A stretch of 42,444 nucleotides of DNA, from contig SLJM01000334.1 in assembly GCA_007135085.1 (NCBI GenBank), positions 1 through 42,444 on the forward strand, in the 5' to 3' direction. The DNA is from Myxococcales bacterium (GTDB lineage: Bacteria > Myxococcota_A > Bradymonadia > Bradymonadales > Bradymonadaceae). The position numbers and the translations under genes were made by a program. Positions within the stretch are counted from its first letter, which is position 1. Each line of letters starts with the position of its first letter. This document shows, piece by piece, positions 1-42,444 of the stretch. The notes under the pieces were generated by a model. That model did no database searches and was not told the DNA's origin. It saw only the letters and a program-made list of their open reading frames with translations.

Positions 1-76
1 GCTGTGTTTCGCCTCGGTCTGACGTCAGATTACGGTGGATGTGGGAGAACGCAAAAAAATTCTCGGGGGGTAGAAA

Positions 77-130
77 GTGGTTAGTAGTGGGTGGTTGGTA
101 GTGGGTGGTTAGTGGTGGGTGGTTAGTAGT
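77..130. repeat. G/T-rich heptad arm of two-armed repeat, locus 1
   Basis: The stretch reads as 7-bp steps that alternate GTGGTTA/G with GTAGTGG or GTGGTGG, giving a 14-bp super-period. GTGGTT is the reverse complement of the core of the AACCACN units at 180-375, so this arm can partly fold onto the downstream arm. The 13-mer GGTAGTGGGTGGT at 97-109 recurs exactly at 25831-25843 in the second repeat locus. Confidence 0.8.
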
Positions 131-179
131 TAAAGGCGCCCTGCGGCGATCCAGGCCTTTCGAACCATCAAGATCATTG

Positions 180-375
180 AACCACGAACCACAAACCACA
201 AACCACGAACCACAAACCACCAACCACGAACCACAAACCACAAACCACCAACCACGAACCACGAACCACAAACCACAAACCACAAACCACAAACCACGAA
301 CCACGAACCACGAACCACCAACCACCAACCACCAACCACCAACCACCAACCACCAACCACCAACCACCAACCACA
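180..375. repeat. 28 tandem AACCACN heptads, locus 1
   Basis: I count 28 uninterrupted, perfectly phased copies of AACCACN (196 bp). The first six bases never vary. The seventh base is G in 8 copies, A in 10, C in 10 and never T, and copies 20-27 are all AACCACC. The array has no indels. In translation it yields an artefactual heptapeptide repeat in every frame. It resembles in style the short tandemly repeated repetitive heptamers described in cyanobacteria, but the sequence differs and no kinship is claimed. Confidence 0.93.
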
Positions 376-547
376 GTTTCTGAACCCCCGTTAGGATTTC
401 AACGGATTGTAATTGGAACGACCCTTGCACTATGGTACGGGCCGTGCAAATGTTGACGGCATGTCCCGACAAATTTTTGCTGCTCCGGTGGCGAAAGGGA
501 CAAAAAATTTCCGAAAGAGAATGGCTCCCATGCTCCGAGAAGACGCG

Positions 548-1636
548 ATGAATCGCATTGGAAAAACTCTTGTATCCCTGTTGGCGATGATGTTGTTAAT
601 CGCTCCCGGGACCGTATTCGCCCAGGACGAAGTAGAAGACCTGCTGGGACCGGATGATGAGCTCGCCCAGGGCGACGACGATGAGGATCGCCCCTGGGCG
701 GTGTCCATGTCGCTGCGCTCGATGGTGGGGCAGGGCACGTTCGCTCAGGTGAGCAACGATACGGAGTGGGCCGGTCAGATCGACGACGGCCGCAACGCCT
801 TCAACCGTTGGAATCTGGTCTTCGGTATCTCGCCGAGCTACCAGGTGGGCGATTTTAATTTCAGCGCCAGCCTGAGCTGGGTGCAGTGGTTGACCCCCGG
901 CGGCGGTAACGCCACGTCCTCCTTGTCCGGTGGCGCCAACGAGCCCTACCAATTCCGATTTCAGGATATCGGTCTCAACGCCGGGTGGCGAACCTTTACG
1001 AGCGACGCCCTCGGGGTCAGCGCCACGCCGTCGTTGAGCGTGCGTCTTCCCACGAGCAAGGTGGCGCGAACGGAGACCCTCCTCCTCGACGTGGGTGCCA
1101 GCCTGTCGCTTCGGCGCACCTTCTTCGACAAATTGACTCTGAGCGGTGGGTTGAGCGCCAACCAATATTTTCACGAATATACCTCTCCGGTGGTCGATAT
1201 AGACGTGGTGGGTCATGACAACGTCCACTACCGCGTCGGCGGCGCCGAGGATATCGAGCCCGGTCGCATCTCCATCGGCGGTCGAAACCTGCAATACCAG
1301 GTGGGCACGACCCTGGGGGCCAGCTTTGGGCTTCCCGCCAATCTATCGGCGAGCATCAATTACGGTCTGTTCAATTATTGGACCTACGACGTGGATAACG
1401 ACGATGAGTTTATGTCGGAGCACGCCAAACCGGGACGTGGCTGGTCGCAGGTGACGATGGGCTCCTTTGGCCTGAGCTATCAGGTCAACGAGTGGATCGG
1501 CACCTCCCTGATGGCCACCACCATTCAGACGCCGAAGACGGCGGATAATAAATCCTTCCGCTTTCCCTTCTGGAATTTCGCCGGCGCCGCCTCCAACTCC
1601 ACGGGCATCACCCTCGGGGTGAGCGGCTCTTACTGA
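548..1636 (+). CDS. Predicted outer-membrane beta-barrel protein
   Basis: The start is placed at ATG 548 because the product then opens with a clean signal peptide (MNRIGKTLVSLLAMMLL...TVFAQ) that would be cleaved before an acidic linker rich in Asp and Glu. The open frame extends upstream to a TTG at 413, but those residues do not look like protein. The mature part (about 340 residues) alternates hydrophobic and polar residues, is rich in Gly, Ser, Thr and aromatic residues, and ends in ...LGVSGSY. That pattern, with a C-terminal aromatic residue, is typical of porin-like barrels inserted by BAM. I do not recognise a specific family, so substrate and role are unknown. It stands alone, with a hairpin terminator about 25 bp downstream. 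Confidence 0.75.
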   Translation: MNRIGKTLVSLLAMMLLIAPGTVFAQDEVEDLLGPDDELAQGDDDEDRPWAVSMSLRSMVGQGTFAQVSNDTEWAGQIDDGRNAFNRWNLVFGISPSYQVGDFNFSASLSWVQWLTPGGGNATSSLSGGANEPYQFRFQDIGLNAGWRTFTSDALGVSATPSLSVRLPTSKVARTETLLLDVGASLSLRRTFFDKLTLSGGLSANQYFHEYTSPVVDIDVVGHDNVHYRVGGAEDIEPGRISIGGRNLQYQVGTTLGASFGLPANLSASINYGLFNYWTYDVDNDDEFMSEHAKPGRGWSQVTMGSFGLSYQVNEWIGTSLMATTIQTPKTADNKSFRFPFWNFAGAASNSTGITLGVSGSY

Positions 1637-1661
1637 GTTGATTGGCGGAGGACTCGGATTT

Positions 1662-1710
1662 GCCAGGAGCGCTGGTTCGCAGATTTGCGAATCAGCGCTC
1701 CTGGCGTTTT
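1662..1710 (+). terminator. 20-bp hairpin terminator
   Basis: The arms at 1662-1681 and 1686-1705 are complementary over 20 bp with a single G-U pair and a 4-nt loop (GATT), followed by GTTTTC. It would stop transcription from the barrel gene. Its right arm contains the stop codon (TCA at 1692-1694) of the convergent peptidase gene, so the hairpin also forms the 3' end of that mRNA. Confidence 0.8.
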
Positions 1711-3008
1711 CGGGCGTCGAAGTTTCTCATATCCGGTTCAGCCTGGACGGAGGGGACGCCAATATTGAATAGGTAGTCTCGCCAGTGCTGGCGCATATGT
1801 CCGAAATATGGACCCCGTCCGGGGCCCCACTGCCGCTCCAGGCTATCCCAGCGGGCGAAGAGAATCTCTTCGAAATAATCATCATTATCGTCGATAAACT
1901 CCCACAACGCCTGGGCGATGGGATAATAGGACCAGTGCCAACGCTCCTCCATATGGGCGATCCGATCGTCGTCGAAATCGACGTAGGGTTGGAAGAAGCC
2001 GTAATCCAGGGCGTTGGCGTCGAGCCATCGCCAGTCGCCGTGGAGGGCGCCGCCGTCGGTAAAGAAGACGGGGTTGAGCCCCAGTATATCAACGTCGGTG
2101 CCCCAGTGATGGCGAGAGAGGCCGGGAGCGGCTGATGCCTGGAGGATCTCCCACTCCCGATCTTCTTTGGTGAGGGTGCGCGTCCAGCATCGCTGGTGAC
2201 GCTCGTTGTCGGGGTTCCAGATTCCCTGGCCGATGCGGCATTTTATGGCGGCCTCTTCGGAGATTCGGTTGAAGGGCCGTCCGGTGAAGCGAAATTTGCG
2301 ATACCAGATAAAGCCCTGGGTGTGGATATTGCGAAAGGTCGAGCGCGTCAGGGCGTCGACGGTGCGGTCCAAAAGACGGTCATTGCCGGCGACGGCCTCG
2401 GCCAGGGCGGCGGCGCTGCGGTAGCGACCGCCGAAGTGGGCCTGGATGCTTCGGAATAGACGAATGTCGAATTGGTCGCTGCCGGCGGCGTCGACGAGCT
2501 CGGCGATCATGCAGCGGAGCTGGTTTTCGACTTCGGCACCGGCGATCGAGGGGGGCTGGCGCAGGCCCAGCAGCCAGGCATTGAGGCTGTCCCGATCGAT
2601 AAGTGCCAACAGGCCGACGGCCTCGCGCCATTGAGCATGGCGCTCTCTCAGATAGGCGCGATCGCCGAAATGGCGGCAGGTGTGGGGGCCCTCTAATTCG
2701 AGATAGGCGAAGAGCTGATCGGCGCTCCATTGCTCGTGGTGAGCACGTTCGATGAGGGCTTTAGTGCGCGGCGATTCGCCCAGATCTATATGCGATGAGA
2801 GCTCGTCTCTGGTAGAATATTCTTCATCGTCAGCAGGAGCATCGTTCGGTTCGCCGTAAGCCACGGTGGCGAAGGCTAAAAGAGCAGCGCTCAACAACAA
2901 CGCGGTGTAACGGGCAAGGCAGCAATGCACGGGGCTGGACCATGTGGAAGTCAGAAAATAGACGCCTAAGAGATAGCATACCCTCCGTAGGGGTGTCGAA
3001 TTTTGCAC
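1692..3008 (-). CDS. Exported peptidase, M15/VanY D-Ala-D-Ala carboxypeptidase-like
   Basis: The C-terminal half carries the zinc-site signature of the M15 (VanY/LAS) peptidases. SRHHWGTDVDI matches the SxHxxGxxxD motif, with the His and Asp as metal ligands, and EERWHWSY matches the later catalytic Glu and third ligand His. Relatives cut D-Ala-D-Ala or peptidoglycan stem peptides. The N-terminal 250 residues are Cys-poor, helical and unfamiliar. A signal peptide (LARYTALLLSAALLAF...VAYG) indicates export. The GTG at 3008 gives the longest form, but its purine-rich motif abuts the codon and it would overlap the divergent gene by 67 bp. A GTG at 2930 directly before the signal peptide is at least as likely. 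Substrate specificity is inferred from the family. Confidence 0.68.
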   Translation of the reverse strand: MQNSTPLRRVCYLLGVYFLTSTWSSPVHCCLARYTALLLSAALLAFATVAYGEPNDAPADDEEYSTRDELSSHIDLGESPRTKALIERAHHEQWSADQLFAYLELEGPHTCRHFGDRAYLRERHAQWREAVGLLALIDRDSLNAWLLGLRQPPSIAGAEVENQLRCMIAELVDAAGSDQFDIRLFRSIQAHFGGRYRSAAALAEAVAGNDRLLDRTVDALTRSTFRNIHTQGFIWYRKFRFTGRPFNRISEEAAIKCRIGQGIWNPDNERHQRCWTRTLTKEDREWEILQASAAPGLSRHHWGTDVDILGLNPVFFTDGGALHGDWRWLDANALDYGFFQPYVDFDDDRIAHMEERWHWSYYPIAQALWEFIDDNDDYFEEILFARWDSLERQWGPGRGPYFGHMRQHWRDYLFNIGVPSVQAEPDMRNFDARKRQER

Positions 3009-3871
3009 TCCTTTTGGCGATCGCCGTCGCTGCTGCGACAGCGATCGCTATGGCCGACGCTCGGGGGCAGGTGATCCAATTATTCGAGGTCGATGAGGAG
3101 ATCCAACAGGAAGAGTGGCAGGCGGAGGCCGCCGACGATGAGGCAGCCCAAGGGGTGCTGATCATCACCGAAGGAGGCACGACGGCAAAGGAGAGGACGA
3201 TCCGGCTTAATTATGAAAAGCAGGGCCAGTCTATCCTGGTGCCTGCCCGGGTAGGCGCCAGAGATGCGTTCTTTTTATTTGATACGGGGGCGACCTATAC
3301 CACGTTGACCGAGGAATTTGCCCGCCAGGCCGGGGTGTCGCCAGCACAGGATGCGCCGGTGACGATGGTACAGACCGCCGCAGGGGTCACGCAGACGCGG
3401 TTCGGGTTAATGGATCGCTTTACCCTTGGGGCATCGGAGCTGGATTATGTGAGCTTTACGGTCTGCGATGCCTGCGGCATGGGAACCTATCAGGGGCGTC
3501 CCATTGCCGGATTGTTGGGTTTGAACGTATTGCGCCGTTATCGGGTCAGCGTCGATGATTCACAGGGAGTCATCGAGCTGGAGCCCCATGGCGATTTCCA
3601 CGAACGCAGCGCCGATATCGAGCCCTGGCTGGAAGCGGAGTTGACCACTGTAGAGGTCGATTCAGTGACCGTGGAGGTGCGCAACCGGGCCCCGAAGCGC
3701 ATCGATCGGGTCACCCTCGATGTGACTTGCCTGCTCGCCAGCGGCGAAGAGGTCAGCGACCAGGCCACGATTCGATCCGTGGCCGCTGACAGCTCCACCG
3801 AGGTGGCGTTGAGCGCCTCCCTGGGCACATGCCGCCAATTCGACGCCTCTGTGGCCGAGGGCCGATGGTAG
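2942..3871 (+). CDS. Exported retropepsin-like aspartic protease
   Basis: A signal peptide (FALLLAIAVAAATAIAMADA) precedes an acidic stretch and then a single clan-AA aspartic protease domain. The active-site triad reads FLFDTGAT near residue 114. The flap-side GLMDRFTLG and the second conserved motif GLLGLNVL also fit. Such one-domain bacterial enzymes must dimerise to form the active site, as retroviral proteases do. The last 85 residues (ELTTVEVDSVTVEVRN...) look like a beta-sandwich with two Cys, similar in style to FxLYD domains. ATG 2942 overlaps the divergent peptidase frame, and a GTG at 2993 just before the signal peptide is an alternative start. Substrate is unknown. The divergent neighbour is also an exported hydrolase. 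Confidence 0.8.
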   Translation: MWKSENRRLRDSIPSVGVSNFALLLAIAVAAATAIAMADARGQVIQLFEVDEEIQQEEWQAEAADDEAAQGVLIITEGGTTAKERTIRLNYEKQGQSILVPARVGARDAFFLFDTGATYTTLTEEFARQAGVSPAQDAPVTMVQTAAGVTQTRFGLMDRFTLGASELDYVSFTVCDACGMGTYQGRPIAGLLGLNVLRRYRVSVDDSQGVIELEPHGDFHERSADIEPWLEAELTTVEVDSVTVEVRNRAPKRIDRVTLDVTCLLASGEEVSDQATIRSVAADSSTEVALSASLGTCRQFDASVAEGRW

Positions 3872-3885
3872 ACCCCCCGGCGCCG

Positions 3886-4623
3886 TCAGCGCCCGTTGGT
3901 CTGGTGGTCTTCGGGCAATGAGACGTTGATCGCCTTTGGGTATTTTTTGCCGTCATTGCCGCCGTATTGAAAGTCGACGGGGATCACCTCGCCGGGGACG
4001 TAGGCCGGGAGTCGAGCCCGCAGTTCGTCGTCGACGACATTGGCGATGTGGAAGAAGAATTTCCGCTCCTCATCGGTCTGAATAAACCCGAATCCCTTAT
4101 CCGTAAAGTAGGCGATGACCCGTCCCTCCAGGTCTTCGCCGATATCGAGCTCTTCGTCGAAGGACATGCGCTCCAGGCGTTCGATATTCTCTTCGAGATC
4201 GAAGAAGTGGAACGAACAATCCTCCTGGATGCGGATCCCCGTGGCCTTGACCTGGGAATAGCGGCGGTCAAAGAGGTAGGACAGGCAGGCTCCGAAGGCT
4301 ACCAGCAAGCCACCAGCGCTAAGAGAGGTATCGACCAGCTCGATATAGATCGCTTTTAAGACGATCCCACGCCGGGCGGCCTGTAAAAATTTGTCCTGCC
4401 GCTCCAGGTCGTCGACCGAGTCGGTGACGTGGACGCCCAGATTCACGTGGGCGTGCACGTCCTGGAAGCGGGTAATGGTAAAGTCCAGCAAGTATCGTTG
4501 GGCGAAATTGGGATCGCTTTCAACGTCGGCCCCGGCGCGCTCGAAATACTCTTTGAGTTCTCGAGTCAGGTCCTGGTGCCGCTCATCGGTGGAGAGCTTG
4601 TTCACTTCATCTCCGAGTGCCAT
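3886..4623 (-). CDS. Cold-shock-domain protein with unknown N-terminal domain
   Basis: The C-terminal 75 residues form a cold-shock (OB-fold) domain with both nucleic-acid-binding motifs visible: RNP1-like KGFGFI and RNP2-like FFFHI. The N-terminal 165 residues are not a family I recognise. They contain a basic-acidic helical start, a LGVHVTDSVDDLE stretch and a hydrophobic segment (LSAGGLLVAFGACLSYLF) that may be a membrane helix. The protein is about three times the size of a free cold-shock protein. GAGGTG lies 5 nt before the ATG, supporting the start. The gene converges on the protease gene with a 14-bp gap. Single-stranded RNA/DNA binding is inferred from the C-terminal domain only. Confidence 0.75.
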   Translation of the reverse strand: MALGDEVNKLSTDERHQDLTRELKEYFERAGADVESDPNFAQRYLLDFTITRFQDVHAHVNLGVHVTDSVDDLERQDKFLQAARRGIVLKAIYIELVDTSLSAGGLLVAFGACLSYLFDRRYSQVKATGIRIQEDCSFHFFDLEENIERLERMSFDEELDIGEDLEGRVIAYFTDKGFGFIQTDEERKFFFHIANVVDDELRARLPAYVPGEVIPVDFQYGGNDGKKYPKAINVSLPEDHQTNGR

Positions 4624-5046
4624 AGTATCACCTCACAGCATCTTTCAATCGCGAGAGCGCCGGCCCCGTCCGCGGGTGTCTCGGGTGCGCGTGTCTTCCG
4701 CGAAATTGGAGACATGAACGCGGCGATCGGTGTCGAAAGAAGATCGCTGCGCGACGGACCCTCGCCCGCGGTACCGGTCCATGCCTGCCGTGTGAGATCA
4801 AAGCTAAGCATGGACGGTACAACCGCCAACCCCATCGAGGAGTCAGCCGGAGGCGCTCAGGGATATATAAGCACCACCAGGGGGCTGAACATTCCCACAG
4901 ATTCTTGGAGGCCCTCGTTGGACCCGCCGCGGCGCCGATGATGGCGGGGGCTTTGACAGTGAGACCCAAAATTCATTACAGCAAAGTGGAAATACTTCGA
5001 GCAACCACAGCCGTTGTGACGATGACGCAACTCATAGGTGAAAAAA
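4624..5046. other. Divergent intergenic region (423 bp)
   Basis: No gene is supported here. The open frames are continuations of shadows and lack start signals or protein-like composition. It should hold the promoters of the two divergent genes. A TTGACA at 4953-4958 is the only good promoter element I see; a TATATA stretch at 4864-4869 lacks a matching -35 element on either strand. Confidence 0.5.
4953..4982 (+). promoter_or_regulatory. Candidate promoter of the ExbBD-containing operon
   Basis: A perfect -35 TTGACA is followed after 18 bp by TACAGC, a weak -10 (3 of 6). Transcription would begin near 4990, giving a leader of about 55 nt before the ATG at 5047. Confidence 0.3.
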
Positions 5047-5508
5047 ATGAGCGACCAGGAAAATAATAGTGGCAATGCCCCGATGTCGGTGGGCGGATCA
5101 TTGAGCGAGGAACAGGCGCGCATTGCTGAGATCCATCGCGGGTTCGTGCGCGAGATGGATCGCAGCCTGGGCAATGCCTACGGCACCGGCGGCGGTACCG
5201 TGTTGGGAGTGCTGGTATCGGTGCTCATCGCCGGGTGGTGGATGGGGTGGCTGACCTCGGTCATTCTCTGGGTTTCCGGTGTGACCGCCGTGCTGGCCGC
5301 CCTGTATATGGTGCGCCGACGGATCCACGCCAAGCGAGATAAGCTGCGTCGGCGAGTGGAGAAATATTGCGAGGTCAACGATGTGTCCGTCGATCTCTTA
5401 TGTCTTTATTTTGAGCAAGACCAGACCTATCCGTTTTTCTGCGATATTTTCCAGGAGCCGCCCCACCAACCCCTGGAGCACCAGCAACAGGTGAGTGAGC
5501 AGACCTAA
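5047..5508 (+). CDS. Small inner-membrane protein of unknown function
   Basis: The start is ATG 5047, 6 nt after AGGTG; a GTG three codons upstream is actually part of that ribosome-binding site. The 153-residue product has a polar helical N-terminus (SLSEEQARIAEIHRGF), two membrane helices (GTVLGVLVSVLIAGWWMGWL and SVILWVSGVTAVLAALYMV), a very basic stretch (RRRIHAKRDKLRRRVEKY) and an acidic, Gln-rich tail. No family is recognised. It lies 33 bp before exbB and is probably its first operon partner, so a role in assembling or anchoring the motor is possible but unproven. Confidence 0.65.
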   Translation: MSDQENNSGNAPMSVGGSLSEEQARIAEIHRGFVREMDRSLGNAYGTGGGTVLGVLVSVLIAGWWMGWLTSVILWVSGVTAVLAALYMVRRRIHAKRDKLRRRVEKYCEVNDVSVDLLCLYFEQDQTYPFFCDIFQEPPHQPLEHQQQVSEQT

Positions 5509-5541
5509 GCTCCTTCTCTATCCCACACCCAATAGCAACGC

Positions 5542-6207
5542 ATGACATCTTTTTTGCAGTGGTTCGAATACGGCGGGGTGATGCTCATTCCCATCGCCGT
5601 GGCCTCCGTCGTAGGGCTGGCCCTTTTTATCGCCCGCTGGCGGGCTCACGATCGAGCTCGTGTGATGCCAACAGGGCTTCGCCTGGCGGTGCTGAAAGCG
5701 GTGGGCGACAAAAATTGGGACAAGGCCCAAGAGCTTTGCGCCCGCCAAGACTCGCCGCTGGGACGAGTCTTTGGGGAGGGGCTTCGCTTTCGAGGCGGCG
5801 AACGGGCCGCGATTCGCAGCGCCATGGAAGATGTGGGTCGGCGCCAGATCCATCATCTGGAGCGCTACGTGGGCGCCATCGGTGCTCTGGCTTCGGTGAC
5901 CCCTTTGATGGGGTTGTTGGGCACCGTGCTGGGGATGATCCGGGTCTTTCAGGATCTGGTCCAGGAGGCCGGCGCTCAGGGGGTGGTCGATCCCACCCAG
6001 CTGGCCGGCGGGATCTGGGAAGCGCTGGTGACCACCGCGGCAGGGCTGGCCGTGGCGATCCCCCTCTATCTGGGCTATCGCTATTTGCTGGGCCGATTAG
6101 ATGCCACCTCGGTGGATCTGGAAGAGGCGGCGGCGCAGATGCTCGATCTTCTGGCCCCGCCCCCTCAGGAGGGCCTGTCGGGCACTGACGGCGAGGAGGG
6201 GCGGTGA
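5542..6207 (+). CDS. exbB: MotA/TolQ/ExbB-family proton channel protein
   Basis: The product (221 residues) has the ExbB/TolQ layout: an N-terminal membrane helix (GGVMLIPIAVASVVGLALFIARW), a cytoplasmic segment with PLGRVFGEGL, and two C-terminal helices. These include the hallmark GALASVTPLMGLLGTVLGMIR and LVTTAAGLAVAIPLYLGY. With ExbD it forms a proton-driven inner-membrane motor that energises outer-membrane transport or envelope constriction. Sequence alone does not separate ExbB from TolQ. Its stop overlaps the exbD start by 4 bp (GTGA), so the two are translationally coupled. There is no TonB, TolA, TolB or Pal gene in the window. Confidence 0.9.
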   Translation: MTSFLQWFEYGGVMLIPIAVASVVGLALFIARWRAHDRARVMPTGLRLAVLKAVGDKNWDKAQELCARQDSPLGRVFGEGLRFRGGERAAIRSAMEDVGRRQIHHLERYVGAIGALASVTPLMGLLGTVLGMIRVFQDLVQEAGAQGVVDPTQLAGGIWEALVTTAAGLAVAIPLYLGYRYLLGRLDATSVDLEEAAAQMLDLLAPPPQEGLSGTDGEEGR

Positions 6208-6650
6208 ATTTTCGCGGCGCAAATAAAGGGCGCCGTCGCGTCGAGGCCACCCTGGAGATGACTCCCCTCATCGACGTGATCTTTTTGCTCCTCATCTTCT
6301 TCGTGATGACCACCACCCCGGCGATGAGCGCCGTGGAGCGCCTGGACGTGGATTTGCCCGATGCCGGTAGCGGCCAGGCCGTCGAGGAGGTCGACGAGAT
6401 GCGCATCGTCCTGCGGGTCTACCCCGACGCAGCGGTGGCGATGCGAATCGGCGACCACGGCCAGGAGCGCCGCATCGATGAGGTGGGCGCCGAACTGAAG
6501 GGGGCGGCCCAGAACCATCCCAACGCCACGGTCTGGGTCCAGGGCGATGTCGACGCCAGCCACGGGGCGGTCATCGAGATCCTCGATGCGGCCAGCGAGG
6601 CGGGCTTCGATCGGGTCCATATGGCGGTGCGACCGGCCCCTTCCAGGTAG
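6204..6650 (+). CDS. exbD: ExbD/TolR-family motor subunit
   Basis: The 148-residue product has a short basic N-terminus, one membrane helix beginning with MTPLIDVIFLLLIFFVM, and a periplasmic domain ending in a DASHGAVIEILDAASEAGFDRV segment. The Asp of PLIDV is the family's proton-carrying residue. It starts with GTG inside the exbB stop and is preceded by GAGGAGGGG. It should form the ExbB5ExbD2-type complex with the upstream product. The periplasmic domain would bind the cell wall or an unknown energy transducer. ExbD versus TolR identity cannot be settled by eye. Confidence 0.9.
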   Translation: MNFRGANKGRRRVEATLEMTPLIDVIFLLLIFFVMTTTPAMSAVERLDVDLPDAGSGQAVEEVDEMRIVLRVYPDAAVAMRIGDHGQERRIDEVGAELKGAAQNHPNATVWVQGDVDASHGAVIEILDAASEAGFDRVHMAVRPAPSR

Positions 6651-6746
6651 TATGACCACCGTGGGGTGACCACTTTTCTTGCACACCCCTTCGACAGTGC
6701 TACCGTACTCCATGACAGCGAGTGGCTTCATCTGGAGAGCTCGACG

Positions 6747-7250
6747 ATGCGATTGGCAGCAGTGTTGGTATTTATTGGTGTGGTTCTGGGAGCGATTTAT
6801 TTCGTCTTTTCTCATCCCGCACAGGATCGGCTCGAGGAATTGGAGCGAGAGCTCCAGCAATTGCAGGCCCAGAACGAGTCCCTGGCCGATGAAAATCAGG
6901 ACCTGGAGCGCCAGATTCTGGCCCTTCGCGACGATCCGCGAGTGGCTGAGCGGCGGGCCCGGGAGGCCGTGGGCTTGGCCCGGCCCGAGGAGTTGATCTT
7001 CCAATTCGATGAGCCTCGCCAGGAGACGTCGGTTCAGGTGCGCCTCCAGGTGGGCACGGAGCATCTGGAGTTGGCCGGGCGGGTGGTGGAGCTGCCAGAC
7101 CTGGCGGAGCAGCTTCAGATATTGCAGGAGCAGATCCCCCAGATGACCTTGTCTGTCACCGTCGACGACGACGTGGGTCCCATCGAGCGACAACGGGTGA
7201 TCGACATCGTCGAGGAGTCGCCGCTGGGGCCGGTGCGATGGGGCGATTAG
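6747..7250 (+). CDS. FtsB/DivIC-like protein with an apparent ExbD-like tail
   Basis: ATG 6747 is chosen because GGAGAG lies 7 nt upstream and the product then starts with a membrane helix (LAAVLVFIGVVLGAIYFVF). A coiled coil follows (about residues 26-65), then the septum-initiator signature around RDDPRVAERRAREAVGLARP, as in FtsB/DivIC divisome proteins. The last 65 residues are extra. VVELPDLAEQLQILQEQIP, LSVTVDDDV and RVIDIVEESPLGPV line up by eye with the periplasmic domain of the ExbD encoded just upstream (DEVGAELKGAA, VWVQGDVDA, VIEILDAASEAGFDRV). The FtsB part is fairly certain and the ExbD-like tail is inference. The gene is 96 bp behind exbD, same strand. The 27 in-frame codons upstream of ATG 6747 do not look coding. 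Confidence 0.7.
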   Translation: MRLAAVLVFIGVVLGAIYFVFSHPAQDRLEELERELQQLQAQNESLADENQDLERQILALRDDPRVAERRAREAVGLARPEELIFQFDEPRQETSVQVRLQVGTEHLELAGRVVELPDLAEQLQILQEQIPQMTLSVTVDDDVGPIERQRVIDIVEESPLGPVRWGD

Positions 7251-7273
7251 AGGGTTGATGAGTAGGTAGCGAA

Positions 7274-7298
7274 AGGAGGTCCAAGGATGGACCGTCCT
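7274..7298 (+). promoter_or_regulatory. Hairpin enclosing the leader-ORF ribosome-binding site
   Basis: AGGAGGTCCA at 7274-7283 can pair with TGGACC(G)TCCT at 7288-7298, a 10-bp stem with one bulged G (7294) and an AGGA loop. The stem contains the Shine-Dalgarno sequence AGGAGG, and the start codon ATG 7287-7289 sits at the loop/stem boundary. Folding would hide the initiation site of the leader ORF. Confidence 0.5.
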
Positions 7299-7328
7299 AC
7301 GGAGAAGCAGCCATGGAGGCCGCGATGA
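7287..7328 (+). CDS. 13-residue leader ORF before the diguanylate cyclase
   Basis: An ATG at 7287 is preceded, after 6 nt, by AAAGGAGGT, the strongest ribosome-binding site in the region. It encodes MDRPTEKQPWRPR and stops at TGA 7326-7328, which overlaps the ATG of the cyclase at 7325 as ATGA. This is the layout of a translationally coupled leader peptide. Whether it is translated is not known; in the alternative view the cyclase starts at ATG 7313 and the ORF is incidental. Confidence 0.45.
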   Translation: MDRPTEKQPWRPR

Positions 7329-9517
7329 GCACGAAGACTCGCAGTACTGTGCAACCACGAAAAATCAAGGGAGAGCGCCGCGGCGCCGCCGTGGCAGTGA
7401 CGGTGGCCGCCCTCTACGCTCTGGGATTCGTGGGCGTCGCCGCCATCGCGGCGCCGATCCATGGGGTGATCCTCGCCGCCCTGATAGGGGGAGCGGCCTT
7501 TTTGCGCTATCGACGGCGCACCACTCCCGGAGGTCAGGGACTGCCCACGGGAATCGGCGAGGCTACTCTGGCCCTGGTGGCCGCTATGGTGGCGGCCCGC
7601 TGGGCTGGGATTATGGGAGTGGAGGTCTATGCCCTGGTCTTTTTGGTCGTCGCCTGGGCGATGAGTACGGCATCAAAGCCAGTGGCGGCTGCCACGGTGG
7701 GCCTGGCGGTCGTCACCGAGGGGGCCAGCCATTATCTGGGAAGTGCAGCGGCGGTGGGGCTGGGACCGGAGCCGGTGGCGACATGGACGGCCATCGACTG
7801 GTCGGTTCTGGGGGTCAGATGGGCCCTGATCGCAGCGTTTGCCACGCTGGCCTGGGCGTTGGTCGGTCGCCGCGCTCAACAGCGGCGGCGCGAATATGAG
7901 CGAGAAGTCGAGCGCCAGCGAAAGCAATTGCTCGAAGAGGCCCGGGAGTTTCGACTCATTCACGCCGGCCGCTCAAACGCCGCGATCGGCCGCAGGGAGG
8001 CCGAGGAGCTCATCGTTCGCGACGCCGTCGACGCCGTCCACCACACGGTCTATGTCACCCTCGATATGGTCAAGACGGCGCTCAAGGCCGATACGGTGAT
8101 CCTCCTGTGGTTCGATCTGAGAAATGAAAAGTTGCGCATCAAAGAGCTGGTCAGCGACAGCGACGATATCGTTGAGGGAGCTATCGACCCGGCGGGCGGG
8201 GTGATCGGCGGGATTACGCGAAAACGCGATGTGGTGCGGCTGTCCGGCCTTCGCGCCGGGTTTCGGGGATTGTCCTATTATCGGCAGGCCCCGGAAGCCA
8301 CGGAGTTTATGGGAGCGCCGGTCATCGAACAGGGGCATCTTCGCGGTGTTTTATGCGTCGATCGCAGCGCCCGCCGCGGCTTCGACGCCGACGAGCAGCG
8401 GGTCGTCGAGGAGGCCGCCGATTATGTGATGCGCGCCGTGGAAAATGAGCGCATGATCGCCACCATCGAGCGCACCCGTTTTGAGGTCAGCAGGTTTTAT
8501 GAGGCCAGCCGTCAGCTCAACGGGGTGCTCACCCCGGATGAGGTCTACCGGGTCGCCCTGGAGAGCGTGAGCCAGATCGCGGACTACGATTTTGCGGCGC
8601 TGACCCTGTACGACGAGCAGGAGGACCGACACCAGGTGGTCCTGGTCGATGGCGTGGTCAGCGACGCGGTCATCGGCCAAGATTGGGAGGCCGTGGCCTT
8701 TGATCCCAACCAGGGGCTGGTCTCCATGGTGGTGCACAACCGCCACTATTTGCCCGTCGGTGGCCGGCTGCGCGACCCGGGGGCGACGGTGCTCACCGAC
8801 GCCCAGGATTTTTCGGGGCTCCAGAGCTTGATCGTCTTGCCCCTCATCGCCCAGGACAAGCCGGTGGGGACGATGATAGTTGCCCACCGCGACAGCGGCC
8901 AATTTCCCACCCAGCGCCGGGAGATGCTCGAGGTGATCGCCAACCAGGTGGCGGTGACCGTCCAGAACGCCCGGCTCTATGCTCAGATGGAGACCATGGC
9001 CAAATTCGACGCCCTGACCGGCCTGGCCAATCGACGCAACTTCCAGACCCGTCTCGACGAGGCGATGGCACGCCACAAGCGCGCCGGTCGCACCTTCGGG
9101 CTGGTCCTGACCGATATCGACCACTTCAAATCGGTCAACGACACCTATGGCCATCCCGTGGGCGACGAGGTGCTGCGTCATGTGGGGCGGGTCTTTCGCG
9201 AGGGGCTTCGAGAGGTCGACCTTCCCGCTCGCTACGGTGGCGAGGAGTTCGTGCTTATCTTGGAAGACACCGATCTCGAAGGGGCGCGCCAGGTCGCCGA
9301 TCGATTGCGTGAGGCGATCTCGGAACTCGAATTCCAGACCGATCAGGGCCTGCTGCAATGTACGATCAGTATGGGCATCGCCATGGGCCCCTGGGACAGC
9401 GACGAGCCCCATGAGCTGGTAGACCTGGCCGACCAAGCGCTGTACCATTCCAAGGAGAACGGACGAAATCGCGTCTCAATTTACCGTGAGGTCATCTCCT
9501 CAGGGGTGGCGGCCTGA
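7325..9517 (+). CDS. Membrane-bound diguanylate cyclase with two GAF domains
   Basis: The protein (730 residues from ATG 7325) begins with about six membrane helices (residues 15-180), then a short coiled linker. Two GAF-like sensor domains (about 200-360 and 380-545) follow, then a C-terminal GGDEF domain. The active site reads RYGGEEF near residue 637, and RxxD (REVD) lies exactly five residues before it, so both catalysis and c-di-GMP product inhibition look intact. It should make c-di-GMP at the inner membrane in response to ligands of the GAF domains. ATG 7325 is preferred over ATG 7313 because GGAGG lies 5 nt before it and the same GGAGGCCGCGATG context starts another gene at 33824. It is probably co-transcribed with exbBD. 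Confidence 0.88.
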   Translation: MSTKTRSTVQPRKIKGERRGAAVAVTVAALYALGFVGVAAIAAPIHGVILAALIGGAAFLRYRRRTTPGGQGLPTGIGEATLALVAAMVAARWAGIMGVEVYALVFLVVAWAMSTASKPVAAATVGLAVVTEGASHYLGSAAAVGLGPEPVATWTAIDWSVLGVRWALIAAFATLAWALVGRRAQQRRREYEREVERQRKQLLEEAREFRLIHAGRSNAAIGRREAEELIVRDAVDAVHHTVYVTLDMVKTALKADTVILLWFDLRNEKLRIKELVSDSDDIVEGAIDPAGGVIGGITRKRDVVRLSGLRAGFRGLSYYRQAPEATEFMGAPVIEQGHLRGVLCVDRSARRGFDADEQRVVEEAADYVMRAVENERMIATIERTRFEVSRFYEASRQLNGVLTPDEVYRVALESVSQIADYDFAALTLYDEQEDRHQVVLVDGVVSDAVIGQDWEAVAFDPNQGLVSMVVHNRHYLPVGGRLRDPGATVLTDAQDFSGLQSLIVLPLIAQDKPVGTMIVAHRDSGQFPTQRREMLEVIANQVAVTVQNARLYAQMETMAKFDALTGLANRRNFQTRLDEAMARHKRAGRTFGLVLTDIDHFKSVNDTYGHPVGDEVLRHVGRVFREGLREVDLPARYGGEEFVLILEDTDLEGARQVADRLREAISELEFQTDQGLLQCTISMGIAMGPWDSDEPHELVDLADQALYHSKENGRNRVSIYREVISSGVAA

Positions 9518-9545
9518 GGTCCCACCTCTTTTTGAGCGGGGCACC

Positions 9546-10919
9546 ATGAAGAAAAATTTCATCATCGACACCAACGTGCTGCTCCACGACCCGCGGGCGA
9601 TCTTTCGGTTTGCCGACAATCGGGTCATCATCCCCATCTATGTCATCGAAGAGGTCGATACCTTCAAGCGGGAGCTCTCCGAGCTTGGGCGCAACGCCCG
9701 TGAGGTGAGCCGGATCCTCGACGATTACCGGCGCAAAGGAAGTCTGCGTGAGGGCGTGGAGTTAGACGGGGGCGGTCTGCTAAAGGTCGCCTTTGCCAGC
9801 GGCGACGACGCCTCGCGATTTTTGCACTCCGAGAAAAAAGACAATCTGATCTTGAGTACCGCCCTGGAGGTCAAGCGCGACGATCCCACCGTGCCCTGTA
9901 CGCTGATCACGAAGGACGTCAACCTGCGGGTGCGGGCCGACGTGCTCGGTCTGGACGCCGAGAATTACGAAGAAGAGGATCTGGCCTCCATCAGCGAGCT
10001 CTATCCGGGGGCCGCTGAAGTGGAGGTTCCCAACGAGTGGATCGAGGCCATGCACGGAGAGGAGGGCCTGGCCGTCGATCTTGGTGATCTGGCCAGCCGT
10101 CGCGCCGGCGGCGGCCGCGGTGGCGTGGGGCACGGATTCTATACCAACGAATACCTCTGGCTGCGCCGTGAGGATGGACCACAGAACTCGCTTGGCCGTT
10201 TGACCATCGATGAAGATGATCCCCGCCGCGGGGTCGTCCGGCCCTTGAGTCGGGCCCATGAGCAGGTCTGGGGCATCAGCCCCCGAAATAAAGAGCAGGC
10301 ATTTGCCCTGGACGCATTGCTCGACGACTCCATCGATCTTGTCACCCTGATCGGAAAGGCGGGCACGGGAAAGACCTTGATGGCCATCGCCGCCGGACTG
10401 CGCAAGGTCACTGACGAACAGCGCCACCACAAATTGGTGGTCAGCCGGCCCGTCTTTCCCATGGGCCGCGATATCGGCTATCTGCCGGGGACGGTGGAGG
10501 AGAAGCTCGACCCCTGGATGCGGCCCATCTTTGACAACGTGGAGTTTTTGATGGGGATCAGCCATGCCGACCGGCGATCGGGCCGGGGAGCTGACGAGCT
10601 GCGCTCGATGGGGATCATCGAAATCGAACCCTTGACCTATATCCGCGGTCGATCCCTTCCCAATCTATTCATGATCGTCGACGAGGCTCAGAACCTGACC
10701 CCCCACGAGGTCAAGACCATCTTGACCCGTGTGGGCCAGGGCACCAAGATCGTGCTCACCGGCGATCCCTACCAGATCGACAATCCCTACGTCGACAGCG
10801 AGTCCAACGGCCTGACCTATGTGGTCAACCGCTTCAAGGAGCAGTCCGTGGCGGCGTCGGTAACGCTGTTTAAGGGCGAGCGCTCCCGGTTGGCGGAGAT
10901 GGCGGCCAACCTTCTGTAA
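9546..10919 (+). CDS. PIN-PhoH family ATPase
   Basis: The 457-residue product joins an N-terminal PIN nuclease-like domain to a PhoH ATPase domain, the PhoH2/YlaK arrangement. The PIN part shows its acidic residues in IIDTNVLLHD, IEEVDTFK and TKDVNLRVRA. The ATPase has Walker A GKAGTGKT near residue 275 and Walker B LFMIVDEAQN, followed by TGDPYQID. Family members are linked to RNA unwinding and cleavage. ATG 9546 is 28 bp after the cyclase stop, and MKKNFIIDTNV matches the usual PIN N-terminus, so the upstream TTG extension is discarded. It is the last gene before the strong terminator at 10938. Confidence 0.9.
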   Translation: MKKNFIIDTNVLLHDPRAIFRFADNRVIIPIYVIEEVDTFKRELSELGRNAREVSRILDDYRRKGSLREGVELDGGGLLKVAFASGDDASRFLHSEKKDNLILSTALEVKRDDPTVPCTLITKDVNLRVRADVLGLDAENYEEEDLASISELYPGAAEVEVPNEWIEAMHGEEGLAVDLGDLASRRAGGGRGGVGHGFYTNEYLWLRREDGPQNSLGRLTIDEDDPRRGVVRPLSRAHEQVWGISPRNKEQAFALDALLDDSIDLVTLIGKAGTGKTLMAIAAGLRKVTDEQRHHKLVVSRPVFPMGRDIGYLPGTVEEKLDPWMRPIFDNVEFLMGISHADRRSGRGADELRSMGIIEIEPLTYIRGRSLPNLFMIVDEAQNLTPHEVKTILTRVGQGTKIVLTGDPYQIDNPYVDSESNGLTYVVNRFKEQSVAASVTLFKGERSRLAEMAANLL

Positions 10920-10937
10920 TTCTCGGGTTTTAAGGAC

Positions 10938-10972
10938 AAAAAAGCCTCCCCGTCGCCGGGGAGGCTTTTTTT
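10938..10972. terminator. Strong bidirectional intrinsic terminator
   Basis: GCCTCCCCG (10944-10952) and CGGGGAGGC (10957-10965) pair perfectly around a TCGC loop. The stem is flanked by six A on the left and seven T on the right, so it works in both directions. It ends the ExbBD-PhoH operon and the convergent lipoprotein gene. Confidence 0.95.
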
Positions 10973-10987
10973 GGTTTAGACGCTTAA

Positions 10988-13900
10988 TCAGTCGTCATCA
11001 CCGTTGTCATCTTCGACCAGGCTGTAGACCACGGTAGCGGTGGTGTTTGTGTCGGGATCGATGGTGATGGCCACGGGCTCGGCGGAATACTCATCACCGT
11101 CGTCGGTCACCGTTTGGGGCACGAGGGTGTAGTCGCCGAAGAATAGCTCTTCCACTTCTCCATCCTGGGGCACCGTATCGACGACGTCATCATCTTCGTC
11201 GACGATATTGATGATGTGCGCCACACCGTCGGGAAGACCGTCAACGGTCACCGTCAATGACCCCGGCGGCGGCGGGTTGCACACCAACTGCACCAGATAG
11301 GTCTGGCTATCGTTTTCGAGATCATTGGTGGTGATTTCGAAGACGACGTTGACGTTCGTACCGCGATTGTCGGGGCAGGTTGCAGTGACGTCGATGGTGG
11401 ACCATTGGCCGCCATCGATGCTTCCCGTGGAGGGGTCGAATTCCACAAAGGATTCACCACTGATGATTTCGTATTCCAGCGGGAATTCACCGCCGTTTCC
11501 GATCTGGAACGAACCGGTTTCGGTGTCGTACCACTCCATCTCCCAGCTCAGGGTATCCTGGTCTTGGATCAGGAATTCCGGATCATCGACCCGCGGTCCC
11601 GGTTCGATGGTGATATTCGTATCAAAGGAGCCGGTGGCGCCGGACTGAACGGCGTCGGCGATGATGTAGTAGGTACTCCTCTGGGGCACTGTGAACTCGA
11701 GGACTTCCGTGCCCGGGCCGAAGACGGTGTCCGTGCCCTCGAAGCAGGCCTGTGCGGCCGAAGAAGAGCAGTCGTTGGTGATCCAGATGGCGCCGTCGTA
11801 TTCGGTGCCAAATTCCACGGTTAGCTCATCGCCTTTCCATCCCTCGAAGGCGTAGACGATATCGGGGCCGTCGCCGTACCAGCCGGTGCAGCTCGAGCCG
11901 TCGGCGTAGGGGTTGAAGTCGTCCGTATAGGCCGTGCCCGTCAGGGTGTGGCTGTGGATGAAGGTGAGAGTGCCATCGCCGTCGACCTGGGCTTCTTCGT
12001 CGATGTCGAAGGGGCGCTCGCAGCTATTGCCCTGTTTGGGCAGGCAGTAACCGTCGTGGCAGCCATAATCGCAGTCGAATTGCTTAATCTCACCGGAGGT
12101 GGTGCAGCGCTCGGCCAACTCCTGGGAGACGCAAAAATTGTCGGTGGCCGGGTCGCATTCACCGTCGAAGAAGTCGAAGTCGATGGTGAATTCACCGGAG
12201 GAAAAGTCCGTGACCGCCGCCAGACTCACCAGATAAGTACCCCCCTGGGCGGTATAATATTCAAGCACGCCCTGGGAAGAGCCATCGGCGTGGAAGGGGA
12301 CTGCGTCCAGACAGGCGTCGTCGGGATCGATAGCGGCGTTGGGGCATTCGTTTTCAGTCATGTACAGACCGGCCAGGTGACCACTTCCGACGTCGGCGGT
12401 AGCGGTGACGATAACTCCTTGCTCAGCTTCGAGATGAACTCGATAGAAGATATCGGGGCCGCTGGTTCCATCGTCAAAGCACTCTTCAGATCGCAGGTTC
12501 TGATCCTGGTCGAAGCGGCTGAAATTGTCGACGAACTGACCCGATTGAGAGATGACGTAGGGGTCGACACAACGAGTCTTGGCTTCCGACGGAGCAGTAC
12601 AGACCACGTTGTCCTCGTCACATCCCTCCAGGCAGGAGGCAATTTGTTCGTAGCCGTCGCCGTGCTGGTCACATTGCTCGATGATATTGCCCGTGCATCG
12701 AGAATCGCCGGGCAGGCAGACGCCGTCGGAGATGTGAAGGTCCAGGGTAAACGAGGCGTTGTCGTTGGCATTCGAGCTGTCGACTACCAGGTAATAGGTG
12801 CCGCCATCGTCGAGGAAGAAGTCGGTCTGACCACTGGGCAGGTGGCCGTAGACGCATTGGTCGCTGACGTTGGTGGTGGATACGGGACAGCTATCGAGGA
12901 GGTAGAAGCCGGCCGAGGTGGAGTTGGTCTGCAGATCGACCTGGACGAGCTGGTAGTCGTCGGTCTCAATCTGGAAGATATATTCCGGGCCGTTGGGGGT
13001 GGAGAACGAATCTCCGTCGGAACAGCTTGTGGGGGCCAGGTAATTCGAATGGGTGGCAAAGGAGCCGCTGAAGGTGTCGATATTATCCAGGGCGATCGCC
13101 TCCAGGCAGTGGTCGCCGCTGGGGTCGATGCACTGGTCGTCTTCGCAGCCCTCGTCACAGGCGTAGTAGCTGGCGTAATCAATGCCCGTGCAATAGGCGA
13201 CGACCGTCTCGTCTTCGCAGCCCAATACGTCGCCTTCGATGAAGCCGTCGCAGAGGGGGTCGTCGACGGACAGATCCAGGGTAAATTGGCCGATCTCCAC
13301 ATCGGCGTCCACGGCCTGTACGACGACGTAGACCGTCTGGTCACCGTCGGCGATATAGCTGGTCATCTCCGTGGAGGAGCTGGTGTTGGAGGCCCACAGG
13401 CAATCTCCGTCGTCACAGCCCGAGCTGATCCAGATCCCGGCCTCAAAGACGGAGGCCAGGTTGGCGTTGAGACGCTGCTTGTCCTGCATCTCCACTTCGA
13501 AATAGGCGGTGGGTCCGGCGAAGGTGCCTGACTGTCCGGCCCGGTCGTCACAACTGGTGGGGTTGAGCGAGCCTGTATTGTCGAAGTCAATAATATTGTA
13601 GGAAAAGGACTCCATACCATTGCCTTCGTAGACAATGGCGTCATGGCAATAGGCATGGGGGTGGCTTTCGCACTGAGCGATCGTGGCGTCGTTGAGGTCG
13701 GCGCAGCCCAGTTCGCAGGGCAGATTGGGGTTTGTTTCATAGCCCGTGCCGTAGGGATTGCACACGCCCAGTTCGCTGTCGGCACAAACGGGTTCGCCGG
13801 GCTGGCAGACCTGATCGGTGATACCCACCTGGATATAGGCGGTTTGGAGGGCGGCGCCAGTACCACTGTCGGCGACGACGTGGAAGATCTTTGTCTCGTC

Positions 13901-14860
13901 GCTTTCGTTGAAAAAGGAGACGGCGCGCACGTGTTCGTTGTGTACTGGTTCGTTTCGGAATCCGTCGGGCGCGATGCATGAGGAGGCGCCGGTCTCACAG
14001 CTTTCGAGTACGTAGATGACGGCGTAGTCGACGGCGGTAAATAATTCGACGACGCCGGTCTGACCGGGCTCGACTTCCAGCTCCAACGTCACGTCACCGC
14101 CGCGGGTGCGCAGGTTGGTTGACGAATCGACACAACCGGTGCCGGGCTCCGGATCGTAATCGTTGCTAAATTCGGACCATTGGAATTCGAGGATGTCACC
14201 ATGTTCGGCGACGATGGGGTTGGAGCAATTGGAGCCGGCCGGCTGCTCGCAGCGAAGGGTGTCGGGATCGCAGCCCATATTGCATTGATAGGATTGCTGG
14301 GAGGTGCCCAGGCTGTTGCACACATGGAGGATATCGCCTTCGCATTCGCGATGGCCCGGCTCACAGACGGCGTAGGGGACTTCGCAGGTGACGGTCAGGC
14401 TGTTGTGGTTAAAGACACATTCCTCGCCGGAGGTACATTCGGCGCAGGCGTCGGCTTCGGGGATACACTCGCCGGTGATGCACAAATAGTCTTCGAGGCA
14501 GTCCGTCTCGGCCGTGCAGGTTTCAGCGTTGACGCAGTCACCGTCGATCCCGGCGCTGGGATCGCAGACACCGCGAGCACCGGCACAGCCCTGGAGGCTG
14601 CAGATGAACTGCCGGCTTACGCAGGACTCCTGATGGCAATAATTATCACCAATACAATCGTCATCATCCTGACAGGCGCCAGCCGGGGCGTTCTGTGAGG
14701 GCTGATCGTTATTGTCGATATTTTCCGTCGGGTCGTTGTCCTGATCTTCGTCGTCAATATCGATTGCAACTGAATCTTCCCCGCATGCGGCGAGGACGAC
14801 AACGAAGCAGAGCCCCAACACTGCGAGATAATTACGCCAGCTGATGGCCATGGCTTTCAT
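10988..14860 (-). CDS. Giant modular Cys-rich lipoprotein
   Basis: The product has 1290 residues. The signal peptide ends in VVVLAAC with the lipidated Cys at 26, followed by GED and a long Asp/Asn/Gln linker. Next comes a Cys-dense region (residues 60-210) with EGF-like or dickkopf-like spacing (CQDDDDCIGDNYC). Then five copies of a module of about 170 residues follow: a PPC-like beta-sandwich with C...AI/I, F...N, an SC/EC-D turn and a YY/YVV-D strand, each closed by a C-x-PG-x(2)-C...GC...C knot. The C-terminus holds an Ig-like sandwich (SFQIGNGGEFPLEYEI) and a final beta domain with an acidic end. Surface display with adhesive or binding function is plausible, but no catalytic motif is seen. 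The gene is single and ends at a shared terminator. Confidence 0.75.
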   Translation of the reverse strand: MKAMAISWRNYLAVLGLCFVVVLAACGEDSVAIDIDDEDQDNDPTENIDNNDQPSQNAPAGACQDDDDCIGDNYCHQESCVSRQFICSLQGCAGARGVCDPSAGIDGDCVNAETCTAETDCLEDYLCITGECIPEADACAECTSGEECVFNHNSLTVTCEVPYAVCEPGHRECEGDILHVCNSLGTSQQSYQCNMGCDPDTLRCEQPAGSNCSNPIVAEHGDILEFQWSEFSNDYDPEPGTGCVDSSTNLRTRGGDVTLELEVEPGQTGVVELFTAVDYAVIYVLESCETGASSCIAPDGFRNEPVHNEHVRAVSFFNESDETKIFHVVADSGTGAALQTAYIQVGITDQVCQPGEPVCADSELGVCNPYGTGYETNPNLPCELGCADLNDATIAQCESHPHAYCHDAIVYEGNGMESFSYNIIDFDNTGSLNPTSCDDRAGQSGTFAGPTAYFEVEMQDKQRLNANLASVFEAGIWISSGCDDGDCLWASNTSSSTEMTSYIADGDQTVYVVVQAVDADVEIGQFTLDLSVDDPLCDGFIEGDVLGCEDETVVAYCTGIDYASYYACDEGCEDDQCIDPSGDHCLEAIALDNIDTFSGSFATHSNYLAPTSCSDGDSFSTPNGPEYIFQIETDDYQLVQVDLQTNSTSAGFYLLDSCPVSTTNVSDQCVYGHLPSGQTDFFLDDGGTYYLVVDSSNANDNASFTLDLHISDGVCLPGDSRCTGNIIEQCDQHGDGYEQIASCLEGCDEDNVVCTAPSEAKTRCVDPYVISQSGQFVDNFSRFDQDQNLRSEECFDDGTSGPDIFYRVHLEAEQGVIVTATADVGSGHLAGLYMTENECPNAAIDPDDACLDAVPFHADGSSQGVLEYYTAQGGTYLVSLAAVTDFSSGEFTIDFDFFDGECDPATDNFCVSQELAERCTTSGEIKQFDCDYGCHDGYCLPKQGNSCERPFDIDEEAQVDGDGTLTFIHSHTLTGTAYTDDFNPYADGSSCTGWYGDGPDIVYAFEGWKGDELTVEFGTEYDGAIWITNDCSSSAAQACFEGTDTVFGPGTEVLEFTVPQRSTYYIIADAVQSGATGSFDTNITIEPGPRVDDPEFLIQDQDTLSWEMEWYDTETGSFQIGNGGEFPLEYEIISGESFVEFDPSTGSIDGGQWSTIDVTATCPDNRGTNVNVVFEITTNDLENDSQTYLVQLVCNPPPPGSLTVTVDGLPDGVAHIINIVDEDDDVVDTVPQDGEVEELFFGDYTLVPQTVTDDGDEYSAEPVAITIDPDTNTTATVVYSLVEDDNGDDD

Positions 14861-14993
14861 CCTGATGTGACAGCTTGTCGTATTGAGAAAACAGCCACCA
14901 CCCCTGAGGCCGTCGAGAATTCCAAGAAGAGGAACGGAAGAGCCTGCGGCGATTATCCGAATCGCCGCTATGGGCTCGACCGAGGGGCATAGA

Positions 14994-15020
14994 GTGCTAG
15001 AAATGAGGGGGCAGTGTCAA
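14994..15020 (-). promoter_or_regulatory. Candidate promoter of the giant lipoprotein gene
   Basis: On the minus strand TTGACA (15015-15020) is followed after 15 bp by TAGCAC (14994-14999). The -35 is perfect but the spacing is short and the -10 weak. It lies about 135 bp before the start codon in the only gap between the lipoprotein and leucine dehydrogenase genes. No terminator for the latter was seen there. Confidence 0.3.
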
Positions 15021-15106
15021 GGTTTGAAGCATCTCCCCTATTATTCCCGACTTTTACACCATTTTTCTAAAGAGTATGGCCAGGAAGTTTTTTTGAATGA
15101 TTTTCA

Positions 15107-16162
15107 TCATCGCAGAGCATGGCCGTAGATCTTTTCTTCAACGATGCGATCGGCCACCAGATTGGTGGGCAGCCCATCGGCGTCGGCTCGCTCCAGGATC
15201 TCGAGAATCGTATCGAAGATAGCCTCCGTCTTGCGCCGGACGGTCTGGGCGTCATAGCCACGGTGTTCCTGAGCGACGTTGATCAGCCCGCCGGCGTTGA
15301 GCGCATAGTCCGGAACGTAGACGATCTGACGTTCACGAAGGGCGACGCCGTGGCGATCCTCGGAGAGTTGATTATTGGCCGGCCCGGCGACGATATCGCA
15401 TTGGAGTTCGGGCAGGGTCTCATCGTTGATCGCACCGCCCAGGGCCGCAGGGGCATAGATATCGCACTCGATGCGGTGAATCGTATCGGGGGGGGCGATC
15501 AGGGCGCCGAATTCATCGACGCAGCGCTGGACGGCCTCTTCGTTGATGTCGGCCACCACCAGGGTGCATCCCAGCTCGTGGAGCTCGCGAGCCAGTCCAT
15601 AGCCCACGGATCCCACGCCCTGGATGGCGACTTTGAGGCCCTCGAGATCGTCGCGATCCCATTTGAATTTTGCGGCAGCTTCGATGCCGCGGCGCACGCC
15701 GAAGGCGGTCAGCGGGGAGGGATCGCCGGTGCCCCCTTCTTCGGGGGTGGAGCCCAGGACGTAGTCGGTCTTTTGATGGATGGAGTCCATGTCGGCCACG
15801 GTGGTGCCGCTGTCCTTGGCGGTGATATACTGGCCTCCCAGAGAGTCGATAAAAGCGCCGAAGGCCTCGAAGAATTTATCCCGCTTCGATTCGTCGAAGT
15901 CGGCCGGGCGAATGATGACCGACTTACCGCCCCCGTGGGGGAGCTTGCTGATCGCCGCTTTATAGGTCATCCCACGGGCCAGGCGCATGGCGTCGTAGAT
16001 GGCGGCGTTGGTGTCGGGGTACTCCACGAAGCGGCATCCACCGATGGCCGGCCCCAAGGTCAGATCGTGAACGGCGGCGATCGCGAATAAACCGGTCTCC
16101 ACGTCAGTATGAAGGTGAATATCACCAAAATGCATCTTCTTTGCCACATCCAAGAGATCCAC
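15107..16162 (-). CDS. bcd: Leucine dehydrogenase (Glu/Leu/Phe/Val dehydrogenase family)
   Basis: The enzyme would deaminate leucine and other branched-chain amino acids to 2-oxo acids with NAD+. The N-terminal catalytic domain shows LGPAIGGCRF, MTYKAAISKLPHGGGKSVI (the second Lys region being catalytic) and the following AKDSGTT. The Rossmann domain shows GVGSVGYGLA with the acidic VVADIN end typical of NAD+ preference, and the family motif LNAGGLINV near the C-terminus. A GTG at 16162 is taken as start because TAAGGAGG sits 5 nt before it. A TTG ten codons further upstream has no such site. The length, 351 residues, is usual for the family. A candidate promoter lies about 100 bp upstream. 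Confidence 0.9.
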   Translation of the reverse strand: MDLLDVAKKMHFGDIHLHTDVETGLFAIAAVHDLTLGPAIGGCRFVEYPDTNAAIYDAMRLARGMTYKAAISKLPHGGGKSVIIRPADFDESKRDKFFEAFGAFIDSLGGQYITAKDSGTTVADMDSIHQKTDYVLGSTPEEGGTGDPSPLTAFGVRRGIEAAAKFKWDRDDLEGLKVAIQGVGSVGYGLARELHELGCTLVVADINEEAVQRCVDEFGALIAPPDTIHRIECDIYAPAALGGAINDETLPELQCDIVAGPANNQLSEDRHGVALRERQIVYVPDYALNAGGLINVAQEHRGYDAQTVRRKTEAIFDTILEILERADADGLPTNLVADRIVEEKIYGHALR

Positions 16163-16500
16163 GGAATCCTCCTTAGGAGTGCTTGCGGTCAACCAAAAGA
16201 TTGTGCCGGATCGCCGAAAGCCATTGCCTGCGGGAAAAGGGTCAGTCGATTCAGGGAACTTATAGTAACGGCGTCACCGATCCGCAAGGACCGGATATGA
16301 CGCTATGCGTCAAAATCTGGGGACTTTTTTCGAAGAGCAGCGGCGGTGATGGCCGACGGTGCGGCGATCGTACTTGACCGATCGTTGCTGAACGCGAATG
16401 TTTGAACTATTGGGCCAATGGTTGGGTTGAACGGTCGCCGTTGGTATTGATCGTGTTTGGACGTTCGCCAATTGCAGTGAAATTGACGTCGGAATTACTG
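16163..16500. other. Divergent intergenic region (338 bp)
   Basis: No gene is supported. It carries the TAAGGAGG site of the dehydrogenase gene, a good minus-strand promoter at 16259-16287, and a small palindrome ATTGGGCCAAT near 16408. A clear promoter for the rightward gene at 16501 was not found; TTGACC at 16375 lacks a convincing -10. Confidence 0.5.
16259..16287 (-). promoter_or_regulatory. bcd: Candidate promoter of leucine dehydrogenase
   Basis: On the minus strand TTGCGG (16282-16287) and TATAAG (16259-16264; 5 of 6 to consensus) are separated by exactly 17 bp. Transcription would start near 16251, leaving a leader of roughly 90 nt before the GTG at 16162. Confidence 0.5.
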
Positions 16501-18054
16501 ATGACGACCACAGTAATGTGCAGCACATGCGGGACGCGCAACCGGGCGGCCATGGGGCATTGCCGTCGGTGTAAGGCCCCCTTGTCGGGAAATGCTCTGG
16601 GGGCCAGCGAGACCGTGCGCGGGACGCCGACGTCGAATCTCATCGACGAGCGCTGGACCCTGATCGGACAGGCGCCGGGGATGAGCCAGGGATGGTGGCG
16701 GGGCAGGGACGTGGCCAGCGGGCAGCCCGTTCATATCCGCATGATATCATCGGAACAGCACCGGGGCGATCCGGTGCAGCTGCTCGATCTTGCGCGGCGC
16801 CGCCAGGATATTGAATCTCCGGGATTAATGAGCGTATTGGCCGTGACCACCAACGATTCAGGGGTGGTCATGATCATGTCTCATCGCGCAGGGGCAGCGC
16901 TGGGACAGGTCTTGGCCGATCGCCGGGGGTTGCCCATGCCCGTGGCCCTTCATTTTTTCGAATCGATCGTCGCCGGCGCCGAGACGCTCCATGAGCACGG
17001 GTTGGTGCACGGCAATTTATCGCCGGAGACGATCTGGATCGATCAAGAGGGGGGAGCTGGTATGCCCACCGCGCTGGTCGCCGGAGGGGTGCGACCTCGC
17101 CAGCCCCAGGCGGTGGCCGCCGATTATCGGGGGGCCGCCCTCGCTCTGGCGGCGATGCTTTTGGGCAGTGATTACGCGCCGTCTATGCCGGCCGGCGCCA
17201 TTATTGGATCGGCCATCGAGCGGGTGCGGTGGCGCTGCGGCACCGAGGTGGCGCCCCGGCTCCAGGAGCTCTTCGACGTGCTGGTGCGGGCTGACGGCTC
17301 GGCGCCGCACCGTCGGCGCGACGAGATCGGCGATGCCATCGGTCGCCTCGGGGCTGACGTGGATTGGTCGATGATGCCAGTTCCTCGCGGACCTTTTTTG
17401 CGCGGAAGCGACGACGGCGACCGTAGAGCGCGGCCTGAGGAAAAGCCGTCGGCCATGATCGACCTGGGGGCCTTTTTTGTAGACCGAACTCCCGTGACGG
17501 CCGGCGAATATTGGCAATTTCTCAACGCCGCCGGCCGCAATCCCCCCATGGGATGGAAGCGCCATAACGATCCGATCAACGCTCCCGACCTGCCGGTGGT
17601 CTTCGTCAACTGGGAGGAAGCCAGGGAATATGCCCGGTGGGTCGGAAAGCGCCTGCCCACGGAAGCGGAGTGGGAGAAGGCCGCCCGCGGCACCGACGGG
17701 CGCACCTATCCCTGGGGTAATGAGCCCCCGGAGGAGCGCTTTGCCTGGTATGGAGATAAAGAGGGGCCCGAGATCGTCGGTGAGCGCCGATTGGGCCAGA
17801 GCATGTACGGCGTCTGCGATATGGCGGGCAACGTCTTCGAGTGGGTCGCCGATTGGTTTGATGCCGATTATTATGCTCTAGCACCAATGTCGAGTCCCAG
17901 AGGGCCGTTGATGGGCACAAAGCGTGTCCTACGGGGTGGTTCCTTTTCTCATTCGGCCTTCGCCCTTCGGTGTGCCGCCCGCGGCCGTTACGATCCCAGG
18001 GCCCGCCGTGCCAATCACTCATTTCGTTGTGTGTGGTCGCTGCATGAGCCCTGA
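16501..18054 (+). CDS. Zinc-ribbon pseudokinase with C-terminal SUMF1 domain
   Basis: The 517-residue product starts with a zinc ribbon (CSTCGTRNRAAMGHCRRC). A protein-kinase fold follows (about residues 40-290) and then a formylglycine-generating-enzyme-like SUMF1 domain (about 300-517). The kinase is degenerate: the catalytic loop reads HGNLSPETI, where Asn replaces the catalytic Asp, no DFG is found (the region reads VAGGVRP), and the usual ATP-binding Lys position reads HIRMI. The SUMF1 part keeps fold motifs (NWEEAREYARWVGKRLPTEAEWEKAARG, YPWGN, GVCDMAGNVFEWV, RVLRGGSF). It lacks the Cys pair of true formylglycine enzymes (SFSHSAFALRCAARGR). A binding or scaffold role is inferred. It lies 38 bp upstream of the lysine-pathway gene. 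Confidence 0.82.
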   Translation: MTTTVMCSTCGTRNRAAMGHCRRCKAPLSGNALGASETVRGTPTSNLIDERWTLIGQAPGMSQGWWRGRDVASGQPVHIRMISSEQHRGDPVQLLDLARRRQDIESPGLMSVLAVTTNDSGVVMIMSHRAGAALGQVLADRRGLPMPVALHFFESIVAGAETLHEHGLVHGNLSPETIWIDQEGGAGMPTALVAGGVRPRQPQAVAADYRGAALALAAMLLGSDYAPSMPAGAIIGSAIERVRWRCGTEVAPRLQELFDVLVRADGSAPHRRRDEIGDAIGRLGADVDWSMMPVPRGPFLRGSDDGDRRARPEEKPSAMIDLGAFFVDRTPVTAGEYWQFLNAAGRNPPMGWKRHNDPINAPDLPVVFVNWEEAREYARWVGKRLPTEAEWEKAARGTDGRTYPWGNEPPEERFAWYGDKEGPEIVGERRLGQSMYGVCDMAGNVFEWVADWFDADYYALAPMSSPRGPLMGTKRVLRGGSFSHSAFALRCAARGRYDPRARRANHSFRCVWSLHEP

Positions 18055-18092
18055 ATAAGTGGCTGTACATCAATTCTGGACTGGAAAGATCG

Positions 18093-20681
18093 ATGGCAAA
18101 TCAAGCGAGTTGGATCGTCCTCAAATTCGGCGGCACCAGTGTCTCGTCACGCACCAATTGGGAGACCATCGCCTCCCGACTAAAGGCCATCATCGCCGAG
18201 GGCAAACGGCCTCTGGTGGTATGTTCGGCCTTGAGCGGGGTCTCGGATCTGCTGGAGTCGGTGATCGCCGACTCCCCCGGGGGAGAGCATGAATCGGTGC
18301 TCGCTGAGATTCGACGGCGCCATGTAGAGCTGGCGCAGTCCCTGGAGGTAGATGCCCCGGCCCTATTGAGTGAGGAATTCGAGTTGTTGGACCAACTGGC
18401 CAGGGGCGCCGCATTATTGGGTGAGGTCAGTCCCGGGGTTCACGCCCGGATCATGGCCCTTGGCGAGTTGATGTCCACCAGGCTGGGAGCGGCCTTTTTG
18501 GGCGCCCGAGGAGTGGACGCCCGATGGCGGGATGCGCGCACGATGTTGACCTCCCGCAGGCGGGCCCACGAACCGGAACAATGGCAATTCTTATCAGCCA
18601 CCTGTCCCTTCGATAGGGACGCCCAATTGCGCAGCAAATTGGACAGCCAGAAAGAAAGGGCGGTCCTCACCCAGGGGTTTATCGCCGCCGACGAGCAGGG
18701 CCGAACCGTCCTGTTGGGCCGCGGCGGCTCCGATACGTCGGCCGCTTATTTTGCGGCCAAGATCGGCGCCGAAAAGCTCGAGATATGGACCGATGTCCCC
18801 GGCATGTTCACCGCTAATCCGCGCCAGATCGAAGCGGCTCGGCTGCTGCGATCCCTAGATTATGACGAGGCCCAGGAGTTGGCCACCATGGGGGCCAAAG
18901 TCCTCCACCCGCGCTGCATTCCCCCCGTGCGAAGCGCCCGTATTGAGCTCGTATTGCGCTGTACGCCGCACCCCGATTTCGAGAGCACGGTCATCTCCCA
19001 ATCCGGTGCCGAACAGGGGGCGAGGGTCAAGGCGATCTCCGCCAAAAAGGGGATCACCGCCGTGTCGATGGACACCCTGGGGATGTGGCAGCAGGTGGGC
19101 TTTTTGGCCGATATATTCGCCATCTTCAAAAAGCACGGCCTGTCTATCGATCTGGTGGCCACCTCGGAGTCGAACGTCACTGTCACATTGGATCCGACGG
19201 CCAACGCCCTGGAACCACAGGTGCTCGGACGCTTGAGAGATGATCTGGACCAGATCTGCAGGGCCAAGATCGTCGACGGCTGCGCCGTGGTCAGTCTGGT
19301 GGGCCGAAAGATTCGCTCCATTTTGTCGGAGCTGGCTCCAGCGCTCAAGGTCTTTGAGGAGCATCATATTCATATGGTCTCTCAGGCGGCGAGCGATCTG
19401 AATTTGTCGCTGGTTGTCGACGAAGAGCAGGCGGATCGACTGGTGCAGAAACTTCACGGGTTGCTCTTCGGTCAAAAAGAAGAAGACCTGGTCTTCGGCC
19501 CACGATGGAGCGAATTGGTCGGTGAAACGGGGCCCGACGTCTTCCGCCATGCCTGGTGGCGGGAGCGGGCCGAGGAGCTCTGCGAATTGGCCGCCCGGCA
19601 GGGGCCGGTCTACGTCTACGACGCAGCCACCCTGGATCGACAGGCCCAGAGGCTGTGCGAAATGGAGGCCGTGGACCGCGTCTTCTATGCGATCAAGGCC
19701 AACCCCCATCCCGAGGTGCTTCGGCGCTTCGACGGTCACGGCATCAATTTCGAATGTGTCTCACCCGGCGAAATCGAGCGGGTCCAGAAGGTCTTCGGCG
19801 AAGAGAGTGAGGGGAGAATTTTATTTACCCCCAACTTCGCCAGTCGCGACGAGTACGAAGCGGGCTTTCAAGCAGGTGCGATGGTCACGCTGGACAATTT
19901 ATTTCCCCTGGAAATGTGGCCCGAACTCTTCGAGGGGCGAGAGGTCCTGGTTCGTGTCGATCCTGGTCATGGAAAGGGCCATCACCGCTATGTGCGCACT
20001 GCCGGACCGCGCTCTAAATTCGGAGTCTCTCCCGCCGAATTGGACCGCCTCGCCGCCCTGGCTGAAGAGTTGGAGTTGAAGGTGGTCGGCCTCCACGCCC
20101 ACGTGGGAAGTGGGGTGCGCCAGCCGGGTACCTGGTCGAATACGGCGATCTTTTTGGAGTCCTGCCGCGATCGATTTCCCCACGTATCGGTGCTCAACCT
20201 CGGCGGGGGGCTGGGGGTGCCCGAGCGATCCGGTCAACAGCGACTCGACCTCCAGGAGGTCGACCAGGCGCTGGTGGCGTTTAAGAAAGCCCATCCCGAC
20301 CTTGAGTTGTGGCTCGAACCGGGCCGTTTCCTGGTCTCCGAGGCCGGGGTGTTGCTCGCCAGAGTGACCCAGTTGAAGACGAAGGGCACGATCCGCTACG
20401 TCGGCGTTGAGACCGGCATGAACTCACTGATTCGGCCGGCCCTCTACGGCGCCCATCACGGCATCGTCAACCTGAGCCGTCTCGACGAGGAGCCCGACGA
20501 TTTTTACGAAGTGGTGGGCCCGATCTGTGAAAGCGGTGACGTCCTGGGCCATTCTCGACGGCTCGCAAGTCCCCGCGAGGGTGACGTCTTGCTCGTCGCC
20601 AACGCCGGGGCCTACGGCCGCGCCATGAGCTCTCATTATAATCTGCGCCAACCGGCGGGAGAGGTCCTGCTCAACGATTAG
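18093..20681 (+). CDS. lysAC: Fused aspartate kinase / diaminopimelate decarboxylase
   Basis: This 862-residue protein combines the first and last enzymes of the aspartate-to-lysine route. Residues 1-290 are the kinase (VLKFGGTSVSS, RGGSDTSAAYFA, ATMGAKVLHPRC). Residues 300-460 carry two ACT repeats (VSMDTLGMWQQVGFLADIF; VSLVGRKI) that normally bind lysine or threonine for feedback control. From about residue 490 the decarboxylase follows: VFYAIKANPHPEVLRRF holds the PLP Lys, LNLGGGLGVP the phosphate-binding loop and GPICESGDVLG the catalytic Cys. Homologous fusions are known in Xanthomonas-type bacteria. End products would be L-lysine from meso-diaminopimelate plus aspartyl-phosphate. The ribosome-binding site is weak (GGAAAG). 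Confidence 0.93.
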   Translation: MANQASWIVLKFGGTSVSSRTNWETIASRLKAIIAEGKRPLVVCSALSGVSDLLESVIADSPGGEHESVLAEIRRRHVELAQSLEVDAPALLSEEFELLDQLARGAALLGEVSPGVHARIMALGELMSTRLGAAFLGARGVDARWRDARTMLTSRRRAHEPEQWQFLSATCPFDRDAQLRSKLDSQKERAVLTQGFIAADEQGRTVLLGRGGSDTSAAYFAAKIGAEKLEIWTDVPGMFTANPRQIEAARLLRSLDYDEAQELATMGAKVLHPRCIPPVRSARIELVLRCTPHPDFESTVISQSGAEQGARVKAISAKKGITAVSMDTLGMWQQVGFLADIFAIFKKHGLSIDLVATSESNVTVTLDPTANALEPQVLGRLRDDLDQICRAKIVDGCAVVSLVGRKIRSILSELAPALKVFEEHHIHMVSQAASDLNLSLVVDEEQADRLVQKLHGLLFGQKEEDLVFGPRWSELVGETGPDVFRHAWWRERAEELCELAARQGPVYVYDAATLDRQAQRLCEMEAVDRVFYAIKANPHPEVLRRFDGHGINFECVSPGEIERVQKVFGEESEGRILFTPNFASRDEYEAGFQAGAMVTLDNLFPLEMWPELFEGREVLVRVDPGHGKGHHRYVRTAGPRSKFGVSPAELDRLAALAEELELKVVGLHAHVGSGVRQPGTWSNTAIFLESCRDRFPHVSVLNLGGGLGVPERSGQQRLDLQEVDQALVAFKKAHPDLELWLEPGRFLVSEAGVLLARVTQLKTKGTIRYVGVETGMNSLIRPALYGAHHGIVNLSRLDEEPDDFYEVVGPICESGDVLGHSRRLASPREGDVLLVANAGAYGRAMSSHYNLRQPAGEVLLND

Positions 20682-20702
20682 AGTTGGCGATGGGATTAGC
20701 CC

Positions 20703-22187
20703 TCAGTGGATACAGGTCTGAGGGCATTCTCTGGCGAGGTTTCGTTGAAAGCGCAGGTGATTTTCAAAGATCTGGACCCCGAAGATTCCGTCATCGGCAA
20801 AGGGCCAGTCCAGGTCTTCGGCGCAGAGATCGTCGATCTCGAAGGTGCGCTCCCGAAAGGTGCCGGCCATATAGAATGGTCGCATCTCTTCTCGGCACCA
20901 ATTTTTGCGCATCTGGCGCACCATGGGGCCGTTCCACAATTGGTCTCTCACGATATTCTCGTATTTTTCGACCCGTCCGGGACGGCCGAAATAGACGGTG
21001 TCGACCCGGATATAATCGTCGCGAAGGCGCAGCGATTCGGGCATGAATAGGTGATTCCAGCAGCCCTGGTCGATGCGAAGATTGCTCACCATGGCCCCCG
21101 TATTTTGAAAGCGAAGTCCCAGGTAGGGAGTCAGGCCATGAAGGACGAATAGGCCTGCCAGCGTCCAGGCGACGAGCCTGGGGGCGATGGCTGGGGTCCT
21201 GGATTTGTGGGAGCGGACCCTGTCGGGGCGCCAGGGGCGGGCAGAGACAGTCAGGATGAGAAGGGCCCACAGAAGCCACTCCCGGGGAGCCATGGTCCAG
21301 TCCGAGAAGGGCGGGCCTCCGTGCAGATAGGTGCTCAGCGCCCAGACCGCCGTGGCGGCGCCGATCAGAATAGCCCATCGGCGGCGCAGAAATCGCCAAA
21401 AGACGTCGATGTCGGCGGGGCGCAGAAAAGCGGCGTGGCCCACCAACATGACGAAGGCAAAGGCGGGGGCCATGGTCAGCGTCAGGGGAATATGAAAGGC
21501 CACTGACGTGATCAATATCAGCCGGCGGTAGCCGAGCAGATATCCCAGAGCGATGCCGGCCTCGACGGCGACGATGGTCGTCGCCGTGGCCAAGGAGAGC
21601 TCGTCGCTGATTGGAGGGAGGATGGCCCCGTAATAGTCGGCCACTTTGTCCAGGCCGTAGACGGCGCAGGTATAGGCGGGGTCGAAGAAGTCGCGATTGA
21701 GCTTGTGGAGGGCCGCCAGGCCATAGGTGGCGATCGTGGTCAATCGCAGGAGATCAAAAAATCCCCAGAGAGGACCGGAGATCTCCCCATAGGAATTGGC
21801 ATATACCTTCAGACGCCCCGGCCAGGTCGACAGATAAGCGTGGAGGCCGATGAAATAGGTGCCGCCGCCGGCGAAGACCATCAAGATCACCGACTGGGTC
21901 AGGTGATCGCGTCCAAAGAGCAGAGGCAGACATTTTCCCAACATACACAGCGCCCACCCCGCCGCGGCAGGGCGCCACACCAAAATCATCAATCCTGCCA
22001 GAAAGGCGATATTGCCCGGTAGCCACTCAATCTGCCAGGCGTCGGCCAGCCAGAGGTGGCATAATCCGGCGAAGACGTAGGCATAAGCCACCAGTCGCAG
22101 CGTCGGATGCTTCGGTGCGGCCGTGGCCACCACCCAGAGGCGATCGCCTCGAAACTCGGAGACGTCCAGACTCTCCCGTTCTTTCAT
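20703..22187 (-). CDS. HTTM-domain (gamma-carboxylase-like) membrane protein
   Basis: The 494-residue product has about nine to ten hydrophobic segments over its first 330 residues and a soluble C-terminal domain of some 150 residues (from LRIDQGCWNHLFMPE). The segment YGLAALHKLNRDFFDP, then Y.GAILPP, resembles the conserved helix of HTTM (horizontally transferred transmembrane) domains, related to vitamin-K-dependent gamma-carboxylase. The enzymatic role of bacterial HTTM proteins is mostly unknown. It converges on the lysine-pathway gene with a 21-bp gap lacking a hairpin, and is divergent from sdhC. The start ATG 22187 has CCAGG just upstream. Confidence 0.6.
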   Translation of the reverse strand: MKERESLDVSEFRGDRLWVVATAAPKHPTLRLVAYAYVFAGLCHLWLADAWQIEWLPGNIAFLAGLMILVWRPAAAGWALCMLGKCLPLLFGRDHLTQSVILMVFAGGGTYFIGLHAYLSTWPGRLKVYANSYGEISGPLWGFFDLLRLTTIATYGLAALHKLNRDFFDPAYTCAVYGLDKVADYYGAILPPISDELSLATATTIVAVEAGIALGYLLGYRRLILITSVAFHIPLTLTMAPAFAFVMLVGHAAFLRPADIDVFWRFLRRRWAILIGAATAVWALSTYLHGGPPFSDWTMAPREWLLWALLILTVSARPWRPDRVRSHKSRTPAIAPRLVAWTLAGLFVLHGLTPYLGLRFQNTGAMVSNLRIDQGCWNHLFMPESLRLRDDYIRVDTVYFGRPGRVEKYENIVRDQLWNGPMVRQMRKNWCREEMRPFYMAGTFRERTFEIDDLCAEDLDWPFADDGIFGVQIFENHLRFQRNLARECPQTCIH

Positions 22188-22217
22188 CGCCTGGCTTTGC
22201 TGATGATTACAGTCACT

Positions 22218-22245
22218 TTGACAGGGGCCTTTTTCGTGCTAAGGA
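22218..22245 (+). promoter_or_regulatory. Candidate promoter of sdhCAB
   Basis: A perfect TTGACA (22218-22223) is followed after 16 bp by TAAGGA (22240-22245), preceded by TG at -15/-14 as in extended -10 promoters. Transcription would begin at about 22252. The first codon of the leader ORF is at 22253, so this promoter would give a leaderless or near-leaderless leader ORF. The -10 hexamer is also part of the AAGGAAGGG purine run, so the two readings compete. Confidence 0.45.
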
Positions 22246-22252
22246 AGGGCCG

Positions 22253-22312
22253 ATGAAAATGGCGCTAACGCGCGGCGAAACAATCGCGGAGTTGTACGAA
22301 TGCTACCACTAA
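22253..22312 (+). CDS. 19-residue leader ORF overlapping sdhC
   Basis: ATG 22253 follows AAGGAAGGG by 3 nt, encodes MKMALTRGETIAELYECYH and ends with TAA at 22310-22312, 13 bp inside sdhC in another frame. It contains the sdhC ribosome-binding site (GGAG 22288-22291). If translated, its ribosomes would run over the sdhC start and could couple or modulate it. No further support exists in the sequence. Confidence 0.35.
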   Translation: MKMALTRGETIAELYECYH

Positions 22313-22995
22313 AACGAGCGCTCTCCTCGCCAATTGGGCGAAAATTCGTGATGTCTATTTCGGGGATTGCCCTGGTGCTCTTTGTAATTGTGCACCTGTT
22401 GGGCAACCTGACCCTCTATATTCCCGACGGCGGTGAATCATTCAACCGTTATGCCGCCGGGTTTGAGGCGCTGGGGCCGATGCTCTACGTCATGGAATTG
22501 GGATTGCTGGCAGTGATCCTGCTTCACGCCTTCTGGGGTATCAGCACCTGGCTTCGAAATCGCCGGGCCCGGCCGGAGCGATATGCCAAGTCGATCGCGA
22601 CCAAAGGGGGCGGTAGCAATCTCAACATCGCCTCCCGCAATATGGCGATCACGGGCAGCTTCTTGTTCTTCTTTCTCATCATCCACGTCTGGCACTTCCG
22701 GGTGCGCAAGGAGACGGTCGGGGAGAAGACGACCGTTAACGGTCAGGAGGCCACCGACCTATATGCCCTGGTGGTCGGTTCGTTTGAGAATCCCGCCTGG
22801 GTGTTCTTCTACACGTTATCAATGGTGGTTTTGGCCTTCCACCTTCGCCACGGATTCTGGAGCGCCCTTCAATCGCTGGGAGCGATGAAGCCCCGGTGGT
22901 CAAAGCAGATCTACGCGTTTGGCCTGATTTTTGCGATTTTGTTGGCCCTCGGGTTTTTGGGAATGCCAATCTATTTGTTCCTGGCCGCCGCTTGA
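22300..22995 (+). CDS. sdhC: Succinate dehydrogenase cytochrome b558 subunit
   Basis: The 231-residue membrane anchor has five hydrophobic segments and the hallmarks of the b558 family of di-heme SdhC/FrdC proteins. These are the N-terminal PIGRKFVMSISGIALVLFVIVHLLGNL, where SG and the His serve quinone and heme binding, then LLAVILLHAFWGI, LIIHVWHFRV and LAFHLRHGFWSALQSLG, with several His spaced as heme ligands. It anchors SdhAB to the inner membrane and passes electrons to quinone. GGAG lies 8 nt before ATG 22300. It is the first gene of sdhCAB, without a separate SdhD, as in Bacillus-type and many deltaproteobacterial complexes. Confidence 0.93.
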   Translation: MLPLKRALSSPIGRKFVMSISGIALVLFVIVHLLGNLTLYIPDGGESFNRYAAGFEALGPMLYVMELGLLAVILLHAFWGISTWLRNRRARPERYAKSIATKGGGSNLNIASRNMAITGSFLFFFLIIHVWHFRVRKETVGEKTTVNGQEATDLYALVVGSFENPAWVFFYTLSMVVLAFHLRHGFWSALQSLGAMKPRWSKQIYAFGLIFAILLALGFLGMPIYLFLAAA

Positions 22996-23072
22996 GAATA
23001 TCCAAGGTCTGAAGTGCGAGGACAAAGTCGGTTTGCTCGAGTTGAGTCGCTGGGACGTACGAGGAGTATGAG

Positions 23073-24995
23073 ATGACGAAATTGGACGCCAGAATGCCCG
23101 AAGGGCCGCTCCAGGAAAAATGGGGTCACCGGCTTGAAGAAATGAAGCTCGTGGCTCCGAATAATAAGAAGAAGCATAATATCATCGTCGTGGGCACCGG
23201 CCTGGCCGGCGGCTCAGCGGCGGCGACGTTGGGGGAGCTGGGCTATAACGTCAAAGCCTTCTGCATTCAGGATTCGCCGCGGCGGGCACACTCCATCGCC
23301 GCTCAGGGCGGGATCAACGCCGCCAAGAATTATCCCAACGACGGCGACAGCATCTGGCGCTTATTTTACGACACCATCAAAGGCGGCGACTTTCGAAGCC
23401 GTGAGGGCAACGTCTACCGCCTGGCCGAGGTGAGCAATAATATCATCGACCAGGCCGTGGCTCAGGGCGTGCCCTTTGCTCGCGAATACGGCGGCGAATT
23501 GGCCAACCGCTCCTTCGGTGGCGCCCAGGTCTCGCGAACCTTCTACGCACGCGGTCAGACGGGCCAGCAGCTTCTGCTCGGCGCCTACCAGGCCCTGATG
23601 CGACAGGTCGATCGGGGCAAGGTCAAGATGTATCCCCGCCAGGAGATGCTCGATCTGGTCAAGATCGACGGCGTCGCCCGGGGAATCATCACTCGAAACC
23701 TTATCACCGGTCAGATCGAGCGCCATAGTGCCGATGCGGTCGTGCTGTGCACTGGCGGCTACGGGCGGACCTACTTCTTGTCGACCAATGCCTTCAACTC
23801 CAACGCCACCGCCGCCTGGCGGTGTCACAAGCGGGGCGCTTATTTCGCGAACCCCTGCTATGTGCAGATTCACCCCACCTGCATCCCCCAGAGCGGCGAC
23901 TACCAGTCGAAGCTCACTCTGATGAGCGAGAGCCTTCGAAACGACGGGCGAGTGTGGGTGCCGAAAAATAAGGAAGATATCGGCAAGCCGCCGCACCAGA
24001 TCCCCGACGCCGATCGCGATTATTATCTGGAGCGAAAATACCCGGCGTTCGGAAACCTCGTCCCCCGCGACGTGGCCTCGCGAAACGCCAAATACGTCTG
24101 CGACGAAGGCCGGGGTGTGGGAGCCACGGGGCGTGCGGTCTATCTCGACTTCCGAGATGCCATCAAAGAGCAGGGACGGGATGCCATCGAAGATAAATAC
24201 GGCAACCTCTTCCATATGTATCACAAGATCACCGACGAGGATCCCTACGAGGTGCCCATGCGCATCTACCCGGCGGTCCACTATACGATGGGCGGTCTGT
24301 GGGTGGATTACGAGCTGATGAGCACCATCCCCGGGTTGTTCGTGGCCGGTGAGGCCAACTTCTCGGACCACGGCGCCAATCGACTGGGCGCCAGCGCCCT
24401 CATGCAGGGGCTGGCCGACGGCTATTTCGTCGTTCCCTTTACGGTGGGCAATTTCATCGCCGAATACGACGTCAAGCCCGTGGGCACCGACCATAAGGCC
24501 TTCGACGCCGCCGAAAAGGACGTGCGCGACCAGATCAAAAAGATGCTCGACGTGGGCAAGCAGGGAAGCCGCACGGTCATCGATATCTACAAAGATCTGG
24601 GCAAGATCATGTACGACGAAGTTGGAATGAGTCGTACCGGCGACGGTTTAAAGAGGGCCCAGGACGTGATCTCCGGACTGCGCGAGGAGTTCTGGAAGGA
24701 CGTCAAAATTCCGGGCCGGGCCGACGACTACAACAAAATGCTCGAGCTCGCCGGACGGCTGGCCGACTTTTTGGAGCTCGCCGAACTCATGGCCACCGAC
24801 GCCCTGGAGCGAGAGGAGTCCTGCGGCGGTCACTTCCGCGAGGAATATCAGACCGACGAGGGCGAAGCCCTGCGTAACGATGAGGAGTTTTGCTACGTCG
24901 CCGCCTGGGAGTATTCCGAGGACGGCAAGCCGACGAAGCATAAAGAAGAGCTGGAATTTGAAAACGTTGAGCTGGCGACGCGTAGCTACAAATGA
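23073..24995 (+). CDS. sdhA: Succinate dehydrogenase flavoprotein subunit
   Basis: The 640-residue protein oxidises succinate to fumarate with covalent FAD. Visible motifs are the dinucleotide fold [37 protein letters not shown] with the flavin-linked His, the substrate segment [27 protein letters not shown] and [12 protein letters not shown], and the C-terminal [21 protein letters not shown]. Its length fits the long SdhA of the b558-type complexes. GAGGAG lies 7 nt before ATG 23073. It sits 77 bp after sdhC and 60 bp before sdhB. Confidence 0.96.
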
Positions 24996-25055
24996 TGGCG
25001 CCCCTTGCGGGTGCGCGATGACCACGAAGTAGCATAGAGACTTAGGGAGTAAGCG

Positions 25056-25817
25056 ATGGCGCAGGAAACGATGACGGTCCACCTCAAGGTGTGGCGACAG
25101 GCTGGCCCCGAAGAGTCGGGCAGCTTTCAGAATTATACCGCCGAAAACGTCAACCCCCATATGTCGTTCCTCGAGATGCTCGACGTGGTCAACGAGGACC
25201 TGATCCACAAAGGCGAAGAGCCCATCGAATTCGACAGCGATTGTCGCGAGGGTATCTGCGGCACCTGTGGATTCGTGATCAACGGGCAGGCTCACGGCGA
25301 AGAGCGAGGCACCACGGTCTGCCAGCTCCATATGCGCAGTTTCAGCGACGGCGATACGATCGTCATCGAACCCTGGCGGGCCAAAGCCTTCCCGGTCATC
25401 AAAGACCTGGTCGTCGACCGAAGGGCTTTTGATCGGATCATCGCCGCCGGTGGATATGTCTCAGTGGGCACCGGTCCCAAGCCCGACGCCAACAGCATCA
25501 AGGTCGGCAAGGACGTCTCCGACCAGGCCTTCGATTCGGCGGCATGTATCGGCTGCGGCGCCTGCGTGGCGGCCTGTCCCAACGCGTCTGCCTCCCTGTT
25601 CACGGGCGCCAAGATCACTCAGCTCGCCATGCTTCCCCAGGGCCATCCGGAGCGCACTCGTCGTGTCCGCGAGATGGTTCACCAGATGCAGGAAGAGGGC
25701 TTCGGCAATTGCTCCAATATCGGCGAGTGTGAGGCGGTCTGTCCCAAAGAGATCTCCCTGTCCAATATCGCCAAGATGAAGCGCGAATATCTGCGGGCTA
25801 TGTTTAGTGATAGTTGA
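25056..25817 (+). CDS. sdhB: Succinate dehydrogenase iron-sulfur subunit
   Basis: All three cluster motifs are present in this 253-residue protein. The [2Fe-2S] site is [11 protein letters not shown] with a later Cys in TTVCQLH. The ferredoxin-like [4Fe-4S] site is [12 protein letters not shown]. The [3Fe-4S] site is [15 protein letters not shown]. It conducts electrons from SdhA to the heme/quinone subunit. GGGAG stands before ATG 25056. It is the last gene of sdhCAB; six bases after its stop begins the second heptad-repeat element, in place of an ordinary terminator. Confidence 0.96.
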
Positions 25818-25823
25818 ACGGCA

Positions 25824-25916
25824 GGTGGTGGGTAGTGGGTGGTAGGTGGTGGGAACTACGAACTACGAACTACGAACTACGAACTACCAACTACCAACTA
25901 CCAACTACCAACGACG
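25824..25916. repeat. Two-armed heptad repeat, locus 2
   Basis: The left arm, 25824-25853, is G/T-rich in 7-bp steps (GGTGGTG, GGTAGTG, GGTGGTA, GGTGGTG). It is followed immediately by AACTACG x4, AACTACC x4 and one AACGACG (25854-25916). GGTAGT and ACTACC are complementary, so the arms can fold into a long hairpin. The left arm contains the same 13-mer (25831-25843) as locus 1. It fills the gap between the convergent sdhB and phosphomevalonate kinase genes and could serve as their common transcript end. Confidence 0.9.
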
Positions 25917-25933
25917 ACGATAATCACAGTTCG

Positions 25934-26917
25934 TCACGCTACGTTGAGAACGAGGAAATTCTTAGAAATCGAGGGGGGAACCGGGCTGTCTGCTTTACCG
26001 ATGAGGAGGGTGAAGTCGCCGCCGCCGGCGCCGGAGGGTTTGGCGACACGGTTGGTGGTGGTGCCCAGGGCGCGAATGCGTCGATGGGTGTCGGTGATGA
26101 TGGGAAGACCGGTCAGGGAGCCCAGCTGCTCCATGAGCCGATCCCCTTTGCGGATGGCGTCGATAAATCGTGTTGTGTCGCCGTCGCGCAGAGCTTGGAT
26201 GCCGACTCGGGCTCGAGAGGAGATCGACTGGAGGGTCGATTGTGTGGTGCGAGGTTGGCTGCTCAAGGTTCTGGCCAGGCCATCGACGAAGGAGGTCGAT
26301 CGCGCCGGCGATCCGGTCCAGACGGCGTCGATGCGCAGGTCCTGGGGAAACTTGAGGCTCTGGTCGACGATGGCAAGATCAAATTCAATGGCTTCATCGG
26401 TGACGGGAACGCCCGGCAGCTTCAGGTCTTCGAAGGGCGGGGCCGGTGAGGTCAGGTGGTAGGCCAGGGGCCCACCGAAGGTGCTGGCGGCGATGTCGGC
26501 GCCGGAGCCGCGCCCTCCCTGAAGTCGATGGTGGACTTCCCAGGCCAGAGCGAAGCGACGTGGGGCGCTTAATTGTGGCGCCATGGAGGTCACCAGTGCA
26601 ACCGTGGAGGCCGCCGACGAGCCCAGCCCCAGCTTGGCGCCGTCGTGGTAAAATTCACCGACGTCGACGGTCAATTGATTGGGGTCGACTTCCAGGCCCG
26701 CCACCTCGGCCAATACCTGCTTGACCAGGATGGGAAGGCGCAAGGAGTCGCGCATCTCTGCGCCCTCGACGCGATAACCCTGGGCCTCGCCGCGGGGACG
26801 CACATGGATATGGCGGTCTACGTCGGTGACCAGAGCCGCACCGCCCCCAAGGACGGCGTACTCACCGAGCAAAAAAAGCTTACCAGGGACCGACACCGGT
26901 ACGGCACGGACAGCCAT
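25934..26917 (-). CDS. GHMP kinase, probable phosphomevalonate kinase
   Basis: The 327-residue protein has the three GHMP-kinase motifs. Motif 1 is VPGKLFLLGEYAVLGGG, motif 2 the ATP-binding KLGLGSSAASTVAL, and motif 3 VAKPSGAGGGDFTLL. Motif 3 with KPSGAGGGD and the Tyr in GEYAVL favour phosphomevalonate kinase over mevalonate kinase. It would convert 5-phosphomevalonate to the diphosphate in isoprenoid synthesis by the mevalonate route. ATG 26917 is chosen over the adjacent TTG 26920. It lies 18 bp behind clpA on the same strand and is probably co-transcribed with clpSA. No other mevalonate-pathway kinase or decarboxylase is in the window. Confidence 0.72.
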   Translation of the reverse strand: MAVRAVPVSVPGKLFLLGEYAVLGGGAALVTDVDRHIHVRPRGEAQGYRVEGAEMRDSLRLPILVKQVLAEVAGLEVDPNQLTVDVGEFYHDGAKLGLGSSAASTVALVTSMAPQLSAPRRFALAWEVHHRLQGGRGSGADIAASTFGGPLAYHLTSPAPPFEDLKLPGVPVTDEAIEFDLAIVDQSLKFPQDLRIDAVWTGSPARSTSFVDGLARTLSSQPRTTQSTLQSISSRARVGIQALRDGDTTRFIDAIRKGDRLMEQLGSLTGLPIITDTHRRIRALGTTTNRVAKPSGAGGGDFTLLIGKADSPVPPSISKNFLVLNVA

Positions 26918-26935
26918 CAATAAACACCTGACGTC

Positions 26936-29233
<2,298 letters not shown>

Positions 29234-29292
29234 GAGCCTGGCTCCGGCAGGTTGGGACGGCCTTGTTGCATAGGGTCGTCAGGGCTACCGCG

Positions 29293-29601
29293 TTACTCGG
29301 GTTCCATGGTCACCATCAAGGGATGTCCCTCGCGGCGGGCGACAGCGATAGTGGTCTCCACTTTCGTCTCAGCGACCTCTCGGGTATAGACGCCAGCAAC
29401 GCCGGCACCATCATTGTGGACCCGGAGCATGATCTGGGCTGCCTCGGCTGGCGACTTATGAAAAATCGTCTCCAGCACGTGGACCACAAACTCCATGGTC
29501 GTAAAATCGTCATTATGAAAAATCACCTTGAATCGCCGTGGTTTTTTTACCTTCGTCTTCTCTTCAGGAACGACGTCGGTTTCGATCTCGTGTTGGGTCA
29601 C
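29293..29601 (-). CDS. clpS: ClpS N-end-rule adaptor
   Basis: This 102-residue protein contains the ClpS fold: FKVIFHNDDFTTMEFVVHVLETIF carries the NDD element that contacts the substrate N-terminus, followed by A..IML.VH..G.GVAGVYTREVAE, the usual ending that binds ClpA. It delivers proteins with bulky hydrophobic N-termini to ClpAP. The start is GTG 29601, with GGGAG 7 nt before it. The acidic-to-basic N-terminal tail is the part that inserts into ClpA. It is the first gene of the clpS-clpA-kinase cluster. Confidence 0.95.
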   Translation of the reverse strand: MTQHEIETDVVPEEKTKVKKPRRFKVIFHNDDFTTMEFVVHVLETIFHKSPAEAAQIMLRVHNDGAGVAGVYTREVAETKVETTIAVARREGHPLMVTMEPE

Positions 29602-29820
29602 CCTTGGACTCCCATCGTCTCGGATAGCGCTAGTTTATCAGCAACTCCCCCGGCGATGAGATTGAGGACGGACGGCCAGAAGCGAGATTTCGACGCTCGC
29701 TGCTTCGGGCGCCGCCCATGGACGCCCTCAGATATCAACCTAAGCGCCATTTCCGCGATCCCAAGGCCGCCGGGGGGGGCAGGGGCTCCTTTTTTAGAAA
29801 ACCACCGGAGAGGATAGATT

Positions 29821-30417
29821 ATGCCACAACTACCGATGAGCGACCCCCTTGATTGGTTCCGCCACTGGATGGACGAGGCCCTCGCCTCGACGGAGCCCGA
29901 GCCGACGGCGATGAGCCTTGCCACAGTCGACGAAGAGGGTCAGCCGACGGTGCGCATTGTGTTGCTCAAAGACTTCGATCGCAAGGGCTTTGTGTTTTAT
30001 ACCAATCTGGTCAGCGACAAAGGTCAGCATCTGCTGGCCAACGGGCGGGCTGGACTGTGTTTTTTGTGGAAAGCGATGGGCCGCCAGGTGCGCATCGATG
30101 GCCCGGTCGAGCTGGTCTCCGACGAAGAGGCGGATTCCTATTTCGCCTCTCGCCCCCGGGGAAGCCAGATCGGAGCCTGGGCCTCCAAACAGAGCCAGCC
30201 CCTGGACAGCCGCCAGACCCTCATCGATCGGGTGGCCCATTTCGAGGAAAAATTTGCCGACCAAAAGGTGCCTCGCCCCGACTTCTGGTCCGGTTTTCGC
30301 CTGGTGCCAAAACAAGTCGAATTCTGGCAGCTCGGCGAGTTCCGCCTCCACGATCGCTGGCGCCTGGAACGCCAGGGCGAGGATTGGAGTTGGGATTGTC
30401 AGCGACTGTATCCCTGA
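29821..30417 (+). CDS. pdxH: Pyridoxamine 5'-phosphate oxidase
   Basis: The 198-residue FMN enzyme oxidises pyridoxine/pyridoxamine phosphate to PLP. Family motifs are MSLATVDEEGQPTVRIVLLKDFDRKGFVFYTN, GLCFLWKAMGRQVRIDG, YFASRPRGSQIGAWASKQSQPL and the C-terminal substrate site WSGFRLVPKQVEFWQ followed by RLHDRWRL. Length and the ending RLYP are normal for PdxH. GGAGAGG lies 8 nt before the ATG. It is divergent from clpS across 219 bp in which I see no clear promoter. Confidence 0.95.
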   Translation: MPQLPMSDPLDWFRHWMDEALASTEPEPTAMSLATVDEEGQPTVRIVLLKDFDRKGFVFYTNLVSDKGQHLLANGRAGLCFLWKAMGRQVRIDGPVELVSDEEADSYFASRPRGSQIGAWASKQSQPLDSRQTLIDRVAHFEEKFADQKVPRPDFWSGFRLVPKQVEFWQLGEFRLHDRWRLERQGEDWSWDCQRLYP

Positions 30418-30516
30418 GTCGCTGTCGGTTGATTCCCGAGTCCACCTAACTTAGTCTGCCCCCTCTGAGCGGTAGTATCCCGTGGGCCTTTGACCAATCA
30501 CTGCAAGAGGTGAGCG

Positions 30517-31569
30517 ATGGCACAGCAAAAACAGAGCTATATGAAAGAGGCGGCGTCACTATTGGGCAAGACCATGCCCATTATGGGGCTCAACGCCCTG
30601 GTCTATTTTGCGTTCTTCGCCGTATCCGTATTGTGGTTCGTCTTCTGGACAGTCCTGGCCGTGGTGGCGGGAAATTTCATCCACCCCTTCGTGGGATTTT
30701 TCTTCTTCATCATCGCCCTCGGCGCCGGGGGCTGGGCCTGGCGGCTGGCCCGACGGTATATCCTCTATCTGGTCAAGGGGGCCCATATTGCGGCGATGAC
30801 CGAGATTATGTGCGGCCGTGACGTGCCCGGCGGGGTGGAGCAGATCAAATACGGTCAGAAGATCGTCAAAAAATATTTTCGTGACGTGTCGATCCTGTTC
30901 ATGCTGGACATGATCATCAAAGCCGCCGTACGCGCCCTGACGGGCACGGTGGTGCGGATCATGAACTTCATCCCCTTGCCGGGATCGGCGAAACAACTGG
31001 TCGGTATTATTCGCCAGATCATCAACCGCTCCGCCTCCTATATGGACGCCGCCATCTTGTCTTATGCCATCCAGCAGCGGCAGGAAAACGTCTGGGGAAG
31101 CGCTCGCCACGGAATTTTGCTCTACGCCCAGAGCTATAAGCAGATCCTGATGAGCTCCGCCAAATTGTGGGTGGTGGGAAAGGTCTTCGACCTGTTGATC
31201 TTCGGTATGTTGCTCGTGCCCTTTATCGGCCTCTCCGCCCTGTTGAGCGACACCGCCGGGGGGATCGTCTTCATCACGGGACTCATTTTGGCGGCCATCG
31301 GCTCACGGCTTATCGAATTGGCGCTCTATGAGCCCTTCGCCCTGGCCTACGTGATGGTCACCTATCACCGTGAGACCGAGGGTGTGGAGCCCAACAAAGA
31401 ATGGGACCAGAAGCTGCAAGGAGTGAGCAAGAAATTTCGCGAATTGGTCCAAAAAGACGAAGAATTCGTCCCGAGTGGCGAGTTTGACGGTGACGCCGCC
31501 CAGGGCCTGCCCCCGGGACAAGCGGGCGGCACAATTCCCCAGCCACAGTCCAGTGAAACCGTTCAATAG
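30517..31569 (+). CDS. Multi-pass membrane protein of unknown function
   Basis: The 350-residue protein has about five to six hydrophobic segments. There are two close pairs near the N-terminus (ALVYFAFFAVSVLWFVFWTVLAVVAG; PFVGFFFFIIALGAGGWAW) and a pair at about 220-270 (VFDLLIFGMLLVPFIGLSALL; IVFITGLILAAIGSRLI). Between them is a long amphipathic part with several Lys-rich stretches (QIKYGQKIVKKYF). The C-terminal 70 residues are soluble, acidic and Pro/Gln-rich. No family is recognised. GAGGTG precedes the ATG. It sits alone between pdxH and the thiolase gene, with a hairpin behind it. Confidence 0.6.
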   Translation: MAQQKQSYMKEAASLLGKTMPIMGLNALVYFAFFAVSVLWFVFWTVLAVVAGNFIHPFVGFFFFIIALGAGGWAWRLARRYILYLVKGAHIAAMTEIMCGRDVPGGVEQIKYGQKIVKKYFRDVSILFMLDMIIKAAVRALTGTVVRIMNFIPLPGSAKQLVGIIRQIINRSASYMDAAILSYAIQQRQENVWGSARHGILLYAQSYKQILMSSAKLWVVGKVFDLLIFGMLLVPFIGLSALLSDTAGGIVFITGLILAAIGSRLIELALYEPFALAYVMVTYHRETEGVEPNKEWDQKLQGVSKKFRELVQKDEEFVPSGEFDGDAAQGLPPGQAGGTIPQPQSSETVQ

Positions 31570-31599
31570 CAGCAATGACCGATTGACCCCGGAAGTTGA

Positions 31600-31653
31600 C
31601 TCTTCGGCCGCCGTGCCTATTGGTTCGGCGGCCCGAGAGACAGGCCTTTTTTT
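31600..31653 (+). terminator. Probable intrinsic terminator before the thiolase gene
   Basis: GGCCGCCG (31606-31613) pairs with CGGCGGCC (31626-31633), and beyond one C-C mismatch CTCTT pairs with GAGAG via one wobble. A run of seven T begins only at 31647, eight bases after the outer stem, so efficiency is uncertain. Confidence 0.45.
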
Positions 31654-31675
31654 CATCATCGAAAGGAGCATTTAG

Positions 31676-32938
31676 ATGAAACCTCAAAAGCGTATTTTTG
31701 TCGTCGGCGGACACCTGACCCCGTTTATCGGGAAGATGCACCCCGACTTTATCTGGAAGAAACATCCCGACTTCGGCAAAAAAGAAAACCCGGGCCTGGA
31801 AGAATATATCACCACCGCCATCAAGGGAGCGCTGGAGGCCACCGGGGTGGACGCCGCCGATATCGATCGAGGATTTATCGGCAACTTCGCCGGCCAGCTG
31901 TTCAATAATCAGGGGCACCTGGGAGCGATGGCGGTGCGAGCCGACGAAAAACTGGCGGGCAAGCCCTTTACCAGGTTGGAAGGGGCCTGCGCCTCCGGTG
32001 GATTGGCGATCATCGCCGGGGTAGATGCCCTCCACGCCGGAAGCGACGTGGTCCTGGCCGCCGGCGCCGAGGTCCAGACCACGGTCAGCGCCCGCGAGGG
32101 AGCGGGGTATCTGGCCCGCGCCGCCCACTGGGAAGAAGAGCGCGACATCGACGAATTTACCTTCCCGGCCATGTTCGCCCGGCGGGCCAAGATCTACAAA
32201 GAGACCTTCGAGGCCACCGACGAGGATATCGCCCATGTGACGGTCAAGGCCTATGAAAACGCCAATAAAAACCCCAACGCCCATATGCGCGAGGTCTCCT
32301 GGGATCTGGAGAGCGCCTCGAAGCCGGGCAAGCGAAACCCCGCCTTTTTGGGCAATGAAGAGCTCAAGCCCCACCTGAAGGTCAGCGATTGCTCTCAGGT
32401 CAGCGACGGCGGCGCCGCTGTGATTTTGGCCACCGAAGAGGGATTGAAGAAGCTGGGCATCGCCGAGGAGGATTGCATCGAATTGCTCTCCTACGCCCAG
32501 GCCACGGGACCACTGGGCAAGGTCGATGACTATACCGAGCTGGGGACCACCAAAAAGGCGGCCCAGCAGATCTACGAGGAGAGCGGTCTGAGCCCGCAGG
32601 ACGTGGACGTGGCCGAAGTCCACGATTGCTTCGCCGTGACCGAGTTGCTCATGTACGAAGCCCTCGGTTTTGCCGAGCGCGGCAAAGGGGCCGAGCTGGC
32701 CCGCAAGGGAGAGACCAGCCTCGACGGATCGATTCCGGTCAATACCGGTGGCGGACTCATCGCCTTTGGCCACCCCGTGGGAGCCACGGGCATCAAGCAG
32801 GTCCTGGAGATCTATCGTCAGATGAAGGGCCAGTGCGGCGATTACCAGCTGGCTGAGATCCCCAAAGTGGGTGTCACCGCCAATATGGGCGGCGACGATC
32901 GCACCTCGGTATGCATGGCCTTTAAGAATCTGGGTTGA
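31676..32938 (+). CDS. Thiolase-family acetyl-CoA acyltransferase (SCP-x-like)
   Basis: The 420-residue enzyme has the thiolase nucleophile in RLEGACASGGLAI (Cys near residue 104), the SCP-x-type VAEVHDCFAVTELLMYEALG, and the base/oxyanion motif GGLIAFGHPVGATG. The terminal CxG of classical thiolases is replaced by VCMAF. This pattern fits the SCP-x/nonspecific-lipid-transfer type that cleaves or forms 3-oxoacyl-CoA. An N-terminal segment (IGKMHPDFIWKKHPDFGKK) is longer than usual. GGAG precedes ATG 31676. Exact substrate is unknown; no other beta-oxidation gene is adjacent. It converges with the nucleotidyltransferase gene 9 bp away. Confidence 0.88.
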   Translation: MKPQKRIFVVGGHLTPFIGKMHPDFIWKKHPDFGKKENPGLEEYITTAIKGALEATGVDAADIDRGFIGNFAGQLFNNQGHLGAMAVRADEKLAGKPFTRLEGACASGGLAIIAGVDALHAGSDVVLAAGAEVQTTVSAREGAGYLARAAHWEEERDIDEFTFPAMFARRAKIYKETFEATDEDIAHVTVKAYENANKNPNAHMREVSWDLESASKPGKRNPAFLGNEELKPHLKVSDCSQVSDGGAAVILATEEGLKKLGIAEEDCIELLSYAQATGPLGKVDDYTELGTTKKAAQQIYEESGLSPQDVDVAEVHDCFAVTELLMYEALGFAERGKGAELARKGETSLDGSIPVNTGGGLIAFGHPVGATGIKQVLEIYRQMKGQCGDYQLAEIPKVGVTANMGGDDRTSVCMAFKNLG

Positions 32939-32947
32939 GCGAGCGCT

Positions 32948-33697
32948 TCAATCCGTTGAATCCCACCGTTGAATCAAGCCCTCGGCGTGAGTCCTCGCGC
33001 CGGGGGTGTCGACGTCCTGCCACAGGGCGGGGCCGATATCCCAGAATCCAAAGGCATCTCGCTCATAGAGGCGGCGCACCGCATCGGAGGTGGAGCAGCC
33101 CCCGCGGGCGTCTAGCTCGAGCTGCAGGGCGTCGACGAAACCCGCAGCACACCAGAAAAGCCCGGCGTCGACCACGTCGAAGGGGGCGATCTCTTTGCCG
33201 ATGGCAAATTCATCGCCGTCGAGGCGAAGTTTGGTGGCGTCGGGCATATCAAAGATGGTGTCCAATTTGCGGTCGATGCACAGCACGCCTTCCCAGCGAG
33301 GATCGCGCCAGCTGTCGAAGCGACGGCCTAGGTCGTCGAAGAGGGCCGGTTCAAAGAGATGATCGCTCATGGTGAGCCAGAAGGGCTCGTCACCTTCAAG
33401 AGCCCGGGCGCCGGCGAGTACGGACAAACCGTTGGGGCCGTCGTAGTCGGGGTTGTGGACGCATCGAATCGTCATCCCTTCCGGAGTCTCAACCCCGGCC
33501 ACGGCCGCCTCCAGGGCGTCGGCGCGAAATCCGGTGACCACCAGGATCTCATCGACGCCGAGGGCCAAAAAATTGGCCACGTGGTGTTCCAAAAGGGGCC
33601 GATCCCCGAGGGGGACCAATAATTTGTGGCCCTCGTCGGCGTCGAGACGGCTGCCGAAGCCGGCGGCCAGGATCACTGCTTTTTTCGTGCTGCCCAT
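32948..33697 (-). CDS. NTP transferase resembling inositol-1-phosphate cytidylyltransferase
   Basis: The N-terminus VILAAGFGSRLDADEGHKLLVPLGDRPLLEH is the nucleotide-binding signature of sugar-phosphate nucleotidyltransferases. Further on, TMSDHLFEP, a DATK motif (MPDATKLRLDGD), IGKEI and VVDAGLFWCAAGF match what I remember of CTP:inositol-1-phosphate cytidylyltransferases, which make CDP-inositol for di-myo-inositol-phosphate or related lipids. This finer assignment is from memory and tentative; MobA-like or other NTP transferases remain possible. GGGAG lies 6 nt before ATG 33697. It has no same-strand partner, and its partner phosphotransferase domain, often fused in thermophiles, is absent. 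Confidence 0.7.
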   Translation of the reverse strand: MGSTKKAVILAAGFGSRLDADEGHKLLVPLGDRPLLEHHVANFLALGVDEILVVTGFRADALEAAVAGVETPEGMTIRCVHNPDYDGPNGLSVLAGARALEGDEPFWLTMSDHLFEPALFDDLGRRFDSWRDPRWEGVLCIDRKLDTIFDMPDATKLRLDGDEFAIGKEIAPFDVVDAGLFWCAAGFVDALQLELDARGGCSTSDAVRRLYERDAFGFWDIGPALWQDVDTPGARTHAEGLIQRWDSTD

Positions 33698-33823
33698 GGT
33701 TATCTCCCAACAAGGGGGGGAATGGTCTGAGGGCCATTCTTTGTTTTCACGAAAGGAAGCGTTACTATGTTAGGTGTAGGATGATCAACTTCCATAGCCC
33801 GCACCCATCTGGTGGAGGCCGCG

Positions 33824-34489
33824 ATGTCTGGAAAACTCATGAAAAAACCATCAGCCATCAAAGAACTCGCCCTGTGGGTATTGATCGGACTCTTTTTGAG
33901 CGCCATGGCATTGAGCGCCGTGGGAGCAGCCAAATACGTCTTTGGCTGGAGCGAGAGCCAGTGGGTGGCCGGGTCGGTGACGCTGACCTTATTCAGTATC
34001 ACCTGGGGAAGCTGGGCGGCCCTGCTGTGGACCCACAGTCGGGTACTCAAATCACTGATGGTTGTGGTCACCGCCCTTCCGGGAGCGCTGATGGCGATCT
34101 TTGGCGTGTGGGCCTTTTTCAATATGCCGGAAAACCCCTGGGTGTGGCGTGCGGGCTGGCTGGTGGTAGCCGGCCACGGCGTGGGCGCCCTGGCGGTGGT
34201 GGTACTGATGGCCGGCCGGCGTATGGTGGCCCGGACCCAGATTCAGACCCGACCGCGACGGTTGGCCATTGGCTGGACCCTCTATCCGCTGCTGGTGGTC
34301 GTGGGCGGGGTCACCGTTTTAGCGGTGAGCTTTGCTCTTCTTCCCGATCTTTTCTGTGGTGAGGCCACGACCATGGCCTCCGTTGCCAGGTGGGTCGTTC
34401 CCTCTCAGGCCATCGTCCTGGGGACCACCGTCATGCCCGCAGCGGCGGTGCAGATCTGCCATTTCCTAACCCGGCAGCGTGACGCATAG
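33824..34489 (+). CDS. Membrane protein of unknown function
   Basis: The 221-residue protein has six hydrophobic segments, starting with LALWVLIGLFLSAMALSAVGAA, and short loops, the longest being basic (RRMVARTQIQTRPRRL). No family is recognised. ATG 33824 is chosen because GGAGG ends 5 nt before it; an upstream in-frame GTG (33812) overlaps that site. The stretch TGGAGGCCGCGATG is identical to the one that starts the diguanylate cyclase gene. It is divergent from the nucleotidyltransferase gene over 126 bp; a weak promoter-like TATGTT lies at 33766-33771. Confidence 0.6.
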   Translation: MSGKLMKKPSAIKELALWVLIGLFLSAMALSAVGAAKYVFGWSESQWVAGSVTLTLFSITWGSWAALLWTHSRVLKSLMVVVTALPGALMAIFGVWAFFNMPENPWVWRAGWLVVAGHGVGALAVVVLMAGRRMVARTQIQTRPRRLAIGWTLYPLLVVVGGVTVLAVSFALLPDLFCGEATTMASVARWVVPSQAIVLGTTVMPAAAVQICHFLTRQRDA

Positions 34490-34584
34490 GACCCTGAGAA
34501 CGATCATAAGTGGCCTTTTCCCGTGTCCGATAAATTGTTATCTCCTTCGACGCATTGGAACAGCGTCGACGAGCCGAGATAATA

Positions 34585-36081
34585 ATGGACGATTTCGAAG
34601 CGACAGAAGAGGTGGGGGGACCTGGTGAATTCGAAGGGGGCGCCGCGGGCGGTACCATCGAAGCCGGGGTAGACTTCGATCTCGATTTCGATACGGATGA
34701 AGATTTTGAACTCTCGCCCAGGCTCAGCGAGGGCAAGTCCCGTCGGGTGCTCGTCGTCGACGACGAGGTTCATATCCTCAAGGCGGTTCAACGCCTGTTC
34801 ATTGGCCATCAATTCGAGGTGATGACCGCCGAGGACGGACAGCAGGCGCTGGAGGTCATGGAACAGGAATCGGTGGCGGTTATCGTCTCCGACCAGCGAA
34901 TGCCCGGGATCTCGGGGACCGAATTATTGCGCCAGGTGCGCCTGAAATATCCGAAGACGGTGCGCATCATGCTCACCGGAAATAACGACGTATCTACCGC
35001 GATCGATGCCATCAACGATGGAGCGGTCTTTCGCTTCGTTACCAAGCCCTGGGATCACGATAATTTCCTGCGGATCATCGAATTGGCTATGGAGCACTAT
35101 GATCTGCTCCACTCCAAAGAGCGCTACGAGGGCCATATCGAGGCCCAGAACGAAAAATTGCGCAAACTCAATCTGGAGCTGCGCAACTTCAATGAAAGGC
35201 TCGAAGGGCGCGTCGCAGAACGCACCGAAGAAGTAGAGACTCAGAAACAGGAAATCAGTAGACTCTACGGGGAACTCCAGGACAGCTTCGACGGGATGAT
35301 CAAGGCCCTGCTGTGTATTATGGAGCTTGGGGAGATCCATGTGGCCGAACATTGTCAGCGCACGGCGGAGCGGGCGCGTAGATTTGGGGAGAGGCTAGAC
35401 CTCGGGGCGGAAGATATCCGCGAGCTGGAAAGGGCGGCCATGTTGCATTGGATTGGGCTTATCAACGCGTCGGCCTCCTTTTTTCGCAAGCCCGTCGATG
35501 AATTCGACGCCGTCGACGAGGCCACCTGGGAATTCCATCCCCTGCTGAGCCAACAGGCTATCCGCCACGTGCCGGCCCTCTACAAGCCGGGACGGATTAT
35601 CCTCCATTATCTAAGACGCTATGACGATCCCAGCTTCTCGCCGGGCCGGCCTTCGGCCGACGAGGGGGACACGCCGCTGAGCGAGTCGTTTATCCAAAAA
35701 TGTCAGATCCTGGCCATTTGCAGCGCCTTCGAACAGGCCCGCACCGCCAATGCCGGGGCTTTCGGGGGGCGAAAGGACTGGTCGAAGATCTCTCAGGCGG
35801 GCCTGGAGGTAGTGCGCGGCCGTAGCGGTGGGGCCTTCGATCCCAGATTGGTCGAGCATTTTGAAGAGATGATGGGCAACGAGTTGTCTTCGAGTCGCAC
35901 GAAGGAGATGGTCGTCACCTTTGAAGAGCTGGAGCCGGGCATGGTGCTGTCCCGCCCCCTGGAGACGGCGCAGGGCACCCCTGTGGCCCCTCGGGATATG
36001 ACCATCACTGAGGAACTCCTCGATCGACTGCGCCGCTTTCGCGACTCCAAGGGCCTCAACGAGATTCATATCTGGGGCTGA
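34585..36081 (+). CDS. Response regulator with degenerate HD output domain
   Basis: The 498-residue protein has a disordered acidic head (1-50) and a receiver domain (about 52-170). The acidic pocket is VLVVDDE, the phospho-acceptor is in VIVSDQRMPG, and Thr/Lys sit in MLTGNND and FVTKPWD. A coiled coil (180-235) leads to an RpfG-like HD region (about 240-400). There the HD pair is lost: the helix reads AAMLHWIGLINA where active HD-GYP proteins have HDIGK, and no GYP motif is present. The last 80 residues (MVVTFEELEPGMVLSRPL) resemble the tail common to HD-GYP regulators. A c-di-GMP hydrolase is therefore unlikely; signal-dependent binding is inferred. ATG 34585 is used instead of an upstream TTG. 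Confidence 0.82.
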   Translation: MDDFEATEEVGGPGEFEGGAAGGTIEAGVDFDLDFDTDEDFELSPRLSEGKSRRVLVVDDEVHILKAVQRLFIGHQFEVMTAEDGQQALEVMEQESVAVIVSDQRMPGISGTELLRQVRLKYPKTVRIMLTGNNDVSTAIDAINDGAVFRFVTKPWDHDNFLRIIELAMEHYDLLHSKERYEGHIEAQNEKLRKLNLELRNFNERLEGRVAERTEEVETQKQEISRLYGELQDSFDGMIKALLCIMELGEIHVAEHCQRTAERARRFGERLDLGAEDIRELERAAMLHWIGLINASASFFRKPVDEFDAVDEATWEFHPLLSQQAIRHVPALYKPGRIILHYLRRYDDPSFSPGRPSADEGDTPLSESFIQKCQILAICSAFEQARTANAGAFGGRKDWSKISQAGLEVVRGRSGGAFDPRLVEHFEEMMGNELSSSRTKEMVVTFEELEPGMVLSRPLETAQGTPVAPRDMTITEELLDRLRRFRDSKGLNEIHIWG

Positions 36082-36195
36082 GGTGGCGAGTCGTTGCGAA
36101 AGATATTGCCGGGAATGGTGGAAACGGAGCGCTTCGTTATATGATTGAAGTGTCCTGGCTCTCACTATCCCCTTCACCGGTCATACCTGCCCCCC

Positions 36196-36576
36196 ATGGA
36201 TCTCACCTACCGCATCGTGCGAAGGCTATTGCGCGACGATGACGTGCAATTTAGCCGCAACCGCAACTTCGAGGCCTACGAGGACCCGAAGGTCCAGCGT
36301 GCAATGCGCCTCTATCGTCTGTTGCGCAGTCTGGAAGAAGATCTGCTGGCCCTCCAGGATCGGCGGGCCGTGCAGTTGGAGGCGGTGGAGCGCGACGAGT
36401 CTCAGGTGACCGTCAAGTTGACCTTTGGCGAGGGCAACGGGCGGCGTGTGACCTACCTGGAGCCTCAGGAGTGGGAGTTGTTGCTGGAAAACGAGCGGGT
36501 TTCCGATATCCTGCGGGGGTCGATGGATCGCGCCGACGCTGAGACCCGGCGTCGGCTCACTGAAGACTTGAACTGA
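36196..36576 (+). CDS. Small soluble protein of unknown function
   Basis: The 126-residue product from ATG 36196 (MDLTYRIVRRLLRDDDVQF) is highly charged and mostly helical, with a central beta-like segment (SQVTVKLTFGEGNGRRVTYL). No family is recognised and there is no signal peptide or membrane helix. The start has no clear ribosome-binding site. The frame continues 17 codons upstream, but those residues look non-coding. It lies 11 bp before the lipoprotein gene and probably belongs to the same transcript. Confidence 0.55.
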   Translation: MDLTYRIVRRLLRDDDVQFSRNRNFEAYEDPKVQRAMRLYRLLRSLEEDLLALQDRRAVQLEAVERDESQVTVKLTFGEGNGRRVTYLEPQEWELLLENERVSDILRGSMDRADAETRRRLTEDLN

Positions 36577-36587
36577 CGAGGTAGGCT

Positions 36588-37064
36588 ATGTGGAAGCGGA
36601 TGACGACTTTGATGTTGGCCATCGCAATTTGCTGCGCCGCACTTGTGAGCCTGAGCGCCTGTGCGACCACCTCGGGGATCCCTTCAGCCCAGACCATGCC
36701 CGACGGGGCTACCTACGAGGGGCTGTGGTACTCCGATCAATTCGAACATATGTATTTTCATCGCGAGGGAGACCGGGTCACCGGGGTCTATGCCTACGGG
36801 GCCGGTGGAATACTGGAGGGGGAGGTCAATGGGAATCGCCTGGTCTTTTCCTGGCATGAGCCCGGCGATCGAAGCGAACTTCGCCGCGACCGTTCGGGCC
36901 ATGGCTATTTCCGTCTCGTCGACAGCGGGGATGGTTTCGAACTGATCGGAGAATGGGGTTATGACGACGCCCACGCAGGGGGCGGGCCCTGGACGGCGGA
37001 GTTTATTCGAGATCCGGAGCCCACCGATCCGAAGACCATCGAAGCAATTAAAGAAGTTCACTGA
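36588..37064 (+). CDS. Small lipoprotein of unknown function
   Basis: The 158-residue precursor has a basic start and a hydrophobic segment ending in LVSLSAC, a lipobox with Cys at 25, followed by ATT. The mature part is a beta-rich domain: repeated short strands with YEGLWYSDQFEHMYFHREGDRVTGVYAYG, GILEGEVNGNRLVFSWHE and GYFRLVDSGDGFELIGEWGY. This is the style of calycin-like or DUF-type sensor lipoproteins in which each strand pair describes G-x-W or G-x-Y. No catalytic motif. AGG precedes ATG 36588. It is 27 bp upstream of the TldD-like lipoprotein gene. Confidence 0.6.
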   Translation: MWKRMTTLMLAIAICCAALVSLSACATTSGIPSAQTMPDGATYEGLWYSDQFEHMYFHREGDRVTGVYAYGAGGILEGEVNGNRLVFSWHEPGDRSELRRDRSGHGYFRLVDSGDGFELIGEWGYDDAHAGGGPWTAEFIRDPEPTDPKTIEAIKEVH

Positions 37065-37091
37065 GTGGAATGACCGATAAATAGGAGAGGT

Positions 37092-38894
37092 ATGACGACG
37101 CTCTGTAGAGGACTGGCGCCGCGCCTGATGGCGGGGGTGGTGGTGGCCATGATGGGATGTGCGGCCGGCCCGGCGGCCCCGGAACTGCGCGAAGATCTTC
37201 GCGTGGCCGACGAGGCCGAGCGACAAGCCGTGCGAGGGGCATTGAAGGCCGAATTAGATCGCTCTATGGAGCGGCTGGCCCTCGACGGTTACGAGACCCC
37301 TTATTTTATGTCCTACCACTTGCGCGACGAGGAGAATTACAGCGTCTCCGGTCGCTTCGGAGCGATCACCGGCGAGGGGCATACCCGTCAGCGCTATGTC
37401 TATGTGGAGAGCCGGGTCGGTGATTACCACTTCGATAATTTCGCCAATATCGACGCCGATAGTTTTCGGCTCAGCGATTATCGCGCCGACCGCATCGCCC
37501 CCATCGACGGCGATATCTCGGCGCTGCGCGGTGCCCTCTGGCTGTTGACCGACGAGGCCTATAAGCGGGCCTTGAGCGATTATCAGACCAAGCGGGGGGG
37601 AGCGGTCTATGCCGTCGAAGAGGACGAGATCCCCAGCTTTTCGCGCGAAGAGCCCCAGGTCTATCACGGCGATCCCCAGCCTCTGGAGGTCGACGAGAGC
37701 CAGTGGCGCAGCCTGGTGCGCGACGTCACCGCCCAGATGCGGGAACATGACTTCGTCATGGACGCCAAAATGGAGATGAGCGCCCGGCGGGTGGTGCGCT
37801 TTTTGGTCAACTCCGAGGGCTCGGATATCATCGAGGAATCGACCCTCTACACGGTCCACGCCACGGCCTTTACCCGCGCCGACGACGGCATGTTGCTCGA
37901 CAATAGCTGGCGGGCCTATTCCCGTGACGCCCATCGATTGCCCGAGCCTGAGACCATCAAAAGAGAGGTCGAACAGATGTTGGCCGATCTCGATGCATTG
38001 CGTCAGGCTCCGATCATCGATCCCTATACGGGACCGGCTATCCTTGGCCCCGAGGCGGCCGGTGTGTTGTTCCACGAGGCCGTGGGCCATCGCCTGGAAG
38101 GGGAAAGGCAACGCGATCGCTGGGAGGGAAGAACCTTCGCCGGACAGGTGGGCACCCGGCTGATGCCCGAATTTTTGTCGGTCTACGACGACGCGTCGAT
38201 GGCTGAATTCGACGGCACTCAGCTCAACGGATTTTATCGCTTCGATGACCAGGGCGTTCCCGGGGGGCGGGCTTCCCTGATTGAATCGGGGCGATTGGTG
38301 GGCTTTTTGATGAGCCGCACTCCCCTTGAGGATTTCAAAAATTCCACGGGCCACGCCCGCGCCCAGGGGGTCAACGTGCCCCGGGCGAGGATGGCGAATC
38401 TGGTCGTCGAGGCCGATCCTGACAAGTTGGTCTCCGAAGAGGAGCTAAAGGAGATGCTTCTGGCCGAAGTACGGGCCCAGGACAAGCCCTACGGGCTGAT
38501 TATCCGCGATATCACCGGGGGCTCGACCAATACGATGGGATTTGGATATCAGGCGTTCAAAGGCATTCCGCGTTTAGTTTATAAGGTGGACGCCGAGACT
38601 GGCGAGGAGACCCTGGTCAGGGGAGCTGAATTGGTGGGCACGCCCCTGTCGGCGATCAGCCGAATTCGGGCCGCCGCGGGTAAGCCGCAGGTCTTCAACG
38701 GCTTTTGCGGAGCCGAAAGCGGGTTCGTGCCGGTGTCGACGGTGGCGCCCATGTTGTTGACCACCGAGATCGAGCTGCAGCGCTCCCGGGAGGGACGTGA
38801 GCGCAGCCCCATCTTGCCGCCGCCCTGGGCCGATGGCGGGGCAGAGGATGAATCCCTGGCCGGTGACGCCGACGGTGACGATGAAGGAAACTGA
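37092..38894 (+). CDS. TldD-family metallopeptidase, predicted lipoprotein
   Basis: The 600-residue protein ends with the TldD/PmbA fold. The metal site HEAVGH is near residue 329, in the HExxxH form typical of TldD, followed by EGERQRDRWEGRTFAGQVG and GGRASLIESGRLVGFLMSR. The late motif GLIIRDITGGSTNTMGFGYQAFKG then follows. TldD-PmbA proteins are usually cytoplasmic and cleave small peptides. Here the N-terminus has a signal-like segment ending in MAGVVVAMMGC, a lipobox with Cys at 23, so the protein should sit on an extracytoplasmic membrane face. GGAGAGG precedes ATG 37092. A PmbA partner is not in the window. The tail is acidic (GDADGDDEGN). Confidence 0.85.
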   Translation: MTTLCRGLAPRLMAGVVVAMMGCAAGPAAPELREDLRVADEAERQAVRGALKAELDRSMERLALDGYETPYFMSYHLRDEENYSVSGRFGAITGEGHTRQRYVYVESRVGDYHFDNFANIDADSFRLSDYRADRIAPIDGDISALRGALWLLTDEAYKRALSDYQTKRGGAVYAVEEDEIPSFSREEPQVYHGDPQPLEVDESQWRSLVRDVTAQMREHDFVMDAKMEMSARRVVRFLVNSEGSDIIEESTLYTVHATAFTRADDGMLLDNSWRAYSRDAHRLPEPETIKREVEQMLADLDALRQAPIIDPYTGPAILGPEAAGVLFHEAVGHRLEGERQRDRWEGRTFAGQVGTRLMPEFLSVYDDASMAEFDGTQLNGFYRFDDQGVPGGRASLIESGRLVGFLMSRTPLEDFKNSTGHARAQGVNVPRARMANLVVEADPDKLVSEEELKEMLLAEVRAQDKPYGLIIRDITGGSTNTMGFGYQAFKGIPRLVYKVDAETGEETLVRGAELVGTPLSAISRIRAAAGKPQVFNGFCGAESGFVPVSTVAPMLLTTEIELQRSREGRERSPILPPPWADGGAEDESLAGDADGDDEGN

Positions 38895-38990
38895 TCGGCC
38901 GCAGGTGCCTTGGACAATAGGGCGGGTCTTCGCTACAACTTGTTGACCCATCGATGTCGACGACACTTTGCTGCCCCAACAGGAGGAATC

Positions 38991-39776
38991 ATGGAAGTGG
39001 CCCAGAAAGCCCCCCAGGAGGAGTTAGAGGGGCTAAAGATGAGCAACGCAGGGTTTATTTCCCACAAGGGAAAGACCTATAGCGCCGAGGAAAACGAAGT
39101 GTGGCGTATTCTCTGCGAGCGGCGCATGGCGAAGTTGCCCGACACGGCAAGCCAGGCATGGCTCGACGGGTTGGAAAAACTTCAGATGCCGCTGGACCGA
39201 GTACCCCTCTTCGACGAACTCAACGAGAATCTGGAGCCCCTGACCGGGTGGACCGTGCGCGCCGTGGACGGGTTTATCCCGGCGGAGATGTTCTTTGGTT
39301 CCATGGCCAAGCGCGAATTTCCCTCCACCCTGGAGGTGCGCCCCATGGACAGCCTGGAGTATCTGCAGGAGCCCGATATCTTCCACGACGTCTTCGGCCA
39401 CGTGCCGATGCACACGGACCCGGTCTTCGCCGATTTCGTTCAGGAATACGGCCAACTGGCCTCGGAGCTCGACGATAAGGACAAATTCGACGCTCTGGGA
39501 CGGCTGTGGTGGTATACGGTGGAGTTTGGCCTGGTCGAAGAGGATGGTCAGACCAAACTCTACGGTTCGGGGCTGATGTCTTCGTTTGGCGAGGCCGATA
39601 ACGTCTTCGTCGGCGGCCCTGAGATCCGCCCCTTTGATCTGGACGAGGTGATCTCCACGCCGTTTCGCATCGATATCTACCAACCTGTTCTGTGGGTGGC
39701 TCAAGGATTTGAGCAGCTGCGCGACTCCGTCGCCGAGCTGCGCCGCCGATGGGCTGAGGAGTTGGTGGAGAGCTGA
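38991..39776 (+). CDS. phhA: Phenylalanine 4-monooxygenase
   Basis: The 261-residue pterin-dependent iron enzyme hydroxylates phenylalanine to tyrosine. It shows the aromatic-amino-acid-hydroxylase core: pterin site region GWTVRAVDGFIPAEMFF, iron ligands in EPDIFHDVFGHVPMHTDPVF (two His) and the third ligand Glu in WYTVEFGLVEEDGQ, then YGSGLMSSFGEAD. Length fits monomeric bacterial PhhA without a regulatory domain. ATG 38991 has AGGAGGA at 5 nt; an upstream in-frame ATG at 38910 lacks support. Pterin-4a-carbinolamine dehydratase, which recycles the cofactor, is not next to it. Confidence 0.95.
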   Translation: MEVAQKAPQEELEGLKMSNAGFISHKGKTYSAEENEVWRILCERRMAKLPDTASQAWLDGLEKLQMPLDRVPLFDELNENLEPLTGWTVRAVDGFIPAEMFFGSMAKREFPSTLEVRPMDSLEYLQEPDIFHDVFGHVPMHTDPVFADFVQEYGQLASELDDKDKFDALGRLWWYTVEFGLVEEDGQTKLYGSGLMSSFGEADNVFVGGPEIRPFDLDEVISTPFRIDIYQPVLWVAQGFEQLRDSVAELRRRWAEELVES

Positions 39777-39800
39777 CCTCCGACGAGTTTAATTGGCACT

Positions 39801-39849
39801 GACGAGCCCGACGACTGCCGGATTATTCCCGGGAATCGTCGGGCTCGTC
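39801..39849. terminator. 14-bp hairpin between convergent genes
   Basis: GACGAGCCCGACGA (39801-39814) and TCGTCGGGCTCGTC (39836-39849) are perfect reverse complements around a 21-nt loop that itself holds CCGG...CCGG. No T-run follows on either strand, so it may be a processing or Rho-assisted end. The stop codon of the DUF2270 gene (39823-39825) is in the loop. Confidence 0.55.
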
Positions 39850-40596
39850 TTCGTCGAGATCCACTTTTCCAAGAAGGCGGGAACGGTGTCTCAGGCCCCG
39901 CTCCTCCTCTTCCTCGGTCATGGTGCGCAAAAAGATCGACCGTTTGGCCAGGCGGTCCAGCGGGGAGGGAAGCTGGCGCCAGCGGACCATCTGTTCCGAG
40001 GGAGCGCGAAGCGCCAAAAAGATGACGAGGCTCATAAAGGCGAAGGCAAAGCCGATAACCGCCGTACCGGGAATGGCGCCGATGGCGGCCCGCTCCAGAA
40101 GTACGGCCGACGAGTCGGCGCCCACGGGATGGAGGAAGAGCTTGAGGACCCAGGAGCCGACGATAAAGGTGAAGATATAGCCGTAATTTCGACGCATCCG
40201 GTAGCCCATGGCGTCGATAAAACGCAGATGCGGTACGGCCCGGCCAAGATCGCGGGCCAACTCTGCCAGCTCGTCTTCGATCTCCTCGTCATCGGCAGCG
40301 ATCTGCGGAGCCAGTTGGGGGGCCACCATATATTGGTTGAGCACGCGAATGCGCCGGCGCCACAGGTCGTAGATCTGGTAGCGGCGGCTCTCCATGAGCA
40401 GAAATAAGCCGCTGGCGAAGATGAGGAGCAGCAAGATGAAGTGAGGGGCACCGGGCCGGGTAAAGGCAAAGGAGATCACCCCTACGGTGGTGACCACCGC
40501 CCAGTTGGTCGTGGCGTCCAGGCGCTGACGCCATACGTCGCCATGCATGACGATGGCGCGATAAAAATGGACGACTGCTGAAGGAGTTTCCTTCAT
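39823..40596 (-). CDS. DUF2270-type membrane protein
   Basis: The 257-residue protein matches the DUF2270 family as I remember it: VVHFYRAIVMHGDVWRQRLDATTNWAVVTTVG, then a helix (HFILLLLIFASGLFLLMESRRYQIYDLWRRRIRVL). Two further helices at about 150-205 (YGYIFTFIVGSWVLKLFL; IPGTAVIGFAFAFMSLVIFLAL) follow an acidic amphipathic segment (AADDEEIEDELAELARD). The C-terminus is charged. Its biochemical function is unknown. The stop lies within a hairpin shared with the convergent phhA. A gap of 86 bp separates it from the cupredoxin gene upstream on the same strand. Confidence 0.8.
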   Translation of the reverse strand: MKETPSAVVHFYRAIVMHGDVWRQRLDATTNWAVVTTVGVISFAFTRPGAPHFILLLLIFASGLFLLMESRRYQIYDLWRRRIRVLNQYMVAPQLAPQIAADDEEIEDELAELARDLGRAVPHLRFIDAMGYRMRRNYGYIFTFIVGSWVLKLFLHPVGADSSAVLLERAAIGAIPGTAVIGFAFAFMSLVIFLALRAPSEQMVRWRQLPSPLDRLAKRSIFLRTMTEEEEERGLRHRSRLLGKVDLDEDEPDDSRE

Positions 40597-40682
40597 AGTG
40601 ACCAGGGGGCCGGTGTGGAAATGAAACGGCCCAACGCCGATGGGGCGATGGGCCGGTAATGCTCAGTTCGTCGTCGCCGCCA

Positions 40683-41057
40683 TTATTTGACGACCACGTC
40701 GAGCTTCATGCCGTCGCTAAAGCGGTTGCCCACGGCAAATTCGCCTTCCACGTCGAAGGTGTAGGACCATTCCTGGTTGGGCTCGATATTCTGATCGACG
40801 TTGAGGGCGGGAATATTGATATTATGGGATTCGGGATCGCGGTTTTGAAAGACGATGGTCGTCCCCTGGCTGATCTCGACGGTCGTGGGATTATAGCGAT
40901 ATTGATACATCACGACTCGCTGCTCTTGCTGCTGGGCCGGGGCTTCGGCCACCGACTGTTCGGGCACCGGATCGGAGCCGCCGCAGGCCAGCGAGAAGAG
41001 AACCAATGAACCAACCAGGGCCAGTGCAGCGAGGGGTGAAACGAGACGGGCAAGCAT
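40683..41057 (-). CDS. Cupredoxin-like lipoprotein
   Basis: The start is ATG 41057, 7 nt after GGAGG; a 91-codon upstream extension of the frame is not protein-like. The 124-residue precursor has a lipobox FSLAC with Cys at 25. The mature part has the beta-sandwich pattern of plastocyanin/azurin-like domains: YRYNPTTVEISQGTTIVFQNRDPESHNINIP with a His at the first copper position, then EWSYTFDVEGEFAVGNRFSDGMKLDVVVK. In canonical cupredoxins the second half reads C-x2-H-x2-M. Here the Cys and second His appear to be Val and Arg, leaving only Met. Copper binding is thus doubtful and an electron-transfer role uncertain. Confidence 0.7.
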   Translation of the reverse strand: MLARLVSPLAALALVGSLVLFSLACGGSDPVPEQSVAEAPAQQQEQRVVMYQYRYNPTTVEISQGTTIVFQNRDPESHNINIPALNVDQNIEPNQEWSYTFDVEGEFAVGNRFSDGMKLDVVVK

Positions 41058-41154
41058 ATAGGGCCTCCACAGCGAGGAATTCGTGTTAGGATTCTTCAAC
41101 CTCCTGTTGGCGACCTTGATGTTGCCACCGCAGAGGTTGAGCTTGGGAACGGCT

Positions 41155-41182
41155 AAGATACTCCACCGAATATCAAAGTCAA
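41155..41182 (-). promoter_or_regulatory. Candidate promoter of the cupredoxin-like gene
   Basis: On the minus strand TTGACT (41177-41182; 5 of 6) and TATCTT (41155-41160; 4 of 6) are 16 bp apart. Transcription would start near 41148, about 90 nt before the ATG. Just upstream of it, between comM and this promoter, are two GC-rich hairpins (41186-41199 and 41201-41226) that may end comM mRNA. Confidence 0.5.
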
Positions 41183-41259
41183 TGGCGGGCGCCAGCCCGG
41201 GTGCTTCCCAGGAGGCCGGGGAGCACTCCCAGGCTCGACGAGGACTGAATGAAGCCCGA

Positions 41260-42444
41260 TCAGCCTGCGAGCCGTCCGAGCTGGCCGTGCTGGCGGTCGA
41301 GATTGCGATATTGAATGGCCTCGGCGACATGGCCGGCGCTCAAGTGCTCTGCTTCGTCGAGATCGGCGATGGTGCGCGCCACCTTGACGATGCGATCGCA
41401 GCTTCGAGCGCTGAGACCGAAGCGCTCCACGGCGGCCTCGAGCAATTGGTCGGCCTCGGCGCCCAGGGCGCAGTGCTTGCGCACCAGATCGGGTCCCATC
41501 TGACTATTGGCGAAGAGCTGACGGCCTTTAAAGCGGGCGGACTGACGACGTCGGGCCTGGCAGACCCGCCGACGTATGGCGGCCGAGGGCTCGCCCCGTT
41601 CGGCGTCGCGGATCTGGGCGTAGGGTACGGCCGGGACGTGAACGTGGAGATCGATGCGATCGAGAAGGGGGCCCGACAAGCGGCCGCGATAGCGGCGCAC
41701 ATCTTCGATGCTGCACTGGCAGCGATCGTGGGCGTCGCCGAAGTGGCCACACCGGCAGGGGTTCATGGCGGCCACGAGCATCACCGACGCCGGATAGGTC
41801 ACGCTCAACATGCTGCGTGTGAGGGTGACCTCCCCATTCTCCAGGGGCTGGCGCAGGACCTCCAGGGCGGTGCGGCGAAATTCGGGCACTTCATCGACAA
41901 AGAGCACCCCGTTGTGGGCCAGGCTCAACTCCCCGGGCCGGGGTACCCCGGAGCCGCCGCCGACGAGGCCGACGTCGCTGATGGTGTGGTGGGGAGCGCG
42001 AAAGGGCCGGCGCTCCATCAACCCCTGATCGGCCAGATGGCCGGTCACGCTGTAGATGCGCGTCGTCTCCAGAGCTTCTTCAAAGGACATAGGCGGCAAG
42101 ATGGTGGGGATTCGCTTTGCGAGCATACTCTTTCCCGACCCCGGGGGGCCGATCATCAGCACGTTGTGGGCTCCGGCGGCGGCGACCTCCAGGGCTCGCT
42201 TGACCGGGGCCTGGCCGGCGACCTGGGCGAAGTCCAGGCCCGGATCATCGAGTCTTTTGGGCGGCGGAGTGGCCACGTGGCGAAGCCCGTCGAGATCGCC
42301 TCGGCCCTGCAGTGCTGAGACCAGAGACCCCAGTTGGTCGACGGCCAATACGTCGATGCCCTGGACCACGCCCGCTTCGGCGGCGTTGGCGGCGGGGACG
42401 ATGACCCCCTCATAGCCCTGGTCGCGGGCCAGCACGGCCAGAGA
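41260..42444 (-). CDS. comM: ComM/YifB Mg-chelatase-like AAA+ ATPase (5' end outside window)
   Basis: The visible 394 or so codons lack the first part (about 110 residues) that lies beyond the right edge; the frame stays open to 42444. An AAA+ domain has Walker A GPPGSGKSMLAKRIP and Walker B NGVLFVDEVPEF. Between them are the H2-type insert motif RPFRAPHHTISDVGLVGG and downstream AAMNPCRCGHFGDAHDRCQCS with four Cys, typical of YifB/ComM. The C-terminal Mg_chelatase_C part follows (RKHCALGAEADQLLEAAVERFGLSARSCDRIVKVARTIADLDE). ComM is a hexameric helicase that extends branch migration during integration of DNA in natural transformation. Confidence 0.93.
   Translation of the reverse strand, partial: SLAVLARDQGYEGVIVPAANAAEAGVVQGIDVLAVDQLGSLVSALQGRGDLDGLRHVATPPPKRLDDPGLDFAQVAGQAPVKRALEVAAAGAHNVLMIGPPGSGKSMLAKRIPTILPPMSFEEALETTRIYSVTGHLADQGLMERRPFRAPHHTISDVGLVGGGSGVPRPGELSLAHNGVLFVDEVPEFRRTALEVLRQPLENGEVTLTRSMLSVTYPASVMLVAAMNPCRCGHFGDAHDRCQCSIEDVRRYRGRLSGPLLDRIDLHVHVPAVPYAQIRDAERGEPSAAIRRRVCQARRRQSARFKGRQLFANSQMGPDLVRKHCALGAEADQLLEAAVERFGLSARSCDRIVKVARTIADLDEAEHLSAGHVAEAIQYRNLDRQHGQLGRLAG

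Follow-up and report, generated by a model that had tools for sequence, protein, structure and literature searches.

An expanded heptanucleotide array in a Myxococcales bacterium as the probable copy of a species-specific, palindromic intergenic element

Among the long simple repeats of many bacteria, heptanucleotide repeats are the most frequent, and to our knowledge there is no good account of why. Several described systems resemble the array that is the subject of this study, which was found in the genome of a Myxococcales bacterium (GCA_007135085.1, a 5.19-Mb assembly in 509 contigs). The GGGAATC heptameric repeats of Xanthomonas occur in arrays of 2-26 units, and 70-75 convergent pairs per genome form inverted repeats (PMC4692102). 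They share with the present element intergenic heptads with partly free positions and an arrangement in inverted pairs, but the heptad is a different one and forms G-quadruplexes, and the passages on them mention neither a conserved core in the loop nor caps nor evidence on insertion sites (PMC4692102). The TAACTGA repeats of Beggiatoaceae (PMC4679880) and the cyanobacterial STRRs are likewise intergenic heptanucleotide arrays that occur sporadically in unrelated phyla. The TAACTGA arrays, however, precede start codons as 2-6 units in direct orientation, are inverted in almost no case and have no core (PMC4679880). Geobacter metallireducens has a dispersed family of 49 copies with four tandem GGGACCG heptads, which are of other sequence, lie also inside genes and have a single arm as described (PMC2700814).

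Two classes of mobile repeats are also close. REPINs/BIMEs, among them the REPINs of Pseudomonas, are intergenic, hairpin-forming inverted doublets with a spacer, present in many copies and built as a mosaic of modules, as is the present element (PMC3116915). In contrast to these, the present stem consists of tandem heptads and not of a single REP palindrome, and the RAYT of the genome has another cognate repeat. MITEs are similar in being short, non-coding and dispersed, with inverted ends, and in being missing from relatives at the same place, whereas for the present element no target-site duplication could be defined and no parent transposase was found, and its ends vary in length. A literature search did not find this heptad in this role, and the papers that contain the heptad string were unrelated.

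The feature described here is probably an expanded copy of a species-specific, non-autonomous, intergenic palindromic element similar to a REPIN or MITE, whose stem grows by slippage. Here the heptads make up the stem of an element that is dispersed in the genome and has a conserved loop, and in unrelated phyla this stem is found again around other loops. What was an unexplained repeat statistic thereby becomes a defined object, open to tests of its mobility, of the growth of its stem and of its partner enzyme.

The array in the window and its two versions

The window, which is the whole stretch of DNA analysed, comprises 42,444 nucleotides and represents the entire contig SLJM01000334.1 (C2). 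Its features, all on the forward strand, are as follows.

1..64, + strand: unique flank that a part of contig C221 matches exactly (contig comparison)
76..131, + strand: left stem arm of eight in-phase heptads, NGTRGTT and NGTRGTG alternating (unit-by-unit reading, repeat finding)
132..179, + strand: loop core AAAGGCGCCCTGCGGCGATCC...GATCATTG, 48 nt, the conserved identity sequence of a dispersed family (loop comparison, model search)
180..375, + strand: right stem arm of 28 in-phase AACCACN heptads with 0 indels (unit-by-unit reading, repeat finding, shuffles)
548..1636, + strand: downstream gene of 362 aa without a Pfam match (ORF and Pfam)
25823..25917, + strand: second two-armed array, coreless, with GT-rich heptads followed by about nine GAACTAC/CAACTAC heptads at 25853-25917 (repeat finding)

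Tandem Repeats Finder placed the left arm at 77-130 (period 14, 3.9 copies, 90% match) and the right arm at 180-374 (period 7, 27.9 copies, 94% match, 0% indels). The coordinates and counts of the preliminary description, a GT-rich arm followed by 28 in-phase AACCACN units without an indel, were thus correct. A three-unit pattern gave 32 matches in the window and 0 in each of 100 shuffles. The upstream ORF is located on contig C221 and points away, so that the intergenic region holding the element is a divergent one. The in-phase, mainly intergenic 7-bp tandem units of the element qualify as a heptanucleotide SSR or STRR. The window copy is composed of core and heptads without caps, and its heptad number is above that of every other complete copy seen. 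Its strand is predicted to fold into a long hairpin of -95.6 kcal/mol (z -3.8 vs shuffles), for which the sliding of registers suggested earlier is possible on paper.

The seventh base of the 28 right-arm units is A in 10, C in 10 and G in 8. It is never T, as had been noted before, although this absence is only weakly unusual given the usage of T in sister copies (p about 0.03). The last units had also been described as homogenised to AACCACC, which applies to a run of eight consecutive units ending in C but not to the very last unit, which ends in A. Runs of the same seventh base number 13 against 19.6 expected (p 0.007), so that neighbouring units are alike beyond chance, in agreement with an array that grows when one or a few units slip.

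The end of contig C221 shares with the window the 64-bp flank and an identical core, whereas both arms differ in length and sequence. The arms therefore seem to change more quickly than the loop. The simplest reading is that C221 and C2 represent a single locus, of which the sampled population carried two array versions; the alternative is a misassembly, as both versions come from a fragmented assembly of 509 contigs and arrays of short tandem repeats are prone to assembly errors. Together, the likeness of neighbouring units and the arm differences in the overlapping end of C221 suggest that the window array has expanded, in line with the expansion by slippage proposed earlier.

The second array of the window, at 25853-25917, directly follows the stop of a succinate-dehydrogenase-like iron-sulfur gene and was absent from the preliminary description, which dealt with 77-375. 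Arrays on C311 and C506 of the same genome are without a core as well.

A dispersed family around a conserved loop core

The layout of two arms and a loop recurs on many contigs of the genome in pattern searches, and the loops of the family, here called family A, can be aligned (GTTAACGGCGCCCTGCGRYGA...TCGATYCATCTCGATCATTGAAC). A sequence-only model (R1) built from 15 loops and applied at a threshold of E<0.001 gave 34 matches in the own genome and 0 in 23 relatives, that is, four congeners and 19 others. The exact core AACGGCGCSCTGCGRYGA was found 11 times in the own genome and in none of 56 relatives. In a sample of 377 genomes of the phylum, the two-armed pattern occurs in one, the own genome (24+24 matches), and is absent from the other 376; the reversed-pattern control gave 0 matches. 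A dispersed family had been suspected in the preliminary description, together with a check of uniqueness. When this check was run on the own genome, neither the left arm nor the array proved unique, and the family reading stands. The array itself had been taken as the object, whereas conservation is seen in the loop core together with its stem. The exact core GGTTAACGRCGCSCTGCGRYGA gave 0 matches in a species-genome collection from which the own genome may be missing, the core had no match among plasmids, and the two-armed pattern had none in viral contigs. Three matches of the core in viral contigs were all without arms and were attributed to chance.

A typical copy is an interspersed palindrome of ~150 bp with an arm of three to four GTRGTTN heptads, a conserved core of ~50 nt starting with GTTAACGGCGCCCTGCG, an arm of four AACYACN heptads and GCGAGCGAAGCGAGC-type caps. 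In 19 copies aligned over about 150 bp, the ends lie at GCGTTCGCTTCGCTCAC and GCGAGCGAAGCGAGC and the order of modules recurs. On the left, the cap GCGTTCGCTTCGCTCAC is followed by three GTRGTTN heptads, one further heptad and the core, with a second cap-like insert before the last left heptad in about half of the aligned copies. On the right, four AACYACN heptads follow the core; next come the cap GCGAGCGAAGCGAGC and TAACCAC, often with one more cap behind them. The modules on the left and right do not mirror each other strictly.

Two reports describe heptads as the most frequent class of long simple repeat in many bacteria (PMC4679880, PMC4692102), and the arrays could accordingly be ordinary heptanucleotide microsatellites that arose by slippage from seeds, with inverted pairs formed by chance or template switching and no mobile element involved. 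The runs of the seventh base and the existence of coreless arrays in the own genome (25853-25917, C311 and C506) agree with this, and slippage alone is the best account of the length of the window array and of the coreless arrays. Slippage does not, however, explain why about 30 unlinked places have one 50-nt core and one module order in common, and at the C397 locus described below the insertion is absent from the orthologous place in four congeners. For the cored copies the microsatellite reading is largely refuted by the shared core, and as an explanation of the feature it is unlikely.

The arms had been said to be of opposite complementarity. This holds at the hexamer but not at the seventh base, where only 8 of 67 heptad pairs (12%) in the own genome are Watson-Crick pairs, compared with 25% in element shuffles. 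Accordingly, the idea that the arms are copies of each other was rejected for the own genome. No covariation was seen at the R/Y position of its arms, and the hexamer is nearly invariant and therefore uninformative on covariation. A G-quadruplex is not favoured as a conserved feature, since about a fifth of the left heptads are without GG (GTAGTT). The strict hexamer with a free seventh base would also suit protein-binding arrays, in which inverted heptad sites are occupied, for example, by a nucleoid or partition protein. A period of 7 bp, on the other hand, departs from one face of the double helix, we know of no binding partner for these heptads, and the distribution is restricted to one species. 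We give protein binding almost no weight.

The inspected copies all lie between long ORFs. About 12 of 25 are between divergent ORFs, 3 between convergent ones and the rest between co-directional ORFs in both directions, counts that are approximate because they are based on ORFs. The occurrence in every gene orientation argues against a terminator and fits the tolerance of insertions in longer spacers. A search of Rfam for structured RNAs gave no match at the gathering score, and a permissive scan gave only a microRNA score far below the cut-off. In the loop alignment, neither conserved secondary structure nor compensatory changes were found. These results bear on the view that the element is a regulatory RNA or a transcript-end structure that stops or protects transcripts, or whose stem length tunes its neighbours in a manner similar to phase variation. 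Its strong predicted hairpins, the location of about half of the copies in divergent intergenic regions, hence near promoters, and the different arms of the two array versions would agree with such a role. But with no Rfam match, no conserved base pairs within the loop, arms that are unpaired at the variable base and copies in every orientation relative to genes, a regulatory role is improbable, and the functional RNA considered in the preliminary description found no support.

Related cores and the rpmG/rpmB-like locus

The core start AACGGCGCSCTGCG occurs 30 times in the own genome, compared with 1 for a control. Some of these copies lie between GGGTCNT/AAGACYC heptads, here called family B, or beside GGGGTGGAG-type blocks. 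Family B is a hairpin of about 120 bp with at least 15 copies, which are 86-91% identical in the copies compared, and many of them are nested in a longer unit whose inverted ends read GTGTGATC.... The similarity between the A and B cores is solid over the first 14 nt. Beyond these, the profile detects 2 of 18 B loops, a lower bound because part of these loops had been read in reverse. Copies of family B were seen on C357, C475, C346, C130, C123, C145, C229 and other contigs, and the family, often within the larger unit with inverted ends GTGTGATCCACCTTGATCGGTAATC / GTGTGATCGGTTTTGGTCGGTTGTC, looks like a MITE. The heptads of both families fit one grammar, RGTYNKK (A: RGTTNGT, B: RGTCNTG), in which R and N are variable, which may be a coincidence.

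The family-A copy on C397 matches other copies at 71-81% over about 150 bp. It is located next to genes that, from their sequences, we take to be rpmG/rpmB-like. All four congeners keep these neighbouring genes and their order, without a family-A element. The intergenic sequence of the congeners is too diverged for a target-site duplication or a nucleotide-exact empty site to be defined in the C397 spacers. A loss of the element from four congeners is possible, but less simple than a gain. At the same locus, a sequence resembling the outer end of family B (AACCGATCAAGGTGGATCACAC) encloses other inner arms in congener G004 and less clearly in G003, and in G003 one GT-rich arm is joined to AAAGGCGCCCTGCG. 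The kinds of element parts may thus be older than the species, the family itself perhaps not. In the orthologous spacer downstream of an rpmB-like gene in G004 and G003, the B-like outer end lies by GC-rich repeated arms and not by heptads.

Mobility, partner enzyme and occurrence in other phyla

In the best reading, the family is a real, non-trivial element that works like a REPIN or MITE and is assigned to neither. Its palindromic unit is extragenic and present in many copies in inverted pairs, as in REPs and REPINs; it is also a short non-coding element with inverted ends and presence or absence among relatives, as in MITEs. Its general kind is ordinary, and what is unusual is a stem built of heptads with a fixed loop.

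The own genome has one Y1/RAYT-like gene (C415, about 1243-1881, 212 aa) with an IMPNHVHL motif. Since REPINs are likewise intergenic, hairpin-forming inverted doublets with a spacer (PMC3116915), family A could be a REP/REPIN family moved by this transposase. Around this gene, however, lie different tandem palindromes, GGGGCCGGTGGTCTCCAGACCGTCGCA (core GGTCTCCAGACC), which belong to it and form a separate REP system, so that the repeats at the RAYT gene are not those of family A. No family-A arm, cap or core was present within the C415 stretch read. Movement by the RAYT is therefore very unlikely. As the RAYT lies in its own palindromes and the Rfam and plasmid searches were empty, a trans-acting enzyme is postulated here. 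A candidate for an autonomous parent was considered on C447 (10700-13700), where two inverted half-copies of the core flank 2.3 kb with the gene of a 263-aa protein and small ORFs, but by eye no transposase was recognised among these.

For the REPIN- or MITE-like element, the distribution of copies suggests mobility. A layout and core common to 19 copies, and the absence of the element from the orthologous place in four congeners, indicate that it has spread through intergenic DNA as a unit, most likely via a single-stranded hairpin on which an enzyme of the host or of a transposon would act in trans. Slippage in replication would then gain or lose heptads while the hairpin survives, because in a stem of 7-bp repeats the heptad number can change without destroying it. 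The loop core, and not the stem length, is conserved, suggesting the core as the likely recognition site.

In a search of species genomes, the two-armed GTRGTTN/AACYACN pattern was found in at least 112 stretches, sporadically in about eight phyla and with different loops, compared with a chance expectation of about 0.5 by arithmetic for uniform base composition. The matches listed include Bacteroidota, Planctomycetota, Cyanobacteriota, Gemmatimonadota, Acidobacteriota, Alphaproteobacteria, Bacillota and Verrucomicrobiota-type lineages, and among them some genomes have several stretches each. The loops differ between genomes, and within some genomes they share ends, for example GGTTCCGCA in one planctomycete assembly. 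Heptad-armed hairpins might thus form a general, undescribed class of mobile DNA. In that case, the same stem around genome-specific loops in about eight phyla would point to one kind of enzyme or single-strand mechanism everywhere, with the loop supplied by each genome. We put this forward as a tentative and rather doubtful proposal. As the search fixed the hexamer, its result says nothing on a preference of this heptad over others. In the 80 listed two-armed loci of other phyla, the seventh bases pair in 68%, compared with 27% in shuffles; the arms of these loci are copies of each other, unlike those of the own genome.

Follow-up and report, generated by a model that had tools for sequence, protein, structure and literature searches.

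Motor genes and an extended FtsB at the locus

The window is a 42,444-nucleotide stretch of DNA from a Myxococcales bacterium. A pair of ExbB/ExbD-type motor genes lies directly upstream of ftsB in this window, and the ftsB frame runs on beyond the FtsB part into a further domain. The features considered here, all on the plus strand, are as follows.

5542..6207 (+): exbB, ExbB/TolQ-family motor subunit (PF01618 MotA_ExbB, E 1e-28)
6204..6650 (+): exbD, ExbD/TolR-family motor subunit with the TPLID proton-carrier motif (D24) and a periplasmic domain (PF02472, E 1.5e-24)
6747..7250 (+): ftsB with an ExbD/TolR-like C-terminal domain, 167 aa (PF04977, E 2e-14)
6750..6812 (+): FtsB membrane helix, residues 2-22, without an acidic residue (translation; helix in the AlphaFold model)
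6813..6926 (+): FtsB coiled coil, residues 23-60 (translation; helix in the AlphaFold model)
6927..7010 (+): FtsQ-binding-type segment, FtsB residues 61-88, with E68, R72, R79 and E82 (numbered as the salt-bridge residues of E. coli FtsB, PMC6134095)
7011..7031 (+): variable FtsB linker, residues 89-95 (entropy; low model confidence)
7032..7247 (+): ExbD/TolR-like periplasmic domain, FtsB residues 96-167 (profiles, fold, family alignment)
7313..9517 (+): GAF-GGDEF diguanylate cyclase, conserved downstream neighbour (PF00990, PF01590)
9486..10919 (+): PIN-PhoH ATPase, often the last gene of the block (PF13638, PF02562)

The initial annotation had read a membrane helix, a coiled coil and the FtsB/DivIC signature in the 6747-7250 protein. 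The translation agrees with this reading, and the PF04977 (DivIC/FtsB) match, at 53.5 bits against a cut-off of 28.9, was the only one in the genome above that cut-off. A second, weak PF04977 match belonged to an FtsL-like gene located between mraW and ftsI in the mraZ-mraW-ftsI division cluster. The ATG at 6747 is preceded by GGAG, and the same start is kept in relatives. In E. coli, FtsQ binding by FtsB residues 64-87 involves two salt bridges (E68-R79 and R72-E82) together with the aromatic residues F84 and Y85 (PMC6134095). The window protein has E68, R72, R79 and E82 at identical positions of its own sequence, followed by I84, F85, Q86 and F87, and R72 and E82 are invariant among 20 relatives. 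FtsQ (PF03799) was present in 18 of the 21 family genomes and was not found in the window's own assembly (G000), where its absence probably reflects an assembly gap or divergence. The POTRA-domain matches of this genome were tried as FtsQ candidates and, by reading, resemble BamA/Omp85-type proteins.

The FtsB membrane helix has neither the proton-carrying Asp of ExbD/TolR (residues 2-22 contain no acidic residue) nor the SHLS-type motif of TolA/TonB, as it contains no His and the spacing is also lacking. The linker at residues 89-95 showed the highest mean column entropy within the protein and low confidence in the structural model. The extra tail claimed earlier was read directly from the frame, which continues for about 75 residues after the FtsB part. 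Judged from the sequence, the 6747-7250 product is the cell's sole, complete FtsB with a second, predicted periplasmic domain.

Both motor genes are typical of their families. The adjacent ExbD bears its TPLID motif in the membrane helix, and its nearest solved relatives are TolR proteins. A scan for promoters and terminators between exbD and ftsB returned nothing. Elsewhere in the window, a small membrane protein without a family match is encoded upstream of exbB (5038-5508), and a VanY-type D-alanyl-D-alanine carboxypeptidase (1692-3008, minus strand) lies close to the division and motor genes. The protein at 3886-4623 (minus strand) has a weak C-terminal cold-shock domain match and an N-terminal part of about 160 residues without assignment. 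A tandem repeat at 105-383, with TTNHxPQ units in one frame, is probably a non-coding repeat array.

Resemblance of the FtsB tail to ExbD and TolR

The tail (residues 96-167) had been reported to align with the periplasmic domain of the upstream ExbD, and profile comparison reproduced this alignment. A profile of 20 tails matched an alignment of the neighbouring ExbD proteins over 72 columns in the periplasmic part of ExbD (hhalign 94%, E 1.3e-7). The score of 44.2 exceeded those of 200 column-shuffled tails (maximum 21.8), and the controls with the reversed tail and with ExbB gave 13.9 and 11.8, respectively. When different ExbD groups were compared with the tail alignment as possible sources of the domain, four-sequence subsets of the local ExbD scored 25-37, against 27.8 for a Ton-type pair and 23.8 for a further ExbD clade, values that do not single out the neighbouring exbD as the origin. 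Taken singly, the tail of the window protein had no Pfam match, and the family alignment was therefore required. Among ten single tails compared with Pfam, three had PF02472 ExbD as their best match in the same register (E 0.0025, 0.026 and 0.031), all under the curated Pfam cut-off; no other Pfam family recurred convincingly among the ten.

We then searched 379 genomes of the phylum with the tail-only profile, which recovered 20 family members and, at E <= 0.001, five further places. Among the latter, four were ExbD genes, matched in register over the periplasmic domain; the fifth (G356) was a compositionally biased ORF and not ExbD. The profile did not reach the ExbD genes of the window's own genome, and an hmmsearch of PDB sequences gave coincidental short matches only.

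The structure predictions agreed with the profiles. AlphaFold2, with an input alignment of two sequences (the window protein and the relative L032), folded the isolated tail as strand-strand-helix-strand-helix-strand; in the model of the whole FtsB the order was closely similar, with the second strand split and a moderate tail pLDDT of about 80. Foldseek searches with the whole-protein model placed ExbD/TolR structures at PDB ranks 1-7, including 8P9R (E 5.8e-4, TM 0.78 by target length) and TolR 5BY4 at rank 4, so that the ExbD/TolR fold anticipated for the tail was recovered. All ExbD/TolR chains except one outranked every match to another fold. With the lower-confidence model of the tail alone, ExbD again came first, at an E of only 0.08. 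The viral structure library gave no match below 1e-3. Conservation in the tail is comparatively high just past strand 3 (V143-D153, including R148, Q149, R150 and D153) and poor in the last strand, which is short and corresponds to the edge that binds the D-box in ExbD. Taken together, these results indicate that the protein is almost certainly a complete FtsB joined to an ExbD/TolR-like periplasmic domain.

Distribution, selection and gene order

Of the 21 family genomes, 20 carried the tail, spanning 13 genera, and the one without a tail match is 77% complete. It was absent from all 36 other genomes of the class. Outside the family, FtsB continues for no more than about 35 residues beyond the FtsQ segment, and any extensions are proline- or acid-rich. 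In three close relatives of one genus, the tail dN/dS was about 0.10-0.14, close to that of the rest of FtsB; the tail is under purifying selection. Its distribution points, as far as seen, to a conserved trait of one family with a single gain, and an ExbD/TolR-type domain appears to have been joined to FtsB in the family ancestor. Within the family, neither a tail without an ExbD-like fold nor relatives with a missing or unrelated tail appeared.

We considered the possibility that the ExbD resemblance arose by chance or reflects a merely shared small alpha/beta fold, or that the tail is a neutral leftover. Such an origin would fit the weak similarity of single sequences, including the window's own tail with its lack of a Pfam match, and the failure of the tail profile to reach ExbD in the same genome. 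It is highly improbable in view of the shuffle and reversal controls, the four ExbD genes among the five non-family matches and the seven leading Foldseek ranks; the low tail dN/dS in the one genus and retention in 13 genera also speak against it.

Conservation of the fusion, which the initial annotation had proposed to check, held in the family. Of the 20 tail-bearing members, 15 have the exbB-exbD pair immediately ahead of ftsB; it was not found there in four (g6, g11 and g8 twice), all of which keep the tail, although three of these four have only about 2.7-4 kb of contig upstream of ftsB. In the remaining member (L007) the contig ends too early upstream of ftsB to show exbBD. The g6 genome carries exbBD behind the GGDEF gene on the opposite strand, and an orthologous ExbD is present in all five genomes without visible linkage. 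L053 and L054, from two further families of the class, also show the order exbB-exbD-ftsB-GGDEF, with a tail-less FtsB and in one of them with phoH next; phoH follows the block in several genomes. Because the block recurs in these tail-less families, it is older than the tail. The ftsB-GGDEF pairing extends further in the phylum (L076 and L081), which hints at a link between c-di-GMP and division.

The genome has separate ExbD loci of Tol and Ton type, at C398 with a TonB-like gene, at C466 with TonB/TolA-like and TolB-like genes, and at C372 with a tandem ExbD pair; the TolA and TolB calls were made by reading and weak family matches. These loci have TonB/TolA-like genes of their own and the ftsB-side pair has none nearby, which therefore leaves the latter without a transducer of its own in view. 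At C372 (G000:C372:16083-17348), two adjacent divergent ExbD-family genes (L037 and L038) lie downstream of an ExbB gene and are followed by one for a long TonB-like protein. Tandem ExbD pairs occur in further genomes of the family.

Possible roles of the tail and comparison with known systems

The likeliest use of the tail, to which we assign a probability of roughly 0.37, is that of a docking domain for the adjacent ExbD, which would couple the motor to the FtsQLB complex. In this mechanism the first 88 residues would act as in other FtsB proteins, the coiled coil pairing with FtsL and, to judge from the conserved residues, the helix-strand segment pairing with FtsQ. The tail would pair with the periplasmic domain of the neighbouring ExbD, which has the same fold, and the state or force of the ExbBD motor would pass to FtsQLB and on to septal wall synthesis. 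The periplasmic domains of ExbD and TolR dimerise (PMC10907165, PMC4646322); therefore, pairing is a known behaviour of this fold, and four tests identify the tail as ExbD/TolR-like. Docking is also consistent with the exbB-exbD-ftsB order in 15 of 20 members and its presence before the tail in L053 and L054, with the orthologous ExbD retained in all four members with separated genes, and with TonB-like genes adjoining the ExbDs at C398 and C466 and not the ftsB-side pair. Moreover, activity of Tol motors at division sites is known, as is a contact of TolQ with FtsN (PMC3831626).

Several observations count against docking. In E. coli, FtsQ is bound at its membrane-distal end by FtsB residues 64-87 (PMC6134095), so that the tail is probably far from the membrane. 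The periplasmic domains of ExbD, by contrast, are thought to remain close to it. In addition, the four members with unlinked exbBD keep the tail, the FtsB membrane helix lacks the His and the spacing of the TolA/TonB motif, and the last strand, where ExbD has its D-box edge, is short and variable. The stronger proposal that the proton-driven ExbBD acts directly on FtsQLB by a handshake between the same-fold domains of ExbD and the FtsB tail, so that the proton gradient gates or pulls septal wall synthesis, is on balance doubtful. If true, it would constitute a direct mechanical link between the 5:2 motor and the core divisome.

Alternatively, the FtsB tails might pair with each other. In models of the E. 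coli complex, FtsLB is a dimer of heterodimers; two tails could act as a clamp on its pair of FtsB chains and determine whether the complex is on or off, leaving the motor as a mere neighbour or domain donor. ExbD/TolR domains do form homodimers, and the ExbD dimer contact lies in the strand-3/helix-2 loops, while the D-box strand is held on an edge (PMC10907165). The corresponding strand-3/helix-2 region, with R148, Q149, R150 and D153, ranks with the tail's better conserved stretches, and the tail is retained where exbBD is unlinked. This self-pairing, which would leave the old exbBD-ftsB gene order unexplained, is possible though somewhat unlikely.

A role of the tail in binding peptidoglycan, by which FtsQLB would be anchored to the cell wall or could sense it, is rather unlikely. 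TolR(60-133), which lacks the strand-swapped ends and is similar in extent to the tail, binds sacculi; the longer TolR(36-142) fails to do so (PMC4646322). The expected membrane-distal position would bring the tail closer to the wall; against this, a conserved ligand pocket was not identified in the tail, and, to our knowledge, peptidoglycan binding by ExbD-type domains has been shown for one truncated TolR only.

Docking on another partner, either a TolA/TonB-type D-box strand or a division protein not yet known, as ExbD binds D-box peptides, seems improbable. The tail shares its fold with the ExbD/D-box complexes 8VGC and 8VGD, yet where ExbD has the edge strand that recruits the D-box (residues 130-134), the tail has its last strand, which is short and variable. 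A comparatively well conserved V143-D153 region together with such a last strand favours a pairing surface over D-box capture.

With docking as the preferred reading, the building of the septum may be physically tied to a proton-driven motor. This bears on the recruitment of Tol-type motors to the division site and on the coordination of inner-membrane, wall and outer-membrane constriction. A motor-type domain built into a core division protein offers a concrete candidate contact point, and loss of one small domain makes the coupling testable in this family.

Compared with E. coli FtsB, the window protein has the same membrane helix, coiled coil, FtsQ helix-strand segment and E68/R72/R79/E82 numbering, and is the sole copy in its genome; E. 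coli FtsB has no ordered structure beyond residue 87, whereas the window protein continues with a predicted folded domain of about 72 residues. That domain shares the strand-strand-helix-strand-helix-strand order of the ExbD/TolR periplasmic domain (PF02472; 8P9R, 8VGC, 5BY4, 2PFU and 2JWK), with in-register profile and fold matches. It differs in not being carried on a proton-carrying ExbD helix, in its short, variable last strand and in lacking the strand-swapped ends of TolR(36-142). The TPH-vWA proteins encoded beside tolQ are likewise unusual domain combinations with TolQ/ExbB-type motors; they keep the pore helix with its Asp and replace TolR, whereas in the FtsB fusion a periplasmic part is added and the pore helix is absent (PMC12204202). 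As with TolQRA-Pal at the division site, a TolQR-type motor and the divisome are involved, here as gene neighbours in the window; the link reported in E. coli joins TolQ with FtsN, in contrast to a Tol-type domain on FtsB itself. We know of no FtsB with a Tol-type or ExbD-type domain, and a search of the full text of open papers, with subscription papers outside its scope, returned no relevant work on FtsB with ExbD or TolR. In the FtsB-tail protein, two domain types that are each known occur in a new combination.
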